A DNA stretch of 64,000 nucleotides from Methanoplanus endosymbiosus. Lineage in GTDB: Archaea > Halobacteriota > Methanomicrobia > Methanomicrobiales > Methanomicrobiaceae. Under the pieces are notes generated by a model, which was given only the letters and a program-made list of their open reading frames with translations, ran no database searches and was not told the origin of the DNA. Each line of letters begins with the position of its first letter. Within the stretch, counting starts at the first letter, position 1. Positions 1 through 64,000 of this stretch are shown here, piece after piece. The translations under genes were made by a program, and so were the position numbers. Location: the NCBI RefSeq assembly GCF_024662215.1, contig NZ_CP096115.1, positions 3,050,935 through 3,114,934 on the forward strand, given 5' to 3'.

Positions 1-945
1 CTCAGGATTTTCACGCAGGTAGCCGACTGCGGCCTTTCCTGCGGCAAGTGTGAGCGGGTTTCCGCTGAATGTGCCTGCCTGATAGACAGGGCCGGACGGT
101 GCGACCATCTCCATTATCTCTCTTCTTCCGCCGAATATCCCAACCGGAAGTCCGCCTCCGGCTACTTTCCCAAGAGTCGTAATGTCAGGTTTGATGCCGA
201 ATTTTACCTGTGCACCACCGATTCCAAGGCGGTATCCGCAGATAACCTCGTCACAGATGAGAAGTACGCCGTTCTCCTCCGTAATTTTCCTGACTTCCTG
301 CAGATAACCTTTTTTTGGCAGAATCGGCCCTACATTGCCCATTACAGGTTCAAGTATGAAGGCGGCGATGTCGTTATTCTTTTCTATAAGTTCTGTTAAG
401 GATTCGGTGTCATTGTAGGGCACCTGTGCGGTGTGCTTTACTATATCTGCTATTACACCGGCAGAGTCAGGAACGCCCATCGTTGTTGCGCCTGATCCGG
501 CTTTTATCAGCACTCCGTCATGAGCTCCGTGAAATCCGCCTTCAATCTTGATTATGTCTTTTTTGCCGGAAAAACCCCTGGCAAGGCGGATTGCTGCCAT
601 AGTTGCCTCAGAACCGCTTGAGACAAAGCGGCACATATCAATGGACGGATGATCCGCTATAATCATCCGGGAGAGGTCCAGCTCAGATGGAGTTGGTGTG
701 CCATACAGCCACCCTTTTTCAATCTGCTCTGCAATTGCTGATTTTACAACCGGATTTACATGGCCGAGGATTAACGGGCCGTAGCCGAGGCAGCAGTCAA
801 TCAGTTCTTCGCCGTCTGCTGTCTTTAATTTTGATCCTTCTGCACTCTCCACATAGAATGGATATGGTTTTATTGCCCTTACCGGACTGCTGACTCCACC
901 GGGAATCAGCTTTTTTGCTTCTTCAAATAGTTCACTGCTTTTCAT
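1..945 (-). CDS. hemL: Glutamate-1-semialdehyde 2,1-aminomutase, 3' end outside window
   Basis: PLP enzyme that converts glutamate-1-semialdehyde to 5-aminolevulinate, the second committed step of C5-pathway tetrapyrrole synthesis. Reading leftward from the ATG at 945 gives 315 residues of a protein normally about 420 long, so the C-terminal quarter lies beyond position 1. The N-terminus contains the family motif GGVSSPVRA. The segment [17 protein letters not shown] is the PLP-phosphate region, and [12 protein letters not shown] at about residue 259 carries the lysine that forms the aldimine. The start codon overlaps the end of hemB by 14 bases, so it is translated from the same transcript as hemA and hemB. 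In a methanogen the product feeds F430, corrinoids and siroheme. Identification is firm; only the terminus is missing. Confidence 0.95.
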
Positions 946-1915
946 TTAGCCACCTCGCTGTATCTTCTGCAAAATATGTTATTATCAGGTCTGCCCCTGC
1001 CCTCTTGATTGCTATGAGACTTTCAAGAGCGACCTTTTTTTCATCAAGCCATCCGTTTGCCGCTGCGGCTTTGATCATTGAATATTCCCCGCTCACCTGA
1101 TAAGCGGCAAGGGGAAGTCCAAGCGTCTTTACTGACGATATTATGTCAAGGTAAAATCCAGCCGGTTTTACCATCAGTATGTCAGCACCTTCGTATAGGT
1201 CAGTTTCTGACTCAAAAAATGCCTCGCCTGGATTTTCGGGTGCCATCTGGTATGTCGATCTGTCTCCGAATGACATGCCGGAGTCTGCTGCATCCCTGAA
1301 CGGGCCGTAAAGTGCACTTGAGAATTTCGTTGAGTATGACATTATTGGTGTCTCAGTGAATCCTTCCAGGTCAAGTGCTTCTCTTATAGTTGCCACCATT
1401 CCGTCAAGCATGCAGGACGGGGCAATGATGTCTGCACCGGCCTTTGCCTGCGATACTGCAATCTTTGCCATCACTTCAAGTGATTCATCATTTAACAGGT
1501 CAGTTCCGCAGGGTGTATCTCCGATTATCCCGCAGTGCCCGTGGTCTGTATATTCGCAGGCGCAGGTGTCGGCTATTACAACCATCTCCGGGACTTCCTT
1601 TTTGATCTCCCTGACTGCCCTCTGGATAACTCCGTTCTCTGTCCAGCCGGAAGTTCCCTCTGAATCCTTATCTTTTGGGATTCCAAAGAGAATTATTGAT
1701 CTTATTCCGGCTGACTGAACTCTCTGTGCCACAATTCCTGCTGATGAGAGCGGGTATCTGTACTGTCCCGGCATTGATTCAATTGCTCTTTTTTCTTCGA
1801 TTGTCTCATCGAAGAAGAGCGGCATTACAAGGTCGTCCTTTGTAAGGACTGTCTCCTTAAACAAAGGCTGGATATGTCTCTTTCTCAGTCTTCTCAGTCT
1901 TCTTTGCGGGTACAT
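932..1915 (-). CDS. hemB: Porphobilinogen synthase (5-aminolevulinate dehydratase)
   Basis: Condenses two 5-aminolevulinate molecules to porphobilinogen in the cytoplasm. The 327-residue length is normal. Visible family features are the cysteine-rich metal site [12 protein letters not shown], the segment [10 protein letters not shown], the region [16 protein letters not shown] with one Schiff-base lysine, and [14 protein letters not shown] with the second. The arginine-rich start RRLRRLRK is typical. It overlaps hemA by 22 bases upstream and hemL by 14 bases downstream, which indicates strict co-transcription and translational coupling. Confidence 0.97.
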
Positions 1916-3165
1916 GTTCTTCCTCTTGTTATTGCCAGAACCAGATTTTCAGCTGATCTGATGTCACCCGATTCTGCACATCCTCTTACTGCTACCGTTG
2001 CATCGCTCAGCAGTTTTTTTACGAGGACTTTTGTTAAGTCGTCTATCACTTCGGAAACACTGTTCTCTGTTTTTCCTATTCTTGAGACTGCCCTGTCCCT
2101 CTCTCTGACTCTTATAGCCTCTGCCCATGTATGCAGGTCAGCGAGCGGTTCGTTTGCAGCCGCACGGTTGATGAGGGATATGAACTGCCTGTGCTCTTCG
2201 AGGAGAAATTTTTCGGCATTTTCAGCCTCTTTTCGCCTGAGCCTCATATTTTCATTGCTGACAGATTTAAGGTCATCAATTGTGAAGAGTTTTACACTAT
2301 TAATATCTCCGGCTTTCTCCTCAATGTCCCTTGGCTGTGCAATGTCTATTAAGATGAGCGGCCTTTTTGTTTCGTCAAGCGGCCAGCGGATCCTGTCCAG
2401 GGCCTCTTTCAGTGGTTCTGTTTTTATTACCGGATGAGGTGCTCCTGTGCATGAGATTACTACGTCTGATAGTGAGATGTAGTGGTAAAGTTCATCCATC
2501 ATTACGGCTTTGCCGCCGATCTCTTCGGCAAGGATTTTTGCCCGTTTAAATGTCCGGTTTGTAACATATATGGCTGTCAGCTCTTTTGCCGAGAGTGCCT
2601 GTGCAACCAGTTTTCCCATCTCTCCGCCCCCTACGACAAGGATGTGCTTTCCGGAGAGTGTGCCGATAAGTTCTTCTGCAAGTTTGACAGCCGCCGATCC
2701 GATTGAGACCGCGCCGTTGTTTATGTTTGTTCTCTTTCTGACTTCAATTCCGGCATGGACTGCCTTTGTAATGCAGAGGTCAAGGACAGGGCATGATGTG
2801 CCTGCCTCCTGCGCCTGTGCAAGGGATTTTCTGAGCTGTCCAAGAATCTGGTCCTCTCCGACTATCATGGAATCCATTCCGGCAGCAAGGTAGAGGAGGT
2901 GCTTTAAGGCCTCACATCCTTCTTTGAGCCAGAACCCGGTTCTTCCGTTATCTGTCAGGTAGTTTTTGAGGGTTTCTGCATCGCCCTGTACGAATATTTC
3001 TATTCTGTTGCATGTCTGAAGCAGCACTACTCCCTTGAAGTGCTCTCTTGCATTGTTCAGAAAGTCTGTCTCTTCTTCAAACCGGAATTTTTCCAGTTCT
3101 GAGATGTCAGAGTTGTGATGGGATATTCCTGCGAATGCAATATCTGTGTGCAGTTTGTATTTCAT
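1894..3165 (-). CDS. hemA: Glutamyl-tRNA reductase
   Basis: NADPH-dependent reduction of glutamyl-tRNA(Glu) to glutamate-1-semialdehyde, the entry step of the C5 pathway. The 423 residues match the family length. The motif LLQTCNRIEIF carries the catalytic cysteine that forms the thioester, followed by GEDQILGQLRK. The Rossmann-fold NADPH domain shows VVGGGEMGKLVAQAL and VTNRTFKRA, and a C-terminal helical dimerisation domain follows. Its ATG overlaps the end of the upstream siroheme-synthase-like gene by four bases. Gene order dehydrogenase-hemA-hemB-hemL is common in methanogens. Confidence 0.97.
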   Translation of the reverse strand: MKYKLHTDIAFAGISHHNSDISELEKFRFEEETDFLNNAREHFKGVVLLQTCNRIEIFVQGDAETLKNYLTDNGRTGFWLKEGCEALKHLLYLAAGMDSMIVGEDQILGQLRKSLAQAQEAGTSCPVLDLCITKAVHAGIEVRKRTNINNGAVSIGSAAVKLAEELIGTLSGKHILVVGGGEMGKLVAQALSAKELTAIYVTNRTFKRAKILAEEIGGKAVMMDELYHYISLSDVVISCTGAPHPVIKTEPLKEALDRIRWPLDETKRPLILIDIAQPRDIEEKAGDINSVKLFTIDDLKSVSNENMRLRRKEAENAEKFLLEEHRQFISLINRAAANEPLADLHTWAEAIRVRERDRAVSRIGKTENSVSEVIDDLTKVLVKKLLSDATVAVRGCAESGDIRSAENLVLAITRGRTCTRKED

Positions 3166-3896
3166 GCGAGGTATTTTCCGTGTATGTATTCTCTTGCAGA
3201 ATTTTTGTCCTTTTCGAGTTGTTCCCAGGCGGTTTTGTCACTGAGGATTTCTCTGATTATTCCGTTTCTCTCGCTTTGATCTTCAATTGTCTCTTTTAAG
3301 CGTTTTCTTGTCTCTTCCGTTATTTCGATCATTCCGTCAAGGTTTTTGAATTTTTCTTCAAGGAGTATTCTGATATGCCTTGAAATGCCGGGGCTTTTTC
3401 CTCCGGTTGTGACTGCGATTGTGTAGTTTTCGCCTTTAATAATTGAAGGAATTATTATGTCCCCCGGTTCTCCGTCTGCATTGTTGAACGGGATTTTTTC
3501 AGTCCGGCATATTTCGCCGATTTTATTATTGACTGATTTATCTGACGTTGCAGCAATTACAAGTGCAGAGTTTTGTATTATTTCAGAGATTTCTGTATTT
3601 TGATCGAATTTTTCTTTTTCTGTGCCGTATTTTTTATTCTGTGATTTTTTTTCCACTGAATTTTTGTCCATTGGAACTTTGTCCGGTGGATTTGAGTCCG
3701 TCTGTATGTCTGTTAATCCGGAGAGTTCTCTTTTCAGAAGTTTTGCCTGTATTGATTTGAATTCCGGAAGGAAACTTCCGCTTATTATTGTAAGTTCAGA
3801 TTCGCCTGAAAAATAGCCGGCTTTTCTGAATCCGACTTTCCCTCCGCCGAATATTGTAACCCTTTTTCCGGTAAAGTCATGGATCAGGGGTATCAT
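3162..3896 (-). CDS. Siroheme synthase-like precorrin-2 dehydrogenase with an insertion
   Basis: Probable precorrin-2 dehydrogenase/sirohydrochlorin ferrochelatase, acting at the branch from uroporphyrinogen III to siroheme. The N-terminus reads IPLIHDFTGKRVTIFGGGKVG, the dinucleotide-binding glycine motif of this family, and VIAATSDKSVNNKIGEICR and FNNADGEPGDIIIPSII follow as expected. Residues about 62-105 are a lysine, asparagine and aspartate-rich stretch interrupting the Rossmann domain between the two halves. Such proteins are usually about 200-220 residues, here 244, so this is a lineage-specific insertion. The C-terminus matches the helical part of the archaeal single-domain enzymes. 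It is the first visible gene of the tetrapyrrole operon and overlaps hemA by four bases. Confidence 0.85.
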   Translation of the reverse strand: MIPLIHDFTGKRVTIFGGGKVGFRKAGYFSGESELTIISGSFLPEFKSIQAKLLKRELSGLTDIQTDSNPPDKVPMDKNSVEKKSQNKKYGTEKEKFDQNTEISEIIQNSALVIAATSDKSVNNKIGEICRTEKIPFNNADGEPGDIIIPSIIKGENYTIAVTTGGKSPGISRHIRILLEEKFKNLDGMIEITEETRKRLKETIEDQSERNGIIREILSDKTAWEQLEKDKNSAREYIHGKYLA

Positions 3897-4330
3897 AAAT
3901 ATGATTTGATCGGGATATCTTTAAAATTTATTCATACTTTCCTGGTGGTTTTGTATGAACTGATCCGGGTAATATCTGTTTATGGTGAAGTTCTGAGTAT
4001 TGTCTTCTGCGCTGTACTGTGGAGGGGATATTTATCTGCCGTTTTTTTGATAATTTTCAGTTTCTCTATGAGATTTTTTGATCTTATTTCTATTTATTTT
4101 GCTGATTTCCAAATTTTTGGTTCCTGATAATTTTCGGTTCTGTCTGTTTATTTTTGGATTTATCTTTATATTGATGTCTTTTCTGATTTCCATTTGCTTT
4201 ATTTTAGTTTCCCGTTAATTTTTCTGATTCTGAAGTTAATTTCGACAGATTTATAAATTTCACCTGCTTATATTGTAGAGCACCACGGGTGCAAGGCACA
4301 AAAGCAACTGGTAATTTAGGAAATATTTGT
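3897..4330. promoter_or_regulatory. AT-rich intergenic region with probable tRNA promoter
   Basis: No convincing gene is seen. The stretch is very T-rich on the plus strand. A TATA-like box TTTATAAAT at 4250-4258 sits about 75 bases before the first tRNA-Gly, so transcription probably starts near 4280 and produces a short leader. That leader holds a small hairpin, GCACC/GGTGC, around 4280-4293. The tetrapyrrole operon must have its own promoter on the opposite strand, but no box could be chosen with confidence. Confidence 0.4.
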
Positions 4331-4402
4331 GCGCCGATAGTGTAGTGGTTATCACTAAGCGTTGCCAACGCTTAAACCCGAGTTCGAGTCTCGGTCGGCG
4401 CA
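4331..4402 (+). tRNA. tRNA-Gly (GCC), first copy
   Basis: Folds as a complete cloverleaf of 72 bases. The acceptor stem is GCGCCGA with TCGGCGC and discriminator A. The anticodon stem AAGCG/CGCTT encloses the loop TTGCCAA with anticodon GCC, and the T arm contains GTTCGAGTC. CCA is not encoded. An identical copy lies 68 bases downstream. Confidence 0.97.
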
Positions 4403-4470
4403 TCAGACAATACGTCCGAATACGGTATCTTCCGTTTTGTCAGTTAAATTTAATTCTGTTGATTTTTTGT

Positions 4471-4542
4471 GCGCCGATAGTGTAGTGGTTATCACTAAGC
4501 GTTGCCAACGCTTAAACCCGAGTTCGAGTCTCGGTCGGCGCA
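4471..4542 (+). tRNA. tRNA-Gly (GCC), second copy
   Basis: Base-for-base identical to the copy at 4331-4402, with the same GCC anticodon and no encoded CCA. The seven bases before it (TTTTTGT against AATTTGT-like context) are partly shared, suggesting tandem duplication. It is probably expressed from the same promoter at about 4250. Confidence 0.97.
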
Positions 4543-4579
4543 TATTATTATATATCCCTGAATCTCAGAGTGTATCTGA

Positions 4580-5158
4580 TTATTTACTGCTCTTATCAGA
4601 ATAAATAAATTTCAGGATTTCTTCTCCATCTGACGTATATTCCGTATTTTTTGTTTCCGCTGAATCTGCTTCATTGGCAAATGGTACAAATCCGTTCTTT
4701 TCAAGAACTTTTATTGACTGATTGTTTCCGGGTTCTGTATTTGCGATTATTTTCCCTGATAATCCTGAATATTTGGACCATCTGATCATTGCCCTTATTG
4801 CTTCTGTGGCATATCCTCTGTTCCGGAACTGTTCAATGACTGAATATCCAAGCTCATAATTTCCGTTTTCCTGTGATATGAATCCGCCGCTTCCAATGAG
4901 TGTTTTATGGGTCTTAACTCTGTTCTCTGCAGAAATATCTCTCATGACCCAGTAAAATGTATATATCTTCTCCTGCTTTGCGAGTTCAAAAAATAACTCA
5001 AGAACATCTCTGGTGACTGATTCATGTGGCCAGTTTTCCGGGATATATATATCTTTCAGGACATCGGGGATTTCTTTTTTCTCCAGCTCAAATTCAAATA
5101 TTTCAGCAGTTGCCGGGATAAGAAGGAGTCTTCCTGTTTGTATTTCGTTAAAATTCAT
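4580..5158 (-). CDS. GNAT-family N-acetyltransferase, RimJ/RimL type
   Basis: Predicted acetyl-CoA-dependent acetyltransferase of 192 residues. The opening TGRLLLIPATAEIFEFEL matches the start of the RimJ/RimL group that modifies protein N-termini or small molecules. The core NYELGYSVIEQFRNRGYATEAIRAMIRW contains the R-N-R-G-Y-A acetyl-CoA pyrophosphate loop, and NNQSIKVLEKNGFVPF is the usual conserved distal motif. The substrate cannot be deduced. It stands alone, converging on the tRNA-Gly pair. Confidence 0.88.
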   Translation of the reverse strand: MNFNEIQTGRLLLIPATAEIFEFELEKKEIPDVLKDIYIPENWPHESVTRDVLELFFELAKQEKIYTFYWVMRDISAENRVKTHKTLIGSGGFISQENGNYELGYSVIEQFRNRGYATEAIRAMIRWSKYSGLSGKIIANTEPGNNQSIKVLEKNGFVPFANEADSAETKNTEYTSDGEEILKFIYSDKSSK

Positions 5159-5315
5159 TTATTTTCCTCTGATTCTGTTATACTCTGTAATATTTGGTTG
5201 CGGATATGCTTCTTAATCTGAAAATTTCCGGGAATGCTGTGGAAAATGTCTGCTTAAAAGAAATTGGTGGTAAATATTTCTCCGCAGAAATTCCGGTTGT
5301 CAGAAAGCTCAGATA

Positions 5316-6434
5316 TTATCTCTGTCTTCTCTTTTTTTTATCGGCCAGTTTAATTTTTTTATCGGTGCCGGATAATATACCAATTTTCCGGAGTTCGGAG
5401 ACAATCATTGAAATTTCCTTATCAGTAAGTGTAATGTCGAATCCGGAGTTATCTTCTGTGTTTCTGATTGCTGTCTCATTAATTTCCTCTGCAAGTTCCT
5501 CTACTGGAATTCCATTATTCTCAGATACAACATCTAATAATCTGTAGATTATATGTTTTTTTATGCTGAGGTTCTTGATCAGCTGTATGGCTTCATCCTC
5601 ATCATAATCCAGTTCATATATCAGATCAATCAGTTCTTCATTATTGCAGTACAGGTGAACTGATGGGTCAATTTTAACAAGATATTTTGTTGTGAGTTCG
5701 TAGTGCATCTGCCTGACAATTTCTCCTGCCTGGAAGTCTTCCGGCAGATTCACTCTATGTAATGTTAAATTTATCTGTATATCTCCACTGTCAATTTCTT
5801 TTGGTGCGATATATCCCTCTTCAGATTTTTCGACAAATCCCTGCTCTATGAGCATATTGTAATATATGAACTCCGGAACTTCTATTTCATCAAGTGGATT
5901 ATCTATTAATTCTTGATCCTGCAATTTTTCAGTCTCTGCTAATTCAGCACTGCCTGGAGATTCGTTGTCAGATTCAGTATTTTTTGCTTCTGATAATTTT
6001 TTTGGTTCTTTAATATCGTCGTTTGTTACTGTCTCTTCTGTAGATTCTTCAGAATCGTCACTAAATTGTTCAATATAGGATTCATATTTTTCTTTGTAAA
6101 TTTTTAAGAAAAGTTCTTTTGATTCTTCTATATTTTCGTTTTTAAAAAGCACTTCTCCGGCATTCTGATTTTCAGTTATTTTATTAACATTTATTACTAT
6201 ATTCCTGAGCTGTTCTTTTGCACTTTCCAGGTCATTTTCAAGAATATAGTATTCAGAAGTTTCGGGTTCTTCAAGCCAGTTGATGATATCTTTTACTTTT
6301 CCTACCAGATTTTCTTCAATAATGCCTTCACTATATGTCTGTTTCTGAGCTTTGCAACCTTCCTTTTTAAGAAAATCAATAAATTCGGAAGCATCCTCTT
6401 CATCGTAAAAAGAAATTCTCTCTTCAAGTATCAT
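5316..6434 (-). CDS. Unrecognised acidic protein
   Basis: I do not recognise this 372-residue protein. It is strongly acidic. Residues about 1-125 look globular and helical, residues about 126-180 are a Glu/Asp/Ser/Asn-rich low-complexity linker, and residues about 185-350 form a second globular part with predicted helices. The last residues, KKKRRQR, are a basic tail that contrasts with the acidic body and could contact nucleic acid. There is no signal peptide or membrane segment. It is transcribed away from the rRNA operon. It may be restricted to methanogens; no function is offered. Confidence 0.75.
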   Translation of the reverse strand: MILEERISFYDEEDASEFIDFLKKEGCKAQKQTYSEGIIEENLVGKVKDIINWLEEPETSEYYILENDLESAKEQLRNIVINVNKITENQNAGEVLFKNENIEESKELFLKIYKEKYESYIEQFSDDSEESTEETVTNDDIKEPKKLSEAKNTESDNESPGSAELAETEKLQDQELIDNPLDEIEVPEFIYYNMLIEQGFVEKSEEGYIAPKEIDSGDIQINLTLHRVNLPEDFQAGEIVRQMHYELTTKYLVKIDPSVHLYCNNEELIDLIYELDYDEDEAIQLIKNLSIKKHIIYRLLDVVSENNGIPVEELAEEINETAIRNTEDNSGFDITLTDKEISMIVSELRKIGILSGTDKKIKLADKKKRRQR

Positions 6435-6680
6435 AATCAGGTTTATGTCTTTTTGGTGGAAATAAGTTTGTGGGATGTTTCCTGTTATCCGGAATTATTC
6501 AGGGGTTTGGCGGGTTATGCTGGAGTTATCCAAAATGAGATTTTATCATCACACTTTGTTGTAGATTTGCGCGATTGGGTGGTGGTGGTTGCTTTTAGGG
6601 GTGAAATTCAAATTCAATATTTTAATTTTCCGGTTTGGATCTGTTGGATATGTTCCAATAATTCTCACATTCACGAAGGG

Positions 6681-6790
6681 TTTATATGTGGCGACAGACA
6701 ACATTGTAAGGCCGAAGTATTACGGGAACAGACGCCTCAGGGTGGCTGTAACGTTTAATTCGGGAGTCCTGTGAGTTTTTTCACAGGGTG
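6681..6790 (+). ncRNA. Candidate small RNA or extra upstream rRNA promoter unit
   Basis: The 600 bases before the 16S gene have no protein gene. A TATA-like box TTTATATG at 6681-6688 is followed about 23 bases later by a GC-richer stretch (about 6710-6790). That stretch ends in a hairpin CCTGTGA (6768-6774) with TCACAGG (6781-6787) and a T-rich loop, and a pyrimidine-rich run follows near 6822-6840. GC enrichment in an AT-rich intergenic region plus a box at the right distance suggests a short stable RNA. It could instead be a distal promoter of the rRNA operon. It does not resemble 7S RNA or RNase P RNA. Confidence 0.3.
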
Positions 6791-6858
6791 GAAGTAAGCT
6801 AAGATGGATTCGCTGAGATATGCTTTCCTCTGCTTTTTGTAAATCGTAAAACAATGTG

Positions 6859-6867
6859 TTTATATAA
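6859..6867 (+). promoter_or_regulatory. TATA box of the rRNA operon
   Basis: TTTATATAA lies about 190 bases upstream of mature 16S, in the usual place for an archaeal rRNA promoter. Transcription would start near 6890, giving a leader that contains the 16S processing stem. Confidence 0.6.
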
Positions 6868-6949
6868 CAATAAATCTAACATTGTTACCTCGATTCTTAG
6901 ATGGAGAACCGAAAGCACCCGGATGGGGGTGTCGGTTCTGACGTTGGCA

Positions 6950-6985
6950 CTGACAATGCGGAAATTTGTTTAATAACCGCTAATT
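6950..6985 (+). other. 5' half of the 16S processing stem
   Basis: The 21 bases at 6965-6985 are exactly complementary to 8537-8557 beyond the 3' end of 16S. A further block, CACTGACAAT at 6950-6959, pairs with ATTGTCAGTG at about 8566-8575. Together they form the long helix that brackets 16S and is cut at a bulge-helix-bulge motif in archaeal pre-rRNA. Confidence 0.85.
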
Positions 6986-7047
6986 CCTTTTAGATAAACT
7001 AGTGAAATATCGATAGTGTGCCGAAGTGTAAGTACTTCAAACAATTA

Positions 7048-8516
<1,469 letters not shown>

Positions 8517-8595
8517 AACGAAATATCGTGAGGGGTAATTAGCGGTTATTAAACAAACTGTAAAATTGTCAGTGTTAACATAAACAAAAAGCAGA

Positions 8596-8668
8596 GGGCT
8601 CATAGCTCAGCTGGAAGAGCGCGGCGTTTGCAACGCCGAGGCCGGGGGTTCAAATCCCCCTGGGTCCA
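8596..8668 (+). tRNA. tRNA-Ala (UGC) in the 16S-23S spacer
   Basis: A 73-base cloverleaf with acceptor stem GGGCTCA/TGGGTCC and discriminator A. The anticodon stem CGGCG/CGCCG encloses TTTGCAA with anticodon TGC. CCA is not encoded. tRNA-Ala in this spacer is standard for euryarchaeal rRNA operons. Confidence 0.97.
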
Positions 8669-8814
8669 TAGCCGTTTTTTCGGAAACGGCTTTTCAATGC
8701 ACCCGTTGATGTGAATCGACGGGGAAGGGCTGAGAGTCAGTAAGGACTCTTTGAGGCCGTGTATAGGTATTCACACAACGACGTTAAATGGATTTTAACG
8801 GTTAAACCGATAAA

Positions 8815-11745
<2,931 letters not shown>

Positions 11746-11753
11746 CATTACTT

Positions 11754-11792
11754 AACCGTTAAAATCCAGACGAAATCGTTGTGTGAATGCCA
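11754..11792 (+). other. 3' half of the 23S processing stem
   Basis: TAACCGTTAAAATCC followed by CGTTGTGTGAATGCC is complementary to GGTATTCACACAACG and GGATTTTAACGGTTA at about 8767-8805. This is the long helix around 23S used for excision of pre-23S rRNA. Confidence 0.8.
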
Positions 11793-11850
11793 ATATGCCG
11801 GATAATTGCAGACAATAATTCAGGTTCATGACCTGATGTCCGGTCTGTGA

Positions 11851-11967
11851 TTGCGGCCATAGCGGCGGGGAAACACCCGGACTCATCTCGAACCCGGCAG
11901 TTAAGCCCGCCCACGTTGGGTGCTGTACTAAGATACGAGAGTTCTTGGGAACCACCTAACGCTGCAA
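11851..11967 (+). rRNA. rrf: 5S ribosomal RNA
   Basis: About 117 bases. The ends TTGCGGC and GCTGCAA pair. The internal segments ACACCCGGACTCATCTCGAA and CCGGCAGTTAAGCCC are the diagnostic 5S loop B and C regions. It is the last gene of the rRNA operon, and no tRNA follows it directly. Confidence 0.95.
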
Positions 11968-12051
11968 TTGCTCATGTGAGTGATTGTGTCTATTCTGAAA
12001 AGTTATTTTGTTAGTGTAAGCTGTTATTCTCCGACATTATGTCATTAAGCC

Positions 12052-12060
12052 TTTATAAAT
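12052..12060 (+). promoter_or_regulatory. TATA box before the methyltransferase gene
   Basis: TTTATAAAT lies 67 bases upstream of the GTG start at 12127 in an otherwise gene-free gap after 5S rRNA. It is well placed to drive that gene separately from the rRNA operon. Confidence 0.5.
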
Positions 12061-12126
12061 ATATTTATGCTGTCGATTGCTCATATTTGTAGCAATAGTT
12101 AAATATTTGAAAATCAGGTTTTAATT

Positions 12127-12768
12127 GTGATACCTGCATCTGATTATGATTCTGCTGAAAAAAAATGCCTCCCATACTGGAATGTTTTTTTTGATACCCT
12201 TCTTGAATTTATTCCGTGTGATTGTGAAAATATTCTGGAGCTGGCATCAGGAACTGGTTTTTTAACCGAAATTTTAGCTGCTGAATTTCCGGATTTGGAT
12301 ATAACGTGCCTTGATATTAACAGGGATTATATTGAATTTGCCCGTCGTAAAGAAAATCTTTCTGGAGTTAAGTTCATAACCGGAGATATGCGTGAATTTG
12401 TCTCTCACATAAAATATGATGCAATTTTAATTTCGCAGGCTCTGACATTTTTGAATGCTCATGACAGGCTGAAACTGGCAGGAAATATTTACCATATGCT
12501 CAATGACGGCGGCACATTTATTGCAGGTGATATCTTCAGTCCGGAAAGTTTGTTTGAAAGAGATCTCTACAAAAAATTGTGGATAACTTTTATGGTTAAA
12601 AACGGTTTTTCGCCTGAAGAGGCAAGTGATATGGTTGCTCCTCTTGACGATTACTGTCAGGGGAATACAGTCTCATCTTTTGAAGAAATACTTAATTCAG
12701 CTGGTTTTAGCCGGGTTATTGTTCCATACCGGAGAGAATATTATGGAATTGTTATTGCATATAAATGA
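12127..12768 (+). CDS. Class I SAM-dependent methyltransferase
   Basis: A 213-residue soluble protein with the Rossmann-type methyltransferase fold. Motif I is LELASGTGFLTEILA, the acidic ribose-binding strand is ITCLDINRDYIEFA, motif II is VKFITGDMREF, and later come YDAILISQAL and LNDGGTFIAGDIF. The small size and absence of extra domains leave the acceptor open. The start is a GTG at 12127, the only in-frame start that gives a full N-terminal helix. It stands alone, preceded by a TATA box and separated from the coenzyme M cluster by about 240 bases without a gene. Confidence 0.85.
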   Translation: MIPASDYDSAEKKCLPYWNVFFDTLLEFIPCDCENILELASGTGFLTEILAAEFPDLDITCLDINRDYIEFARRKENLSGVKFITGDMREFVSHIKYDAILISQALTFLNAHDRLKLAGNIYHMLNDGGTFIAGDIFSPESLFERDLYKKLWITFMVKNGFSPEEASDMVAPLDDYCQGNTVSSFEEILNSAGFSRVIVPYRREYYGIVIAYK

Positions 12769-13009
12769 TCTGCCCGGTGAAATGGAAGTCTGCTTCCGGA
12801 GGTATTTTTTAATTTCCGGATGAAATGTGAATATATTGAGATATTAGATCATTGACTGTCTCTTTTAAACGTCAGTTTTTTGGCTTGTAGTTCTTAATAA
12901 CGCTTTTCTCCTCATTTTTGGTATAATTATTTATTATTTTTTGTATCTTTGTCTTAATTAATTGTACAAAATTACAAACATTAATCTTTAAAACCAGCAA
13001 AAATAAGAT

Positions 13010-13966
13010 GTGATGAAGATCATCTCCGCAGGCAGTGCAGAAGAAAAGTTCGGAATACCTCCTGATTTCCTTAATGGTGAGGATAAAGGAGTGCCGGATA
13101 ATTTCATCCGGATTCCGGAAACAATTAGTAAATCAGGTAAGGAGAGCATATATGCGAATACATGCAGTTCTCTAACTGTACACAACTCCGATAATCCGGA
13201 AATATCTGAGATAACCATTCTTCCCGGAATTAACCGGGATGGCTGCCGGGAAAATTTTAACAGCATAACCATCCGTCCGGGAGATACAATATCAGTTGTC
13301 GGGCCGACCGGTTCTGGCAAGAGTGCACTGATTAATGACATTGAGATCTTCGCCAGAAAGGATACAGTCACCGGAAGAACCGTTCTCATAAATGGTGAAG
13401 ATCCTCCGGATGAATACATCAGAGACCCTGCAAAAAAGCCCGTTGCACTGATTACCCAGAATACAAAATGCCTGGCAGATCTTATTGTCAGGGATTTTCT
13501 TCAGATGCACCTTCTCTCAAGGAAAATGACCGGAGACAGTATTATTCAGGATACAATCTCACTTGCAAATGAGTTCACCGGAGAAAAAATAATTCCGGAT
13601 GTGAAGATGACCTCACTTTCCGGAGGGCAGACGAGATCACTTATGGTAGCTGATGCGATAATAATCTCCAATGCTCCGATAGTTCTTCTGGATGAAGTGG
13701 AAAATGCAGGAATTTTCAAGGAAAAAGTTATCGAGGCTTTAAAAAAGCACCAGAAATCCTTAATTTTTGTAACCCATGATCCTCTTGTCTCCCTTCTCTC
13801 GGACAGAAGAATTGTAATGAAAAACGGTGCTGTCGATAAAATACTAATTCCCGGAGAAGAAGAGAGAGATGCTCTCCGGGAGATTATCAGAATGGACGGG
13901 ATATTCTGTCGTATGAGGGAGAAGATAAGGGCTGGTGAATTAATTACTTCAGCCGGTGTCATATGA
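13010..13966 (+). CDS. ABC-type ATPase at the head of the coenzyme M cluster
   Basis: A soluble ATPase of 318 residues with a single ABC-type nucleotide-binding domain. Residues 1-85 are a variable N-terminal part with no recognised domain. GPTGSGKSALIND at about residue 97 is the Walker A loop, LSGGQTRSLMVADA is the ABC signature and IVLLDEVEN is Walker B with the catalytic glutamate. No membrane partner is encoded nearby, so a transport role is unlikely; it resembles stand-alone ABC ATPases that assist protein maturation. The first codon is GTG at 13010, with an ATG three bases later that could be the true start. It overlaps the next gene by four bases, and the whole run to ComDE is one operon. 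Confidence 0.8.
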   Translation: MMKIISAGSAEEKFGIPPDFLNGEDKGVPDNFIRIPETISKSGKESIYANTCSSLTVHNSDNPEISEITILPGINRDGCRENFNSITIRPGDTISVVGPTGSGKSALINDIEIFARKDTVTGRTVLINGEDPPDEYIRDPAKKPVALITQNTKCLADLIVRDFLQMHLLSRKMTGDSIIQDTISLANEFTGEKIIPDVKMTSLSGGQTRSLMVADAIIISNAPIVLLDEVENAGIFKEKVIEALKKHQKSLIFVTHDPLVSLLSDRRIVMKNGAVDKILIPGEEERDALREIIRMDGIFCRMREKIRAGELITSAGVI

Positions 13967-14670
13967 AATTACTTGTCATCGCCGGGCCGCCTTCTGCCGG
14001 AAAAACTGCGGTTGTAAGGCAGATAATAAAGCATTTCAACCCGGAAGTTTTGTGTGCATACCTTAAAATTGATGTCGTGACAGCATTTGAGGACAGAGAA
14101 CTTGCAGAGGAGTTTGGTATTCCGGCAAGGAAGATCTGCTCCGGAGATCTATGCCCTGACCATGCCGGAATTATGGTTATGAAAGATGCAGTCTTATGGG
14201 CAGAAGAGGAAGGTGCAGATATGCTGATCGTAGAGAGTGCGGGTCTCTGCCTCAGATGTTCGCCATATACTACCCAGTCGCTTGGAATTGTAGTGCTGAG
14301 TACTGTATCCGGAATAAATTCTCCCTTAAAGATGGCACCAATGCTGGCACTTGCAGATCTTGCGGTTGTGACAAGAACTGATCTCGTTTCCCAGGCGGAA
14401 AAAGAGGTATTCAGGGAGAGAATTAAAGGTGTAAACGGGAATCTTGACATCGTTGAGACAAATGCGGTTCAGGGTACAGGTATGAGATATCTCTTCAGGG
14501 CAATAGATGAACAGACGGATATTTCAGATGCTGATGAGATTGTTCTCAAAGGCACTCCTCCCCTTGGAGTCTGTACAGTATGCGTTGGCAAAAAAGAGAT
14601 CGGCTGGCAGAATCATTTTGGGGTGATAAGGCCGCTTGACAGTGCAGAATTTATGTTTCGGGGTGAATGA
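13963..14670 (+). CDS. P-loop GTPase of the SIMIBI/G3E type (HypB/UreG-like)
   Basis: A 235-residue nucleotide-binding protein. The N-terminus LLVIAGPPSAGKTAVVRQII is the P loop, LIVESAGLCLRCSPY occupies the position of the G3 region, and VVTRTDLV corresponds to the guanine-specificity NK/TxD motif. Five cysteines are visible in two clusters (CSGDLCPDH, CLRC) plus CTVC near the C-terminus, as might bind a metal or an Fe-S cluster. HypB and UreG relatives load nickel into enzymes, so a metallocentre-assembly role is reasonable but inferred. It overlaps the ABC ATPase gene by four bases and is followed after one base by the Fe-S protein gene. Confidence 0.75.
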   Translation: MKLLVIAGPPSAGKTAVVRQIIKHFNPEVLCAYLKIDVVTAFEDRELAEEFGIPARKICSGDLCPDHAGIMVMKDAVLWAEEEGADMLIVESAGLCLRCSPYTTQSLGIVVLSTVSGINSPLKMAPMLALADLAVVTRTDLVSQAEKEVFRERIKGVNGNLDIVETNAVQGTGMRYLFRAIDEQTDISDADEIVLKGTPPLGVCTVCVGKKEIGWQNHFGVIRPLDSAEFMFRGE

Positions 14671-14671
14671 A

Positions 14672-15304
14672 ATGGCAGGATGGCAGCCGCCCGGAAAAGA
14701 CTGCGGCAGATGTGGCTGTCCTGAATGCAGTGAGTTTATAATTTTATTGAAGTCCGGAAAAAAGGTGCTGACAGACTGCCCTTTTTACAGACCGGAAAGT
14801 GAGCCTGTATTGATAAATATTGCCGGAGATACGAATTACAAAGATACTGATATCATTGGCAATTCTCTAGATTTTATACTGCATGCACTTCCCGGAGAAC
14901 CGTCTGCAAGAAAAGTTGTACAGCCTTTTCGTCCTGATCTTGTTGAAAAATGGAATATAATTCCGGGTGATATCGTTCTTGGCCGTCCTGAAGGTGCGGG
15001 ATGTCCGGTTCAGCATGTTCTTTCTGTAATAGATGCCGACTCCGTAACAGGAGTTTTAACCACTCATGTGGTAAGTCCTCTTATTGCAAGAGATCCAAAG
15101 AGAGATGTTAAAGACATTAAGGCCTATAATATGATAGCTTTTGAAGGAATTGCAGAGACTAAAAGGAATCCTCCGGTATTCGGGATGAGGCAGAGGTTTC
15201 TGCCTGGTTACTGCATGATGCATCTTGGTCATACCGGATTGGTAAATATGGTGCTGAAAAGACCTTCAGGTGTTCACATAAGGGTGGAGGATATTATTAT
15301 ATGA
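14672..15304 (+). CDS. Fe-S cluster protein of the coenzyme M cluster
   Basis: About 210 residues. I chose the ATG at 14672, one base after the preceding stop, because it begins right at the conserved part (MAGWQPPGKDCGRCGCPEC). The arrangement of Cys-x2-Cys-x1-Cys-x2-Cys plus a later DCPFY resembles the four-cysteine Fe-S domain of acetyl-CoA synthase/corrinoid Fe-S proteins. The rest contains short conserved segments (DFILHALPGEPSARK, PFRPDLVEKWNI, EGAGCPVQHVL) and no known catalytic motif. Tight coupling, with a four-base overlap into the methanogenesis-marker gene, suggests it supplies electrons or sulfur to that protein. Function unproven. Confidence 0.75.
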   Translation: MAGWQPPGKDCGRCGCPECSEFIILLKSGKKVLTDCPFYRPESEPVLINIAGDTNYKDTDIIGNSLDFILHALPGEPSARKVVQPFRPDLVEKWNIIPGDIVLGRPEGAGCPVQHVLSVIDADSVTGVLTTHVVSPLIARDPKRDVKDIKAYNMIAFEGIAETKRNPPVFGMRQRFLPGYCMMHLGHTGLVNMVLKRPSGVHIRVEDIII

Positions 15305-16527
15305 AAACAACTGCTGAAATCAAAGCAAAACTGGATAAAGGAGAAGCAAAAGTCTATATGGCAGCCGAATTTAAAAAAATGATACGCGATGGCGGAAAAC
15401 CGTCTCTTGATGACGTTGATATTGTTACATGCGGGACATGCGGGATAATGTCTGGTGCAATGGCGGTAATAAGCCTTCAGGTGGCAAAGCCGGGTACATT
15501 CAGACGTGCAGATACAGTCTCTCTGAACGGAGTGCCTGCATATCCTGGTCCAAGTCCGAATGAAGGTCTTGGCATAGTGGATCTGGTTGTATACGGAACC
15601 ACCCATGCTTCTGATGATTATGGCGGTGGTCATTTATTCCGTGATATCATTGAGGAGAAGGAGATTGAAGTTATTGCAGAAGCCGGCGGGAAAAGCTATT
15701 CCAATATACTGTATGGTGATGAATTCCTCTCTTCAAGGATGATTGCCACAAGATGCGCCTACAAAAACTACTCCTGTTTTGTGAATCAATCTCCTGAAGA
15801 TATAAATACAATATTTTCAGCCCTGCCCCTTCGCGGCAATCTGGCTGAGGCCACAGTCAGCGGCTGTGGTGAAATAAATCCGCTTCAGAATGATCCTGAG
15901 ATGAGATCCCTGAAGTCCGGTGCGAAAATTCTCTTAAACGGTGCTGAAGGTTTTATCATGGGGCCTGGTACCAGGAGCACACCGGAAAAACCTAATCTCT
16001 CGGCATTTGCTGATATGGGCGGGATGTCTGGTGAATATACCGGGGGATTTATCACTTCGGCAGGTCCCGAATGTATAATGTCTGTGGCTGGTGCAATTCC
16101 GGTAACAGACGAAAAAATCCTTTCAGATGTGAGCATACTTGACGAGAATATTCCTCTTCCGATTGTGGATATTAAGGACAGATCGCCGCTTGCATATGGG
16201 ACAAATGCAGACATATGGCAGGGAACTGACCACAGAATTAATGTAAATCCGATGAACTGCATATTCTGTGGTGACTGTCCTGCACTTGCAAAATGCCCGA
16301 CAAAGGCTATTATGCCGGGCGGTGGTGTTATTTCATCAAGGTGTGTCTCATGCGGAAACTGTATCCGGACATGCCCCGGTGAGGTTTATTCAATGAAGAC
16401 AAAGCCGGTTAATGTTGGCGGAAGAGAGATCCCTGTAACTCTCAGGCAGTCTGACAGAACGAGAGGGGATAAAATATCAGGAGAATTAAAGGAGAAGATT
16501 ATTGATGGTACTTTCTTATTTCTCTGA
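15301..16527 (+). CDS. Methanogenesis marker 16-type metalloprotein (DUF39 plus two [4Fe-4S] sites)
   Basis: A 408-residue protein. Residues 1-310 belong to the DUF39 family, with the conserved DIVTCGTCGIMSGAMA motif and YGTTHASDDYGGGHLF. Residues about 318-360 are a ferredoxin-like module with CIFCGDCPALAKCP and CVSCGNCIRTCP. DUF39 relatives insert sulfur into aspartate semialdehyde to make homocysteine, with a ferredoxin-type partner. By analogy this paralogue could convert the aldehyde of sulfoacetaldehyde to the thiol of coenzyme M. That is an inference from family chemistry and from its place directly before cysteate synthase and ComDE. It overlaps the Fe-S protein gene by four bases and is 27 bases before the next gene. 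Confidence 0.85.
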   Translation: MKTTAEIKAKLDKGEAKVYMAAEFKKMIRDGGKPSLDDVDIVTCGTCGIMSGAMAVISLQVAKPGTFRRADTVSLNGVPAYPGPSPNEGLGIVDLVVYGTTHASDDYGGGHLFRDIIEEKEIEVIAEAGGKSYSNILYGDEFLSSRMIATRCAYKNYSCFVNQSPEDINTIFSALPLRGNLAEATVSGCGEINPLQNDPEMRSLKSGAKILLNGAEGFIMGPGTRSTPEKPNLSAFADMGGMSGEYTGGFITSAGPECIMSVAGAIPVTDEKILSDVSILDENIPLPIVDIKDRSPLAYGTNADIWQGTDHRINVNPMNCIFCGDCPALAKCPTKAIMPGGGVISSRCVSCGNCIRTCPGEVYSMKTKPVNVGGREIPVTLRQSDRTRGDKISGELKEKIIDGTFLFL

Positions 16528-16554
16528 AGGAAAATCTCCAGTATGGTGAGTTAA

Positions 16555-17823
16555 ATGGGTGAATATAAGCTAAAATGTCCATACTGCGGTAAGATATTTC
16601 CGGATAGGTACACAAATGAATGCCCGTCTAAATGCGGACTGATTCGTGCAGATTACGGGCACAGGCAACTCACTGTCAGAAACCTTCCCGGAATGTTCAG
16701 ATTTCAGGACTGGCTGCCGGTTAAGGGACATATCAAATCAGATGCCGGACCTGTCACATATAAGAGCCTTGAGCTTGCAGAAGAACTTGGTCTTTCAGAA
16801 CTGTATATCTGCTTTAACGGCTACTGGCCTGAAAAATCTGCCTTTATCAAAACATGCTCTTTTAAGGAACTTGAAGCTCTGCCTACATCACTCCGGCTAA
16901 AAGAGCATGGGGGAGGAGTTTTGCAGGTGTCATCCGCAGGAAATACCGGGCGGGCATTTGCGGAAGTGTCTGCAAAATCGAAGATCCCGGTTATTCTGTC
17001 AGTGCCGGAAGAAGGAGTGAAAAATATCTGGACTACTGAAGAGACTGAAGATGTTCTTATGTATTCCGTTTCAGGCGATTATACGGATTCAATAGAGTTT
17101 GGAAACAGTTTATGTGAAATTCCGGGTGTTATCCCTGAAGGCGGAGCAAAAAATCCGGCGAGAAGGGATGGCATGGGCACAACACTTCTTGATGGTGCTG
17201 TCACGATGAAACGGCTTCCTGACTGGTATTTTCAGGCTGTCGGAAGTGGTACCGGGGGAATTGCCGCATGGGAGATGTCACTGAGACTCATTGCGGATGG
17301 CAGGTTTGGGAATAAGCTCCCAAGGCTTCATCTCTGCCAGAATGAGCCGTTTACACCAATGGCTGATGCCTGGAATAAGGGGCTGAGGGATATTGTCTCT
17401 GATTCAGGTGAAATGGAGTCCAGAGAACTTGCTCTTGAGGTATATGCAGGTGTTTTAACAAACCGGCATCCGCCATATTCTGTGGCCGGAGGTCTCTTTG
17501 ATGCCCTTACTGATACAGACGGGGTTATCGTCCCTGTTAAAACTCCGGATGCGAAATCTGCCGGAAAACTGTTTGAGGATACTGAAGGAATCGATCTTGA
17601 CCCTGCGGCAGAGGTATGTGTCGCGTCCCTGATTGATGCAGTTGATGCCGGAACTGTAAAAGATGATGATTATATTCTGCTGAATATCACCGGAGGCGGT
17701 TACAGGCGGCTTACTGAAGATTACGATATGATTCCTGTATTACCTTCTGTAAATCTTCCGGCAGGGAGTACTAATGAAACTGTCAGAACTGAAATTGAGG
17801 AGTGGCTGAAAAATTATGAATGA
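16555..17823 (+). CDS. Cysteate synthase
   Basis: PLP enzyme related to threonine synthase that makes L-cysteate from O-phosphoserine and sulfite, the first step of coenzyme M synthesis in Methanosarcinales and Methanomicrobiales. The 422 residues begin with a cysteine-rich zinc-ribbon-like element (KCPYCGKIFPDRYTNECPSKCG). The PLP lysine is probably in TCSFKELEA, the phosphate loop is in VLQVSSAGNTGRAFAE, and GSGTGGIAAWEMSLR is the second glycine loop. True threonine synthase lacks the coenzyme M neighbours, and the partner gene here is comDE, overlapping by eight bases. Context and sequence together make the call strong. Confidence 0.9.
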   Translation: MGEYKLKCPYCGKIFPDRYTNECPSKCGLIRADYGHRQLTVRNLPGMFRFQDWLPVKGHIKSDAGPVTYKSLELAEELGLSELYICFNGYWPEKSAFIKTCSFKELEALPTSLRLKEHGGGVLQVSSAGNTGRAFAEVSAKSKIPVILSVPEEGVKNIWTTEETEDVLMYSVSGDYTDSIEFGNSLCEIPGVIPEGGAKNPARRDGMGTTLLDGAVTMKRLPDWYFQAVGSGTGGIAAWEMSLRLIADGRFGNKLPRLHLCQNEPFTPMADAWNKGLRDIVSDSGEMESRELALEVYAGVLTNRHPPYSVAGGLFDALTDTDGVIVPVKTPDAKSAGKLFEDTEGIDLDPAAEVCVASLIDAVDAGTVKDDDYILLNITGGGYRRLTEDYDMIPVLPSVNLPAGSTNETVRTEIEEWLKNYE

Positions 17824-18943
17824 GGATAAGGTTCTTGATATTTTAAATGATTTGGGTATTGAATTTGTTGTTTCCCTTCCATGTGACCGGACAAAGGATC
17901 TCTGTGCGGGAATGGAGAGTAAATTTCATTATGTAAATATCAACCGTGAGGAGGATGGGGTTGGGGTCTGTGCCGGTCTTTCCCTTGCAGGCAGGAGATC
18001 TCTTCTACAGATGCAGAGTTCAGGACTTGGTAATTCCATGAATGCTATTATGACACTTACAGATCTTTATGGTCTGCCTCTTCCTGTCATTGCAAGCTGG
18101 AGAGGTGTCTATGAGGAGAAGATTTCTGCTCAGATTCCGTTTAATTCAAAGATACCTGAGATGCTTGAGGCATTTAATATCAGCTATACAATTGTGAATG
18201 AACCTGATGAGTCAGATCTTATCAGAGAAGGGATAATGAAAGCTTTTGATAAGTCAGAAGTACATGTGATCCTAATCACTCCAAAATTCTGGGAGGGTGG
18301 AAGACCTGATTGCTGCGTTCCAGAAATATTCCCTGACAGGTGCAGGCATGTTTCTGTCTCCTATAAACGTGAGATTAAATCTCCGGTTATGAAAAGGTCT
18401 GATGCAATTGAAGCTCTTGCTCCGTTTCTCTCTGATATGCCCGTTATCTGCAATATCGGTGTTCCATGCAAGGAACTGTACAGGGCAGATGACAGGCCTG
18501 AAAATTTCTATATGCTTGGCAGCTATACTCAGGCAACTCCTATAGGGTTTGGGGCTGCACTTGGACAGGAGAAGGATGTTATGGTGATTGACGGTGACGG
18601 AAGCCTTCTTGGCACTGCTGTTTTACCGGCTGTTGCAGCAGAATCTCCTGTAAATCTTATTATTCTTGCCCTTGATAACGGAGCATTCGGAAGTACCGGC
18701 ATGCAGAGAACTCATGCCTGGAATATATGTGATCTGGAATTAATGGCAATCGGAGCGGGGATAAAGAATACTGTTAAGGTACATACTAAAGAGGAACTGT
18801 TGGATGTTTTAAAAAGAAGAAAAAATGGAGAACTTCAGGGTACTCTTTTCATCCATGTTATTATTCTTCCCGGAAATTCGGATGCACCAAATGTACCCTT
18901 AAGTGCATCTGAGATTAAGGAAAGATTTATGACTTCAATCTGA
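17816..18943 (+). CDS. comDE: Sulfopyruvate decarboxylase, fused alpha and beta subunits
   Basis: Thiamine-diphosphate enzyme that converts sulfopyruvate to sulfoacetaldehyde in coenzyme M synthesis. Residues about 1-165 match the alpha (ComD) part with LGIEFVVSLPCDRTKDLC and the glutamate in NREEDGVGVCAGLSLAGR. Residues about 190-375 match the beta (ComE) part with the ThDP motif GDGSLLGTAVLPAVA and LALDNGAFGSTG. Some methanogens encode the two subunits separately; here they are one chain of 375 residues. It is the last gene of the operon, and no further gene follows for 370 bases except degenerate remnants. Confidence 0.95.
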   Translation: MNEDKVLDILNDLGIEFVVSLPCDRTKDLCAGMESKFHYVNINREEDGVGVCAGLSLAGRRSLLQMQSSGLGNSMNAIMTLTDLYGLPLPVIASWRGVYEEKISAQIPFNSKIPEMLEAFNISYTIVNEPDESDLIREGIMKAFDKSEVHVILITPKFWEGGRPDCCVPEIFPDRCRHVSVSYKREIKSPVMKRSDAIEALAPFLSDMPVICNIGVPCKELYRADDRPENFYMLGSYTQATPIGFGAALGQEKDVMVIDGDGSLLGTAVLPAVAAESPVNLIILALDNGAFGSTGMQRTHAWNICDLELMAIGAGIKNTVKVHTKEELLDVLKRRKNGELQGTLFIHVIILPGNSDAPNVPLSASEIKERFMTSI

Positions 18944-19055
18944 TGTATGGATCCATAATATTTTCATACTATTTTTAATATTATTTTTGTGCTATCGTTC
19001 TGTGTGGCATCTTTTCTCCAATTTCTCCGACTCCTTCATACTTCCCCACACCCTC

Positions 19056-19275
19056 TCATACTCCCTCATCAAGCCCCAGCAGAAAGAGCGTTACCGGAAT
19101 TAATTTTATCTTAATCTCACCTTCAGTGATTACCACGGATGAACTTTCGGTTATGATTACTCCTTCATCCAGGCCGAATTTAGTGCATGCAGCCAGCAGT
19201 CCTTTAATCTCCCTCTTTTTATTGTCCTCATTCAGGTCATAGCAGACCTGGTAAGCCTCTGTTATATCCGATGAA
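19056..19275 (-). pseudogene. C-terminal remnant of an archaeal AAA-type ATPase
   Basis: Reading leftward, about 70 codons encode YQVCYDLNEDNKKREIKGLL, then KFGLDEGVIITESSS and IKLIPVTLFLLG. This is the typical last 60-70 residues of the ATPase/DUF4143 superfamily (QVCYDL...REIRGLLEA...GLIIT...I.V.P.WKWLL). The ATPase core and central domain are absent: upstream of about 19275 the strand holds the VapBC remnant instead. The fragment is therefore the 3' stub of a deleted gene. The terminal LLGLDEGV repeats an internal phrase and may be read-through of a damaged end. Confidence 0.65.
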
Positions 19276-19725
19276 GATGCTGACAAAATGATGGAAGCAA
19301 TTGAAGAGGATTGAACGATAATTCTTTACAGCACTTTTTTAATAGATCTTATTAGAAGTCAGAACAGCACCAGGCATAAACGGGCTAAAGAAATTCTGAA
19401 GAAAATGGTAGAAGACAAACAAAATTTTAACACTACTTTTGTAAATGTCTATGAACTGTATAAGGGAGCTTACAGGACAAAGGATGTCAAAGGGTCTATA
19501 AGAAAAATTAACAGATATTTGCAGGTAATAAACGTCCTGGAGCACACCGATGAATATTATGACATATATGGTGAAATCTCAGCAGATTTAGAGAAAAAAG
19601 GAACACCAATCGGTAAATTTGATGAAATGGTGGCGGCAATTGCCATTCATAACGGTGCAAAGATTCTCACCAATAACACAAAGGATTTCGCAAGAATACC
19701 AGGGCTTGAAATCATCAGCCATTAA
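19255..19725 (+). pseudogene. Degenerate VapBC toxin-antitoxin pair
   Basis: The last 19 codons of a VapB-like antitoxin (ending DADKMMEAIEED, stop at 19312-19314) are directly followed by a PIN-domain VapC frame through 19725. The VapC frame reads ILYSTFLIDLIR at its start, where functional toxins have ILD(S/T)xFLIDL. The first catalytic Asp is Tyr (TAC in place of GAC), and the expected initiator is ACG instead of ATG. The downstream acidic residues in GKFDEMVAAIA and TNNTKDF are intact. An internal ATG at 19405 could only yield the C-terminal 106 residues. The antitoxin N-terminus is gone, cut off by the ATPase remnant. Confidence 0.75.
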
Positions 19726-19855
19726 CCATTTTTTCATTTCATCCTCAGGCTCTTATGTATAGTTTCATAATTTCAATTTTAAATAAATTCGTTGTGCTGA
19801 ACCGGGTAATTATCTCTGGATTTCTTTTGGTACATCCTTTCAGTTCCGGATATTT

Positions 19856-20506
19856 TTACTCCCGGTCTCCTCCCGGAATTACTCTTTTATATGACTTATC
19901 AACGCCGATGGTTGCAGTAACTGTTTTGGTATCGTCTTTATTCTTTTTGATTATAGGCCCTGCTTCGATCCATTCCGGGATTTCGAGCCTTTTTTCAACT
20001 TCTTTTAAGGAGGCACTGCCTGTAAGGCAGTCTTCATTGAATGGGATATAAAACTTATAACTGCCTCTCGTTGTAATCAGGAGTGCGAAGGGGTGGCGCT
20101 TCATGTCTTTATGGGGTATTTCGCCCTTGCGATAGAATGTTACGTAGAGTTTCTTCTCTTCAATTCCGGAAGAATCAGTGGTGACCATCTCGGCGGTTAC
20201 ATATGTTATTTCGTCTTTTTCAGAGGTTTTTTTGAAATTTTCGATTTCTTCGATCTCTTTTTTTAGATCTTCAATAGCCTGGTTATTACCGTCATTGTCA
20301 TTGAAAAAGTCAATATAGGTTTTTAAAAATTCCATGTTGGTCTTGTGAAAATGCTCGGCTGCTGCTTCCCAGTATGTTATGAGATAATCTATTTTTCCAC
20401 TGAGGGAATCTGAATATAATTTATTGTATTTAAGCCTCTGAAGTGTACTGTTTTTAATTCTGATAGTGGTATAACCGCTTAAGTCTGAACTGTCTTTTGC
20501 TGGCAT
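19856..20506 (-). CDS. Ribbon-helix-helix-like protein diverging from the BREX locus
   Basis: A 216-residue protein without a known full-length family. Residues about 12-45, YTTIRIKNSTLQRLKYNKLY and the following SLSGKIDYLI, fit the beta-strand plus two helices of archaeal ribbon-helix-helix DNA-binding proteins. A charged coiled-coil-like stretch follows (residues about 76-95, EDLKKEIEEIENFKK), then a beta-rich C-terminal domain ending SYKRVIPGGDRE. It starts at ATG 20506, and the next gene begins on the other strand at 20826, so the two probably share a regulatory region. It could be the local repressor of the defence operon, taking the place of BrxR; this is inferred from position and fold only. 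Confidence 0.65.
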   Translation of the reverse strand: MPAKDSSDLSGYTTIRIKNSTLQRLKYNKLYSDSLSGKIDYLITYWEAAAEHFHKTNMEFLKTYIDFFNDNDGNNQAIEDLKKEIEEIENFKKTSEKDEITYVTAEMVTTDSSGIEEKKLYVTFYRKGEIPHKDMKRHPFALLITTRGSYKFYIPFNEDCLTGSASLKEVEKRLEIPEWIEAGPIIKKNKDDTKTVTATIGVDKSYKRVIPGGDRE

Positions 20507-20825
20507 AGTTATGAAATATATATTCTTTTAATAGGATATATTTGTTGCTATTAAACATTAGTCACCTTTTACTATTTTTTTGCGACAAACATTTTATATG
20601 AGTTAAGATCCAATTAGCATTAATGGAGTATAAGTTTTTAATTATCAATAGGTTGATTAATTATTCTGAACGTGTGGGTAATTCTTAAAACTGTACTTTC
20701 AAAGTATGTTTTTTTGATATTGTAAATAATCTAACTTATGGCACTTTTTACACATTTGACATAATTTTTAAATACAATTGGCTCCTACGATGTAGTATAT
20801 CAAAACTAAAAGGAGTTGATCATGT
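20507..20825. promoter_or_regulatory. Divergent regulatory region of the BREX locus
   Basis: No gene is seen. On the plus strand a TATA-like box TTTTTAAATAC at 20766-20776 and a ribosome-binding site AAAGGAG at 20809-20815 precede the start at 20826. Another ATG at 20822 in a different frame would give only 18 codons. On the minus strand an AT-rich box ATATATATT at about 20516-20524 lies just before the ATG at 20506. The region is very AT-rich and could hold operators, but no clear long palindrome was found. Confidence 0.5.
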
Positions 20826-23390
20826 ATGTCAGAAATTACAAACCGGAACTTTGGCAGAGCGGGTTTAAACAACGATAATGGGGGAGGATTATCTCCAAAA
20901 AGAGGAATGGCTGAGTCTATAAAAAGACCGGCAGGGGGCAGAAGGGATTATTCCGGGGGGGAAAATCTTCACAGGCACCGGGAGAGAAAGGAAGAATTTG
21001 TTGATGATTTTGTAAGGGAGGTCATAAAGGACTGCAAAACTCCGAAGGAAGAGTTGATCGAAGTCCTTCGTGCCAGGGGATTTTTAATTGACGAATTGGA
21101 CGGTGAGTATTACCTGAGTGACAACTCCTGCCTGAGAAATCCCGGTGCACACTGCTCTAATGATGACCTTGACCAGGTGGTCCTTGCCCGGTTCCTTACA
21201 GAATCCGGGCTTGGAACTCTCGATATTGTTTTTGATGACCGAAGAGATGGGGGCACGGTAAAACCCGGTTATGGTCGTTATAGCCGGAGTTTTTGTCCGG
21301 GGCCAAATGACCGTGCAAAGTACCGGCTGAATATTGTGCATGACCCAAAGTTCCGGCACTTAACAGCGGCAGTGAATATTTTTCAGGGCCTTGAGGGATC
21401 GACTATTCAGTACTTCAGTCACAGCCAAAAGGCGAAAGAGGAGCATTTCTTTGGGCATGAGCACGGGAGAAAGGTCCCTGTCTGTGTGATGGACGGTGCC
21501 ATAGCCCGGTTGTGTAAGGCTGTCTCGGCATGTGGCATTACGACTGAGATGGCCTGTGACGGTCATTTTGGTCAGAAAGACTCTGCCTGGATTATCTTTT
21601 ATACCCATCAGGACCTGGAGTGGTTTAAGATTATAAATGAGTGTGTTGTACAGCCGCTGCTACATCCAAAGATAATATTTGATTACGGGAGGCGTGGTCA
21701 GTTGTCCGGGGATGTTAATGTTTATTTCTCCGGACAGAGTCCTGTTCCGGATTATATGGAAATTCAGAGGATTGCAGCATTTCTATATGAGCACAGGTTC
21801 CGTTTAAGGCAGGTTAAGAGAAAGTTCTGTGAGGATCATCAGAGACTTGCTTTCTTCTCCTTTGAACTGGATAGTTCTGAGAAGCCGGGTGATATTCCGG
21901 AGGAGACTATCAACAGGCTCTGTGAGAGGGCAGGAAGTCTTATGAGAGGTGGCAGATCTTTTCAACCGGAGCAAAAGGGCAGTTTTTCAGAGGGCCGGTC
22001 TGGTACCAGACGGGCTTTTGAGGAGAGGCCTGACGATGGCGTGGTTGCTTCACAGGCTGCCTGTGTGAGGGGCCGCGGTGGTGCCGGTATTCTTCCTGAA
22101 AATCCGAAGTTCTTTTTCAGGCGGTACAACAGGATTCTTGAGGACCTGGTGAGGATTTACAGTCCGTCCGGACGGGAGCAGGAGCTTGCTGAGTTTATCG
22201 TCCGGAAGTACGGGAGGGGGAGATGGGTGGTCTCATCCGATGAACTGTGCAATCTTTACATCAGGCCGAAAGGTTATGGTGAGGGTGATAAATCTTTAAA
22301 GAGATCTGTTGGTCTGGAGGGTTTTAAATCCGGGAGGTCTGAGCGCTTTAAGAGTTCAGCAGGTCCGAATGGTTTTAAAACTTCTAAGGGTTATCAGGCC
22401 TATGCGGACTGCGGGAGTGATGATAGCGATGAGGTCTACGCAGATTACGGCGGTCATGTGGACCGTTATGGTAATGATTCCTTTGAGATAGTGCCGGCGG
22501 TTGCCTTTGGGGAGATAGAGGCTTTTTGTAAGGGTGGCAGGGGCGACGGTAAATGTGAAAATTATGGCCGGAATGAGGTTGAGGTTTATCGCGGTTGTGA
22601 TATTGATGAGGGCTGTGAGAGTTATGGCTGCTCCAGGGACCTGCCTTTATTAAATGTGCATCTTGACACTTTCCCGCATTATTATAAGGGCCATGAAGAT
22701 GAGGCCGGTTTTATTGAAAAACTTTCAGGTTACCGGATTTCTTCTGAGTTCTCTGGTTCTCCCGGAATTTCTGGTGTTTATGGTTCTCCCAGGTCTTCCG
22801 GTTCTGCTGTGGTCTCCGGTTTGTCCGGGTTGAACAAGATCATCCCTGGTTTTAATGCCGGATTTGACGATAAGGCCGGGGTTGCGATGGTCCTTTACCT
22901 GATGAAGTACACTTCCCTGAAATTTAAGGCTGTGTTCACTGTGCAGGAGGAGCAGGCAGTAACTTATCCGGCGAAGTACGGACGTGGAGGTGGTGGCGGT
23001 ATTGACTATGCCATTTTGAAGAAGCCGGAATTCTTTAAGAATTCTGCCTGTGTCCTGACAATTGACCGGCAGGGCGGCAGGGATATTATTGCTTCTTATG
23101 GTTTTGACTCCAAAGATTCGCCCAGGCTGAAGTTATGCAGTGATGCGTTTCTTGAAAAATTCATTGACGTTTCAAAGAAGGTTTATCACCCGATGGCGGT
23201 TGCAAAGGGAAGTATTGCCGATGCTTATAATATCCGGGCTGCCTTTCCGGGTCTTGATGTTTTGAATATCTCTGCCGGATATTACAACGAGCACCGGGAG
23301 AGTGAATGGCTTGACTTGAATGACGTTTTTGGAGTGATGAGGGTTGTTGTTGGTTTTTTGAAAGATGAGAGTAAATCCCTAAGTTTATGA
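20826..23390 (+). CDS. Unknown domain fused to an M20/M42-clan metallopeptidase, first gene of the BREX operon
   Basis: An 854-residue protein. Residues about 1-50 are Gly/Arg/Asn-rich and probably disordered. Residues about 55-365 form a domain I do not recognise, with conserved-looking cysteine and histidine pairs (ITTEMACDGHFGQKDSAW). Residues about 365-430 are a Gly/Arg-rich linker. From about 435 to the end is a di-zinc aminopeptidase-like domain: LVRIYSPSGREQELAEFI, VHLDTFP (H612, D614), GFDDKAG (D681 or D682), QEEQ (E708/E709), IDRQGG (D747) and YYNEH (H823), so all expected metal and catalytic positions are present. Two low-complexity blocks (about 485-600 and 625-670) are inserted in the peptidase part. 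It is 54 bases before brxA on the same strand and behind its own promoter. Co-function with BREX is inferred. Confidence 0.75.
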   Translation: MSEITNRNFGRAGLNNDNGGGLSPKRGMAESIKRPAGGRRDYSGGENLHRHRERKEEFVDDFVREVIKDCKTPKEELIEVLRARGFLIDELDGEYYLSDNSCLRNPGAHCSNDDLDQVVLARFLTESGLGTLDIVFDDRRDGGTVKPGYGRYSRSFCPGPNDRAKYRLNIVHDPKFRHLTAAVNIFQGLEGSTIQYFSHSQKAKEEHFFGHEHGRKVPVCVMDGAIARLCKAVSACGITTEMACDGHFGQKDSAWIIFYTHQDLEWFKIINECVVQPLLHPKIIFDYGRRGQLSGDVNVYFSGQSPVPDYMEIQRIAAFLYEHRFRLRQVKRKFCEDHQRLAFFSFELDSSEKPGDIPEETINRLCERAGSLMRGGRSFQPEQKGSFSEGRSGTRRAFEERPDDGVVASQAACVRGRGGAGILPENPKFFFRRYNRILEDLVRIYSPSGREQELAEFIVRKYGRGRWVVSSDELCNLYIRPKGYGEGDKSLKRSVGLEGFKSGRSERFKSSAGPNGFKTSKGYQAYADCGSDDSDEVYADYGGHVDRYGNDSFEIVPAVAFGEIEAFCKGGRGDGKCENYGRNEVEVYRGCDIDEGCESYGCSRDLPLLNVHLDTFPHYYKGHEDEAGFIEKLSGYRISSEFSGSPGISGVYGSPRSSGSAVVSGLSGLNKIIPGFNAGFDDKAGVAMVLYLMKYTSLKFKAVFTVQEEQAVTYPAKYGRGGGGGIDYAILKKPEFFKNSACVLTIDRQGGRDIIASYGFDSKDSPRLKLCSDAFLEKFIDVSKKVYHPMAVAKGSIADAYNIRAAFPGLDVLNISAGYYNEHRESEWLDLNDVFGVMRVVVGFLKDESKSLSL

Positions 23391-23444
23391 TGAATGCAGA
23401 AAGCTTCAGCAAAAAGGCATATTTCAAACGGAGGATAGAATTAA

Positions 23445-24266
23445 ATGAAATTCATAAATATTATTTGTTATAAAGATAACAGATCAATAGTGGAACAGTC
23501 TGATTTTTTTGTTAAACAGGATTATCCCGAAAACTTTGGATTTTATTCAAAAAGTTCTCATACGGGGCGTACAGTCATGCTTTCTGAATTCATGACTGTA
23601 ATGGATAACGCACCCGGCTTTAATGATAAAGAAATTCTTAAAAAAATATTTGTTGAAGATAATTTATTAAAAAAAGAGAGTAATTCCGGGAGGAAAATAT
23701 CTTTCTATTATTTAAAGCACCTTTATGGTCTGGACTCTGAAAATAAAAATTTTCAGGGACTTTTGAAGTACTGGAAGGAGAAATCACCTGATAATAAAAT
23801 AATGGCACTCCTTTGTGCATTATCCCGTGATGAAGTATTAAGGTTGTCATCCGGGTATATACTATCAGTTAAAACCGGAGATTTTGCTGAAAAATCCGGT
23901 TTAAAAGAAATAATAGATAATTATTATCAGAACATTTACAGTGAAAAAGTCCGTGAGTCGATGGTCAGGAATCTGATGTCATCATGGACTCAGTCAGGGT
24001 ATCTTGAAGGCAGGTCCAATAAAATAAGGATTAAACCTGAGGTATCTGTACATTCTTTTGCATATGCCTGTTATCTGGCATATCTTTCCGGATTTCGGGG
24101 AAAGAGAATATTTCATTCTCCCTGGGTTTTGGTATTATGCCTCAATGATTCAGAGGCAGAAGAATTAACAAAAGAATCAAACAGAAAAGGTCTGATGTCA
24201 GTAAAAAAAGCCGGAAGTGTTGTTGAGGTCACATTTCCGGAAGATTTGATTGGGGGAACTCAATGA
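23445..24266 (+). CDS. brxA: BREX protein BrxA (DUF1819 family)
   Basis: A 273-residue small helical protein at the usual first position of type 1 BREX. The match is based on order and on segments such as FYYLKHLYGLDSE, MALLCALSRDEVLRLSSGYI, MVRNLMSSWTQSGYLEGR and YACYLAYLSGFRGKRIFHSPW, which fit the DUF1819 pattern. It is somewhat longer than the roughly 200 residues of the Escherichia protein, mainly at the N-terminus. BrxA homologues are winged-helix DNA-binding proteins required for phage resistance in some systems. A ribosome-binding site GGAGG precedes its ATG, and it overlaps brxB by four bases. Confidence 0.85.
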   Translation: MKFINIICYKDNRSIVEQSDFFVKQDYPENFGFYSKSSHTGRTVMLSEFMTVMDNAPGFNDKEILKKIFVEDNLLKKESNSGRKISFYYLKHLYGLDSENKNFQGLLKYWKEKSPDNKIMALLCALSRDEVLRLSSGYILSVKTGDFAEKSGLKEIIDNYYQNIYSEKVRESMVRNLMSSWTQSGYLEGRSNKIRIKPEVSVHSFAYACYLAYLSGFRGKRIFHSPWVLVLCLNDSEAEELTKESNRKGLMSVKKAGSVVEVTFPEDLIGGTQ

Positions 24267-24811
24267 CCAAATTACAGAATCTGTCAAAAAGATACAAAGA
24301 GCATGTAGAACTGGTATGGCAAAGAAATATTTCCGGACCGGAAAAAGTCTGGTTTTGTATTTATGATCCAAATTCCGAGAGGAAAATCCGTGCAGGCATA
24401 AAGGAGTTTGAGATCTATACTATACAGTCCGGGCATAAATGGACTGAAATAGATTTAAGCCCGTTTTTTGAGGAATGGCTGTCTGAAAATGAATACCGGG
24501 AAGAGTATTTTTCCGAACCGGAATATCTGCTGGATGATCTGTCTGAACTAAAGGAATTTCTGGTTGAAAAAATCAGGGGAAAAACTTCTGATTCAGATGA
24601 GGACACTGTGATTGCCGTTCTTGGCATTGCATCAATGTTTGGAATATTAAGGGCAAGTCAGATTGTTGAGCTTATTATTGATAAAGTTAAAATCTCAGGA
24701 AGACTTCTGGTCTTTTTCCCCGGAGAACGGGATAAGAATAACTACAGATTACTAAAAGCCAGGGATGGGTGGAATTATCTTGCATATCCGATTGAAGCGG
24801 AGGAGGATTGA
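24263..24811 (+). CDS. brxB: BREX protein BrxB (DUF1788 family)
   Basis: 182 residues with clear DUF1788 signatures: VWFCIYDPNSERKIRAGIKE, the aromatic GHKWTEIDLSPFFEEWL, YREEYFSEPE and the very conserved ending GRLLVFFPGERDKNNYRLL plus DGWNYLAYPI. Its biochemical role is not established, but it is essential in characterised type 1 systems. It overlaps brxA by four bases and its stop is two bases before the ATG of brxC. Confidence 0.95.
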   Translation: MTKLQNLSKRYKEHVELVWQRNISGPEKVWFCIYDPNSERKIRAGIKEFEIYTIQSGHKWTEIDLSPFFEEWLSENEYREEYFSEPEYLLDDLSELKEFLVEKIRGKTSDSDEDTVIAVLGIASMFGILRASQIVELIIDKVKISGRLLVFFPGERDKNNYRLLKARDGWNYLAYPIEAEED

Positions 24812-24813
24812 TC

Positions 24814-27800
24814 ATGGCAACTATAACGAATAATGAAGTATTTTTCAAAGATCCAACAACATATACAATACCTAATGATGGTGTCGCAAAGGTAGCACCA
24901 TTGAGCAGAGAAGATAAAAACGACTGGATTGTGGCCAGATATGAACTTGAAAATTTCGTCTGCAAGGGTTCATATCATGAAGGGCTTAGAAGAATTCTCC
25001 AGTCATACCTTGACCATCTGGATAAGGCAAGTCAGCCTGCGGTCTGGGTAAGCGGGTTTTTTGGCTGTGGTAAATCGCATCTTGTCAGGATTCTGGACTT
25101 TTTATGGAGAGATATTGAATTTTCGGGCGGAATAACAGCAAGGGGTCTTTGTACCCTCCCTGATGATGTGAAGGTGCTGTTAAAAGAGTTGTCAACTGAG
25201 ACCAAAAGGAATGGTGGAATATGGTCTGCGGCAGGAACTATGAGTGCCGGAAGCGGAGACGGGCCAAGAACGGATCTTCTTCAGCTCGTTCTTCGTTCCG
25301 CAGGGCTTCCTGAGAATATTGAAGTTGCAAGAGTTCACCTGTGGCTTGAGGAATGTGGAATTCTTGATGATGTCCGGGAATATCTGATCTCAATAGATAA
25401 GGAAAAGGACCTGCTCCACCCTTTTGTTTCTCCAAAGTTTATTGAGGCTGTTATTAAGTTTCATCCGGATTATTCTGGAGATGAAGATCCAAAGGATGTT
25501 AAAGACGATTTAAGACGGGAATTCAGGACAAGTTCAGGGATTTCCAATACAGAGATGGTTTCCATGCTTAATCAGATCTTCCTGATGCAGTCTGAGAATA
25601 AGGATAAACTGCCTCTTGTGCTGATTATCCTTGATGAGGTCCAGCAGTATCTGACTATTGGTGATGGTTCGGATAAACTGCTTGATTTTCAGGAAGCTGT
25701 TGAAGAGTGCTGCAGAAGGTTTAGCGGGAAAGTCCTGTTTATTGCGACTGGACAGGAGGCCCTTCAGGCAAATACCCAGCTTCAGAGGCTTCAGGGCAGG
25801 TTTTCCGAGAAGGTTATTTTAGAGTCAAAAGATGTTGATACGGTATTAAGGGAGACTGTATTACTAAAGAAAGAATCCATGAAACCGGAACTGAGATCAG
25901 TTCTGGACAGGGTTAACGGTGAGATTTCAAGGCATATTTCCAATTCAAAACTGGCACACAGGCAGGAGGATGACAGGTTTATTCTCTCTGATTATCCTCT
26001 TCTTCCGACAAGGAAGCGTTTCTGGGAGAGGGTTTTGGCATCCGTTGATCCGGACGGGATGGGTAATCAGCTCAGGAATCAGCTCAGGCTTGTCTTTGAC
26101 GGACTAAAGGACTATGCCGGCTGTGATATTGGACATTTTATTCCTGCGGATTACATTTATACTCAGAATAAGCGGTATCTGAGGCAGAATTATATTCTTA
26201 CTCAGAATGTCGATGACCTTATCAGCAGAGAAAATGACGGAACAGAAAAAGGTGAACTCCGCTCACGTATCTGTGCCACGATATTTCTGATACAGCATAT
26301 AGACCCTTCGTATGGGATTAAGGCCGAACCTGAGACAATCTGTGATCTTATGGTCAGTGATCTTATTTCCGGGAGTGAATCACTCAGGCAGTCAGTGCCT
26401 TTACTTCTTGAGGATATGCATACAAGAGGAGTGCTTGCACATATAGATACGGAGTACCGTATTCAGACAGAGGAAGGGAGTGTCTGGGAAGGAGATTATC
26501 AGAAAAGAAGAGCGAAATTTAAGGGTGATGATACAAGGATTATTGATGAAAGGGTGAAGTTCATCAAAAGCAGGATGTCGGGTATTTTAGGCAGTGTGAA
26601 CCTTATTCAGGGTGAGAGCCGGACACCACGCAATATTAAAGTTACATACTTTGGGGATGAAAGGCCAAAGACTGAGAAGGATATTCCCATCTGGGTACGG
26701 AACGGATGGGACATCCCGGAAAAGGATGTCATCAATGAATGTGCTGCTGAGGGAAATGAGAGTTCTATTGTTACGGTGTTTATTCCGCTTGAGTTTAATG
26801 ATGACCTAAAGAATGAGATTGCAGGCTATCTTGCGGCAGACAGGGTCATTGACAGAAAAGGGACGCCAAACACTCAGGACGGTATTCAGGCTAAACAGAA
26901 TATTGAGACCAAACGTGAAAGGCATAAGGCAAGAGCTGAGAGAATTGTTGATGATATTTTAAGGGATGCAAAGGTTATTCTTGGCGGCGGAACTGTTGTA
27001 CCCGGTGATTCTGTTTCTGAATGCATTAAGGATGCTTCAAACCGGGCAATGGTCCGGATGTATCCAAAATTCGATGATGGGGACGCTGCCGGATGGGATA
27101 AGGTAGTAAAAGCAGTAAGCAGGGAAGAGCAGTCTCCGCTGTCAAAGATTGGGTTTGGGAGGGACCCAAAGGAACATCCGGTCTGCCGGGAGATTTTAAA
27201 GAGGCTGAATAGTGAGAAGAAGGGCAATGAACTTCTTAAGGCCCTGGGTGAACCTCCGTTTGGATGGCCTAAAGATGCAATAAATGCCGGGCTGATTGTG
27301 CTTGTTGCCTCAGAATATGTCAATGTTAAGTTAAATAACAGACCCGCAGGAGCGGTGGACTTAAACGCCAGAAATATTGGCAATGCATCTTTTGAAGTTG
27401 AGGATGTGGTCCTTTCCACTAATGAGAAATTTGGTGCAAGGAAGATGTATGCTGAACTTGGCCTCTCCGGGAAGAGCGGGAAAGAGACTGAGGAGGCAGG
27501 TCTGTTTCTGGAAAAGCTGAATGCTCTTGCAAAAAGTACAGGCGGGGATGCACCTCTTCCTTATGCTGCAGAACCTCCTTATCTCTCTGAACTTGCCGGA
27601 TATTCAGGGAACAGTCTTGTTAAAGAGCTGAATGAACGAAGAGAAGTTATTCTTTCTGATATTAAGTTATGGAAGGCGACTGCTGAACTGATAGATTCCA
27701 GGAGTAAGGAGTGGGCTACTTTTTCAAGGCTTCTTGATCACTCTGAAGGTCTGCCTGATTATGACCTGTTTGATGGTGAAGCAAAGAGTGTTATTGCCGG

Positions 27801-28281
27801 GAGATCACTGCTCAGTGATCCTGATCCGGTTGAACCTCTGCTGTCAGATCTGAGAAACAGTATCAGGGATTATTATACTGCCGGTGCTGGCAGTGTCAAT
27901 AAAGCAAGGAAGGAAGTAACGGACTCACTTGAGTCAGACAGTTACTGCCGGGAACTTGCAGATGATAAAAGAGAGAGTCTGTTAAAGGAATACGGGCTTG
28001 ATGATGAGTTTACTGTCACTGTCGGGAGTGATGAGGAGATATTTACTCAGCTGAGGAAAGTTCCGGTAAACAGCCTTAAGTCCAGGGCTGAACTTACGAG
28101 GTCTTATCTTCCCAAGATTAAGGAGAGGATTGCCAGAATGCTTGAGCCGGAGACGGTTGTTATTTCACTTAAATCTCCGGTTACGATTAAATCTTCTGAG
28201 GAACTTGAGGATTATCTTCTTTCTGTTAAAGAAGAGGCAGAGAAGGCTTTGAATGACGGAAATCCGGTGATGCTGAGATGA
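24814..28281 (+). CDS. brxC: BREX ATPase BrxC (DUF499-containing P-loop protein)
   Basis: About 1155 residues. I chose the ATG at 24814, which has GGAGG upstream and gives MATITNNEVFFKDP, a typical BrxC start. SGFFGCGKSHLVRILDFLW at about residue 84 is the Walker A region, and LVLIILDEVQQYL at about residue 268 is Walker B. The long remainder contains the family's helical regions (RRAKFKGDDTRIIDERVKFI, GFGRDPKEHPVCREILKRL, EPPFGWPKDAI). BrxC is the large AAA-like ATPase of BREX, probably working with PglX and BrxB on DNA. No frameshift or truncation is seen. Confidence 0.95.
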   Translation: MATITNNEVFFKDPTTYTIPNDGVAKVAPLSREDKNDWIVARYELENFVCKGSYHEGLRRILQSYLDHLDKASQPAVWVSGFFGCGKSHLVRILDFLWRDIEFSGGITARGLCTLPDDVKVLLKELSTETKRNGGIWSAAGTMSAGSGDGPRTDLLQLVLRSAGLPENIEVARVHLWLEECGILDDVREYLISIDKEKDLLHPFVSPKFIEAVIKFHPDYSGDEDPKDVKDDLRREFRTSSGISNTEMVSMLNQIFLMQSENKDKLPLVLIILDEVQQYLTIGDGSDKLLDFQEAVEECCRRFSGKVLFIATGQEALQANTQLQRLQGRFSEKVILESKDVDTVLRETVLLKKESMKPELRSVLDRVNGEISRHISNSKLAHRQEDDRFILSDYPLLPTRKRFWERVLASVDPDGMGNQLRNQLRLVFDGLKDYAGCDIGHFIPADYIYTQNKRYLRQNYILTQNVDDLISRENDGTEKGELRSRICATIFLIQHIDPSYGIKAEPETICDLMVSDLISGSESLRQSVPLLLEDMHTRGVLAHIDTEYRIQTEEGSVWEGDYQKRRAKFKGDDTRIIDERVKFIKSRMSGILGSVNLIQGESRTPRNIKVTYFGDERPKTEKDIPIWVRNGWDIPEKDVINECAAEGNESSIVTVFIPLEFNDDLKNEIAGYLAADRVIDRKGTPNTQDGIQAKQNIETKRERHKARAERIVDDILRDAKVILGGGTVVPGDSVSECIKDASNRAMVRMYPKFDDGDAAGWDKVVKAVSREEQSPLSKIGFGRDPKEHPVCREILKRLNSEKKGNELLKALGEPPFGWPKDAINAGLIVLVASEYVNVKLNNRPAGAVDLNARNIGNASFEVEDVVLSTNEKFGARKMYAELGLSGKSGKETEEAGLFLEKLNALAKSTGGDAPLPYAAEPPYLSELAGYSGNSLVKELNERREVILSDIKLWKATAELIDSRSKEWATFSRLLDHSEGLPDYDLFDGEAKSVIAGRSLLSDPDPVEPLLSDLRNSIRDYYTAGAGSVNKARKEVTDSLESDSYCRELADDKRESLLKEYGLDDEFTVTVGSDEEIFTQLRKVPVNSLKSRAELTRSYLPKIKERIARMLEPETVVISLKSPVTIKSSEELEDYLLSVKEEAEKALNDGNPVMLR

Positions 28282-28352
28282 TTAAAACGGGTGTTTTTTT
28301 TCCGTTAAAAATAAACCAGTTTTTTGGGATTTTTGAATGAAGGGGTGTTATA

Positions 28353-31300
28353 ATGACTGTTCTTACTGATACTGAGAGGAAGGGCCTTGAGAAGTCTGTT
28401 CTTGATGCCCACAGGAAGGCTGAAGCCGGTGCTTTTAATGCCCTGAATTATCTTGGCGTTGAAGCGGATAAGAAACCTTTTCATCTGAGTGATGCTGAGG
28501 CGGAGCTTAGAAGGAGACTTCGTTCTGAGATGAGGAGGCTTGGGAGTTATGATGTCCTTATCTCTTCGGTTGCCTATGAGCAGTGGCACAGGATGCTTTT
28601 TGCCCGTTTTCTGCTTGAAAATGATCTGCTGATTCATCCGAAATTTAAGGTTCCTGTCTCTTTTTCTGATATAACTGAGATTGCGGATGAGAAAGGAAGT
28701 GAGGCCTGGGAGGTTGCAGCGGAGTTTGCTTCTCATATGCTGCCCGGAATTTTCAGGCAGGATGACCCTTTTCTGATGGTTAAGTTTAGTCCTGAGGACA
28801 GGATTGCCCTTCAGGGTGTGCTTGACGGTATTTCATCTGAGAGTTTTTTAGCTGAGGATGCACTTGGCTGGACTTATCAGTTCTGGCAGAGTGAGAAAAA
28901 AAAGGAGGTCAATGATTCGGAGAGGAAGATCGAAGGTTATGACATCTGTGCTGTGACTCAGCTTTTTACTGAGCCTTATATGGTTAAGTTTCTGCTTGAG
29001 AATACTCTTGGTGCATGGTGGCTTTCTTTGCATCCGGATTCAGGTCTTAAGTCTGAGTGGGAGTTTTACAGGTCTGAGGTTGAGCATGACTTTTCCGGAT
29101 GGCCCTCTTACATCAATGAACTGAAGATCCTTGATCCCTGCTGTGGGTCCGGGCATTTTTTAGTCCGGGCTTTTCATATGCTCCTTTCTATGAGAAGGGA
29201 GAAGGGAGAAGAGAACGAAGCCGCCATTTCTGCAATCATCTCCAAAAACCTGCACGGGCTTGAGCTTGACCCCCGCTGTATCCAGATTGCAACCTTTGCC
29301 CTTGCCCTTGAGGCATGGAAGGAGGGTTTTTCCCCGACTGATTCCTATCTGCCTGTTCCAAATCTTGCCTGCACCGGAATTCCGATTAAGGCTGAGAAGG
29401 ATGACTGGCTTAAGCTTGCCGGCGGTGACGGTATGCTTGAGTCTGCCCTTGAGAACTACTATGACTTATTTAAGAACGCCGATTCATTAGGCAGTCTAAT
29501 CCAGCTTGACAATCAGAGCAGTTCTGGCACTGACAAACATAGTTCAGTTAACCAGACTCTAATTGATCAGAAAACCCTGATGGAAAAACTTGAGCAGGCT
29601 TTAAAGAAAGAAACAGCAGCCGGCGATCCCGTTGCAGAAACCTTCGGGGAAACTGCAAATGCCATCATGAAAGCTGCCCATCTCCTAAACTGTAAATACG
29701 ACTATGTTGTGACGAATGTTCCATATCTTACAAGAGGAAAACAGAGCGACATTTTAAAGGATTTTTGTGAATCCAATTATCCATTATCAAAGAATGATAT
29801 TGCAACTGTTTTTCTCGAAAGATGTCTTTCATTTACTTCAATAAGAGGAAAGGTTAGCATTGTCTTACCTCAAAATTGGCTATTTCAACCAAGATATGAA
29901 AATATCAGGAAAAAATTAATAAAGTCAGAAAAATGGGATATCCTAGCAAAGCTTGGTCCGGGTGCTTTTGAAACAATTTCTGGAGAAGTTGTTAAGGCGA
30001 TTTTAATGAATATAGAACATGGATCCATATCTAATGAACATTTGTTATCAGGAATTGACGTTTCAAATAGAAAAAATGCCTCAGATAAAGCAATAGGATT
30101 ACTTTCAGATGATATAAAAAAAATCCAACAGATAAAGCAATTGGAAAATCCAAGTTCTCTCATATCATTTGAATCTTTAAATAAAATAAACCTACTTGGT
30201 AAATATGCTACTTGTATCGAAGGTCTCTCTACAGGTGATTCTGACAGGTTCATTAAAAAATATTGGGAAGTTTACCCTAAAGACAAAAACTGGGAGTTAT
30301 TCATTCAAAATGTCAATGAAAATATGAATTATGGAGGAAGAGAAAATATTCTTTTTTGGGAAAATGGGAAAGGTGCCCTTCAACGATTTCCAAATTCGCA
30401 TAATTTCCCATCTAATACTATGAATGGGTTCCAAGTTCTTGGGAATAAAGGATTAAGAATTACTCAAATGCAAAACCCTAAAGTAACAATATATACTGGT
30501 GAAATATTTGGAAAAAGTGCAGGCACGCTGGTTTTAGAAGATAATTCACTTTTAACTGCTGTCTTATCGTATTGTAATTCAGATTTGTTTTCAAAAGAAG
30601 TTAATATAATAAATCAATCACTATATAAACCCGTTGGAACCTTTTTAAAAGTCCCATTTGATCTTGAATACTGGCAGAAGGTGGCTGCTGAGAAGTATCC
30701 GGACGGACTTCCGGAACCGTATTCAGATGATCCTACACAGTGGCTGTTTCACGGGCATCCAAAACCGTCAGAAAGTCCGCTTCATGTGGCAGTTGCACGG
30801 CTGCTTGGGTACAGATGGCTGGCTGAAACCGATACTGAGATGGAACTCTCCTCTGAGGCACGGGACTGGATAAAAGAGAGTGAGAAGCTTCTATCGTTTG
30901 CAGATGATGACGGTATAGTTTGTATTCCTTCTGTCCGTGGTGAAGGACGGATGGATGAGAGGGTACGTGAGGTGCTTAAGGCTGCTTTTGGCAGTGAATG
31001 GTCTGCGAGGCATGAAGAGAAGATGCTTGCTGACCTTGGTTATGTAAAGAAGGACGGCAGTCTGAAAGGAGACCTTGAGAAGTTCCTCCGGGATGAGTTC
31101 TTTAAATCACACTGTAAGTTATTCCATAACCGTCCGTTTATCTGGCATATCTGGGACGGGGAGAAGGACGGTTTTTCTGTTCTTGTCAATTATCATAAGC
31201 TTGATCGCCGGAATCTTGAGCGGCTTATATATTCATATCTTGGCCCCTGGATTTCACAGCAGGAGAGGGAGAAGGCAGACAATAAAGCCGGTGCTGAAAA

Positions 31301-31619
31301 GAGGCTTGTTGCAGCCAAAGAGCTTAAGAGAAGACTTGAGCTTATTCTTGAAGGTGAGGCTCCTTATGATATTTACATCCGGTGGAAGCCTCTGCATGAG
31401 CAGGCTGTCGGCTGGGAGCCGGACATTAATGACGGTGTGAGGCTTAATATCCGGCCTTTTGTCGAAGCTGAAGTTTTGAGGTCCAAAATTACTGCGATTA
31501 AGTGGGGCAAGGACAGGGGTAAAGATGCAGTGCCTAACTGTTCCGGAACGGTAGAAAGGCATAACGATCTGCACTTTACGCTTGAGGAGAAGTGGAAGGC
31601 GAGGAAAGAGGCAGAGTGA
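28353..31619 (+). CDS. pglX: BREX adenine-specific DNA methyltransferase PglX
   Basis: 1088 residues with the layout of BREX type 1 PglX. The AdoMet motif LDPCCGSGHFLVRAF is at about residue 260 and the catalytic motif IV appears as VVTNVPYLTRGKQ at about residue 454, with N-V-P-Y instead of the usual N-P-P-Y. A target-recognition part follows, then the conserved C-terminus (FLRDEFFKSHCKLFHNRPF, YDIYIRWKPL, HFTLEEKWKARKEAE). It methylates adenines in host DNA to mark self. The stretch about 29690-30655 is clearly more AT-rich than both flanks and holds the specificity region, suggesting exchange of this segment. The gene follows brxC after 71 bases and its stop is one base before the DUF1016 gene. 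Confidence 0.95.
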   Translation: MTVLTDTERKGLEKSVLDAHRKAEAGAFNALNYLGVEADKKPFHLSDAEAELRRRLRSEMRRLGSYDVLISSVAYEQWHRMLFARFLLENDLLIHPKFKVPVSFSDITEIADEKGSEAWEVAAEFASHMLPGIFRQDDPFLMVKFSPEDRIALQGVLDGISSESFLAEDALGWTYQFWQSEKKKEVNDSERKIEGYDICAVTQLFTEPYMVKFLLENTLGAWWLSLHPDSGLKSEWEFYRSEVEHDFSGWPSYINELKILDPCCGSGHFLVRAFHMLLSMRREKGEENEAAISAIISKNLHGLELDPRCIQIATFALALEAWKEGFSPTDSYLPVPNLACTGIPIKAEKDDWLKLAGGDGMLESALENYYDLFKNADSLGSLIQLDNQSSSGTDKHSSVNQTLIDQKTLMEKLEQALKKETAAGDPVAETFGETANAIMKAAHLLNCKYDYVVTNVPYLTRGKQSDILKDFCESNYPLSKNDIATVFLERCLSFTSIRGKVSIVLPQNWLFQPRYENIRKKLIKSEKWDILAKLGPGAFETISGEVVKAILMNIEHGSISNEHLLSGIDVSNRKNASDKAIGLLSDDIKKIQQIKQLENPSSLISFESLNKINLLGKYATCIEGLSTGDSDRFIKKYWEVYPKDKNWELFIQNVNENMNYGGRENILFWENGKGALQRFPNSHNFPSNTMNGFQVLGNKGLRITQMQNPKVTIYTGEIFGKSAGTLVLEDNSLLTAVLSYCNSDLFSKEVNIINQSLYKPVGTFLKVPFDLEYWQKVAAEKYPDGLPEPYSDDPTQWLFHGHPKPSESPLHVAVARLLGYRWLAETDTEMELSSEARDWIKESEKLLSFADDDGIVCIPSVRGEGRMDERVREVLKAAFGSEWSARHEEKMLADLGYVKKDGSLKGDLEKFLRDEFFKSHCKLFHNRPFIWHIWDGEKDGFSVLVNYHKLDRRNLERLIYSYLGPWISQQEREKADNKAGAEKRLVAAKELKRRLELILEGEAPYDIYIRWKPLHEQAVGWEPDINDGVRLNIRPFVEAEVLRSKITAIKWGKDRGKDAVPNCSGTVERHNDLHFTLEEKWKARKEAE

Positions 31620-32623
31620 GATGGAAATCGCAGATACAAAAGAGTACAATGAGCTTATTTATGAAATAAAGTCCATTGTCCGGACATCAAGGACGCAGGC
31701 AGTAGCTTCTGTTAACCGTGGGTTAATCAATATGTACTTCCGGATTGGAAAGAACATACTCTTAAAACAGGAGACAGAAGGCTGGGGAAAATCTGTTGTT
31801 GACTGTATTTCATCAGACCTGCTGAGAGAATTTCCGGAAATGAAAGGATTCTCTGCAAGAAATCTATGGAGAATGAGGAAGTTCGCAAGGGAATATATAA
31901 AGTTTATTGATCTGCCACAGCCTGTGGCAGAAATTCCCTGGGGTCATAACATAGTGATAATTGAGAAAATTAAATCCACAGATGAACGGGAATTCTATAT
32001 AAAAAAGACGATTGAGAACGGCTGGTCAAGAAATGTCCTTATACATCAGATTGAGAGTGATTTATACTCAAGAACTCTCAATGCTCAGAAAAAAAGTGTA
32101 AATAATTTCAGGAGTACACTGCCGGAAAAACAGTCTGAACTTGCAGTATCAATTATGAAAGACCCCCTCTGCCTTGAGTTCCTCGGAGTATCTGAAGATG
32201 TAAAGGAGAGGGAACTTCAGAGATCATTAATCTTTAGACTGAGGGATTTCCTTATCGAACTTGGAAAAGGCTTTGCATTTGTCGGCAATGAATACAGGTT
32301 GTCAGTTGGTGGGGAGGATTTTTTTATTGACCTTCTGTTTTACCATACGAAACTTCACTGCTATGTGGTAATAGAACTGAAGATTGATAGTTTTAAACCG
32401 GAATATGCCGGGAAATTAAATTTCTATCTCTCAGCCGTTGATGACCTGTTAAGAGACCTTCCGGCTGACAACCCGACAATCGGATTACTGCTCTGTAAGG
32501 AAAGAAATGATATTGTTGCTGAGTATCCTGCATTCCCGGAAACACATAACCCACTCTGAAATCTAACTCCACATTTTTCTTAATATTCCAAAATACTCCC
32601 CAAGATCAAACCGATAGTTTTAT

Positions 32624-32657
32624 AATCGTTATGTGTTAAATAATACACATAACGATT
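32624..32657 (+). repeat. Hairpin-forming palindrome before the transposase start
   Basis: AATCGTTATGTGT at 32624-32636 and ACACATAACGATT at 32645-32657 are perfect inverted arms of 13 bases around an 8-base loop, ten bases before the transposase ATG at 32668. It could be an operator for the transposase or an RNA hairpin that blocks translation of read-through transcripts. Part of the arm recurs near the right end of the element. Confidence 0.75.
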
Positions 32658-32667
32658 AGGGGTTTAC

Positions 32668-34278
32668 ATGGTCGCAATAGTTCACCAAACAGACAAAAGA
32701 TCCGGGATAACCTATGCTTACCGCTCTGTATCATACTGGGACAAGGAAAAGAAACAGTCACGTGCCAAACGTACCCTTATTGGGCGTGTAGACAAAGAGA
32801 CAGGTAAAATAGTCCCCACTGATGGACGCAACAGGAAGAAAAAAGAAGGTAATCCGCCTGTGAAACGTAATACAAAGAGGGTTGAGGAAGCACATCGTTC
32901 ATTCTACGGAGCCACATATCTACTGGATGCTATTGGTGAGAAATTAGGTCTCATTCAGGATCTGAAACAGTGTTTCCCCGACACATATGAGCAAATCTTA
33001 TCCGTTGTGTACTATTTAATCCTTGAAGACAGCACTCCGCTATACCGTTTTGAGAAGTGGGGACTCCTACATAAGCATCCTTATGGCAAAGACATCACCT
33101 CACAACGCAGTAGTGAACTGTTTTCCAGCATTACCGAGGCAAATAAACTACAGTTCTTCAGACTTCAGGGAAAGAGAAGGATGGATAATGAATTCTGGGC
33201 TTATGATACAACATCTCTGTCCAGCTATTCAGAAACCCTCAGGCAGGTACAGTATGGTCGCAACAAGGAGCACGACAAACTGGCACAGCTGAATCTTGCT
33301 CTGGTCTTTGGACAGGAGTCCAATCTCCCTTTCTATTACAGAAAACTCGCAGGTAATATCCCGGATTCAAAGACCATTACACGCCTGCTTGAAGAGCTGG
33401 ATATTCTTGATCACTCAAGAGTTAAACTGGTTCTTGACCGGGGCTTTTACAGTGAGGTCAATATCAACAACCTGTTTAAGAATCACGTGAAGTTCCTTGC
33501 AGGTGTCAGAATGTCTCTGAAATTTGTCTATGGAGAACTTGATGCAGTCTATGACACTTTTAGGAGCTTTGAACGTTACAGTGAGAATTACGAACTGTAT
33601 TACCAGACTGTCCGGACCACCTGGAATTATACACAAGAGCGTCCTTACAAAGGAGATACTCTTCAGGAATCACGCCGTCTTTACATCCACTATTTCTACA
33701 ATATTGACCAGGCAGCCGAAGATGAGAAAAACTTCGACCGAAAGCTAATCGCACTAAAAAAGGAACTGGAGTCAGGAGAGCGTGTTCCAGGACACGCTAA
33801 ACTTTACAAGCAGTACTTCATTACCAAAACAACACCTAAGAGAGGAACAAAGGCACAGATTATTGATGAAAATGTCATCAAAGCCAAGCGATATTTTGGG
33901 TTTTTTGCTCTGATTACCAATGAAAAGATGGATGCAGTAACTGCTCTTGAACTCTACCGCAACAAAGATGTGGTTGAAAAGGCCTTTGGAAATCTCAAAG
34001 AACGCCTGAATATGCGCCGTACACTCGTTTCTTCAGAACAGAGCCTTGATGGGAAACTGTTTGTGCAGTTTGTGGCACTGATCTACTTATCTTATCTCAA
34101 AAAGCAGATGCAGGATCATAACCTTTTCAGGAATTACACATTGCCTGGTATGTTGGACAAACTGGATGTCATCGAGTGTTTTGAACAACCAGGAAAATCT
34201 CTCAGAGTGGGTGAGATACTCGATAAACAGGAGCAGCTGTACCGGGACCTGGGGGTGACACCACCCACATCGTTATGA
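32668..34278 (+). CDS. DDE transposase, IS4/IS1634 family
   Basis: 536 residues. The basic N-terminus begins GITYAYRSVSYWDKEKKQSR, as in IS1634-type transposases. Catalytic acids are seen in AYDTTSLSSYSE (first D), VKLVLDRGFYSE (second D) and LYRNKDVVEKAFGNLKERL (E), which also matches the Y-x2-K/R-x3-E-x6-K signature of IS4-like enzymes. No frameshift or stop interrupts it, so it may be active. It is the only gene of the element at 32527-34295. Confidence 0.93.
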   Translation: MVAIVHQTDKRSGITYAYRSVSYWDKEKKQSRAKRTLIGRVDKETGKIVPTDGRNRKKKEGNPPVKRNTKRVEEAHRSFYGATYLLDAIGEKLGLIQDLKQCFPDTYEQILSVVYYLILEDSTPLYRFEKWGLLHKHPYGKDITSQRSSELFSSITEANKLQFFRLQGKRRMDNEFWAYDTTSLSSYSETLRQVQYGRNKEHDKLAQLNLALVFGQESNLPFYYRKLAGNIPDSKTITRLLEELDILDHSRVKLVLDRGFYSEVNINNLFKNHVKFLAGVRMSLKFVYGELDAVYDTFRSFERYSENYELYYQTVRTTWNYTQERPYKGDTLQESRRLYIHYFYNIDQAAEDEKNFDRKLIALKKELESGERVPGHAKLYKQYFITKTTPKRGTKAQIIDENVIKAKRYFGFFALITNEKMDAVTALELYRNKDVVEKAFGNLKERLNMRRTLVSSEQSLDGKLFVQFVALIYLSYLKKQMQDHNLFRNYTLPGMLDKLDVIECFEQPGKSLRVGEILDKQEQLYRDLGVTPPTSL

Positions 34279-34456
34279 ATGGGCGGGAATCTAGGGAGTA
34301 TGCACTCCGGGATTTATCTAAACCTATGGGAATTTCAACATATTACTTAAAGACACCTCCGGAAGAGATGGAGAAATTACTCCCGACTGTTAAAGAGCTT
34401 CAGGGTATAATTGAAGATGATGAATGAGTGTATCTTTTAGGTTTTTAGTTTAATGA

Positions 34457-36190
34457 GTGGGGATTTTTGGGAAATTTATGTCCGGACTTAGGGTATTGGA
34501 GTTTATTGACGAAAAAGAGGCGGAAAATCCGGGTGAGTTCTGGACAAATGTTTACTTTTTGGTTTTTTTTGTTCCTTTAGTTTTAGCGGCCGGATTATAT
34601 CTTCTGCTAAAAATTTTCAAATTTCCAACAACTCTGGATGATGATACAACAAGGTACCTCTTAAGTGCGTTTATCCAGAGTCTTGCTGCTGTAATTGCTA
34701 TTGTTGTATCCTTAACACTGGTTGCAATTCAGTTTACTGCCTCGGAATATTCTTCAAGGGTCATTGAGGTTTTTAAGAAAAACCATGCAATGTGGGCGAT
34801 AATTGCCGGATATATCTCCGGGATATCTCTATTTGCATTTATTCTGATGAGTATTTCAGATTCAGAGGTAGTTTACGGAATTAAATCATATGCTGTTTTT
34901 TATTCGTTTTTCCTGTTTATTGCTCTCCTCGTTACATTAATTCCACATATCAGAATTACTCTTAATAGTATGAATGCGGAGAAGGTAATTGATAATTTAT
35001 TTGATGATCTGACTTCTGAGAAACTTATCAGTTTGCAGCCTAAAGATGATCCATTCCATGATCTTTTTGTGATAATTAACAGTTCTGCAATTAAAGGTGA
35101 TATGGTAACCTTTAGTTATGGGCTTAAAAGAATCAGAGAGAAATTTATTGAGATAGTTAATTCTTCAGAGCAGGAATTAAACTCAAATTCTATCTGCTCT
35201 GGATTTTATGATAATGTCAAAAGAACATCATTAATTCTCTTTGAAAAGCGGGAAGAAAAGTTTCTTTTTGAGATCATTATCAATATGAATAATATTGTAA
35301 GGAGAATTGATTGTAATAATATATTAAAATTTAAAGAGGATACGTTAAATCTGGATGAAAGTATTGAGATTAATATTCATAATATTATAGCATTTTTAGG
35401 AAATAATGCAATTGATCATGAATTTGAATCAATTTATTCCTATAGTATTAATTTGATCTCAGGAAGAATTGCTCACTGTTTGGGTTTATATTACTACAAA
35501 CATGATGATGATTATATTTTTATTATGAAGAGTAAACTATTGTCTCTTAACAAAATGGCTTACAAATTTATGAAATCTGGAAACAGTCAAAGTTATGATG
35601 AAATAGTTTCTGAAATTAAAAATATTAACCAAAGTTTTATTGACAATAGTAAAGAAGTTCCAAATGAAATTATAAATTTACTGGTTGATAAGTGGAATGA
35701 TCTTGTTTACAGGTATATGAAATCACCTGAGTGCCAAAAAGGACAATACTACTTAGAGCCAATATGGGAATTAGTATCTTATTCCAAAATTAGTCATTTA
35801 AATAAAGAAGAGATAGAGAATATTTTGGAGATATTGAAAGATATAGGAAGAGATGCTTATCGGAAATATAACCTGCCTGAAATAACTATTCTGATAAAAA
35901 GGGAATTATTTGATTTAGGTCTGCATTTTATGGATGAAGACAATTCTGAATTAAATGATATTGTTGTGAACTATCTTGCTGAATTACACTACTTATGTGA
36001 CGGGCTTGAAGAAATTGAAAATGATTCAAAAAACAGATTTGCCTATAGTTCCGGGGTTTATGTTGGTGAAAAAGAACTTGAATACCGTAGGGGATCAATA
36101 TATACTGATATAATAAACACTTTGGAGAGACCATATTCGTGCAGTGATGAAGAGGCTGAATATATAAAAAAAAGGATTTACATTGAATAA
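34457..36190 (+). CDS. DUF2254-like membrane protein in the BREX accessory slot
   Basis: 577 residues. Four hydrophobic segments lie in the first 165 residues (about 29-50, 68-90, 106-128 and 138-160). The segment LAAVIAIVVSLTLVAIQFTA followed by SEYSSRVIEVF resembles the DUF2254 membrane family. The remaining 400 residues are soluble, helical and rich in Asn, Ile and Glu, with no recognised domain. The start may be GTG 34457 or ATG 34478. The gene is AT-rich compared with pglZ, suggesting separate acquisition. It sits 29 bases after the interrupted nuclease frame and 32 bases before pglZ, so it belongs to the operon. A role as a membrane-linked effector is possible but unproven. Confidence 0.7.
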   Translation: MGIFGKFMSGLRVLEFIDEKEAENPGEFWTNVYFLVFFVPLVLAAGLYLLLKIFKFPTTLDDDTTRYLLSAFIQSLAAVIAIVVSLTLVAIQFTASEYSSRVIEVFKKNHAMWAIIAGYISGISLFAFILMSISDSEVVYGIKSYAVFYSFFLFIALLVTLIPHIRITLNSMNAEKVIDNLFDDLTSEKLISLQPKDDPFHDLFVIINSSAIKGDMVTFSYGLKRIREKFIEIVNSSEQELNSNSICSGFYDNVKRTSLILFEKREEKFLFEIIINMNNIVRRIDCNNILKFKEDTLNLDESIEINIHNIIAFLGNNAIDHEFESIYSYSINLISGRIAHCLGLYYYKHDDDYIFIMKSKLLSLNKMAYKFMKSGNSQSYDEIVSEIKNINQSFIDNSKEVPNEIINLLVDKWNDLVYRYMKSPECQKGQYYLEPIWELVSYSKISHLNKEEIENILEILKDIGRDAYRKYNLPEITILIKRELFDLGLHFMDEDNSELNDIVVNYLAELHYLCDGLEEIENDSKNRFAYSSGVYVGEKELEYRRGSIYTDIINTLERPYSCSDEEAEYIKKRIYIE

Positions 36191-36222
36191 ATGAATTTAG
36201 GAGTTAACAGGGAGTAAAAATC

Positions 36223-38580
36223 ATGCCGGGGAAATTTATTGAGGAAGTGAAGAAGGCTATTTTGAGTGCAGCGTCTGACTATGACAGGGAGAGGTTATCC
36301 GCTCCGGTTGCACTGATATGGACAGATCATAACCGGGAATGGGAGCCGGTTGTTGAAAAACTTGTAAAAGATCACGGGATGCCGATTGCAACATTTGGCA
36401 GTTATGATCCTGAGGAATTTAAAGGCCCTGCAATTTATATCCGGTGCTTAATATCACATAATCTGAACGGTGGCAGTTTTGGGGCTGCTGATGTTTCCCC
36501 GGATTCCGGAGTGTCTGATGAATCAGGCATACCGGGATTTCCAAAAGAAGGAACTCCGGTGATATACCTTCCCGGATATTCAAAGGATGTCCTAAGAAAC
36601 CCTGAGAACTGCCCGGAAGAACTGATGCAGCTCTTTGAACTTCAGTACAGAGGGATAGTATGGTCACAGAAGAACAACAGGGACTGGACAATACCCGCCT
36701 TCATCAAAAATATCCTTGATATTGAAATTATAATGGATAAGGAGACAAGACAGGCTGCCATAAATGCAGTCGGTGCTCTCTGTGACGAAGATGTAACATT
36801 AATCAAAAACAAAGCACCCTTAAACGCCTCATACTTTAACTCCCTCATTCACCCCGACACGATAAAACAGCTCCTCCTCTGGATGAACTCTCCAAAAGAA
36901 GAAAAAGAGAGAATGGGGCCGGAACAGTGGCGGCCATTCTGCTCAATCTGTAAATCCGAATATGAATTTGACCCGGAAAAAGATACTCCTGTAACAGCCG
37001 CAGAAAAACTTGGCTCACTTAAGAACAACTGGCATAATGTCTGGTCAAGATTTTCTGAAAATCCGGATGCTTACCCTGCCATACCTAATCTTTTAAGAAA
37101 CGCTCAGAGACCACAATTATGTTTTTATGATGATACCTGGCCGCAGATCAATGATAATCATGAAAAGAAAGTTAAAACTGAACTTCTCCGGCTTCCTGAA
37201 TTAAACCGCATTGAAGGAATAAAGTTAATCAGAACTCTTGAACATAACCATAAAATCAGAAGAGAATGGATATGGACAAAAACCGGAGACAGTCCTTATG
37301 CATGCACTTTAAAATACCTTGCAAAACTTGCAGAAACAGTCAGTGATAACAGATTTTCCGGAACAATCCGGGAACAGGCAGAGAGATACACAAATGAATA
37401 CTTCACAGCCGATGATGCGATATTAAAGGCAATAAGGGAAGCAGGAAAGGACAAAGAATGCCTCCGGATAACATCAGCAGCAATTGCAGCAATATCAAAA
37501 TCATGGTTTAACTCACTTGCAGAAAGTTTTCAGAATGAATGGATCACTAACCCGCCGGAAATTTCCAAATCCGGTTATAAACCGGAAAAAGGAACGGTTT
37601 ATCTCTTCGTTGATGGTCTCAGATTTGACCTGGCAAATGAACTCAAAGAGATAATCAGCAAAGACCATCCTGAAACGGACCTTGATTTCAGCTATGCAGC
37701 CCTTCCCACATTAACCTCAACTGCAAAACCGGCAGTCATGCCAATAGCCGGAGAACTGGTTGCAGGCAGAGAATTCACTCCGTTAACAAAAACAGAGGCA
37801 GAAGCAAACATCACAGCCCTTAGAAGAATAATGGAAGAGAACGGGATTCAGGTACTCAGTGACAGCCAGACAGGAGACACGGAAGGCTCTGCATGGACAG
37901 ACTGTGGAAATATTGACCATGAAGGGCATGACAAACAGATCGAACTCCCGCAGATAATCCCGGCAGAACTTGAAAGGATCAGCAAAAGAGTAAAGGAACT
38001 GATAAATGCAGGCTGGAGCGAGATAAAAATTGTAACAGATCACGGATGGGTTTTCATGCCCGGAGAAATGGATAAGACAGAACTCCTCCCTGCACTAACA
38101 GAAGTAAAAAAGAGCAGATGTGCCAGACTTCGTCCGGATGCGAAAACCAACCTCCCTACAGCAAAGTGGCACTGGGACAGAAATGCAACCGTGGTTTTCG
38201 CACCCGGAATTACCTGTTTTGACTCCGGAAAGGTATATGAACACGGCGGACTAAGCCCTCAGGAAGTAATAATCCCTGAAATTACAGTAAAGGGCAGGGA
38301 AAAAGCCAAAACCGGATTAGTAAAAATAACAGAACTGACATGGAGAGGACTGAGACTGAAAGGAAAGACTGAGGGCTGTGAAGGTCTTTCTGCTGATATA
38401 AGGACTCAGCCGGGAGATGAGAACTCTTCTCTTATTGATTCCGTCAGGGAAATATCTGATGAAAAGATCTCCCTTTTGGTTTTAGATGACAGCCTTGAAG
38501 GTTCTGAGGCATTTCTGGTTCTCATGGACTCAGATAATACTGTATGCTACCAGAAAAAAATAACAATAGGAGAAGAATAA
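36223..38580 (+). CDS. pglZ: BREX phosphatase-like protein PglZ
   Basis: 785 residues of the alkaline-phosphatase superfamily type found in every BREX system. GTVYLFVDGLRFDLANELKE at about residue 458 carries the metal-binding Asp. AALPTLTSTAKPAVMPIAG lies in the position of the nucleophile region, and IKIVTDHGWVFMPGEM has the distal Asp-His pair. The N-terminal 400 residues hold the specific PglZ helical part (VALIWTDHNREWEPVVEKL, LPGYSKDVLRNPENCPEELM). PglZ is required for methylation and defence in studied type 1 systems. It is preceded by GGGAGT and ends one base before brxL. Confidence 0.95.
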   Translation: MPGKFIEEVKKAILSAASDYDRERLSAPVALIWTDHNREWEPVVEKLVKDHGMPIATFGSYDPEEFKGPAIYIRCLISHNLNGGSFGAADVSPDSGVSDESGIPGFPKEGTPVIYLPGYSKDVLRNPENCPEELMQLFELQYRGIVWSQKNNRDWTIPAFIKNILDIEIIMDKETRQAAINAVGALCDEDVTLIKNKAPLNASYFNSLIHPDTIKQLLLWMNSPKEEKERMGPEQWRPFCSICKSEYEFDPEKDTPVTAAEKLGSLKNNWHNVWSRFSENPDAYPAIPNLLRNAQRPQLCFYDDTWPQINDNHEKKVKTELLRLPELNRIEGIKLIRTLEHNHKIRREWIWTKTGDSPYACTLKYLAKLAETVSDNRFSGTIREQAERYTNEYFTADDAILKAIREAGKDKECLRITSAAIAAISKSWFNSLAESFQNEWITNPPEISKSGYKPEKGTVYLFVDGLRFDLANELKEIISKDHPETDLDFSYAALPTLTSTAKPAVMPIAGELVAGREFTPLTKTEAEANITALRRIMEENGIQVLSDSQTGDTEGSAWTDCGNIDHEGHDKQIELPQIIPAELERISKRVKELINAGWSEIKIVTDHGWVFMPGEMDKTELLPALTEVKKSRCARLRPDAKTNLPTAKWHWDRNATVVFAPGITCFDSGKVYEHGGLSPQEVIIPEITVKGREKAKTGLVKITELTWRGLRLKGKTEGCEGLSADIRTQPGDENSSLIDSVREISDEKISLLVLDDSLEGSEAFLVLMDSDNTVCYQKKITIGEE

Positions 38581-38581
38581 T

Positions 38582-40633
38582 ATGTCTTTTGAACTTGACT
38601 CCCTTGATGAGAAGACCGCAGATCTTTTTGAGGGCTATGTAGTCAGAAAAGACCTTGCAAGAGAGTTTGCAGAAAAATATCCGGTTCCAAATTACGTAGC
38701 AGAGTTCTTAATCGGAAAATTCTGTGCAACAACAGATGAAGATGAGATTGCTGAAGGTCTGGAGATAGTTCATAAACAGCTAAGGGATAAGGTTGTAAAA
38801 GCCGGAGAACAGGAACTATTTAAGGCAAGGGCCAAAGACAAAGGGACTGTAAAGGTAATTGACTTGATCACCGCAAGGCTGGATGCGAGATCAGACAATT
38901 TCTTTGCCGCAATTCCATCTCTTTTAATCAATGATGCCTTTATTCCGTCTGAATTCGTCTATGAGCATGAAAGGATGCTCACCGGAGGTTTTTATGCGGA
39001 AATTGAGGTTGAGTACGGGGCTACACAGGCAGAGGGACAGAGATCATACCCATTTACTGTGAAAAATCTCCGTCCGATTCAGCTTTCAAAAAGAAATGTT
39101 CTCGATGACCTTGCAGCCGGCAGGGAAAAGATGACAACAGAAGAGTGGAAGGATTTTCTCTGCCGGAGTGTCGGGCTTGAACCCTCTTCATTATCTGAGC
39201 GTGCAAAAGCAGTTCTCTTTCTCCGGATGATACCCTTTGTTGAAAAGAATTACAATTTTATTGAACTTGGTCCGAGAGGAACAGGTAAAAGTTACCTGTT
39301 CCAACAGATAAGTCCTTATTCCCATCTGGTTTCCGGCGGAAAAGCAACCGTTGCAAAGATGTTTGTTAATAATTCATCCGGACAGAGAGGGCTTGTCTGT
39401 CAGTATGATATAGTCTGTTTTGATGAAGTCTCCGGAATCAGCTTCGATCAGAAAGACGGCGTTAACATCATGAAAGGCTATATGGAGAGCGGAGAGTTTT
39501 CCAGAGGCAAAGAGAATATCAGGGCAGAAGGCGGCATTTCAATGCTTGGTAACTTTGACGTTGATGTTGAGCATCAGCAGAGAATCGGGCATTTATTTGG
39601 TCCGCTTCCAAAAGAGATCAGGGATGATACTGCATTCATGGACAGAATTCACAGTTACATCCCCGGATGGGACTATCCAAAAGTCCACCCTGACCTGCTG
39701 ACTGAGCATTACGGTTTTGTCAGTGATTTCCTTGCGGAATCATGGAACCGGCTTAGAAATGAGAGCAGACTCCATAAAATCAGTGATAAGGTCTTTTTTG
39801 GAGATGCACTAAGCGGCAGGGACAGGCGTGCGGTCAACAAAACCATTGATGGGCTGTTAAAACTGCTCTATCCGTCATATGAGATGGAAATTGCAGAAGA
39901 AGATCTAGAGTGGGCTGTAAGAACTGCACTTGAATGCAGGAGGAGGGTTAAGGAACAGCAGAAGAGAATTGGTTCTGCTGAATTCAGAAATACTATGTTT
40001 AGCTACCGGCTTGGTGCTGATGGCATTGAGCAGTATGTTTCCACCCCGGAATTACACAGCGAGAATGAGATCAGTTCAGATCCTCTTCCTCCGGGACAGG
40101 TGTGGGGAATCGGGCCGGGAGATCAGAATGAAGGAAGCGGACTTTATAAGATTGAAGTTACCACAACTCCCGGTTCAACAATCCGGCTGATAAATGTTAA
40201 GGCTCCATCAGGGTTAAGAGAGAGTGTAAAGACTGCTGAACAGGTCTTATATACGCAGAACAGAATTCTGATTGGAGATCACAATCCAAAGGAGGCTGAA
40301 TTTTCTATTCAGGTCAGATCTCTGACATCAGCAAAGGGTGGAAGCTCGATAAGTATGCCGATTCTTCTGGCTTTATGCTCTGCATCACTTGGAAAGAGTC
40401 TTAAGGGAGGAATTGTTGTTGTCGGTGGGATGAGTGTCGGAGGAACCATTGAGCCGGTTTATAATGCACTTGATATGGCAGAACTTGCTGCTGAGAATGG
40501 TGCTGTTGCAATACTTCTTCCGGTTGCCAGCAGGAAGCAGTTGATTGATATGTCAGATGAGCTTGCTTCCCGGCTTATGGTGATTTATTATAAAGATCCA
40601 AGGGATGCTCTGTTTAAGGTGTTGGGGGAGTGA
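38582..40633 (+). CDS. brxL: BREX AAA+/Lon-like protein BrxL
   Basis: 683 residues, the type 1 BREX marker. The AAA+ part has FIELGPRGTGKSYLFQQISP (Walker A, about residue 229) and DIVCFDEVSGI (Walker B). The C-terminal 180 residues are Lon-protease-like, with SAKGGSSISMPILLALCSAS and GGIVVVGGMSVGGTIEP. BrxL homologues form DNA-bound ring complexes and are needed for phage exclusion. It starts one base after pglZ and is the last core gene. A 120-base AT-rich gap follows. Confidence 0.95.
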   Translation: MSFELDSLDEKTADLFEGYVVRKDLAREFAEKYPVPNYVAEFLIGKFCATTDEDEIAEGLEIVHKQLRDKVVKAGEQELFKARAKDKGTVKVIDLITARLDARSDNFFAAIPSLLINDAFIPSEFVYEHERMLTGGFYAEIEVEYGATQAEGQRSYPFTVKNLRPIQLSKRNVLDDLAAGREKMTTEEWKDFLCRSVGLEPSSLSERAKAVLFLRMIPFVEKNYNFIELGPRGTGKSYLFQQISPYSHLVSGGKATVAKMFVNNSSGQRGLVCQYDIVCFDEVSGISFDQKDGVNIMKGYMESGEFSRGKENIRAEGGISMLGNFDVDVEHQQRIGHLFGPLPKEIRDDTAFMDRIHSYIPGWDYPKVHPDLLTEHYGFVSDFLAESWNRLRNESRLHKISDKVFFGDALSGRDRRAVNKTIDGLLKLLYPSYEMEIAEEDLEWAVRTALECRRRVKEQQKRIGSAEFRNTMFSYRLGADGIEQYVSTPELHSENEISSDPLPPGQVWGIGPGDQNEGSGLYKIEVTTTPGSTIRLINVKAPSGLRESVKTAEQVLYTQNRILIGDHNPKEAEFSIQVRSLTSAKGGSSISMPILLALCSASLGKSLKGGIVVVGGMSVGGTIEPVYNALDMAELAAENGAVAILLPVASRKQLIDMSDELASRLMVIYYKDPRDALFKVLGE

Positions 40634-40753
40634 AATAAACTCTCTGAGTATTCTTTTTTATTTTCTGTTTTATCTTGATTTACGCTTTCTTTGGCATATT
40701 GAAGCCCTAATTTGAGGAAATTTATTTATATTTTCTGAACATAATTTAATATT

Positions 40754-41938
40754 ATGGGGATTTCGCAGAAAGCGGAGGATGATGTGTTAATATCGTCTAA
40801 AGCGAAAAGGAAAGATGAAAGGGGTACTCTTGATAAGGAAATTAGCTCTATTTTTAATCATATTTATGGTAATAATTCATATAGGAACAGGTTCTCAAAA
40901 TTGGAACTTAACCAGATAGTCAGCTATTATGGAGAAATAAAAGAAATTGTCAATCCTGATGGTGATCCTCAATATAATACTTCCGAAATAAAAGAATTCC
41001 TGAAAAAGAAAAGAGATACATCTCAATATAGAGTAAAGGATGGATTTGTATATCAGAAGGTTACTCAAAAAATTAAATCAAAGAAACAGAAGGAGCTGGA
41101 GTTGGAAAAAAAACGAAATGAAGAAAATAAGGAAAAAGGGAAATCTGAAAGATTAAATATTCAAAAACAGGTGAAATTACGGTTTGATCCCAAACTTGGA
41201 TTTGAATTGACTCTTAAAGATTGTGATACAATAATTGCAGAAATAAAACCCGATACTCCTTTTAGCATTAATGAAAAGGATATTTCTATTTTATGTCAGA
41301 GGGTAGAATCACTGAGGAAAAGATATGGTAAATACCGTACATTAAGAGAATTATTTGACCTTGAAAAAAAGAATACATCCAATAATAAAGGGAAAAAGGA
41401 AAAAGTCGTACGGAAATGCCATCGTGAACCTGAACAAAATATTATAGGTAAAAAATTGGGGAGAGAAGGAATCAAGAATGATCTGGATTTTGGAGGGAAG
41501 AGGAAATATTGTGGAACTTATGATAAGGGGTCTGCAAAGGAAATAAGTAACCAGGAAATTGACAGAGCATTTTTTAAAATATACGGCACAGGACAGAAGG
41601 AAAAGAATTGTTTCTCCATAAATCAGCGGAATCAGGTAGTATTGTATCGAGATGAAATTATTAAAATGATTGATATTGATAGTATTGCTTCTGAAAAAAC
41701 GGTATTAATTAAAAAATTCCTGCTTAAAAAGGGAGCAGCTGAAGAAAAAAAGTTACAGGCCAGATTAAGAAAGGCTGAAAGAAAAAAACAAAAGAGGGAA
41801 ATCGAAAGAGAAAAAAGAAATATTCATCACGACCCTGTATTAGCAGGTAAAAGGGAAAAATTATGGCAAGAAAAAAAGGAAGCAAAAATTCAAGAGCAGT
41901 ATTATTTAAAAAAATACATGTGGGGTTCGAGCTTTTGA
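40754..41938 (+). CDS. Lysine-rich protein with an internal duplication
   Basis: 394 residues, about one quarter lysine plus glutamate, of unknown function. Two copies of an unrecognised unit of about 60 residues are seen. One starts near residue 27 (EISSIFNHIYG, later FSKLELNQIVSYYGEIKEI and IKEFLKKK). The other starts near residue 268 (EIDRAFFKIYG, FSINQRNQVVLYRDEIIKM, IKKFLLKKG). Between and after them lie long charged stretches suggesting coiled coil. No membrane segment is visible. A TATA-like sequence TTTATTTATATTTT at 40721-40734 about 25 bases before the ATG suggests a leaderless transcript separate from brxL. It is AT-rich and flanked by a transposase gene, so probably accessory DNA. 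Confidence 0.7.
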   Translation: MGISQKAEDDVLISSKAKRKDERGTLDKEISSIFNHIYGNNSYRNRFSKLELNQIVSYYGEIKEIVNPDGDPQYNTSEIKEFLKKKRDTSQYRVKDGFVYQKVTQKIKSKKQKELELEKKRNEENKEKGKSERLNIQKQVKLRFDPKLGFELTLKDCDTIIAEIKPDTPFSINEKDISILCQRVESLRKRYGKYRTLRELFDLEKKNTSNNKGKKEKVVRKCHREPEQNIIGKKLGREGIKNDLDFGGKRKYCGTYDKGSAKEISNQEIDRAFFKIYGTGQKEKNCFSINQRNQVVLYRDEIIKMIDIDSIASEKTVLIKKFLLKKGAAEEKKLQARLRKAERKKQKREIEREKRNIHHDPVLAGKREKLWQEKKEAKIQEQYYLKKYMWGSSF

Positions 41939-42229
41939 ATTTATGCTCTCAATAGGCAGTGTATTTTAACATTGCAATCTCAATTCTGTTCAGGTTTTGT
42001 CACTGCCGTGTTAAAAGTCACCAGGTCTGCCGGTATTCCTGAGAATTTTAAGTCTGTAAAATCTGTTATTATGAAGTTAATAAAGACCGGAATTTAATAA
42101 AGACAGGAAGTTAAAAAAGGTCGGAAAGTAAGATTGGGTCTGAAAACCTCCGTTTTAGTATAGGTAAATTGGCAATAATGTTATGTTTCAATATAATTTA
42201 CTCCCGTTTCGCTGATCCTGAATAGCAAA
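41939..42229. other. Intergenic region with no clear gene
   Basis: AT-rich. It holds the left copy of an inverted repeat (41998-42016) matching a sequence just beyond the histidine kinase stop at 44319-44337. A 34-codon open stretch at about 41996-42097 is too short to support a gene. The left end of the neighbouring transposon should lie here, but I could not fix it. Confidence 0.4.
41998..42016 (+). repeat. Left arm of a 19-bp inverted repeat around the second transposase
   Basis: TGTCACTGCCGTGTTAAAA is an exact reverse complement of 44319-44337. Similarity continues weakly for about 25 more bases (to the sequence TGCCGGT on both). The arms lie 2.3 kb apart, outside the transposase gene at 42230-43930. 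They may be an inverted duplication of the kinase 3' flank or the ends of a larger element. Confidence 0.7.
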
Positions 42230-43930
42230 TCATAGATTGCCACAAATTTTCTTGAATATTCTTTCATCCGTCCCCAGAAGACTCAATATTCTCTTTTGCA
42301 AATCGGTCAATTCACTCATAAAAACCATATTTACTCCCTCTATATTCATTATTGTCAAAGTTACAGATTCAAAAATTTTTAACATCCTTTCAGCACGTGG
42401 CTTTTTTGTAATTTTCTTGGGATTGTATTCATATACTCCTGCAAGACTTTCCCCATTTTTATCAAGAGACTCATGAACTTTCATCTCAATTGACACCAGT
42501 ACTCTTAAACCAAGTGACGCAAGTTTGATCAGACCATCAATATGATCATCTCGTGTTAGAAACATTGGATCTAATGATGTTGGGTGATTTTTTAGCCGGT
42601 GGAATTTATCCTCAATAATATACTGATTTCTGTATGCCAGTATCACTTTTTCAAGAGAAAAACTGCTATCGGGTTTATTTGTTGCATAAACACGCCACCC
42701 CATAGTCTTGCGTGCGTCATTGTATGCCTGTTTATTTAGATTTACCTGGCAGTTTATTGTTTTTTTTATAATTTCATGTTCAGGATTATTTTTGTATTTT
42801 CTCTTGGTAATCCTTTCCTCATTCTCCTTAAAATCAATTTCCAGGATGCCAGTAAGGGAATAATTGTTAAGAATATTTTTTCCTTTTTCTATGGCTTCTT
42901 CTATTGTTTTTGGTGGTTTTCTGCCCCTTCCTCTCAGATTCATTTGTTCTGTTTCTTCGGTTGCTTTTTTAATGCGCTTGTCCAGTGCCTTTTTTTGAGT
43001 TTCAGCATAGTTAAAAGATCGGGCATAAATTCTTCTCTCCTCCCATTGAAATCCAACATCATCTTCAACTGAACTTTGGGAAGTCCATTCTTCAAATCCC
43101 TCAGCAATTTGGCGTATTTCACCATCAGAATATTCTCTGCTAACTTCAATAAGTTGATTGTCAGATTCTTCAAACTGCTTTATTTTTTCTATTAGAAGCG
43201 TATTTGGCATTATTTTTTTAGGGAGTGGTGTGAGATAAAAATCACCGTTCCGGACAATTTCTGTCCGTATTGACATTGCACTCATTTTAGAATCCCCAAC
43301 GTACAGGAGTCCGGATTTATTAAGAGATTTACGAACTTTTTGAATTATTGGAGTATATGTGGGATCATCAGCACGATTCCCAGGTAAAGTTGAAATGGTT
43401 AAGGGCAGACCAATAGGATCAATTGCTGCAAGAGCAATTTTTATCTGAGGCAGATCCTGTCTATCTTTTGATCTTCCAAATTGGACCAGACCATCCTCCG
43501 TCACTAAACAATTTGAGTTGACAGTTGTACAGTCAATTCGTACTGTAGGGTTATCAATGTCATAAATACGCAAACTTTCCTGATTTAGTCGTGATTCAAT
43601 CTGTTCCCATACTTCATCATCGGATAATTTTTCGAGTATGATTGCTAATCTATCGTCCGTAAAATCAAGCTCTCGCACTTCCATTCCAAGAAATAGACTT
43701 AATGTATGGATATGACAACGTGCCCACTTTTGAACATGGCTTAATCTGTGATCGGCCTGACTAATTATATGAGTAATCCAAATGGCACACATCTCACCAA
43801 TTGGAAGCCCGCTCCAGTTTCCATGAGTTGGACAAATTTCATTTATGATTGCTGGGAGATTCATAATTTGCAATGTGTTGAGCAAAATAGGAATGTCGTC
43901 TACCATCTCATTAGTCACTAACTTAGCCAT
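42230..43930 (-). CDS. DDE transposase, IS4/IS1634 family, second element
   Basis: 566 residues, intact. Catalytic positions: TVRIDCTTVNS (first D), LLYVGDSKMSAM (second D) and LAYRNQYIIEDKFHRLKNHP (E within the Y-x2-x-x3-E-x6-K pattern). The N-terminus, DIPILLNTLQIMNLPAIINE, and HGNWSGLPIGEMCAIWITHI match IS1634-type transposases of Methanosarcina-like archaea. It differs from the element at 32527-34295 and is not a copy of it. Terminal repeats could not be identified, so only the gene is given. Confidence 0.9.
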   Translation of the reverse strand: MAKLVTNEMVDDIPILLNTLQIMNLPAIINEICPTHGNWSGLPIGEMCAIWITHIISQADHRLSHVQKWARCHIHTLSLFLGMEVRELDFTDDRLAIILEKLSDDEVWEQIESRLNQESLRIYDIDNPTVRIDCTTVNSNCLVTEDGLVQFGRSKDRQDLPQIKIALAAIDPIGLPLTISTLPGNRADDPTYTPIIQKVRKSLNKSGLLYVGDSKMSAMSIRTEIVRNGDFYLTPLPKKIMPNTLLIEKIKQFEESDNQLIEVSREYSDGEIRQIAEGFEEWTSQSSVEDDVGFQWEERRIYARSFNYAETQKKALDKRIKKATEETEQMNLRGRGRKPPKTIEEAIEKGKNILNNYSLTGILEIDFKENEERITKRKYKNNPEHEIIKKTINCQVNLNKQAYNDARKTMGWRVYATNKPDSSFSLEKVILAYRNQYIIEDKFHRLKNHPTSLDPMFLTRDDHIDGLIKLASLGLRVLVSIEMKVHESLDKNGESLAGVYEYNPKKITKKPRAERMLKIFESVTLTIMNIEGVNMVFMSELTDLQKRILSLLGTDERIFKKICGNL

Positions 43931-44343
43931 TGTATACTATATATTGCTCTAATGGCAAAAATAACTCTCCATGTTCGATTTCTGTTTGCAATTTGATTAT
44001 TTAACTTTTGAAATGGGCGAAAGGGCAGAATTTATTTCTAAAATAACTTCTATTGCACTATGAGTTTTTAAGGATTGAATCATATTAGATTGTAATGGCT
44101 CTGCTTACCAAGATTCAGGATCTTTGGAATGTCCAGCTTTGAGAGTTCCTGCATGATTAGAATATTGTGTGGTAATATTATAAATTTATGGTCTGGTGTA
44201 AGTTTTTGATAAAATTTATTAATCTATACCTTAAGTTTTAAGCCACATTACTTAATGTATGGATGAACTACCCCTGTTACCTGCGTTTTACCAGATAAAA
44301 CCGGCACACATTGAGCATTTTTAACACGGCAGTGACACTTACT
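43931..44343. other. Gap between the second transposase and a histidine kinase
   Basis: No gene is seen in 413 bases. It should hold the right end of the transposon. Near 44284-44301 a small hairpin GTTTTA/TAAAAC on the minus strand lies about 45 bases past the kinase stop and may end its transcript. The right arm of the 19-bp inverted repeat is at 44319-44337. Confidence 0.4.
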
Positions 44344-46083
44344 TCACTCCCCGTCCCCGGTAAACCGGTAAGCCCCCTTTGGCACAGTCATCTCAAAGCG
44401 GGCACCCTTTCCCTCTTCACCGTTCTCAGTTATGGTAATGCCCGTAATTGCAAGGATCTCACGTGAAAGAAACAGCCCAAGGCCCGTATGCTTACCAAAA
44501 CCGCGTTCAAATAGAAGCTTTTTGTCCTCCTCCGCAATCCCGGCACCATCGTCAGCAAATACAACAGAAAGCCCTGCCTGTCCGGCCTTTCCGCCCGATG
44601 GAACCTGTGCATCCTCTCCGTCCTCCCCCTCTTTAATCTCCGTGCAGGATACGGAAATTGTCTTAAAAGGCGGAGCATACCGGAAAGCGTTGTCAAAGAG
44701 ATTATAAAATACCTTCCGGAGGAGCGGGTCTGCAAAAATCTCAACATTCCGGCATTCAACATTCACAGTAACCCCCTCCGTCCTGAACGCCGGCCCGGTC
44801 ATTTTAACAATATCACCGACATTCTGCCAGGTTGCTGCATTCACACCAATCTCCTGGTATTCCCTGGTAAATTCGATCTGGTGCTCTATATTTTTTGCAC
44901 TCACGTCCATATGCTGAAGATAACCCTTAATCTTCGGTCCCGCCGGTTCATCAAGGGCAAGTTCAATATATCCGCCAAGGACCATAGTTGCATTCAGGAT
45001 GTCATGGCGGGTGATGCCTGAGAGCAGATTTAATTTCCGGTTCGCCTGCTTAAGTGCATCCTCCACCAGCTTTCTCTCACTTATATTCCTTGTCACACTG
45101 ATAATACAGGGAATGTCCTGAACACTGATGATCCTTGCAGAGATAATTACAGTTATCTCACTGCCGTCCTTTCTCCGGAATAAAGTCTCAAAATTCTCAC
45201 AAATTCCGCCCTTATTAATTTCATCAAAGACCGCCTTCCGGTCGTCCGGATTTTTCCAGAAATTTAAATCCGGGGAGGAATGCCCGACTGCCTCCTCACG
45301 TAAAAATCCGGTAAGGTGCAAAAACCCTTCATTGGCATCAATAATAACCCCATTGTCCATCTGCGAGATCATAACCCCGTCCGGACTTGTATTAAAGAAG
45401 AGTTCAAAGTGCTCCTTTGCTTCAGTAACATCCGCATTCAGCCGCTGGTTTACCATAATTATCAGACCTAAAGTCAGAAGAAAGCCCTTTACAAAGAAGA
45501 GCATAAATGTTACATTCTGGACTGCTGTTGAGGTGAAGAGACTCTCAACAGACATTGCTGTAAGGACATATCCAGCACGGAAAAGGAGGAAAAATGCGAT
45601 AAAAGACTCTGCCGCAACGATAAAACGGGCCGAACCGGCTATGCCCCGCGGCTTTGTCCCAAGCAGCGCAAAAGCCTCTAAAAAGAGGAAATATGCCAGA
45701 AATACAGACATAACTGCCGTCCGTACAGTAATGTCATCACTGATACAGGTGAAATAACAGTACAGTGCAGTAAATATCAGATACGGCGGAATAACAAGCC
45801 TGAGGTCCTCTCTCTTTCCGAGAAAACGCATGAACCCGGTGTAGAAAAAGACAGAACCAAGTATAATAAAGGCATTTGAAAGGATTACTGTAATAAATAT
45901 AAACGGGATAATATCCCGCAGGAGCAGAAAGGCGATTCCCGCTGCCGACAGCGTGGTCCCAAGTACCCACCATCCAACGCCCGGATAATTTTTATTGCTC
46001 CTGTAGAGATAAGCGATTGCAAATGCCTCAAAAATATATGCAACCACAACCACTAAAGAGAGAGTACGAAGATCAATATCCAT
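44344..46083 (-). CDS. Membrane histidine kinase with PAS domain
   Basis: 579 residues. Residues about 1-215 contain seven hydrophobic helices, a membrane sensor of the archaeal seven-helix type. Residues about 222-340 are a PAS domain (LFFNTSPDGVMISQMDNGVI, then a PAC segment ending ITRNISERK). The dimerisation and phosphoacceptor box LLSGITRHDILNATMVLGGY provides the His. The ATPase part has VFYNLFDNAFRYAPP (N box), VVFADDGAGIAEEDK (G1) and FGKHTGLGLFLSREIL (G2). It shares the GITRHDILN box with the kinases at 51672 and 61982. No response regulator is adjacent, so the partner is unknown. Confidence 0.9.
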   Translation of the reverse strand: MDIDLRTLSLVVVVAYIFEAFAIAYLYRSNKNYPGVGWWVLGTTLSAAGIAFLLLRDIIPFIFITVILSNAFIILGSVFFYTGFMRFLGKREDLRLVIPPYLIFTALYCYFTCISDDITVRTAVMSVFLAYFLFLEAFALLGTKPRGIAGSARFIVAAESFIAFFLLFRAGYVLTAMSVESLFTSTAVQNVTFMLFFVKGFLLTLGLIIMVNQRLNADVTEAKEHFELFFNTSPDGVMISQMDNGVIIDANEGFLHLTGFLREEAVGHSSPDLNFWKNPDDRKAVFDEINKGGICENFETLFRRKDGSEITVIISARIISVQDIPCIISVTRNISERKLVEDALKQANRKLNLLSGITRHDILNATMVLGGYIELALDEPAGPKIKGYLQHMDVSAKNIEHQIEFTREYQEIGVNAATWQNVGDIVKMTGPAFRTEGVTVNVECRNVEIFADPLLRKVFYNLFDNAFRYAPPFKTISVSCTEIKEGEDGEDAQVPSGGKAGQAGLSVVFADDGAGIAEEDKKLLFERGFGKHTGLGLFLSREILAITGITITENGEEGKGARFEMTVPKGAYRFTGDGE

Positions 46084-46523
46084 TCTGGTTCACTACTGAA
46101 TATTTTTTACTGTCTTAGCATGCCGGAAATAACCTTTTAATCAGAAAACCAGACACTGCCTCTGGTTATTATCTCAGATATAACAATATATCATCATAAG
46201 TTAAAAAGGAATTGCATGAAAACTATCCGGACAGAAAAGTTGCCCATCTCTCTGTGCTCATCTATGCCCGGAACAACTCCTAAAAAACCCGTTCTGGCAG
46301 CGGCTGAAATAATAAAAAGAGATGTTATCATCCTGAAAAGGCAATCATCGCCCTGTTACCTCCGGGTATTTTGGGAGACTCACTGTCCGAAGTAAGAGGC
46401 ATCTGTCAGGCAGAATAACCAACAGGACCCGGAATTTATCTGCGCAATCCGGCCAAAACATTATTTGTTCAATGCCTGTAAAGATCAGTTGTCTCTTAAT
46501 ATTCTCTGAAATGCCTTATTTAT
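46084..46523. other. Gap with one doubtful small reading frame
   Basis: No secure gene in 440 bases. A 59-codon frame at 46216-46395 (plus) opens with MKTIRTEKLPISL, which resembles the first residues of RtcB-like RNA ligases, but the remainder does not match that family. It may be a decayed stub. Promoters for the two diverging or neighbouring genes are not obvious. Confidence 0.3.
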
Positions 46524-47141
46524 TCAGTAACCATTGAAATTCATTGTTTCATCATTGCCCGGAAATAAACAGCCTATTTTTTTATCAGTATCTTTAACGT
46601 AGATATCTACATACTGATTTTTACTCACTTCATTCGGGTACATCTTTTCAATGTTCTGCACATAGTCATAGTTTGAGCCAAGCTCCTTAAAACTCCCGTC
46701 TTTATATAAATAGTAATGAGAGCCGGAGTAGTGAATGGCTCTTGTGCAGTATTTATTTGATATCTCTTTATACACAGTGATAAGCAGTTTATCACCATCA
46801 TCATTTGAGATTATTGTTCCGGCAGTGAACTTCGGCTCTTTCGATGACGAAGCTGATGACGATGATGAAGCAGTCCTTAGATCAACCACCGTCTTCTCAG
46901 AAGATCCGGCAGATACAGATTCATCCCCGGCTGCCGATGTTGCTTCCGGAACTGAACCAGCTGAACTTTTCTGTATCCCGTCAGTGTTTTTTTTGACAGA
47001 ATCAGAAACCTGATAATCTGAACCTGTAACCTGATCAGAATCTGTAATTAATTTTTCAGAGATACCTGATACACAACCCAATGTAAACGAAATAAAAAGC
47101 AGAGTTATAACTACCGCAAATGTTTTCAATCCACCCATCAT
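46524..47141 (-). CDS. Predicted lipoprotein, function unknown
   Basis: 205 residues. The start MMGGLKTFAVVITLLFISFTL followed by GC is a signal peptide with a lipobox-like Leu-Gly-Cys. Residues about 45-100 are a Ser/Asp/Thr-rich spacer typical of exported archaeal proteins, and the C-terminal 100 residues form a small folded domain (ISNDDGDKLLITVYKEI, CTRAIHYSGSHYYLYKDGSF, VDIYVKDTDKKIGCLFPG) that I do not recognise. It is transcribed toward the kinase gene at 44344 and away from the PEGA gene. Confidence 0.7.
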   Translation of the reverse strand: MMGGLKTFAVVITLLFISFTLGCVSGISEKLITDSDQVTGSDYQVSDSVKKNTDGIQKSSAGSVPEATSAAGDESVSAGSSEKTVVDLRTASSSSSASSSKEPKFTAGTIISNDDGDKLLITVYKEISNKYCTRAIHYSGSHYYLYKDGSFKELGSNYDYVQNIEKMYPNEVSKNQYVDIYVKDTDKKIGCLFPGNDETMNFNGY

Positions 47142-47334
47142 AGTTTTTAATGGTTTTAAAATTATAAATGTTTTTATGATTTGCCATGTAATGCTGCCCT
47201 TGCCAATGCCGGCTGCATCATATCCATAATCTGAAAACAGAACTTCACTATAATTTTGTCATTGACACATCCGGTGATCATCTGCACAATCTGTACAAAA
47301 CATTATTCATTCACTAATCCGCATTCTCCCGGCA

Positions 47335-48888
47335 ATGAACAGCATACTCTCAGTAATAAACCTGAAGCAGATTCCGGCAATAAAAAATCAGAAAAATATT
47401 CTTCTGATCATCTTTATAATGGCCATCATCAGCATACAGGCCGCAGCAGCAAACCCTGTTGGATCTGTTGATATAACCACCGATCCTCCCGGAGCTGACA
47501 TCTATTTAGACCAGATAAAACTGGATTACAAAACTGATATTCTGATAAACGGCGTTGATGTGGGCCTTCACTCCCTGGGACTGGAACTCACAGGCTATGA
47601 TCCGTATTATATCAGTAACCTTGAAGTGCTGACCAACACCAAAACCTATGTAAAGCACACATTTGAAAAACCACAGGATAACATAATTATCTCATCCAGT
47701 CCAAAAGGTGCAGAAGTATATATTGACAGCATCTATTATGGCATAACACCCGCCGGAGTTTCCCTTGACCCCGGCACATATAATTTCAGAATAGAACTTG
47801 ACGGCTACTTAACCTCTGAATCAGAATACAATGCCGATCCATACTCCATATCCGGCGACACCTACTTTGAACTTGAACCGGTCCCGGATAAAGGCAGCCT
47901 TATTGTAACATCCATCCCTGACAATGCCCTGATATATCTGGACGGAAAACGTGCCGGCACAACCAGCTTCAGACTGAACGAAATTGAACCAGGGGAACAT
48001 ACAATCCGGCTTGAAAAATCCGGATTTGACAGTCTGGAAGAGACAGTTGTCATATCAGAATATGAGGATAACATTGCTGAGTTCATTATGCACCCACAGG
48101 CCGGCATAATAAGCGTGGATTCAGTCCCTGCCAAAGGTCAGGTTTACATAAATGAGAAATATCTTGGGAAAACCCCGTTTTCAGACTACTTTGAACAGGG
48201 CAGTTATGAAATCATCATAAAATCCGAAGCATTTGAGGACTATTCCGAAGAGATTGAACTTGGAAATGACGGTGAATCCCTCCTTGCCGTTCTTACCCCC
48301 TCAGCAGAAAAACTGATAATCTCTGCTGAAGAAGAGATTGAAAAAAATCTGAAGTATGAGCCGGATACAGCCATAAATTACCTGAATCAGAGCAGAAAGG
48401 AACTTGAAGGTAAAGATTACATCTCCTCAGAAAAGTCAGCAAAAACAGCAATAAGTTATGCAAAAGACGTTGACGGAGACGGCCTGCCCAATACAATTGA
48501 CATCCAGCCAAAAATCCGGAACCCGTACATATACTTAATTCCGCTTATACTATTCCTGATAATCATCCTGATAATTTACATAGATTACAGAAGATGCAGC
48601 TTAAATGCTGACGCTGAGATTTCAGAGATAAAATCTCTGAATGAAGAAGGCATAATTGCGGTTGTAAACCTCACCTCTGATAATTATTACAGAGGATTTG
48701 TATGCTCCGTGTATCTTGATGAAAAATTAACAGAGATAATCACCGATCTTGGAATGACAGAAGTCAGCATTGAAAAAATCCCCTCAGGCTCTCACGAACT
48801 GAAAATTAAATTTGTCATCGACAAGTGGAGATATGGAACAAAAACTATTGAAAAAAGCATAAACTTTGATATAAATGATCTGGTGTAA
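47335..48888 (+). CDS. PEGA-repeat membrane protein
   Basis: 517 residues. A hydrophobic signal (ILLIIFIMAIISIQAAAA, about residues 22-39) is followed by four PEGA domains at about residues 43-112, 115-185, 188-255 and 257-325. Each has the pattern V/S-x2-PxGAxVYID...G.TP...L.PGxYxIxL...GY. One transmembrane helix lies at about 397-419 (IPLILFLIIILIIYIDY), with a charged element before it that contains DVDGDGLPNTID, a calcium-type loop. About 95 residues follow inside the cell. PEGA proteins are surface proteins. The two genes downstream, TPR and transglutaminase-like, are in the same direction. Confidence 0.88.
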   Translation: MNSILSVINLKQIPAIKNQKNILLIIFIMAIISIQAAAANPVGSVDITTDPPGADIYLDQIKLDYKTDILINGVDVGLHSLGLELTGYDPYYISNLEVLTNTKTYVKHTFEKPQDNIIISSSPKGAEVYIDSIYYGITPAGVSLDPGTYNFRIELDGYLTSESEYNADPYSISGDTYFELEPVPDKGSLIVTSIPDNALIYLDGKRAGTTSFRLNEIEPGEHTIRLEKSGFDSLEETVVISEYEDNIAEFIMHPQAGIISVDSVPAKGQVYINEKYLGKTPFSDYFEQGSYEIIIKSEAFEDYSEEIELGNDGESLLAVLTPSAEKLIISAEEEIEKNLKYEPDTAINYLNQSRKELEGKDYISSEKSAKTAISYAKDVDGDGLPNTIDIQPKIRNPYIYLIPLILFLIIILIIYIDYRRCSLNADAEISEIKSLNEEGIIAVVNLTSDNYYRGFVCSVYLDEKLTEIITDLGMTEVSIEKIPSGSHELKIKFVIDKWRYGTKTIEKSINFDINDLV

Positions 48889-49061
48889 TTAAGAGTAAAT
48901 CTCAGAATTTTGAGATTAAATTATCGTAGCAGAGCTACTCTCTGAAATGAAATGTTCTTCGTTATGCCGTGACTGATATTTTATCCGGAAAAATCCCTCA
49001 CTCTCACAATGATTTTATCATTTCCCGGCATATAAACTACAATATTATCTGGGAAAATTCA

Positions 49062-49958
49062 ATGGAATCAAACATAATAAAAGATGACTCACCGGCAGAA
49101 GAGGTAAGGGATGCCCTTACTAAATGTGCAGAATATCTGAATACAACCGAAGGCTGCATATCGGGGAGAGATACAGATAAAGCTCAGTACACCTTCAGCC
49201 AGGGTTCTGACTGTTTCAATGAAGCCTTCATCTCATTTCAGGATCTCTACACTGATCTGATACAGCTGAAAGTGTACGGAGAAGTAACAGCACTCTGCGA
49301 TGAATTCACCGGAAATTTACAGAGAATTAATAAGATTGGCAGAGCTCTCGGATTTAATATGCTCGGTGCAGTAAAAGCAATAGAATCAGAAATTGCGGCA
49401 ATCCGGGCATCCTGCTGCATTGCAGAGAAAGATTTCCTCTCAGCAATGAAGATCTATGATGCCTCAATAAAAAAGAACAAACATTCAGCAACAGTATGGA
49501 TTGCCAGGGGCATGTGCCTCAACGAACTTGAAAAGTACAAAGAGGCAATAAGATCAATTGAGAAAGGCATAGCTGCTGAAGAAGACTCACAGAGAGGGTG
49601 GTTCTGTAAAGGCATAGCATATCTTAGGTCCAAAAGATATGAAAGAGCACTCGAATCATTTGAAGAGGCAGTCCTGGCAGATACCTCAAAGCAGTGCTCC
49701 TATTACTATATGCTTCTCGCATACCTGGGGCTGAATTTAAAAGATGAAGCCGAAAAACTGATAAAAAGACTATTAAAAAAAGATCCCGGCCCGGAAGACT
49801 ATTACACAATATACCTGATACAGGCAGCATTCAAAAACGAAGCAGAAGCTGAAGATGCCAAAAGCCACGCCCTTGAAATGGAGCCGGATATAGCATCCTG
49901 GCAGTCAGTGGCAGATATAAAATCAGAGATCGACAGGATAACAGCAAAGAAGAAGTGA
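49062..49958 (+). CDS. TPR-repeat protein
   Basis: About 298 residues from the ATG at 49062; an upstream in-frame GTG at 48969 would add 31 residues of unlikely composition. Tandem tetratricopeptide helices are clear between about residues 110 and 240 (SATVWIARGMCLNELEKYKE, RGWFCKGIAYLRSKRYERAL, LLAYLGLNLKDEAEKLI). No signal peptide or membrane segment is seen, so it is probably a cytoplasmic scaffold. The first 100 residues are helical and unrecognised. It lies between a PEGA protein and a transglutaminase-like lipoprotein. Confidence 0.8.
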   Translation: MESNIIKDDSPAEEVRDALTKCAEYLNTTEGCISGRDTDKAQYTFSQGSDCFNEAFISFQDLYTDLIQLKVYGEVTALCDEFTGNLQRINKIGRALGFNMLGAVKAIESEIAAIRASCCIAEKDFLSAMKIYDASIKKNKHSATVWIARGMCLNELEKYKEAIRSIEKGIAAEEDSQRGWFCKGIAYLRSKRYERALESFEEAVLADTSKQCSYYYMLLAYLGLNLKDEAEKLIKRLLKKDPGPEDYYTIYLIQAAFKNEAEAEDAKSHALEMEPDIASWQSVADIKSEIDRITAKKK

Positions 49959-50079
49959 CAGACATGATCTTCTCATTTTTCTGACAGCAGCCAAAAACCC
50001 CCGATATCTGCATCACAAAAAAACCCCGGAATACTAAAAATCCGGAAATAATATTTTATTGACAGATCAATAGTAGTTC

Positions 50080-51642
50080 ATGAAGGTTGCAGGTGCAAAA
50101 GTTCTGGCTGCAATGATTATCATTTTTATACTCTCTGCGGGATGCACAGGAACTTCCGGAGAAGATACTGATATAGCCTCTGAAACCGGAGATGACCGGC
50201 AGATTATAGACAAATCACCGGCAGCCGATAACCTGTATTCCAAAGGTCTCTCTGAGTTTAAATCCGGAAATTACAGGACTGCTGAAGGATATTTTGCGGA
50301 TGCAGAGAATTTTTACCAGAATTTAAATAATAAAGATAAAACCCTTAATGCCCGGTATATGAAGTATAAATCTCTCAGGGCATATATTGAATATCCATAC
50401 AACCAGACAGTGGCAAAAGAGGAGATGGCCGCTAAAATTCCGGGCATAACAGAGGAAGAGATGAATCTCTGGCTCAGCGGAGATGCACAGAAGATAACAA
50501 CTGATAATGAAACACTCTATTATGAAAATACTGTAATTAATTATTTATACGCCAATTCTGAAGTTTTGCAGAATTTTAACTATCTTAATTTTGGTTATGT
50601 ATCAGAAGAAGCCCTCTCACGCAGTAAAGAACTGTCAGGCCCTTTTTACACAAACCCCAGGCATTATAAGGGGATTGAAAGCTTAAACATTCCAAAGGAT
50701 AAATTTACAGCTGATGGAATAATTAAAATCTGGTTTCCACTCCCGTTAAATACCGAAGCACAGAGTAATGTTACTGTGAACAATCTCTCATACGAAGAGT
50801 ATATCGTTAAAGGCCCGGTCACAGACGGCAGTATCGGGTATGTGTACTATGAAATTCCGGGCGGAAAAATTGCAGGCGACCTCATAATTTCGGCTGATAT
50901 TGGTTTTACATATTACGAACATATCTCTGATACTGACCCCTCACCTGTTATGGAATATAACAGAAGCAGTCCTGAATATCTACACTATACGGCCTCTGTG
51001 GGAAATACTGAAATTTCTGAGGATATTAAAAATAAGGCAGAGGAGATTGCAGGGGGTGAGAAGAATCCATACCTTCAGGCAAAACTGATCTATAATTATA
51101 TTATCACAACTTATCCGTACAGCCAGGTGCCTCATTTATCCCTCGATACAGTTGAGCCGAAAATCGCTGAAACTGCATATATGTATGAAACCGGAAACGG
51201 GGACTGTGGCACACAGAGCATGTACTTCTCAGCACTCTGCCGTGCACTCGGTATTCCGGCACGGGCCTTAGGTGGTTATCAGATGGTTATGTCAGATTCA
51301 CCGGGTGAACATTTCTGGGCGGAATATTATATCGAAGGTTACGGCTGGGTGCCGTGTGATCCAACCGTTGCAGAGACAGCCGACTGGGTTGAAATTCCGG
51401 ATGAAAAGAGAGAGAAATTTAAGGAGTTTTACTCAGACAGCCTCGATGCCAGAAGGTTTGTCATACAAAAAGAGACTGATGCAGTGATGATTCCGTTATT
51501 TGAGGAGAAGACAGTATCTCCTGATAACCTTCCTGTATTCAGGCCGGTTCTTCAGAGTCCGGCGTTTGTTCATGATGAATCTGAGACTGATATTGATCTC
51601 TTTGCAAGGGGATATTTCAGTATTGAATTAAAGGAAGTCTAA
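50080..51642 (+). CDS. Transglutaminase-like lipoprotein
   Basis: 520 residues. The start MKVAGAKVLAAMIIIFILSA then GC is a lipobox-type signal, so it is probably anchored outside the cell membrane. A Ser/Asp/Gly linker and a short TPR-like helical pair (YSKGLSEFKSGNYRTAEGYF) follow. Residues about 365-450 contain a transglutaminase/cysteine-protease-like core: GDCGTQSMYFSALCRALGI (Cys), SPGEHFWAEYYIEG (His) and GWVPCDPTVAE (Asp), all three in order. Substrates are unknown. It could process surface proteins such as the PEGA product. Confidence 0.85.
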   Translation: MKVAGAKVLAAMIIIFILSAGCTGTSGEDTDIASETGDDRQIIDKSPAADNLYSKGLSEFKSGNYRTAEGYFADAENFYQNLNNKDKTLNARYMKYKSLRAYIEYPYNQTVAKEEMAAKIPGITEEEMNLWLSGDAQKITTDNETLYYENTVINYLYANSEVLQNFNYLNFGYVSEEALSRSKELSGPFYTNPRHYKGIESLNIPKDKFTADGIIKIWFPLPLNTEAQSNVTVNNLSYEEYIVKGPVTDGSIGYVYYEIPGGKIAGDLIISADIGFTYYEHISDTDPSPVMEYNRSSPEYLHYTASVGNTEISEDIKNKAEEIAGGEKNPYLQAKLIYNYIITTYPYSQVPHLSLDTVEPKIAETAYMYETGNGDCGTQSMYFSALCRALGIPARALGGYQMVMSDSPGEHFWAEYYIEGYGWVPCDPTVAETADWVEIPDEKREKFKEFYSDSLDARRFVIQKETDAVMIPLFEEKTVSPDNLPVFRPVLQSPAFVHDESETDIDLFARGYFSIELKEV

Positions 51643-51671
51643 AGTAAATTTCCGGTGGGTTTTTTTGGCAT

Positions 51672-53450
51672 CTATGCCACAATCCGCCATCCGCCTTCCG
51701 GAACCGTCATCTCAAACCTGACGCCCTCACCATAAACCCCGGTTTCAGCAATAGTAATTCCGGTAATGGCAAGAATCTCACGGATTAAATAGAGCCCAAG
51801 GCCCGTATTCGAGCCAACACCCCTATCAAAGATACTCTTCTTCATACAGTCCGGCACACCGCATCCGTCATCCTCAAAAACTATCACATATCCTAAAGAT
51901 TCTTTACCCTCAGCAGGCATATCGTCCCCTGTACGTTTCTCCGGGCCGCAGGAAACCCGCACCTCAGTCGCACCTTCACCGTGCCGGAGTGTATTGTCAT
52001 AGAGATTGTAAAATACCTTCTCAATCATCGGATCTGCAAAGATCTCAAACCCTTTGCAGTCACTGATAACAGGAATCCGGGCCTGCCCGACCTTTCTGAT
52101 AACAGTTCCAGGATCAATCCAGACCGGATCTTCAGCTCCAAGTTCTTCATACTCGCGGGTAAACTCAATCTGGCGCTGAATTCCGGAAGCAGCAGAACTG
52201 ATATTTAATAAATACCCGTCAAGCACTGAATCCTTTTTTAGGGAATCAGTAAGGTCCAGATAGCCCTGAATCACCATCAGATTATTCAGGATGTCATGCC
52301 TTGTTATCCCCGACAGAATACTTAACTTCTTATTAGCCTGCTTAAGTGCCCTCTCCGCCTTTCTCCTCTCAGTAATCTCATAATTTCTGTCTGATACAGT
52401 CTGCACAAGTTCCCGGTAAGTTTCAGCAATCGCAATCGAAAGCCCGGCAATCCTGCATATAAATTGTGCAGGATTAAGATATTTATCCAGATGTTCAGGA
52501 AATAAAACGTTTTTTACAGAGATAATACCCTTTAAAACACCGCCATAAGTGACCCTGACAAAGAAACCGTCACCGGAAGAACTGACCCCCGTCTCATCCC
52601 CCGAACTGAAAAACTCCCTCCCGGATTCATCCGGAAAAACCTCTCCGGTAGTGACGCTTATGGCTTTACCGGGCTTACCGTCCGCAGATTTGATATAACT
52701 GATCTTCTTTGGCGAAAAGAGCAGGACAAAGAGATCTAAAACCTCATGAATAATCGTCTCCTCATCATAGATGCCAATTATACGGTCTGTAAGCTCAGCA
52801 ATCATAGAATAATCGGCAGCCTTCTTCTCACACTCCAAAACTCTCTGCTTAAATCCGGCCTTCTCAGCCTCAAAACTCCACTTCAGATATGCCGACTCAA
52901 GCTTAAGCCGGAGATTCTCAGTTCCCGCCGGAATAATCCGTGATGAAAGCCCGGTAAACTTTGAAAACTCCGCAAGCTCATCTGAAATTCCCGGACGAAC
53001 TGCGGTGTCAATGAGCAGAACCTCAGACAAAGCCTCCCCGTAAATCTCTCCGGCAGTCGCTTCATCAAGACCATTACAGGCAGCATTCTCCCGCCACTTG
53101 AGCAGAAATCCGGGCAGAATGAGCATACATCCTTCCTTCTCATAACTCCTTACAAGAAATTCCGGGAGGAAAAGCGATGCACCGCTCCCGCCGAATATGA
53201 AATCCGGACTCTCCATCACACCAGCAGGGATGTCAAAAGTATTCTGGCACCCACAGCCGCAGAAAAATACAGTACTTCCACCCAAAGCCGCCTCTTCATA
53301 ATAGCTGCTTACAGTATCCCATACTGACCTGACATGGCCGCAATGTGGAGGATATGAGATGACAGATGCCCCGGGCATACCCGCGACAGCTGCATCCACT
53401 TCTGCAATTAAATTTTTACAGCAGAGAATGACAAACCTCTTATCAGTCAA
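51672..53450 (-). CDS. DUF1638-like domain fused to a histidine kinase
   Basis: About 593 residues. I choose a TTG start at 53450, overlapping the methyltransferase stop by eight bases, because the conserved sequence begins at once (TDKRFVILCCKNLIAEVDAA); an upstream ATG-type start at 53531 would run inside the other gene. Residues about 1-190 resemble DUF1638, a family found near methanogen methyltransferase genes, with FFCGCGCQNTFDIP and GGSGASLFLPEFLVRSYE. A GAF-like middle follows, then the phosphoacceptor box ILSGITRHDILNNLMVIQGY and an ATPase domain (VFYNLYDNTLRHGEG, VIVFEDDGCGVPD, GVGSNTGLGLYLIREIL). The last gene of the corrinoid operon. It is probably cytoplasmic, with no membrane segment. 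Confidence 0.8.
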   Translation of the reverse strand: MTDKRFVILCCKNLIAEVDAAVAGMPGASVISYPPHCGHVRSVWDTVSSYYEEAALGGSTVFFCGCGCQNTFDIPAGVMESPDFIFGGSGASLFLPEFLVRSYEKEGCMLILPGFLLKWRENAACNGLDEATAGEIYGEALSEVLLIDTAVRPGISDELAEFSKFTGLSSRIIPAGTENLRLKLESAYLKWSFEAEKAGFKQRVLECEKKAADYSMIAELTDRIIGIYDEETIIHEVLDLFVLLFSPKKISYIKSADGKPGKAISVTTGEVFPDESGREFFSSGDETGVSSSGDGFFVRVTYGGVLKGIISVKNVLFPEHLDKYLNPAQFICRIAGLSIAIAETYRELVQTVSDRNYEITERRKAERALKQANKKLSILSGITRHDILNNLMVIQGYLDLTDSLKKDSVLDGYLLNISSAASGIQRQIEFTREYEELGAEDPVWIDPGTVIRKVGQARIPVISDCKGFEIFADPMIEKVFYNLYDNTLRHGEGATEVRVSCGPEKRTGDDMPAEGKESLGYVIVFEDDGCGVPDCMKKSIFDRGVGSNTGLGLYLIREILAITGITIAETGVYGEGVRFEMTVPEGGWRIVA

Positions 53451-54480
53451 GCGGATACTGCCCCCACTTCCGGACTGCTTTACCAATAGCATAAAGAACA
53501 GAGTCCGGAACCTGATATGGAATCTCACCATGATTGTCGGTCAGAATAAAACCTCCGCCATGCCCTGCTGCTGATATCGCCTCCTTAACCTTCGCCTCGG
53601 CAACATCGTCAGTCCACCTTCTCATCTCAACGCCGTTTAGATTTCCCATAACCGTTATTTTGCCATAGCATGCCTCCTTAACGGCAGCCAGATCGTCAAA
53701 GGCGCTCACAGCGACACCCGTACAGCCTGTTTCAGATATGTCACCGATAGCCGGAAGTGCCCTTCCGGACGCAAGGTGCATTGCCATAGGGCCTTTTACC
53801 TTTGAAATAACCCTTTTTGCGGTTAAAAGCCCTGTCCTCCGGAACAGTTCAGAGTCAATAATATCAGGGGATGCAAGCGGGTCAAAGTATGCAACCGCCG
53901 TTGCCCCTGCATCAAAGAGTGCATTGGCCCATGAGATGCAGAACTGCTCGTTCTTCTTCATAAGCTTATCAAAGAGAGGACTGCCCGAATAGATGAGATC
54001 AAGATAGCCTTCAAAGCCCATCTGCATAACCGGCAGGGAAAACGGCGAGACAGCAGCAGATATCACAGGAATATTGCCATCTGCTGCTTTGTTCAGCCGT
54101 TCAACTATACTGAGGGTGTTTTGGAGGCATGGGCATTCTGATATCTCAGGGACTTGTATCTTCTCTATATCCTCAGGTTCACGGATGACCGGCCTTCCGG
54201 CATTCGGAGGGCCGTTATCAATAAAGATGACATCACTGCCCCATGCCTCAGCCTCTAAAGCTGCATAGGTAAATCCAAAATAACAGTCACTCCCAAACTT
54301 CTTCTGCAGCCTCACCTGCCCTTCTGCCACATATTCCGGTTCTGAAAAATAATTCTTTATCGAAAGTCCAAGTTCCTTTGCACCATGCATCGTTAACAGA
54401 AGAAAGAGTGGTACACGGTCAGGCTCACAAAACTCCATCGTTTTAAGTGTCCTCTGCATCGGGGTCATATATTCGCTCAT
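53443..54480 (-). CDS. Uroporphyrinogen-decarboxylase-family methyltransferase-like protein
   Basis: 345 residues, related to the MtaA/MtbA methylcobamide:coenzyme M methyltransferases (MTPMQRTLKTMEFCEPDRVP at the start, then the barrel with SAAVSPFSLPVMQMGFEG and VMGNLNGVEM). In MtaA/MtbA a zinc atom is held by His-x-Cys and a distal Cys. Here the first site reads AMHLASG (H235, A237) and the second reads TDNHGEIP (N306, H307), so both cysteines are missing. Coenzyme M activation as in methanol or methylamine metabolism is therefore doubtful. It overlaps the corrinoid gene by four bases, and the neighbours are signal-transduction genes, which favours a sensing function. The family call is firm and the activity is not. 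Confidence 0.8.
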   Translation of the reverse strand: MSEYMTPMQRTLKTMEFCEPDRVPLFLLLTMHGAKELGLSIKNYFSEPEYVAEGQVRLQKKFGSDCYFGFTYAALEAEAWGSDVIFIDNGPPNAGRPVIREPEDIEKIQVPEISECPCLQNTLSIVERLNKAADGNIPVISAAVSPFSLPVMQMGFEGYLDLIYSGSPLFDKLMKKNEQFCISWANALFDAGATAVAYFDPLASPDIIDSELFRRTGLLTAKRVISKVKGPMAMHLASGRALPAIGDISETGCTGVAVSAFDDLAAVKEACYGKITVMGNLNGVEMRRWTDDVAEAKVKEAISAAGHGGGFILTDNHGEIPYQVPDSVLYAIGKAVRKWGQYPLD

Positions 54481-55166
54481 TCTTTAACCTCTCCTGTATA
54501 TCTCCTGACAAGCTCAAGAGACTCAATGGCAGAAAGCCCCATCGCATCGGCTCCGACATCCTTCCAGAGCATTGAATCGAAACTGAATGGTGCCCCCCCA
54601 ACAATAATGACGGTATCAGGCTGCTGTTCTTTTATCATTGCAGCCGCTTCCTTTATACTGAGGGCAGCCGGGAGCATAAGGGCAGAGATAAGCATGATTT
54701 TCACCTTATCCCGGATAACAGTCTCAGCAAGATCAGCAGCGGAAATCCCATGGCCGTAATCTGTAATCTCGTACCCGCCTGCCCGGAGCACTGAGGCAAC
54801 AATCCGTTTGCCAAGTGTATGGTGATCCTCAATAACCGCTATGCCAATCTTTGGATGAGAAGTCCTCTGCGGATCTTTTGGCGGGAGCATTGTATCTACA
54901 ATCTCCTCACATATACGCCCGCTCATATATACCTGTGACAGGGCCAGTTCACCCGACTCCCAGAGCCTTCCAATCTCTTCAAGTGCCGGCACTATAAGTT
55001 TTTCAAGGCAGAGAACAGGAGAGTCTGAATTGCATGACTCCTTGACAATCCTGTCTGCATGTACCCTGTCAACAGATCTGAGGGCATCAACCATACTGTC
55101 CAGATCAGGAGATATGAGCCTTTTATTGTCATCAGCCCCTTCCCCATGGGCACTGAAATCTCTCAT
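54477..55166 (-). CDS. Corrinoid (B12)-binding protein
   Basis: About 229 residues from the ATG at 55166; an upstream start at 55220 would add 18 residues unlike the family. Residues about 20-100 are the helical B12-binding cap (LIVPALEEIGRLWESGELAL-SQVYMSG). Residues about 105-229 are the Rossmann B12 domain with IEDHHTLGKRIV, where Asp-x-His-x2-Gly places the lower-ligand His on cobalt, and VGGAPF near the end. It resembles MttC/MtbC-type methyl carriers. It overlaps the methyltransferase-like gene by four bases and lies 63 bases after the response regulator gene, so a methyl or redox state of cobalt may be read by the kinases. Confidence 0.88.
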   Translation of the reverse strand: MRDFSAHGEGADDNKRLISPDLDSMVDALRSVDRVHADRIVKESCNSDSPVLCLEKLIVPALEEIGRLWESGELALSQVYMSGRICEEIVDTMLPPKDPQRTSHPKIGIAVIEDHHTLGKRIVASVLRAGGYEITDYGHGISAADLAETVIRDKVKIMLISALMLPAALSIKEAAAMIKEQQPDTVIIVGGAPFSFDSMLWKDVGADAMGLSAIESLELVRRYTGEVKE

Positions 55167-55229
55167 AGATAAAAGGTTTATTTTATAGTAGTTAAATATT
55201 AGCACAGATATTTTACCCAAATCTCCGGT

Positions 55230-55874
55230 TCAGAGGTTATTTCCCGGAGATGTGGGAGAGTTGTCATTCAGAATCTTCTCAAGCTTTAATAGGCGCTCTT
55301 CCCTCATATCAAGAAGTTCATGTACCTTTAAAAACTCGTCATTATCCTTTTCATCATACGGCTTTGTGTTTGCTGTCATAATTTTTTCAAGGCAGGCAAA
55401 CATATCACGAAGTACCCGGACATTATTCCGGAGGGCTGCATATTCATCCACGGCCTCTGCATCTGCCCCGGAATCAAGTGCCCTCTCACAGAATCCTCTA
55501 ATTTCTGCTTCTTCTGCAAAGAATGCGTTTACAATATCCTCAAACATTTTCCTGCGAAGAGGCTTCATTGAAAATCCGTTCAGCATTCTTTCATAGCTGA
55601 TAATCTCATCCGGAAGAGGCATCTTTCCGGTGAAGACTATCACAGGAACATCCCTTGTAAGTTTATTCTCCCGAATATGGCTAAGCACCTCCCACCCGTC
55701 CATAGGCTCCATCATAATATCCAGCAGTACAAGATCAGGCTTTTCTTCTGCAAGAGCCTCTAATGTTTCACTGCCGCTTCCGGCAACTCTCACAGAATAT
55801 CCCATCTCCTCCAGTATCTTCCGGAAAAGGTTACGGATTGCCGGGTCATCATCGCACATAACAATTTTTTTCAT
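55230..55874 (-). CDS. Response regulator without DNA-binding domain
   Basis: 214 residues. Residues 1-120 are a receiver domain: KIVMCDDDPAIRNLFRKIL (acidic pocket), LVLLDIMMEPMDGW (phosphorylated Asp about 53), VIVFTGK (Thr/Lys switch). The C-terminal 90 residues are helical (FLKVHELLDMREERLLKLEK) without a helix-turn-helix or enzyme signature. It overlaps the giant sensor gene by four bases and precedes the corrinoid gene by only a short gap, so it is the likely phospho-target in this operon. Confidence 0.88.
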   Translation of the reverse strand: MKKIVMCDDDPAIRNLFRKILEEMGYSVRVAGSGSETLEALAEEKPDLVLLDIMMEPMDGWEVLSHIRENKLTRDVPVIVFTGKMPLPDEIISYERMLNGFSMKPLRRKMFEDIVNAFFAEEAEIRGFCERALDSGADAEAVDEYAALRNNVRVLRDMFACLEKIMTANTKPYDEKDNDEFLKVHELLDMREERLLKLEKILNDNSPTSPGNNL

Positions 55875-58800
55875 CTCATCTCCTCCACATATTCATCCCC
55901 GACTCCGTAATGCGTTTTTAAATACTCCCAGATCTTCTCTGAACGTATCCATCCGGCATCAAGCCTGGCAACAATCCTGTCAATCATATCAATCTGCTCA
56001 TCTATCTCTTTAGAGATGTCCGGACATTTAATCTCCACATACCCGGATATAACGGCAAGCGGGTTTCTGATCTGGTCATTTAAGGTTGCAAGCTGCTCCA
56101 TATTCTCCTCAATCTGCTCTATGGCTTTCTTTTCACGGCTCTCCATCTCCTTTATTTCTGTAATATCCCGGATAATGAATACCCATCCTGAAATTTCCCC
56201 GCCGGAATCGTAGAGAGGGGTTATTGAATGTTCGGCAGGGAAGACGGAACCGTCCTTTCTCTTCATCCGGAACTCAAACCGGGGTATATTCCTGTGCTCC
56301 TTAAAATATGGATGAATGTGCCCGTAAAATAATTCTCTTGATGCCTTATCCTCATGCAGGAAATCTGCCGTCTGCCCGATAATCTCCCTCCGGCTGTAGC
56401 CGAAGAGTGATATGGCAGCACTATTCACCGCAATAATGCCGGCGGAGTCTGTACCCAGGACAAGGCCTGCATCCTGGAGTGACTCAAAAGTCCGTTTGAA
56501 AAGCTCTTTTTGCTCCTGGAGTCTCTCTTCAGCCTCTTTTTCCGTGGTTATATTGACAGACAGCTCTATTACGTGGGTTATTCTCCCGTCCGGATCTCTC
56601 AGTGGTGCCATCTGCACAAGGAAGTCCTGTCCGGAAAATTTCGCTTCGGTTGTGATATTTTCACCACTGTCAAAGACAGATTTCAGGGCAGAGCTTATAT
56701 TTTCGGCATTCTCAGGGTCGAGAACGTCATATACTGACTTTCCGGTTAAGTAATCACTGTTAAGCCCGGTATTTTCAAGTTCAGGCCCGGCACTGAATAC
56801 ATAGCAGAGATCCCTGTCCATAATGTGGATGGCACCGCGGGGCAGATTGTCAACGATGGCACGCAGGCGGCTCTCACTCTCTTCGATCTTCTCCTGTGAT
56901 CTTTTATTCCGGAATATCTCCCACATCATATTGCCAAGGCTGATTATGGCATTGGTGTCGTCATCCCGGTAATCAGTCTCTTTGTTCGCAACCGATATTA
57001 CAGCCGTAATCCTGTCCCCGTCAAATATCGGAACGGCGAGGAAACGGATGATCTCAACATGCCCTTTGGGGCAGCCGTGTTTTTCAGGGTGGGGGGCTGA
57101 ATAGTCATTGAATATAACGGGTGCACGTTTCCGGATACATTCTGTCAGGGCCCCTCCCTCTCCGACTTCCAGATGCACAGTTTTTTCATGGACGGGGTAT
57201 TCCTTTATCACATCTTCAGACCATTTCTGAATTGTCATCCCGGATTCGTCCGGGGACATAATGCCAATAAATGCGTAACGGCTGTTTGTCATGGAAAGGC
57301 TGTTTTCAAGGGCATAGTTCAGTATTTCATCATCCGTCCGGTTGGCAATTCTGTGAAGGCCCAGGAGAGACTTTACCCGTAAGAGGTGCAGGTTGATCTG
57401 GTCCTTTGACTTCTTCTCTTCCGTTACGTCCATGACCATTGAGATGACAGAACCGCCTTTCTCAAGCGGAATGTCTCTTGCGTTAATGTAGGTGGTCTCC
57501 TCTCCGGGACGTGTTATGGGTATCTCTTCCCAGTGCATCCGGTTCTGGTCACCGCTTTTTATATCTGTCAGGACTCTGTTTTTTATCTCCTCTCTGAAGT
57601 CCGGATCTTTATATACATTTTCCCAGAATCTGTCCGGTTCATCAAGGTCCTTTGCAGTAATCCTGTAATATTTCAGGAAGTTTTCATTGTGGTATTCAAA
57701 CTTAACCTCAGGGGTCACTGAATTTACAGCTATCCCGACCGGGATATTGTCAACTACTGCTCTTATGTATGCCTCCCTCTCTTCAAGCCTCTCCTGTGCC
57801 TGCACAAGTTCGTCAAGCTGCTGCCTTAGTTCCTCCTCGGCGGCAAAAAGGTCTTCGTTCTTTCTTTTAAGTTCGTCTTCGGTCTCTTTAAGTTCTGTAA
57901 TATCTGAACAGAACCCCATCAGGCGGTCTTTGTCCAGCGCAACTGCCTTTAGCATTGAATAAAAATCAGTCCCGTCCTTTCTTCTGAGTAGTAATTCGCT
58001 CTCTACTGAGCCTTCATCTCTCAATTTTATAAAGGACAAAACAGTCTTTGGCGGGGCATTGGGTGAGGCAAGATCCCGGACTGTCATATTCAGCATCTCT
58101 TCCATGGAGTAGCCGGTCATCTCAGCCGCAGCGGGATTGACGTCAATGTAGCGTCCCTCTTTATCTGTAATGAAAACCCCTACCGGAGCATTTTCGATAT
58201 AGCTCCTGAACTTCTCTTCGCTTCCCTTAAGTTCCTCTTCTGCCTGTTTCAAAGGAGTGATGTCGTTATATACTGCGACTATAAGGCCGGACGGCAGCCT
58301 GTACACTCTGTTCTCCCGCCAGCCGTAGATCCTGTCGTCCCTGTACTCTCCTGTCGGGTGAAATGCCGGTCTGCCTGTCTTTGCAACTTCTTTAAATATA
58401 TCAAACAGTCCCAGGTCCTTTACTCCCGGAAAAATTTCTGTTACTTTCTTTCCGATTACATCCTCTCTTTTAATTCTGTCTATCTCCTCAGCAGCTTTAT
58501 TTATATCGACAAAGACGAAATCCTCACCGTTGTCATCCGGACGTAAAACTGCCACCCCGCTGCTCATATTCTCAAAGAGCTGCTTAAATTTCTCTTCACT
58601 CTCTTTCAGCGCCATCTCACCAAGTTTGCGTTTTGTGATGTCCTGCCCCTGTGCGATGACTGAAATCAGTTTTGAGCCGTCCCGGTTCAGAATATTTGCA
58701 GAATTCCAGATGACGTTTTTGACATCTCCTGAACGGTGCAGGACAGAGATTTCCTTTGCCTTCAGCCTTTCTCCGTCCATAGCCTGCCGGACAATCTCCA

Positions 58801-60196
58801 TGTATGACTCCCTCTCCTCTTTTGGGAAGAGTATCTGAAGGTTTCTGCCGACAGCCTCACCTGCTAAAATTCCGGTAAGCTCCTCAGCGGCCTTATTGAA
58901 TCGTGTGATCTTAAATTCAGGGTTCCAGACTATTATCGGGCTGCTGGCATAATTTATGAGGCTGTTTAGATATTCATTTGTTTCAGAGAGTTCACTGCGG
59001 GCATTGATAATCTCGTCAACCTGCTGTCTCAGTTCCTCTTCGGCGGCCGAAAGCTCTTCGTTCTTTCTTTTAAGCTCTTCTTCGGCCTCTCTTCTGTCAG
59101 TTATATCACGGATAATTGCGATGATCTCATCTTCCAGATACGGGATTATTCTGGCCTCATAATATGAGAGTCCGTCGGGTGTGTCAACCGGATATTCAGC
59201 CTTTTCAATCCTTTTATTCTCCAGCGCCGATCTGATCTTCTCCATCAGCATGGTGCCAAGTTCGCCGGGAATTACTTCGGTTATTCTCTTTCCAAGGCTC
59301 TCTTCTCTTCTTGCAATAAGGCGGCCCTCATCAGGAGTCCGTATGTCAGCCAGAGTTCCGTCTCCTTTGCACCGTATGAGTATATCCGGGATTGCTTCTA
59401 TGATATGCCGGTTTAAATACTCAATATCGCTGATCCTCTCAGATGCCTCTTTTCTGTCAGTAATATCCCGGACTATTCCTGCGACTCCTCTTCTGTTATG
59501 GGCAATTTTAATGGGAAATTTTGTGGTCTCATAAACCCGTCCGCCGGCGGTCTCCTCTGAGACTACCTTTTTGCCGGTTAAAATAGCTTTTTTATCCGAC
59601 TCAAGGCAGTAAGCAGCAGCATCCGGCTCCATTAGGTCAGAATCAGTCTTATGGAGAAGTTTTTCGTGACTAATCCCAAAAAATTTCAGGTTGGCATCAT
59701 TTGCAGTAATATATCTGAAATTTTCATCTTTGACAAACATCAGATCTGTATGTGTATAAAAGAAGGACTTAGCCAGCGCCTCGCTTCTCTTTCTGTCAAC
59801 GAGATGTATAACCTCTTCTGATATTTTTATGAACTGAACTCCGGGATTTTTTCCTTTCTCAAGGTAATAGTCAGCCCCACCGTTGAGTGCATCTATGACA
59901 AGTTCCTCATGCCCTTTTCCGGTGAAGATGATAAACGGCGTATTGTCTCCACGTTTTCGGATATGACGTAGGAAGGATATCCCGTCCAGTCCGGGCATCT
60001 GAATGTCGGATATTATTGCGTCAAATGGTTTTTCTGATATCAGTTTTATGGCATCGTCTGCATTGTCGCAGGTTGTAACGGCAAGCTCCCCATTCTTTTC
60101 AAGGAATATTTTTCCGCCTTTTAGCAGTATCGGCTCATCATCCACGTAAAGAACGGAGATTAATTCTTTTTCCCCGGATATATCTTCCATATTCAT
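55871..60196 (-). CDS. Giant receiver/PAS/GAF sensor lacking a kinase catalytic domain
   Basis: 1441 residues, soluble. A receiver domain opens the protein (SVLYVDDEPILLKGGKIFLE, then DAIISDIQMPGLDG). About eight PAS/PAC units follow, separated by short coiled coils with near-repeats such as LKRKNEELSAAEEELRQQVD and LKRKNEDLFAAEEELRQQLD. A GAF domain lies at about residues 960-1110 (ENSLSMTNSRYAFIGIMSPD). The last 80 residues contain QLATLNDQIRNPLAVISGYV, which aligns with a dimerisation box but has Asp/Gln where the phosphoacceptor His should be, and no ATPase domain follows before the stop at 55871. It must act through another kinase. It is the first gene of the corrinoid operon. Confidence 0.85.
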   Translation of the reverse strand: MNMEDISGEKELISVLYVDDEPILLKGGKIFLEKNGELAVTTCDNADDAIKLISEKPFDAIISDIQMPGLDGISFLRHIRKRGDNTPFIIFTGKGHEELVIDALNGGADYYLEKGKNPGVQFIKISEEVIHLVDRKRSEALAKSFFYTHTDLMFVKDENFRYITANDANLKFFGISHEKLLHKTDSDLMEPDAAAYCLESDKKAILTGKKVVSEETAGGRVYETTKFPIKIAHNRRGVAGIVRDITDRKEASERISDIEYLNRHIIEAIPDILIRCKGDGTLADIRTPDEGRLIARREESLGKRITEVIPGELGTMLMEKIRSALENKRIEKAEYPVDTPDGLSYYEARIIPYLEDEIIAIIRDITDRREAEEELKRKNEELSAAEEELRQQVDEIINARSELSETNEYLNSLINYASSPIIVWNPEFKITRFNKAAEELTGILAGEAVGRNLQILFPKEERESYMEIVRQAMDGERLKAKEISVLHRSGDVKNVIWNSANILNRDGSKLISVIAQGQDITKRKLGEMALKESEEKFKQLFENMSSGVAVLRPDDNGEDFVFVDINKAAEEIDRIKREDVIGKKVTEIFPGVKDLGLFDIFKEVAKTGRPAFHPTGEYRDDRIYGWRENRVYRLPSGLIVAVYNDITPLKQAEEELKGSEEKFRSYIENAPVGVFITDKEGRYIDVNPAAAEMTGYSMEEMLNMTVRDLASPNAPPKTVLSFIKLRDEGSVESELLLRRKDGTDFYSMLKAVALDKDRLMGFCSDITELKETEDELKRKNEDLFAAEEELRQQLDELVQAQERLEEREAYIRAVVDNIPVGIAVNSVTPEVKFEYHNENFLKYYRITAKDLDEPDRFWENVYKDPDFREEIKNRVLTDIKSGDQNRMHWEEIPITRPGEETTYINARDIPLEKGGSVISMVMDVTEEKKSKDQINLHLLRVKSLLGLHRIANRTDDEILNYALENSLSMTNSRYAFIGIMSPDESGMTIQKWSEDVIKEYPVHEKTVHLEVGEGGALTECIRKRAPVIFNDYSAPHPEKHGCPKGHVEIIRFLAVPIFDGDRITAVISVANKETDYRDDDTNAIISLGNMMWEIFRNKRSQEKIEESESRLRAIVDNLPRGAIHIMDRDLCYVFSAGPELENTGLNSDYLTGKSVYDVLDPENAENISSALKSVFDSGENITTEAKFSGQDFLVQMAPLRDPDGRITHVIELSVNITTEKEAEERLQEQKELFKRTFESLQDAGLVLGTDSAGIIAVNSAAISLFGYSRREIIGQTADFLHEDKASRELFYGHIHPYFKEHRNIPRFEFRMKRKDGSVFPAEHSITPLYDSGGEISGWVFIIRDITEIKEMESREKKAIEQIEENMEQLATLNDQIRNPLAVISGYVEIKCPDISKEIDEQIDMIDRIVARLDAGWIRSEKIWEYLKTHYGVGDEYVEEMR

Positions 60197-60408
60197 ATTG
60201 TCCCGTATTCTGTAACCCGGATTCCCTCCCGATTAGTGATATTGTCTGCATATATTATATATCCTCGGCATGGCAGACTGCCCGGAGTGGAATGTGGCAG
60301 GCAAAAAAGGGCAGGTGGTCTGTATTCTTTTAAAAAAAGTAGTTTCAGGATGACATTGGGATGACATGGGGATAGTTATCTCCGGAAAATCCGGGCATGA
60401 CTATGTAC

Positions 60409-61881
60409 TCATTGTCCATATCTGGAGGTAATTTCTGTAAAAGCCCTTCCTTTGGTGGTTGTGCGGTATTTCTGCTTTGGGCTTCTTGGCTTATCGGGGA
60501 TTGTAAGCTCCAGTAATCCCTCTGCTATAAGAGGTTCAAGATATGTTTTCCGGAAATGTTCTCTGTCTTTAAGTCCTAAGGTTTCCTGCAGTTCACCACG
60601 TGATTTGGGTTCATAAAGTGCTTTATTAAGGATTTGAACTGCCTGCCGGGTACTTGCCGGGTGCTTGTGGGGTGCTTGCGGGGTACTTGCTGGGTACTTG
60701 CCGGGTACTTGCTGACTTAATCCGGCTATATCAGAAGGAAATCCTTTCTGACTGGTTTTCTCTTTCACCGGGTAAAATGTTGCAGTGAAAAAATTCCCGT
60801 TTTTGAAGTCAGGTTCTGGATAGCCAAGTGATACTGCTCCCTCTCTCATCCGGCGGATTCCAGTCCCTGCTTTTTCAATATAAAATATTCTGTGGAGAAT
60901 ATCAGCTATTAGTGGATTTCTTCTGACACTTTTATGGCCAAGATCTTCCGGATGCATACCTCTTGGCAGGTCACCGGGACTTGACACTTCTATCCGGTCA
61001 GAAAATATTTCCACAAATACATTTGCACCTTCAATAAACCAGTCACGGTGCATGACAGCATTTGTGATTGCTTCACGGATAGCTGCCATTGGATATTGTG
61101 GTATCTCTTCACGCCGGAGTTTTTCAATTATATATTCTACTCTTGTGTTCCTTTCGATGAAATGAAGACTGTCTTCAATATCAGCAACAATACCGCCATC
61201 AAAGTCCTTCCTGTCAAGTATGTGAACTTTGCTTGTTCCTTTAAAAAGAATACAGGTTATGTATGCCTGGTTGAAAAAATGCCTTGGTTTCTTTGCAAAG
61301 AACAGAACCCCGGCATTTCTGAAGAGCATTCTGCCGCCCGATCTTTCCGCAGCTTCAATATTGACCAGTATGTCCTCAACAGCGCCACTTTTTGTAATGG
61401 AACTCTTTGAAAGCCAGTCATGAAATTTGTCAGGATCAAAGTCCTCAGGGTAACTGAAACGGGGTGTAACTGAGAGATCAAAACGTATTGCTTCATTCTG
61501 CTGGAAGAATGATCGGATCTCTTCACGTGAAAGTTTCTGTGATACAGAACCCTGACGCCAGAAGAAACCGTCACTGCATTGAACCGGTTTTGCATTGCTC
61601 TCCTTTACTATAATTGCTGTAACCTCACCTACCCTTTCAATCAGGATTTTGACAGAAGGATCACATTTTAAGGCAATATCCTGTATCCTTGCACGTAATT
61701 CATTTGTATCGGGAATTCCTTTAACCGTACTGTCATCCCTTACTCCGAGCAGTATTTTGCCACCGGCTGTATTGGCGAAGGCAACGAGTTCCCGTGCCAG
61801 AGAGCTGTTTAAATTCTCCTTATATTCGAGCATAGAACCTTCGCCTTCCTGGAGAAGAATGTCGAGATCAGCATTTTTCAT
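60409..61881 (-). CDS. AlbA/Schlafen-type ATP-binding transcriptional regulator
   Basis: 490 residues. The N-terminal AlbA_2 domain shows EGSMLEYKENLNSSLARELV, FANTAGGKILLGVRDD and CSDGFFWRQGSVSQKLSREE. A GHKL-like ATPase module follows (REAITNAVMHRDWFIEG, DRIEVSSPGDLPRGM, KAGTGIRRMREG). Residues about 391-412 are a Pro/Ala/Gln/His-rich linker encoded by a tandem repeat of 11 bases. The end is a winged helix (SRGELQETLGLKDREHFRKT, KYRTTTKGRAF). Such proteins are DNA-binding regulators, sometimes linked to defence. It stands alone between signalling genes. Confidence 0.9.
   Translation of the reverse strand: MKNADLDILLQEGEGSMLEYKENLNSSLARELVAFANTAGGKILLGVRDDSTVKGIPDTNELRARIQDIALKCDPSVKILIERVGEVTAIIVKESNAKPVQCSDGFFWRQGSVSQKLSREEIRSFFQQNEAIRFDLSVTPRFSYPEDFDPDKFHDWLSKSSITKSGAVEDILVNIEAAERSGGRMLFRNAGVLFFAKKPRHFFNQAYITCILFKGTSKVHILDRKDFDGGIVADIEDSLHFIERNTRVEYIIEKLRREEIPQYPMAAIREAITNAVMHRDWFIEGANVFVEIFSDRIEVSSPGDLPRGMHPEDLGHKSVRRNPLIADILHRIFYIEKAGTGIRRMREGAVSLGYPEPDFKNGNFFTATFYPVKEKTSQKGFPSDIAGLSQQVPGKYPASTPQAPHKHPASTRQAVQILNKALYEPKSRGELQETLGLKDREHFRKTYLEPLIAEGLLELTIPDKPRSPKQKYRTTTKGRAFTEITSRYGQ
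60646..60711. repeat. Six tandem copies of an 11-bp unit inside the AlbA-type gene
   Basis: The plus strand reads CCGGGTACTTG, CCGGGTGCTTG, TGGGGTGCTTG, CGGGGTACTTG, CTGGGTACTTG, CCGGGTACTTG without gaps. Because 11 is not a multiple of 3, three units make one 11-residue protein period. Gain or loss of one unit would shift the frame before the winged helix. Confidence 0.95.
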
Positions 61882-61981
61882 ATTATTTCCCTATTAAATA
61901 GCTGTTTTTAATGTACAAAATCCCGGATAGACTGGAATTTATATATTTATATGTATTGCGGATATAATTCTTCTAAAAAAA

Positions 61982-64000
61982 TCAATCCGTTTTCCATGCC
62001 CCGGCGGGAATTGTCATCTCAAAACGTGCACCTTTGCCATACACGCCTGTTTCTCTGATTGTAATTCCGGTAATGGCAAGAATCTCTCTAATCAGAAATA
62101 GTCCAAGGCCCGTATTTGCACCAACGCCACGGTTAAAGATCTTCTTTTTCATATCATCGGGAACCCCGCATCCGTCGTCCTCCCAGATGATGATATACCC
62201 GGAATCTTCCGGACTGCATGAGATAGAAATCCCGGTTGCTCCTTTTGCATGCCGGATGGTATTGTCATAGAGATTTGAAAAAACCTTCTCTGTCATCGGG
62301 TCTGCATAGATAAAGAGACCGGAACAGTTGCAGATTATGGGGTACTTATTATCATACCTTTTCTCTGTAAGGGCGGTTATGGAAAGCCATACCGGTTCAT
62401 GAACGCCGAGCTGTTCGTATTCGCGTGTGAATTCAATCTGGCGCTGAATTGCAGAAGCTGCATCATGGACCTTCTTAAGATACCCTGACTGAACCTGATC
62501 GGTACAGTCTTCCTCAGCAAATTCAAGGAATCCCTGAAGTACCATGATCTTGTTGAGGATGTCGTGGCGGGTTATGCCTGAGAGGAGATTTAACTGGCGG
62601 TTTGTCTTTATGAGGGCATATTCCGCCTGTTTACGTTCGGAAATGTCATGTACGATGGAGTACAGGAGGTATTTATCGTTTATTTTGATTTTGCTGCTGT
62701 ACACATCTACATCACGGATGGACCCGTCAGCACGCCTGTGGCGGAATTCAAAATGTACACGTCCCTCTTCTGTTGCTCTCTTCAGCTCTTTGTTTATCTC
62801 CTCAGGTGAGAGGGTATTGATCTCATATATTTTCATTTGCCTGAGTTCTTCCTCACTCCACCCGTAGAATTTTGCTGCTGCGGGATTGGCATCAATGATC
62901 CTGCCATTCTCCGGATCGATAATAAACTTGACTGCGGCGTGATTTCTGAAGAGGTCCCTGAAATGAGCCTCGCTCTCTGAAAGTGCCCTTTCTGCCCGCC
63001 TGCGTTTTGTGATGTCGCGGCAGAAGCAGATTATCTCCCCGCCATGCATATCCAGCCAGATCGCCGAAACTTCAATCTCAAATAGGCTGCCGTCCTTCTT
63101 CCTGTTTGTAACTTCAAACAGTTCTGAACTATTCCTTATCTGGTCAATCTTTTTCAGGGTCTGTTCCGGAAGTTCAGTCGCATCAAGATCACTGATCTTC
63201 ATTCCCACCAGTTCTTCTCTTAAATATCCTGACATTAGAGAGTAGGCTTCGTTGGCATCCTTAATTCTGCCCCCGCTGTCAATTACCACAAAGCCATCCC
63301 TTGCTGTATGCAGAACTGTATTAAGATACTCTTCGTTCTCTTTAAGTGCAGTCTCTGCCCTTTTCTGTTCAGTTATATCATTATAAACTGAAACGATCTC
63401 CCCGCTCCGGAGACGGAAGACACGGTTGTCATACCAGTTGGCATACTTCTCATCAGTATAGATCTTCTGCGGGTAATATTCAGGGATACCTGTCTCCCAT
63501 ACCCTCTGAAAGATTGGAATCAGCCCGTATTCATCAATATTCGGGCGAAGGTCAAAGAGGCTCTTTCCCACCACTTCTGATTTTGTTCTGCCCTCTATTT
63601 CAAGTGCCATCCGGTTGAAATCCCTGATGATGTAATCTTTTCCGGATTTTCCGTCCCCCTGAACCTGATATATGGCAACCCCGCTTGTGATAGTATCAAA
63701 TAGTCCCCGAAACCGCTCTTCACTCTCAGGAATCACTTTTTCGGCCTTAATCTGTTCGGTGATGTCCTGACCCTGTGCGATCACTGAAACCAGTTTGGAA
63801 CCGTCATGGCTCATAATATTTGCCAGATTCCAGATGACAGTTCTCATATCTCCTGATCGGTGAAGGAGAGGCATTTCCATCGTCTTCATCCGGCTGCCTG
63901 CCATTGCCGCCCGGATATTCTCAATGGCCGTCTCTCTTTTCTCTTCCGGGAAAAGTATCCGGAGGTTTTTCCCGACAGCTTCAACGGCCGGAATTCCGGT
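61982..64000 (-). CDS. Multi-PAS histidine kinase, 5' end outside window
   Basis: The frame is open to the right edge: 32 codons beyond the first Met at 63904 continue a PAS domain (VEAVGKNLRILFPEEKRE), so at least 672 residues are present and the N-terminus is missing. Four to five PAS/PAC units follow, with LFDTITSGVAIYQVQGDG, LHTARDGFVVIDSGGRIKDA and FRNHAAVKFIIDPENGRIID. The phosphoacceptor box is LLSGITRHDILNKIMVLQGF, and the ATPase domain has VFSNLYDNTIRHAKG, IIIWEDDGCGVPD and GVGANTGLGLFLIREIL. Its visible first PAS domain is very similar to one in the giant sensor at 55871-60196 (VLHRSGDVKNVIWNSANIL against LLHRSGDMRTVIWNLANIM), so the two share ancestry. Confidence 0.9.
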   Translation of the reverse strand, partial: TGIPAVEAVGKNLRILFPEEKRETAIENIRAAMAGSRMKTMEMPLLHRSGDMRTVIWNLANIMSHDGSKLVSVIAQGQDITEQIKAEKVIPESEERFRGLFDTITSGVAIYQVQGDGKSGKDYIIRDFNRMALEIEGRTKSEVVGKSLFDLRPNIDEYGLIPIFQRVWETGIPEYYPQKIYTDEKYANWYDNRVFRLRSGEIVSVYNDITEQKRAETALKENEEYLNTVLHTARDGFVVIDSGGRIKDANEAYSLMSGYLREELVGMKISDLDATELPEQTLKKIDQIRNSSELFEVTNRKKDGSLFEIEVSAIWLDMHGGEIICFCRDITKRRRAERALSESEAHFRDLFRNHAAVKFIIDPENGRIIDANPAAAKFYGWSEEELRQMKIYEINTLSPEEINKELKRATEEGRVHFEFRHRRADGSIRDVDVYSSKIKINDKYLLYSIVHDISERKQAEYALIKTNRQLNLLSGITRHDILNKIMVLQGFLEFAEEDCTDQVQSGYLKKVHDAASAIQRQIEFTREYEQLGVHEPVWLSITALTEKRYDNKYPIICNCSGLFIYADPMTEKVFSNLYDNTIRHAKGATGISISCSPEDSGYIIIWEDDGCGVPDDMKKKIFNRGVGANTGLGLFLIREILAITGITIRETGVYGKGARFEMTIPAGAWKTD

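Follow-up and report, generated by a model that had tools for sequence, protein, structure and literature searches.

Coenzyme M (CoM) is a cofactor required for every molecule of biological methane. The last step of its synthesis had been the final unassigned step of this pathway and is now attributed to methanogenesis marker 16 (MMP16); work published in 2025 established this protein as the principal coenzyme M synthase (ComF) of Methanosarcina acetivorans (PMC12068725). There, deletion of MMP16 gave a full CoM auxotroph only when sulfide was withheld, and L-aspartate semialdehyde sulfurtransferase (L-ASST) was suggested as a possible stand-in (PMC12068725). According to a result cited in that paper, the M. 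jannaschii MMP16 gave CoM in E. coli. Genes for an ATPase, a GTPase, and an Fe-S protein were also already noted near CoM genes, their role being given as unknown (PMC12068725, Fig. 2B legend). A precedent for ATP-driven redox activation via Fe-S proteins is component A2 (AtwA), which is thought to act in activating methyl-CoM reductase (MCR) (PMC12176620).

In the window (i.e. the whole stretch of 64,000 nucleotides of Methanoplanus endosymbiosus DNA analyzed here), six genes lie head-to-tail on the plus strand at 13013–18943. They encode (i) an ABC-type ATPase, (ii) a HypB-like GTPase, (iii) an Fe-S protein, (iv) a DUF39/ferredoxin protein, (v) cysteate synthase (cs), and (vi) a fused ComDE, and constitute a coenzyme M operon. 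We refer to the first three genes as the trio and to the trio plus MMP16 as the cassette. The published genetics could not reveal the trio, because they were done in M. acetivorans, where it is absent; a trio deletion was not found in the literature searched. New beyond the earlier account (PMC12068725) are the co-loss statistics, the transfer of the cassette, a case of its use with the PEP route, a clade without MMP16, and paralogous trios.

Genes and motifs of the coenzyme M operon

With frames read directly, neighboring genes overlap or are separated by at most 27 nt, so the first-pass annotation was right that they overlap or abut and run into cysteate synthase and comDE. The ABC gene (13013–13966, +) comes first and encodes a soluble, single-domain protein of 317 aa. 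It starts with ATG at 13013; a GTG lies one codon upstream at 13010. The product matches PF00005 with complete motifs (Walker A GPTGSGKS at residue 97, LSGGQ at 202, Walker B LLDE at 225, and H-loop THD at 254), and about 63 residues of its N-terminus have no counterpart in most relatives. No membrane permease partner is encoded within the operon, all six genes being otherwise assigned, and a PDB search with the trio ABC profile gave no match at E ≤ 1e-20. An apparent ABC–GTPase fusion at one related locus (L149, 545 aa) was an out-of-frame extension.

The second gene (13963–14670, +) overlaps the first by 4 nt and encodes a HypB/UreG-like G3E P-loop NTPase of 235 aa. This GTPase matches PF02492. 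Its best named relative is HypB, which is also its nearest solved relative in a profile search (2hf8), and its score against the HypB family TIGR00073 was 65.5 bits, under the cut-off of 121.2. Five Cys and one His are invariant in the GTPase family. The motif CPDH (residues 64–67; 14152–14163, +) is invariant in all subfamilies and offers candidate metal ligands; both Cys of CLRC (residues 96–99; 14248–14259, +) and of CTVC (residues 204–207; 14572–14583, +) are likewise invariant in all subfamilies. CPDH and a GLC motif fall within the HypB motif regions of the 2hf8 profile match, a region-level placement with metal binding only putative. At residue 137 the protein reads TRTD, not the guanine-specificity motif NKxD, and its relatives are of the T[KR]xD type.

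After a gap of 1 nt follows the gene for a COG2000-type Fe-S protein of 210 aa (14672–15304, +); the TTG at 14636 given as its start in the ORF listing is too early. The protein matches PF04060 and carries a [4Fe-4S] motif, Cys11-Cys14-Cys19-Cys36 (14702–14779, +). Its N-terminal domain resembles the [4Fe-4S] domain of the corrinoid iron-sulfur protein (CFeSP) both in sequence (best E 7e-6, 4djd chain C) and in fold (4djd, 2ycl, and 4c1n, CFeSP-activator complex; fold probability 0.89–0.93), the profile match being limited to the first ~45 residues. In the C-terminal stretch (15002–15232, +), every Fe-S subfamily conserves Cys111, His115, Cys181, and His187, which form a candidate metal or catalytic site. 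PDB fold searches with the beta-rich C-terminal domain gave no solved relative at E ≤ 0.001.

The fourth gene (15301–16527, +), overlapping the Fe-S gene by 4 nt, encodes a DUF39 (HcyBio) enzyme with a C-terminal two-cluster ferredoxin domain. It scored 307 bits against PF01837 and 497 bits against TIGR03287 (cut-off 364) and is, by sequence, MMP16/ComF of the coenzyme M synthase family, predicted to convert sulfoacetaldehyde to CoM. This activity was shown in relatives (PMC12068725); the first-pass annotation had proposed it for the DUF39 protein, in agreement with the function already published. Cys189 (15865–15867, +) is invariant and corresponds in the alignment to the M. acetivorans CGC motif (Cys200/202, PMC12068725). 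The ferredoxin domain (16258–16374, +) holds eight Cys (320, 323, 326, and 332; 348, 351, 354, and 358). Fold searches with the DUF39 core gave no solved relative at E ≤ 0.001. Cys258 is present in 72 of 74 genomes with the trio vs 14 of 40 without, but it was rejected as a residue tracking the trio: on the MMP16 tree it changed just twice, and it differed in only 2 of 8 independent contrasts, no stronger a signal than in other columns. An L-ASST-type gene, followed by a ferredoxin-type ORF, lies in the same genome at G000:C1:467268.

The gene for cysteate synthase (16555–17823, +; TIGR03844 605 bits, cut-off 325) follows after 27 nt and overlaps by 8 nt the gene for sulfopyruvate decarboxylase with ComD and ComE fused (17816–18943, +). 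The latter scored above both cut-offs (TIGR03845, 203 bits vs 148; TIGR03846, 221.9 vs 221.5). The sulfoacetaldehyde-making genes hence share an operon with MMP16.

Linkage, co-loss, and transfer of the trio

In all 80 related loci the GTPase gene had the Fe-S gene as a neighbor, and in 78 it also had the ABC gene beside it (exceptions: one frame-change split and one contig end), so the arrangement of the trio is not due to chance. MMP16 came after the Fe-S gene in 58 of these loci; in 11, the next gene after the Fe-S gene was that for cysteate synthase. Co-occurrence was counted in a 246-genome sample of the phylum, with class I methanogens left out for the trio. In 57 of 58 Methanomicrobiales, the Fe-S gene and comD were either both present or both absent, a match that spans several independent losses, whereas MMP16 disagreed with comD five times; all genomes of this order that had lost comD had lost the CoM-type trio too. 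On the McrA tree, the trio followed five of six well-supported independent comD contrasts and opposed none, and MMP16 followed about 2.5.

The unit ABC–GTPase–FeS–MMP16 entered Methanosarcinaceae as a cassette without cs and comDE, beside a native cs-comDE-MMP16; on the tree, the cassette MMP16s are one clade nested in the Methanomicrobiales type. In another locus (L073), the order is trio-MMP16-comA-comB-comC-comDE with cysteate synthase absent, i.e. the cassette is used with the PEP route, and the trio is thus not tied to cs chemistry. These data bear out the proposal of the first-pass annotation that the four genes form a set coupled to CoM synthesis, in that they travel as a unit. Its further suggestion of a complete thiolation machine was too strong. 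The trio is absent in 39 of the 111 MMP16-bearing genomes of the sample, including M. acetivorans, and is therefore not needed for catalysis; conversely, a Methanoregula-like clade has trio, cs, and comDE without MMP16, a combination seen in six sample genomes and in the complete Methanoregula chromosome CP121470. The Methanoregula-like genomes with usable assemblies hold a COG1900a (L-ASST-type) paralog (~149–164 bits). A further apparent loss of MMP16, in a genus where it is missing beside the trio, was discarded, since the gene was found elsewhere in the genome next to a second comDE-type gene.

Genes of the set in organisms without CoM genes were encountered only at the edge, in a single complete genome (G167) that keeps a divergent trio and in which cs, comD, comA, and MMP16 were not found. 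The other refuting outcome, deletions that do not need CoM, applies conditionally, since a strain deleted for MMP16 is a full auxotroph only if sulfide is withheld (PMC12068725). The trio is thus a genuine CoM module, dedicated to the pathway but dispensable. It is inherited with the pathway, moves with it, and disappears with it, and so probably helps its sulfur-adding last step.

Possible roles of the trio

Operon, linkage, co-loss, cassette transfer, and motifs are direct observations; the mechanism is proposed from them. Cysteate synthase would combine phosphoserine and sulfite into cysteate, an aminotransferase encoded elsewhere would turn cysteate into sulfopyruvate, ComDE would convert this to sulfoacetaldehyde, and MMP16/ComF would swap the aldehyde for a thiol, yielding CoM. 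We infer that the trio acts at this thiolation step, because the transferred unit consists of trio plus MMP16 without cs and comDE. In our main reading, with a probability of roughly 40%, the trio would use NTPs to mature a metallocenter or to supply the COG1900 thiolation enzyme with low-potential electrons. The CFeSP-type Fe-S protein might pass such electrons on to the enzyme's ferredoxin domain; the recipient would be MMP16 or, in its absence, the paralog L-ASST. The soluble ABC ATPase would cover the cost with ATP, like A2 in MCR activation, and the GTPase, through its HypB-like Cys/His site, might load or repair the metal center of the Fe-S protein or of the enzyme. Metal or electron chemistry is supported by the CFeSP-like N-terminal domain, the HypB-like GTPase, the A2 precedent, and a divergent ABC+GTPase pair adjoining DUF364/DUF4213 'heavy-metal chelation' genes.

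Several observations count against a thiolation helper: the M. jannaschii MMP16 made CoM in E. coli, which should carry no trio; in one group of genomes (f21) the trio lies with cs, and MMP16 elsewhere with comDE; the G167 trio occurs without CoM genes; and the GTPase falls under the HypB cut-off and has TRTD.

It is rather unlikely that the trio instead mobilizes cysteine, persulfide, or low sulfide as a sulfur source for the COG1900 enzyme, with the C-terminal Cys/His site of the Fe-S protein as a carrier loaded by the NTPases. Consistent with this, one genome (G037) has a NifS-type cysteine desulfurase gene within the trio. This gene overlaps that of the GTPase, lies 1 nt away from the Fe-S gene, and encodes an intact catalytic Cys loop (GSACSSG) and the PLP lysine. 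However, this was seen in one genome only, and in a congener (G058) the GTPase and Fe-S genes are adjacent with no desulfurase between. Second trios of group S2 lie near genes for LarE (an ATP-dependent sulfur transferase; 266–300 bits, cut-off 150) and of MoeB/ThiF type, but such neighbors are confined to S2, with none in CoM operons. Conservation of the four C-terminal Cys and His residues in all Fe-S subfamilies would fit a carrier site, and sulfur supply matters, since MMP16 of M. acetivorans is essential once sulfide is withheld (PMC12068725); yet family profile searches with the three trio proteins matched no established family of sulfur carriers or transferases. Second trios of group S1 lie beside PKD-domain surface proteins and are uninformative on function.

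An earlier site of action seems improbable to us. In that case the trio would supply or activate sulfite, from which both cysteate synthase and ComA take their sulfur, and would not assist thiolation. Linkage is tighter to cs than to MMP16 (comD and cs in 78 of the 79 sample genomes with the trio Fe-S gene, MMP16 in 72), the Methanoregula-like genomes retain trio-cs-comDE without MMP16, and the gene order in f21 and Methanosarcinaceae is cs-ABC-GTPase-FeS(-comD-comE). Even the comABC cluster of L073 is compatible, as sulfite is needed by both routes. The transferred cassette, however, has MMP16 and neither cs nor comA, and 34 of 112 genomes with cs have no trio.

We give little credence to the view that the trio serves cofactor or metal housekeeping in general, without being specific to CoM, and belongs to the CoM operon in some lineages only. 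The G167 trio, related ABC+GTPase pairs beside solute-binding, DUF364, and hgcA genes, and the function of M. acetivorans MMP16 without a trio would agree with it; but trios outside CoM clusters (S1, S2) and ABC+GTPase pairs without the Fe-S gene (B2) are sequence-divergent, loss of comD in Methanomicrobiales always came with loss of the CoM-type trio, and the cassette was transferred with MMP16 as one unit. That the trio itself performs or replaces thiolation where MMP16 is missing, as the Methanoregula-like genomes could suggest, is very improbable, given that those with usable assemblies keep the COG1900a paralog suggested as MMP16 stand-in (PMC12068725) and that a DUF39 domain is absent from the Fe-S protein.

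Extending the main reading, we tentatively consider, with somewhat less confidence, that ABC ATPase, GTPase, Fe-S protein, and COG1900 enzyme may form one transferable NTP-driven reductive-thiolation module. The trio would power electron, metal, or sulfur delivery and serve MMP16 or, in the Methanoregula-like methanogens, L-ASST, and the NTPase pair would be reused divergently beside metalloprotein genes, e.g. hgcA. The role of the trio could be tested directly in Methanosarcina strains that carry the additional four-gene cassette and in strains of the Methanoregula-like type, which make CoM precursors without MMP16.

Comparison with known systems

The published CoM cluster (PMC12068725, Fig. 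2B) has the same gene set as the operon, with an ATPase, a 'Ni2+ binding GTPase', and a COG2000 Fe-S protein. Like the TIGR03287 members MA3299 of M. acetivorans and MJ1681 of M. jannaschii, the window MMP16 has a ferredoxin domain with two clusters and keeps the invariant Cys189; it closes a four-gene cassette with the trio, whereas M. acetivorans has no trio, and trio-linked MMP16 has Cys258 where M. acetivorans has Ile. L-ASST (COG1900a, MA1821-MA1822) has the DUF39 core in common at 31% identity. Unlike L-ASST, the window MMP16 has a fused ferredoxin and no C-terminal CBS part, and the catalytic Cys of L-ASST (MCSSG, Cys54-type) is replaced by Ser.

The GTPase has the P-loop fold of the G3E GTPases HypB and UreG (2hf8, 4hi0) and putative metal-site Cys/His motifs (CPDH, GLC) within the HypB motif regions, but differs in the extra CLRC, the C-terminal CxxC, and TRTD in place of NKxD. 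The Fe-S protein has the four-Cys cluster motif and N-terminal domain fold of the CFeSP large subunit, and neither its TIM barrel nor its corrinoid-binding domain. The ABC protein resembles A2 as a soluble ABC-type ATPase in a methanogen (PMC12176620), although A2 has two tandem ABC domains and the window protein one in 317 aa. Alongside MCR activation, an NTPase pair working with a CFeSP-like Fe-S protein would be a further example in methanogens of redox or metal chemistry powered by NTPs.

The coenzyme M operon and the genes linked to it

Six genes lie head-to-tail on the plus strand at 13013–18943 of the window, whose host, a methanogen, has a genome of 3.16 Mb on a single contig. According to the reading frames, they encode an ABC ATPase (317 aa), a HypB-like GTPase (235 aa), an Fe-S protein (210 aa), a DUF39-ferredoxin protein (15301–16527, 408 aa), cysteate synthase (422 aa), and a fused ComDE (375 aa), with joints of -4, +1, -4, +27, and -8 nt in this order. 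The first-pass annotation had described this six-gene arrangement correctly; only the first and third genes (of the first three, here called the trio) needed minor start-codon changes. A 240-nt AT-rich gap precedes the operon, and before it lies a methyltransferase gene (12127–12768). Shortly before the operon, at about 8800-12000, short ORFs crowd both strands, resembling a candidate rRNA region.

The DUF39 protein scored 497 bits in a profile search against TIGR03287 (methanogenesis marker 16, MMP16; cut-off 364). MMP16 was deleted in M. acetivorans by Chadwick et al. 2025 (PMC12068725), who showed it to be the principal coenzyme M synthase (ComF) of that species, and this earlier work already explains the DUF39 protein of the operon. 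Its Fig. 2B legend notes frequent co-localisation of coenzyme M (CoM) genes with an ATPase, a 'Ni2+ binding GTPase', and a COG2000 Fe-S protein, and gives the role of these three as unknown. The gene set and MMP16 function were known before. The MMP16 structure model is confident (pLDDT 94.4), and a search with it found no PDB match for the core at E <= 0.001. The window genome also encodes the homocysteine-type paralogue (COG1900a with a CBS part, at C1:467268), and a ferredoxin-type ORF comes after it. Nearly all trio-linked MMP16s carry Cys258 (16072-16074 in the window), most others Val or Ile, but the MMP16 tree needs just two changes at this residue.

A GTPase-profile scan of species genomes retained 80 loci, of 194 encoding a relative. 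The GTPase gene was followed by the Fe-S gene in all 80 and preceded by the ABC gene in 78; next after the Fe-S gene came MMP16 (58 loci), cysteate synthase (11), a contig end (5), or other genes (6). In an even phylum sample of 246 genomes, counted irrespective of relatedness, 79 had a full-length Fe-S gene, and 78 of these also had comD and cysteate synthase. Among 58 genomes of Methanomicrobiales, the Fe-S gene and comD were both present in 40 and both absent from 17, with one mismatch; MMP16 and comD mismatched in five. An McrA tree covering 46 genomes shows at least 10 changes of comD. Across six independent comD contrasts on well-supported branches, the trio followed five and opposed none (p 0.06 by sign test, the number of pairs being the limit), and MMP16 followed about 2.5. 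By the comD/Fe-S agreement and these contrasts, the trio was lost in this order wherever CoM synthesis was, one genome excepted.

Cassette transfer and limits of the coupling

A full-length Fe-S gene occurred in 13 of 31 Methanosarcina genomes. In five loci read (L088, L092, L095, L096, and L160) it was part of an ABC–GTPase–FeS–MMP16 cassette, and neither cysteate synthase nor comDE was found in the available flanks; one further locus (L098) had a trio without adjoining MMP16. Cassette genomes such as G246 and G203 have a native cysteate synthase–comDE–MMP16 locus besides (L168, L171), and a Methanolobus-like genome (G219) combines its own cysteate synthase–ABC–GTPase–FeS–comD–comE locus (L173) with the cassette (L163). 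The MMP16 tree unites the cassette copies in a single clade (support 100), which lies within the Methanomicrobiales type (98) and apart from native Methanosarcinaceae copies (98). The same part of the tree includes MMP16s of Methanomassiliicoccales-type MAGs, which carry the six-gene operon. Judged from these sequences, the four genes move as a unit, and the make-up of what was transferred suggests that the trio acts in thiolation. The trio also accompanies both CoM routes, because a Methanosarcinales MAG (L073) has trio, MMP16, comA, comB, comC, and comDE in this order (comA, 307 bits), and a profile search of its genome yielded no cysteate synthase over the cut-off.

The coupling has limits. 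The trio was absent from 39 of the 111 MMP16-bearing genomes of the phylum sample. In M. acetivorans (G256, recognised from MMP16 lying just beyond MA3297-3298), a search for a full-length Fe-S gene found none. Five Methanoregula-like genomes (G069, G228, G242, G244, and G287, the last a complete chromosome, CP121470) have trio, cysteate synthase, and comDE, and a search for MMP16 found COG1900a-type paralogues only. Within this genus group, the complete genome G167 carries a divergent trio of type S1 (C1:722974-724302, L154), and searches for cysteate synthase, comD, comA, and MMP16 found none. This trio adjoins genes for PKD-domain surface proteins, and its Fe-S protein (286 aa) has a C-terminal extension. 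Two further MMP16 loci were noted: (i) an orphan (G200:C1:456134-457300, L184) in a genome without comD, cysteate synthase over the cut-off, or the trio Fe-S gene; and (ii) a copy adjoining a second comDE-type gene (G006:C1:1944527-1946221, L179), apart from the trio–cysteate synthase–comDE locus of that genome.

Proposed role of the trio

The operon, co-loss, cassette, and motifs are direct observations, and the best supported reading is that the trio is a dedicated, dispensable NTP-driven helper of terminal thiolation. We infer that it acts on the COG1900 enzyme. The related modules suggest metal, sulfur, or redox work, without a choice among the three. In one genome (G037, L145:5783-9128), a NifS-type cysteine desulfurase gene lies between the GTPase and Fe-S genes, overlapping the former, and divergent second trios of type S2 (L058, L066, L158) occur near LarE, MoeB/ThiF-type, and SsuA/NMT1-like genes. 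As rival readings, sulfur supply by the trio is conceivable but unlikely, and sulfite supply is improbable. A divergent ABC–GTPase pair lacking the Fe-S gene (B2) adjoins SBP_bac_6-DUF1858 or DUF364/DUF4213 genes. In two genomes of one genus (G131, G233; L135:4999-10008 and L137), a divergent pair with SBP_bac_6-DUF1858 is near a PF03599/HgcA-family gene, which in L135 is hgcA (NF040863, 453 bits; cut-off 275), encoding the mercury-methylation corrinoid protein. General housekeeping, to be read alongside the co-loss within the order, is little to be expected, and direct replacement of MMP16, for which the MMP16-less clade is the relevant case, is very improbable. Judged from published main texts, several findings are apparently new: the cassette transfer and the co-loss statistics, a clade that lacks MMP16, the missing trio in M. 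acetivorans, and the paralogous modules.

As a helper of thiolation, the trio would work through electron and metal chemistry that is conjectural. The ABC protein is soluble with a single ABC domain, and none of the six operon genes encodes a permease. About 63 additional N-terminal residues in the window (13013-13200) are absent from most relatives. All GTPase subfamilies share a P-loop, CPDH, C-x-RC, a T[KR]-type G4 motif, SQAExEV, and a C-terminal CxxC; the GTPase may assist metal-centre loading, and its nearest solved protein is HypB (2hf8). The Fe-S protein model is confident (pLDDT 91.5), a fold search with its beta-rich C-terminal domain gave no PDB match at E <= 0.001, and Cys111, His115, Cys181, and His187 are conserved from the window type through the most divergent forms. 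This protein would most likely be the route for low-potential electrons to terminal thiolation; its Cys11/14/19/36 form a [4Fe-4S] motif as in the corrinoid iron-sulfur protein.
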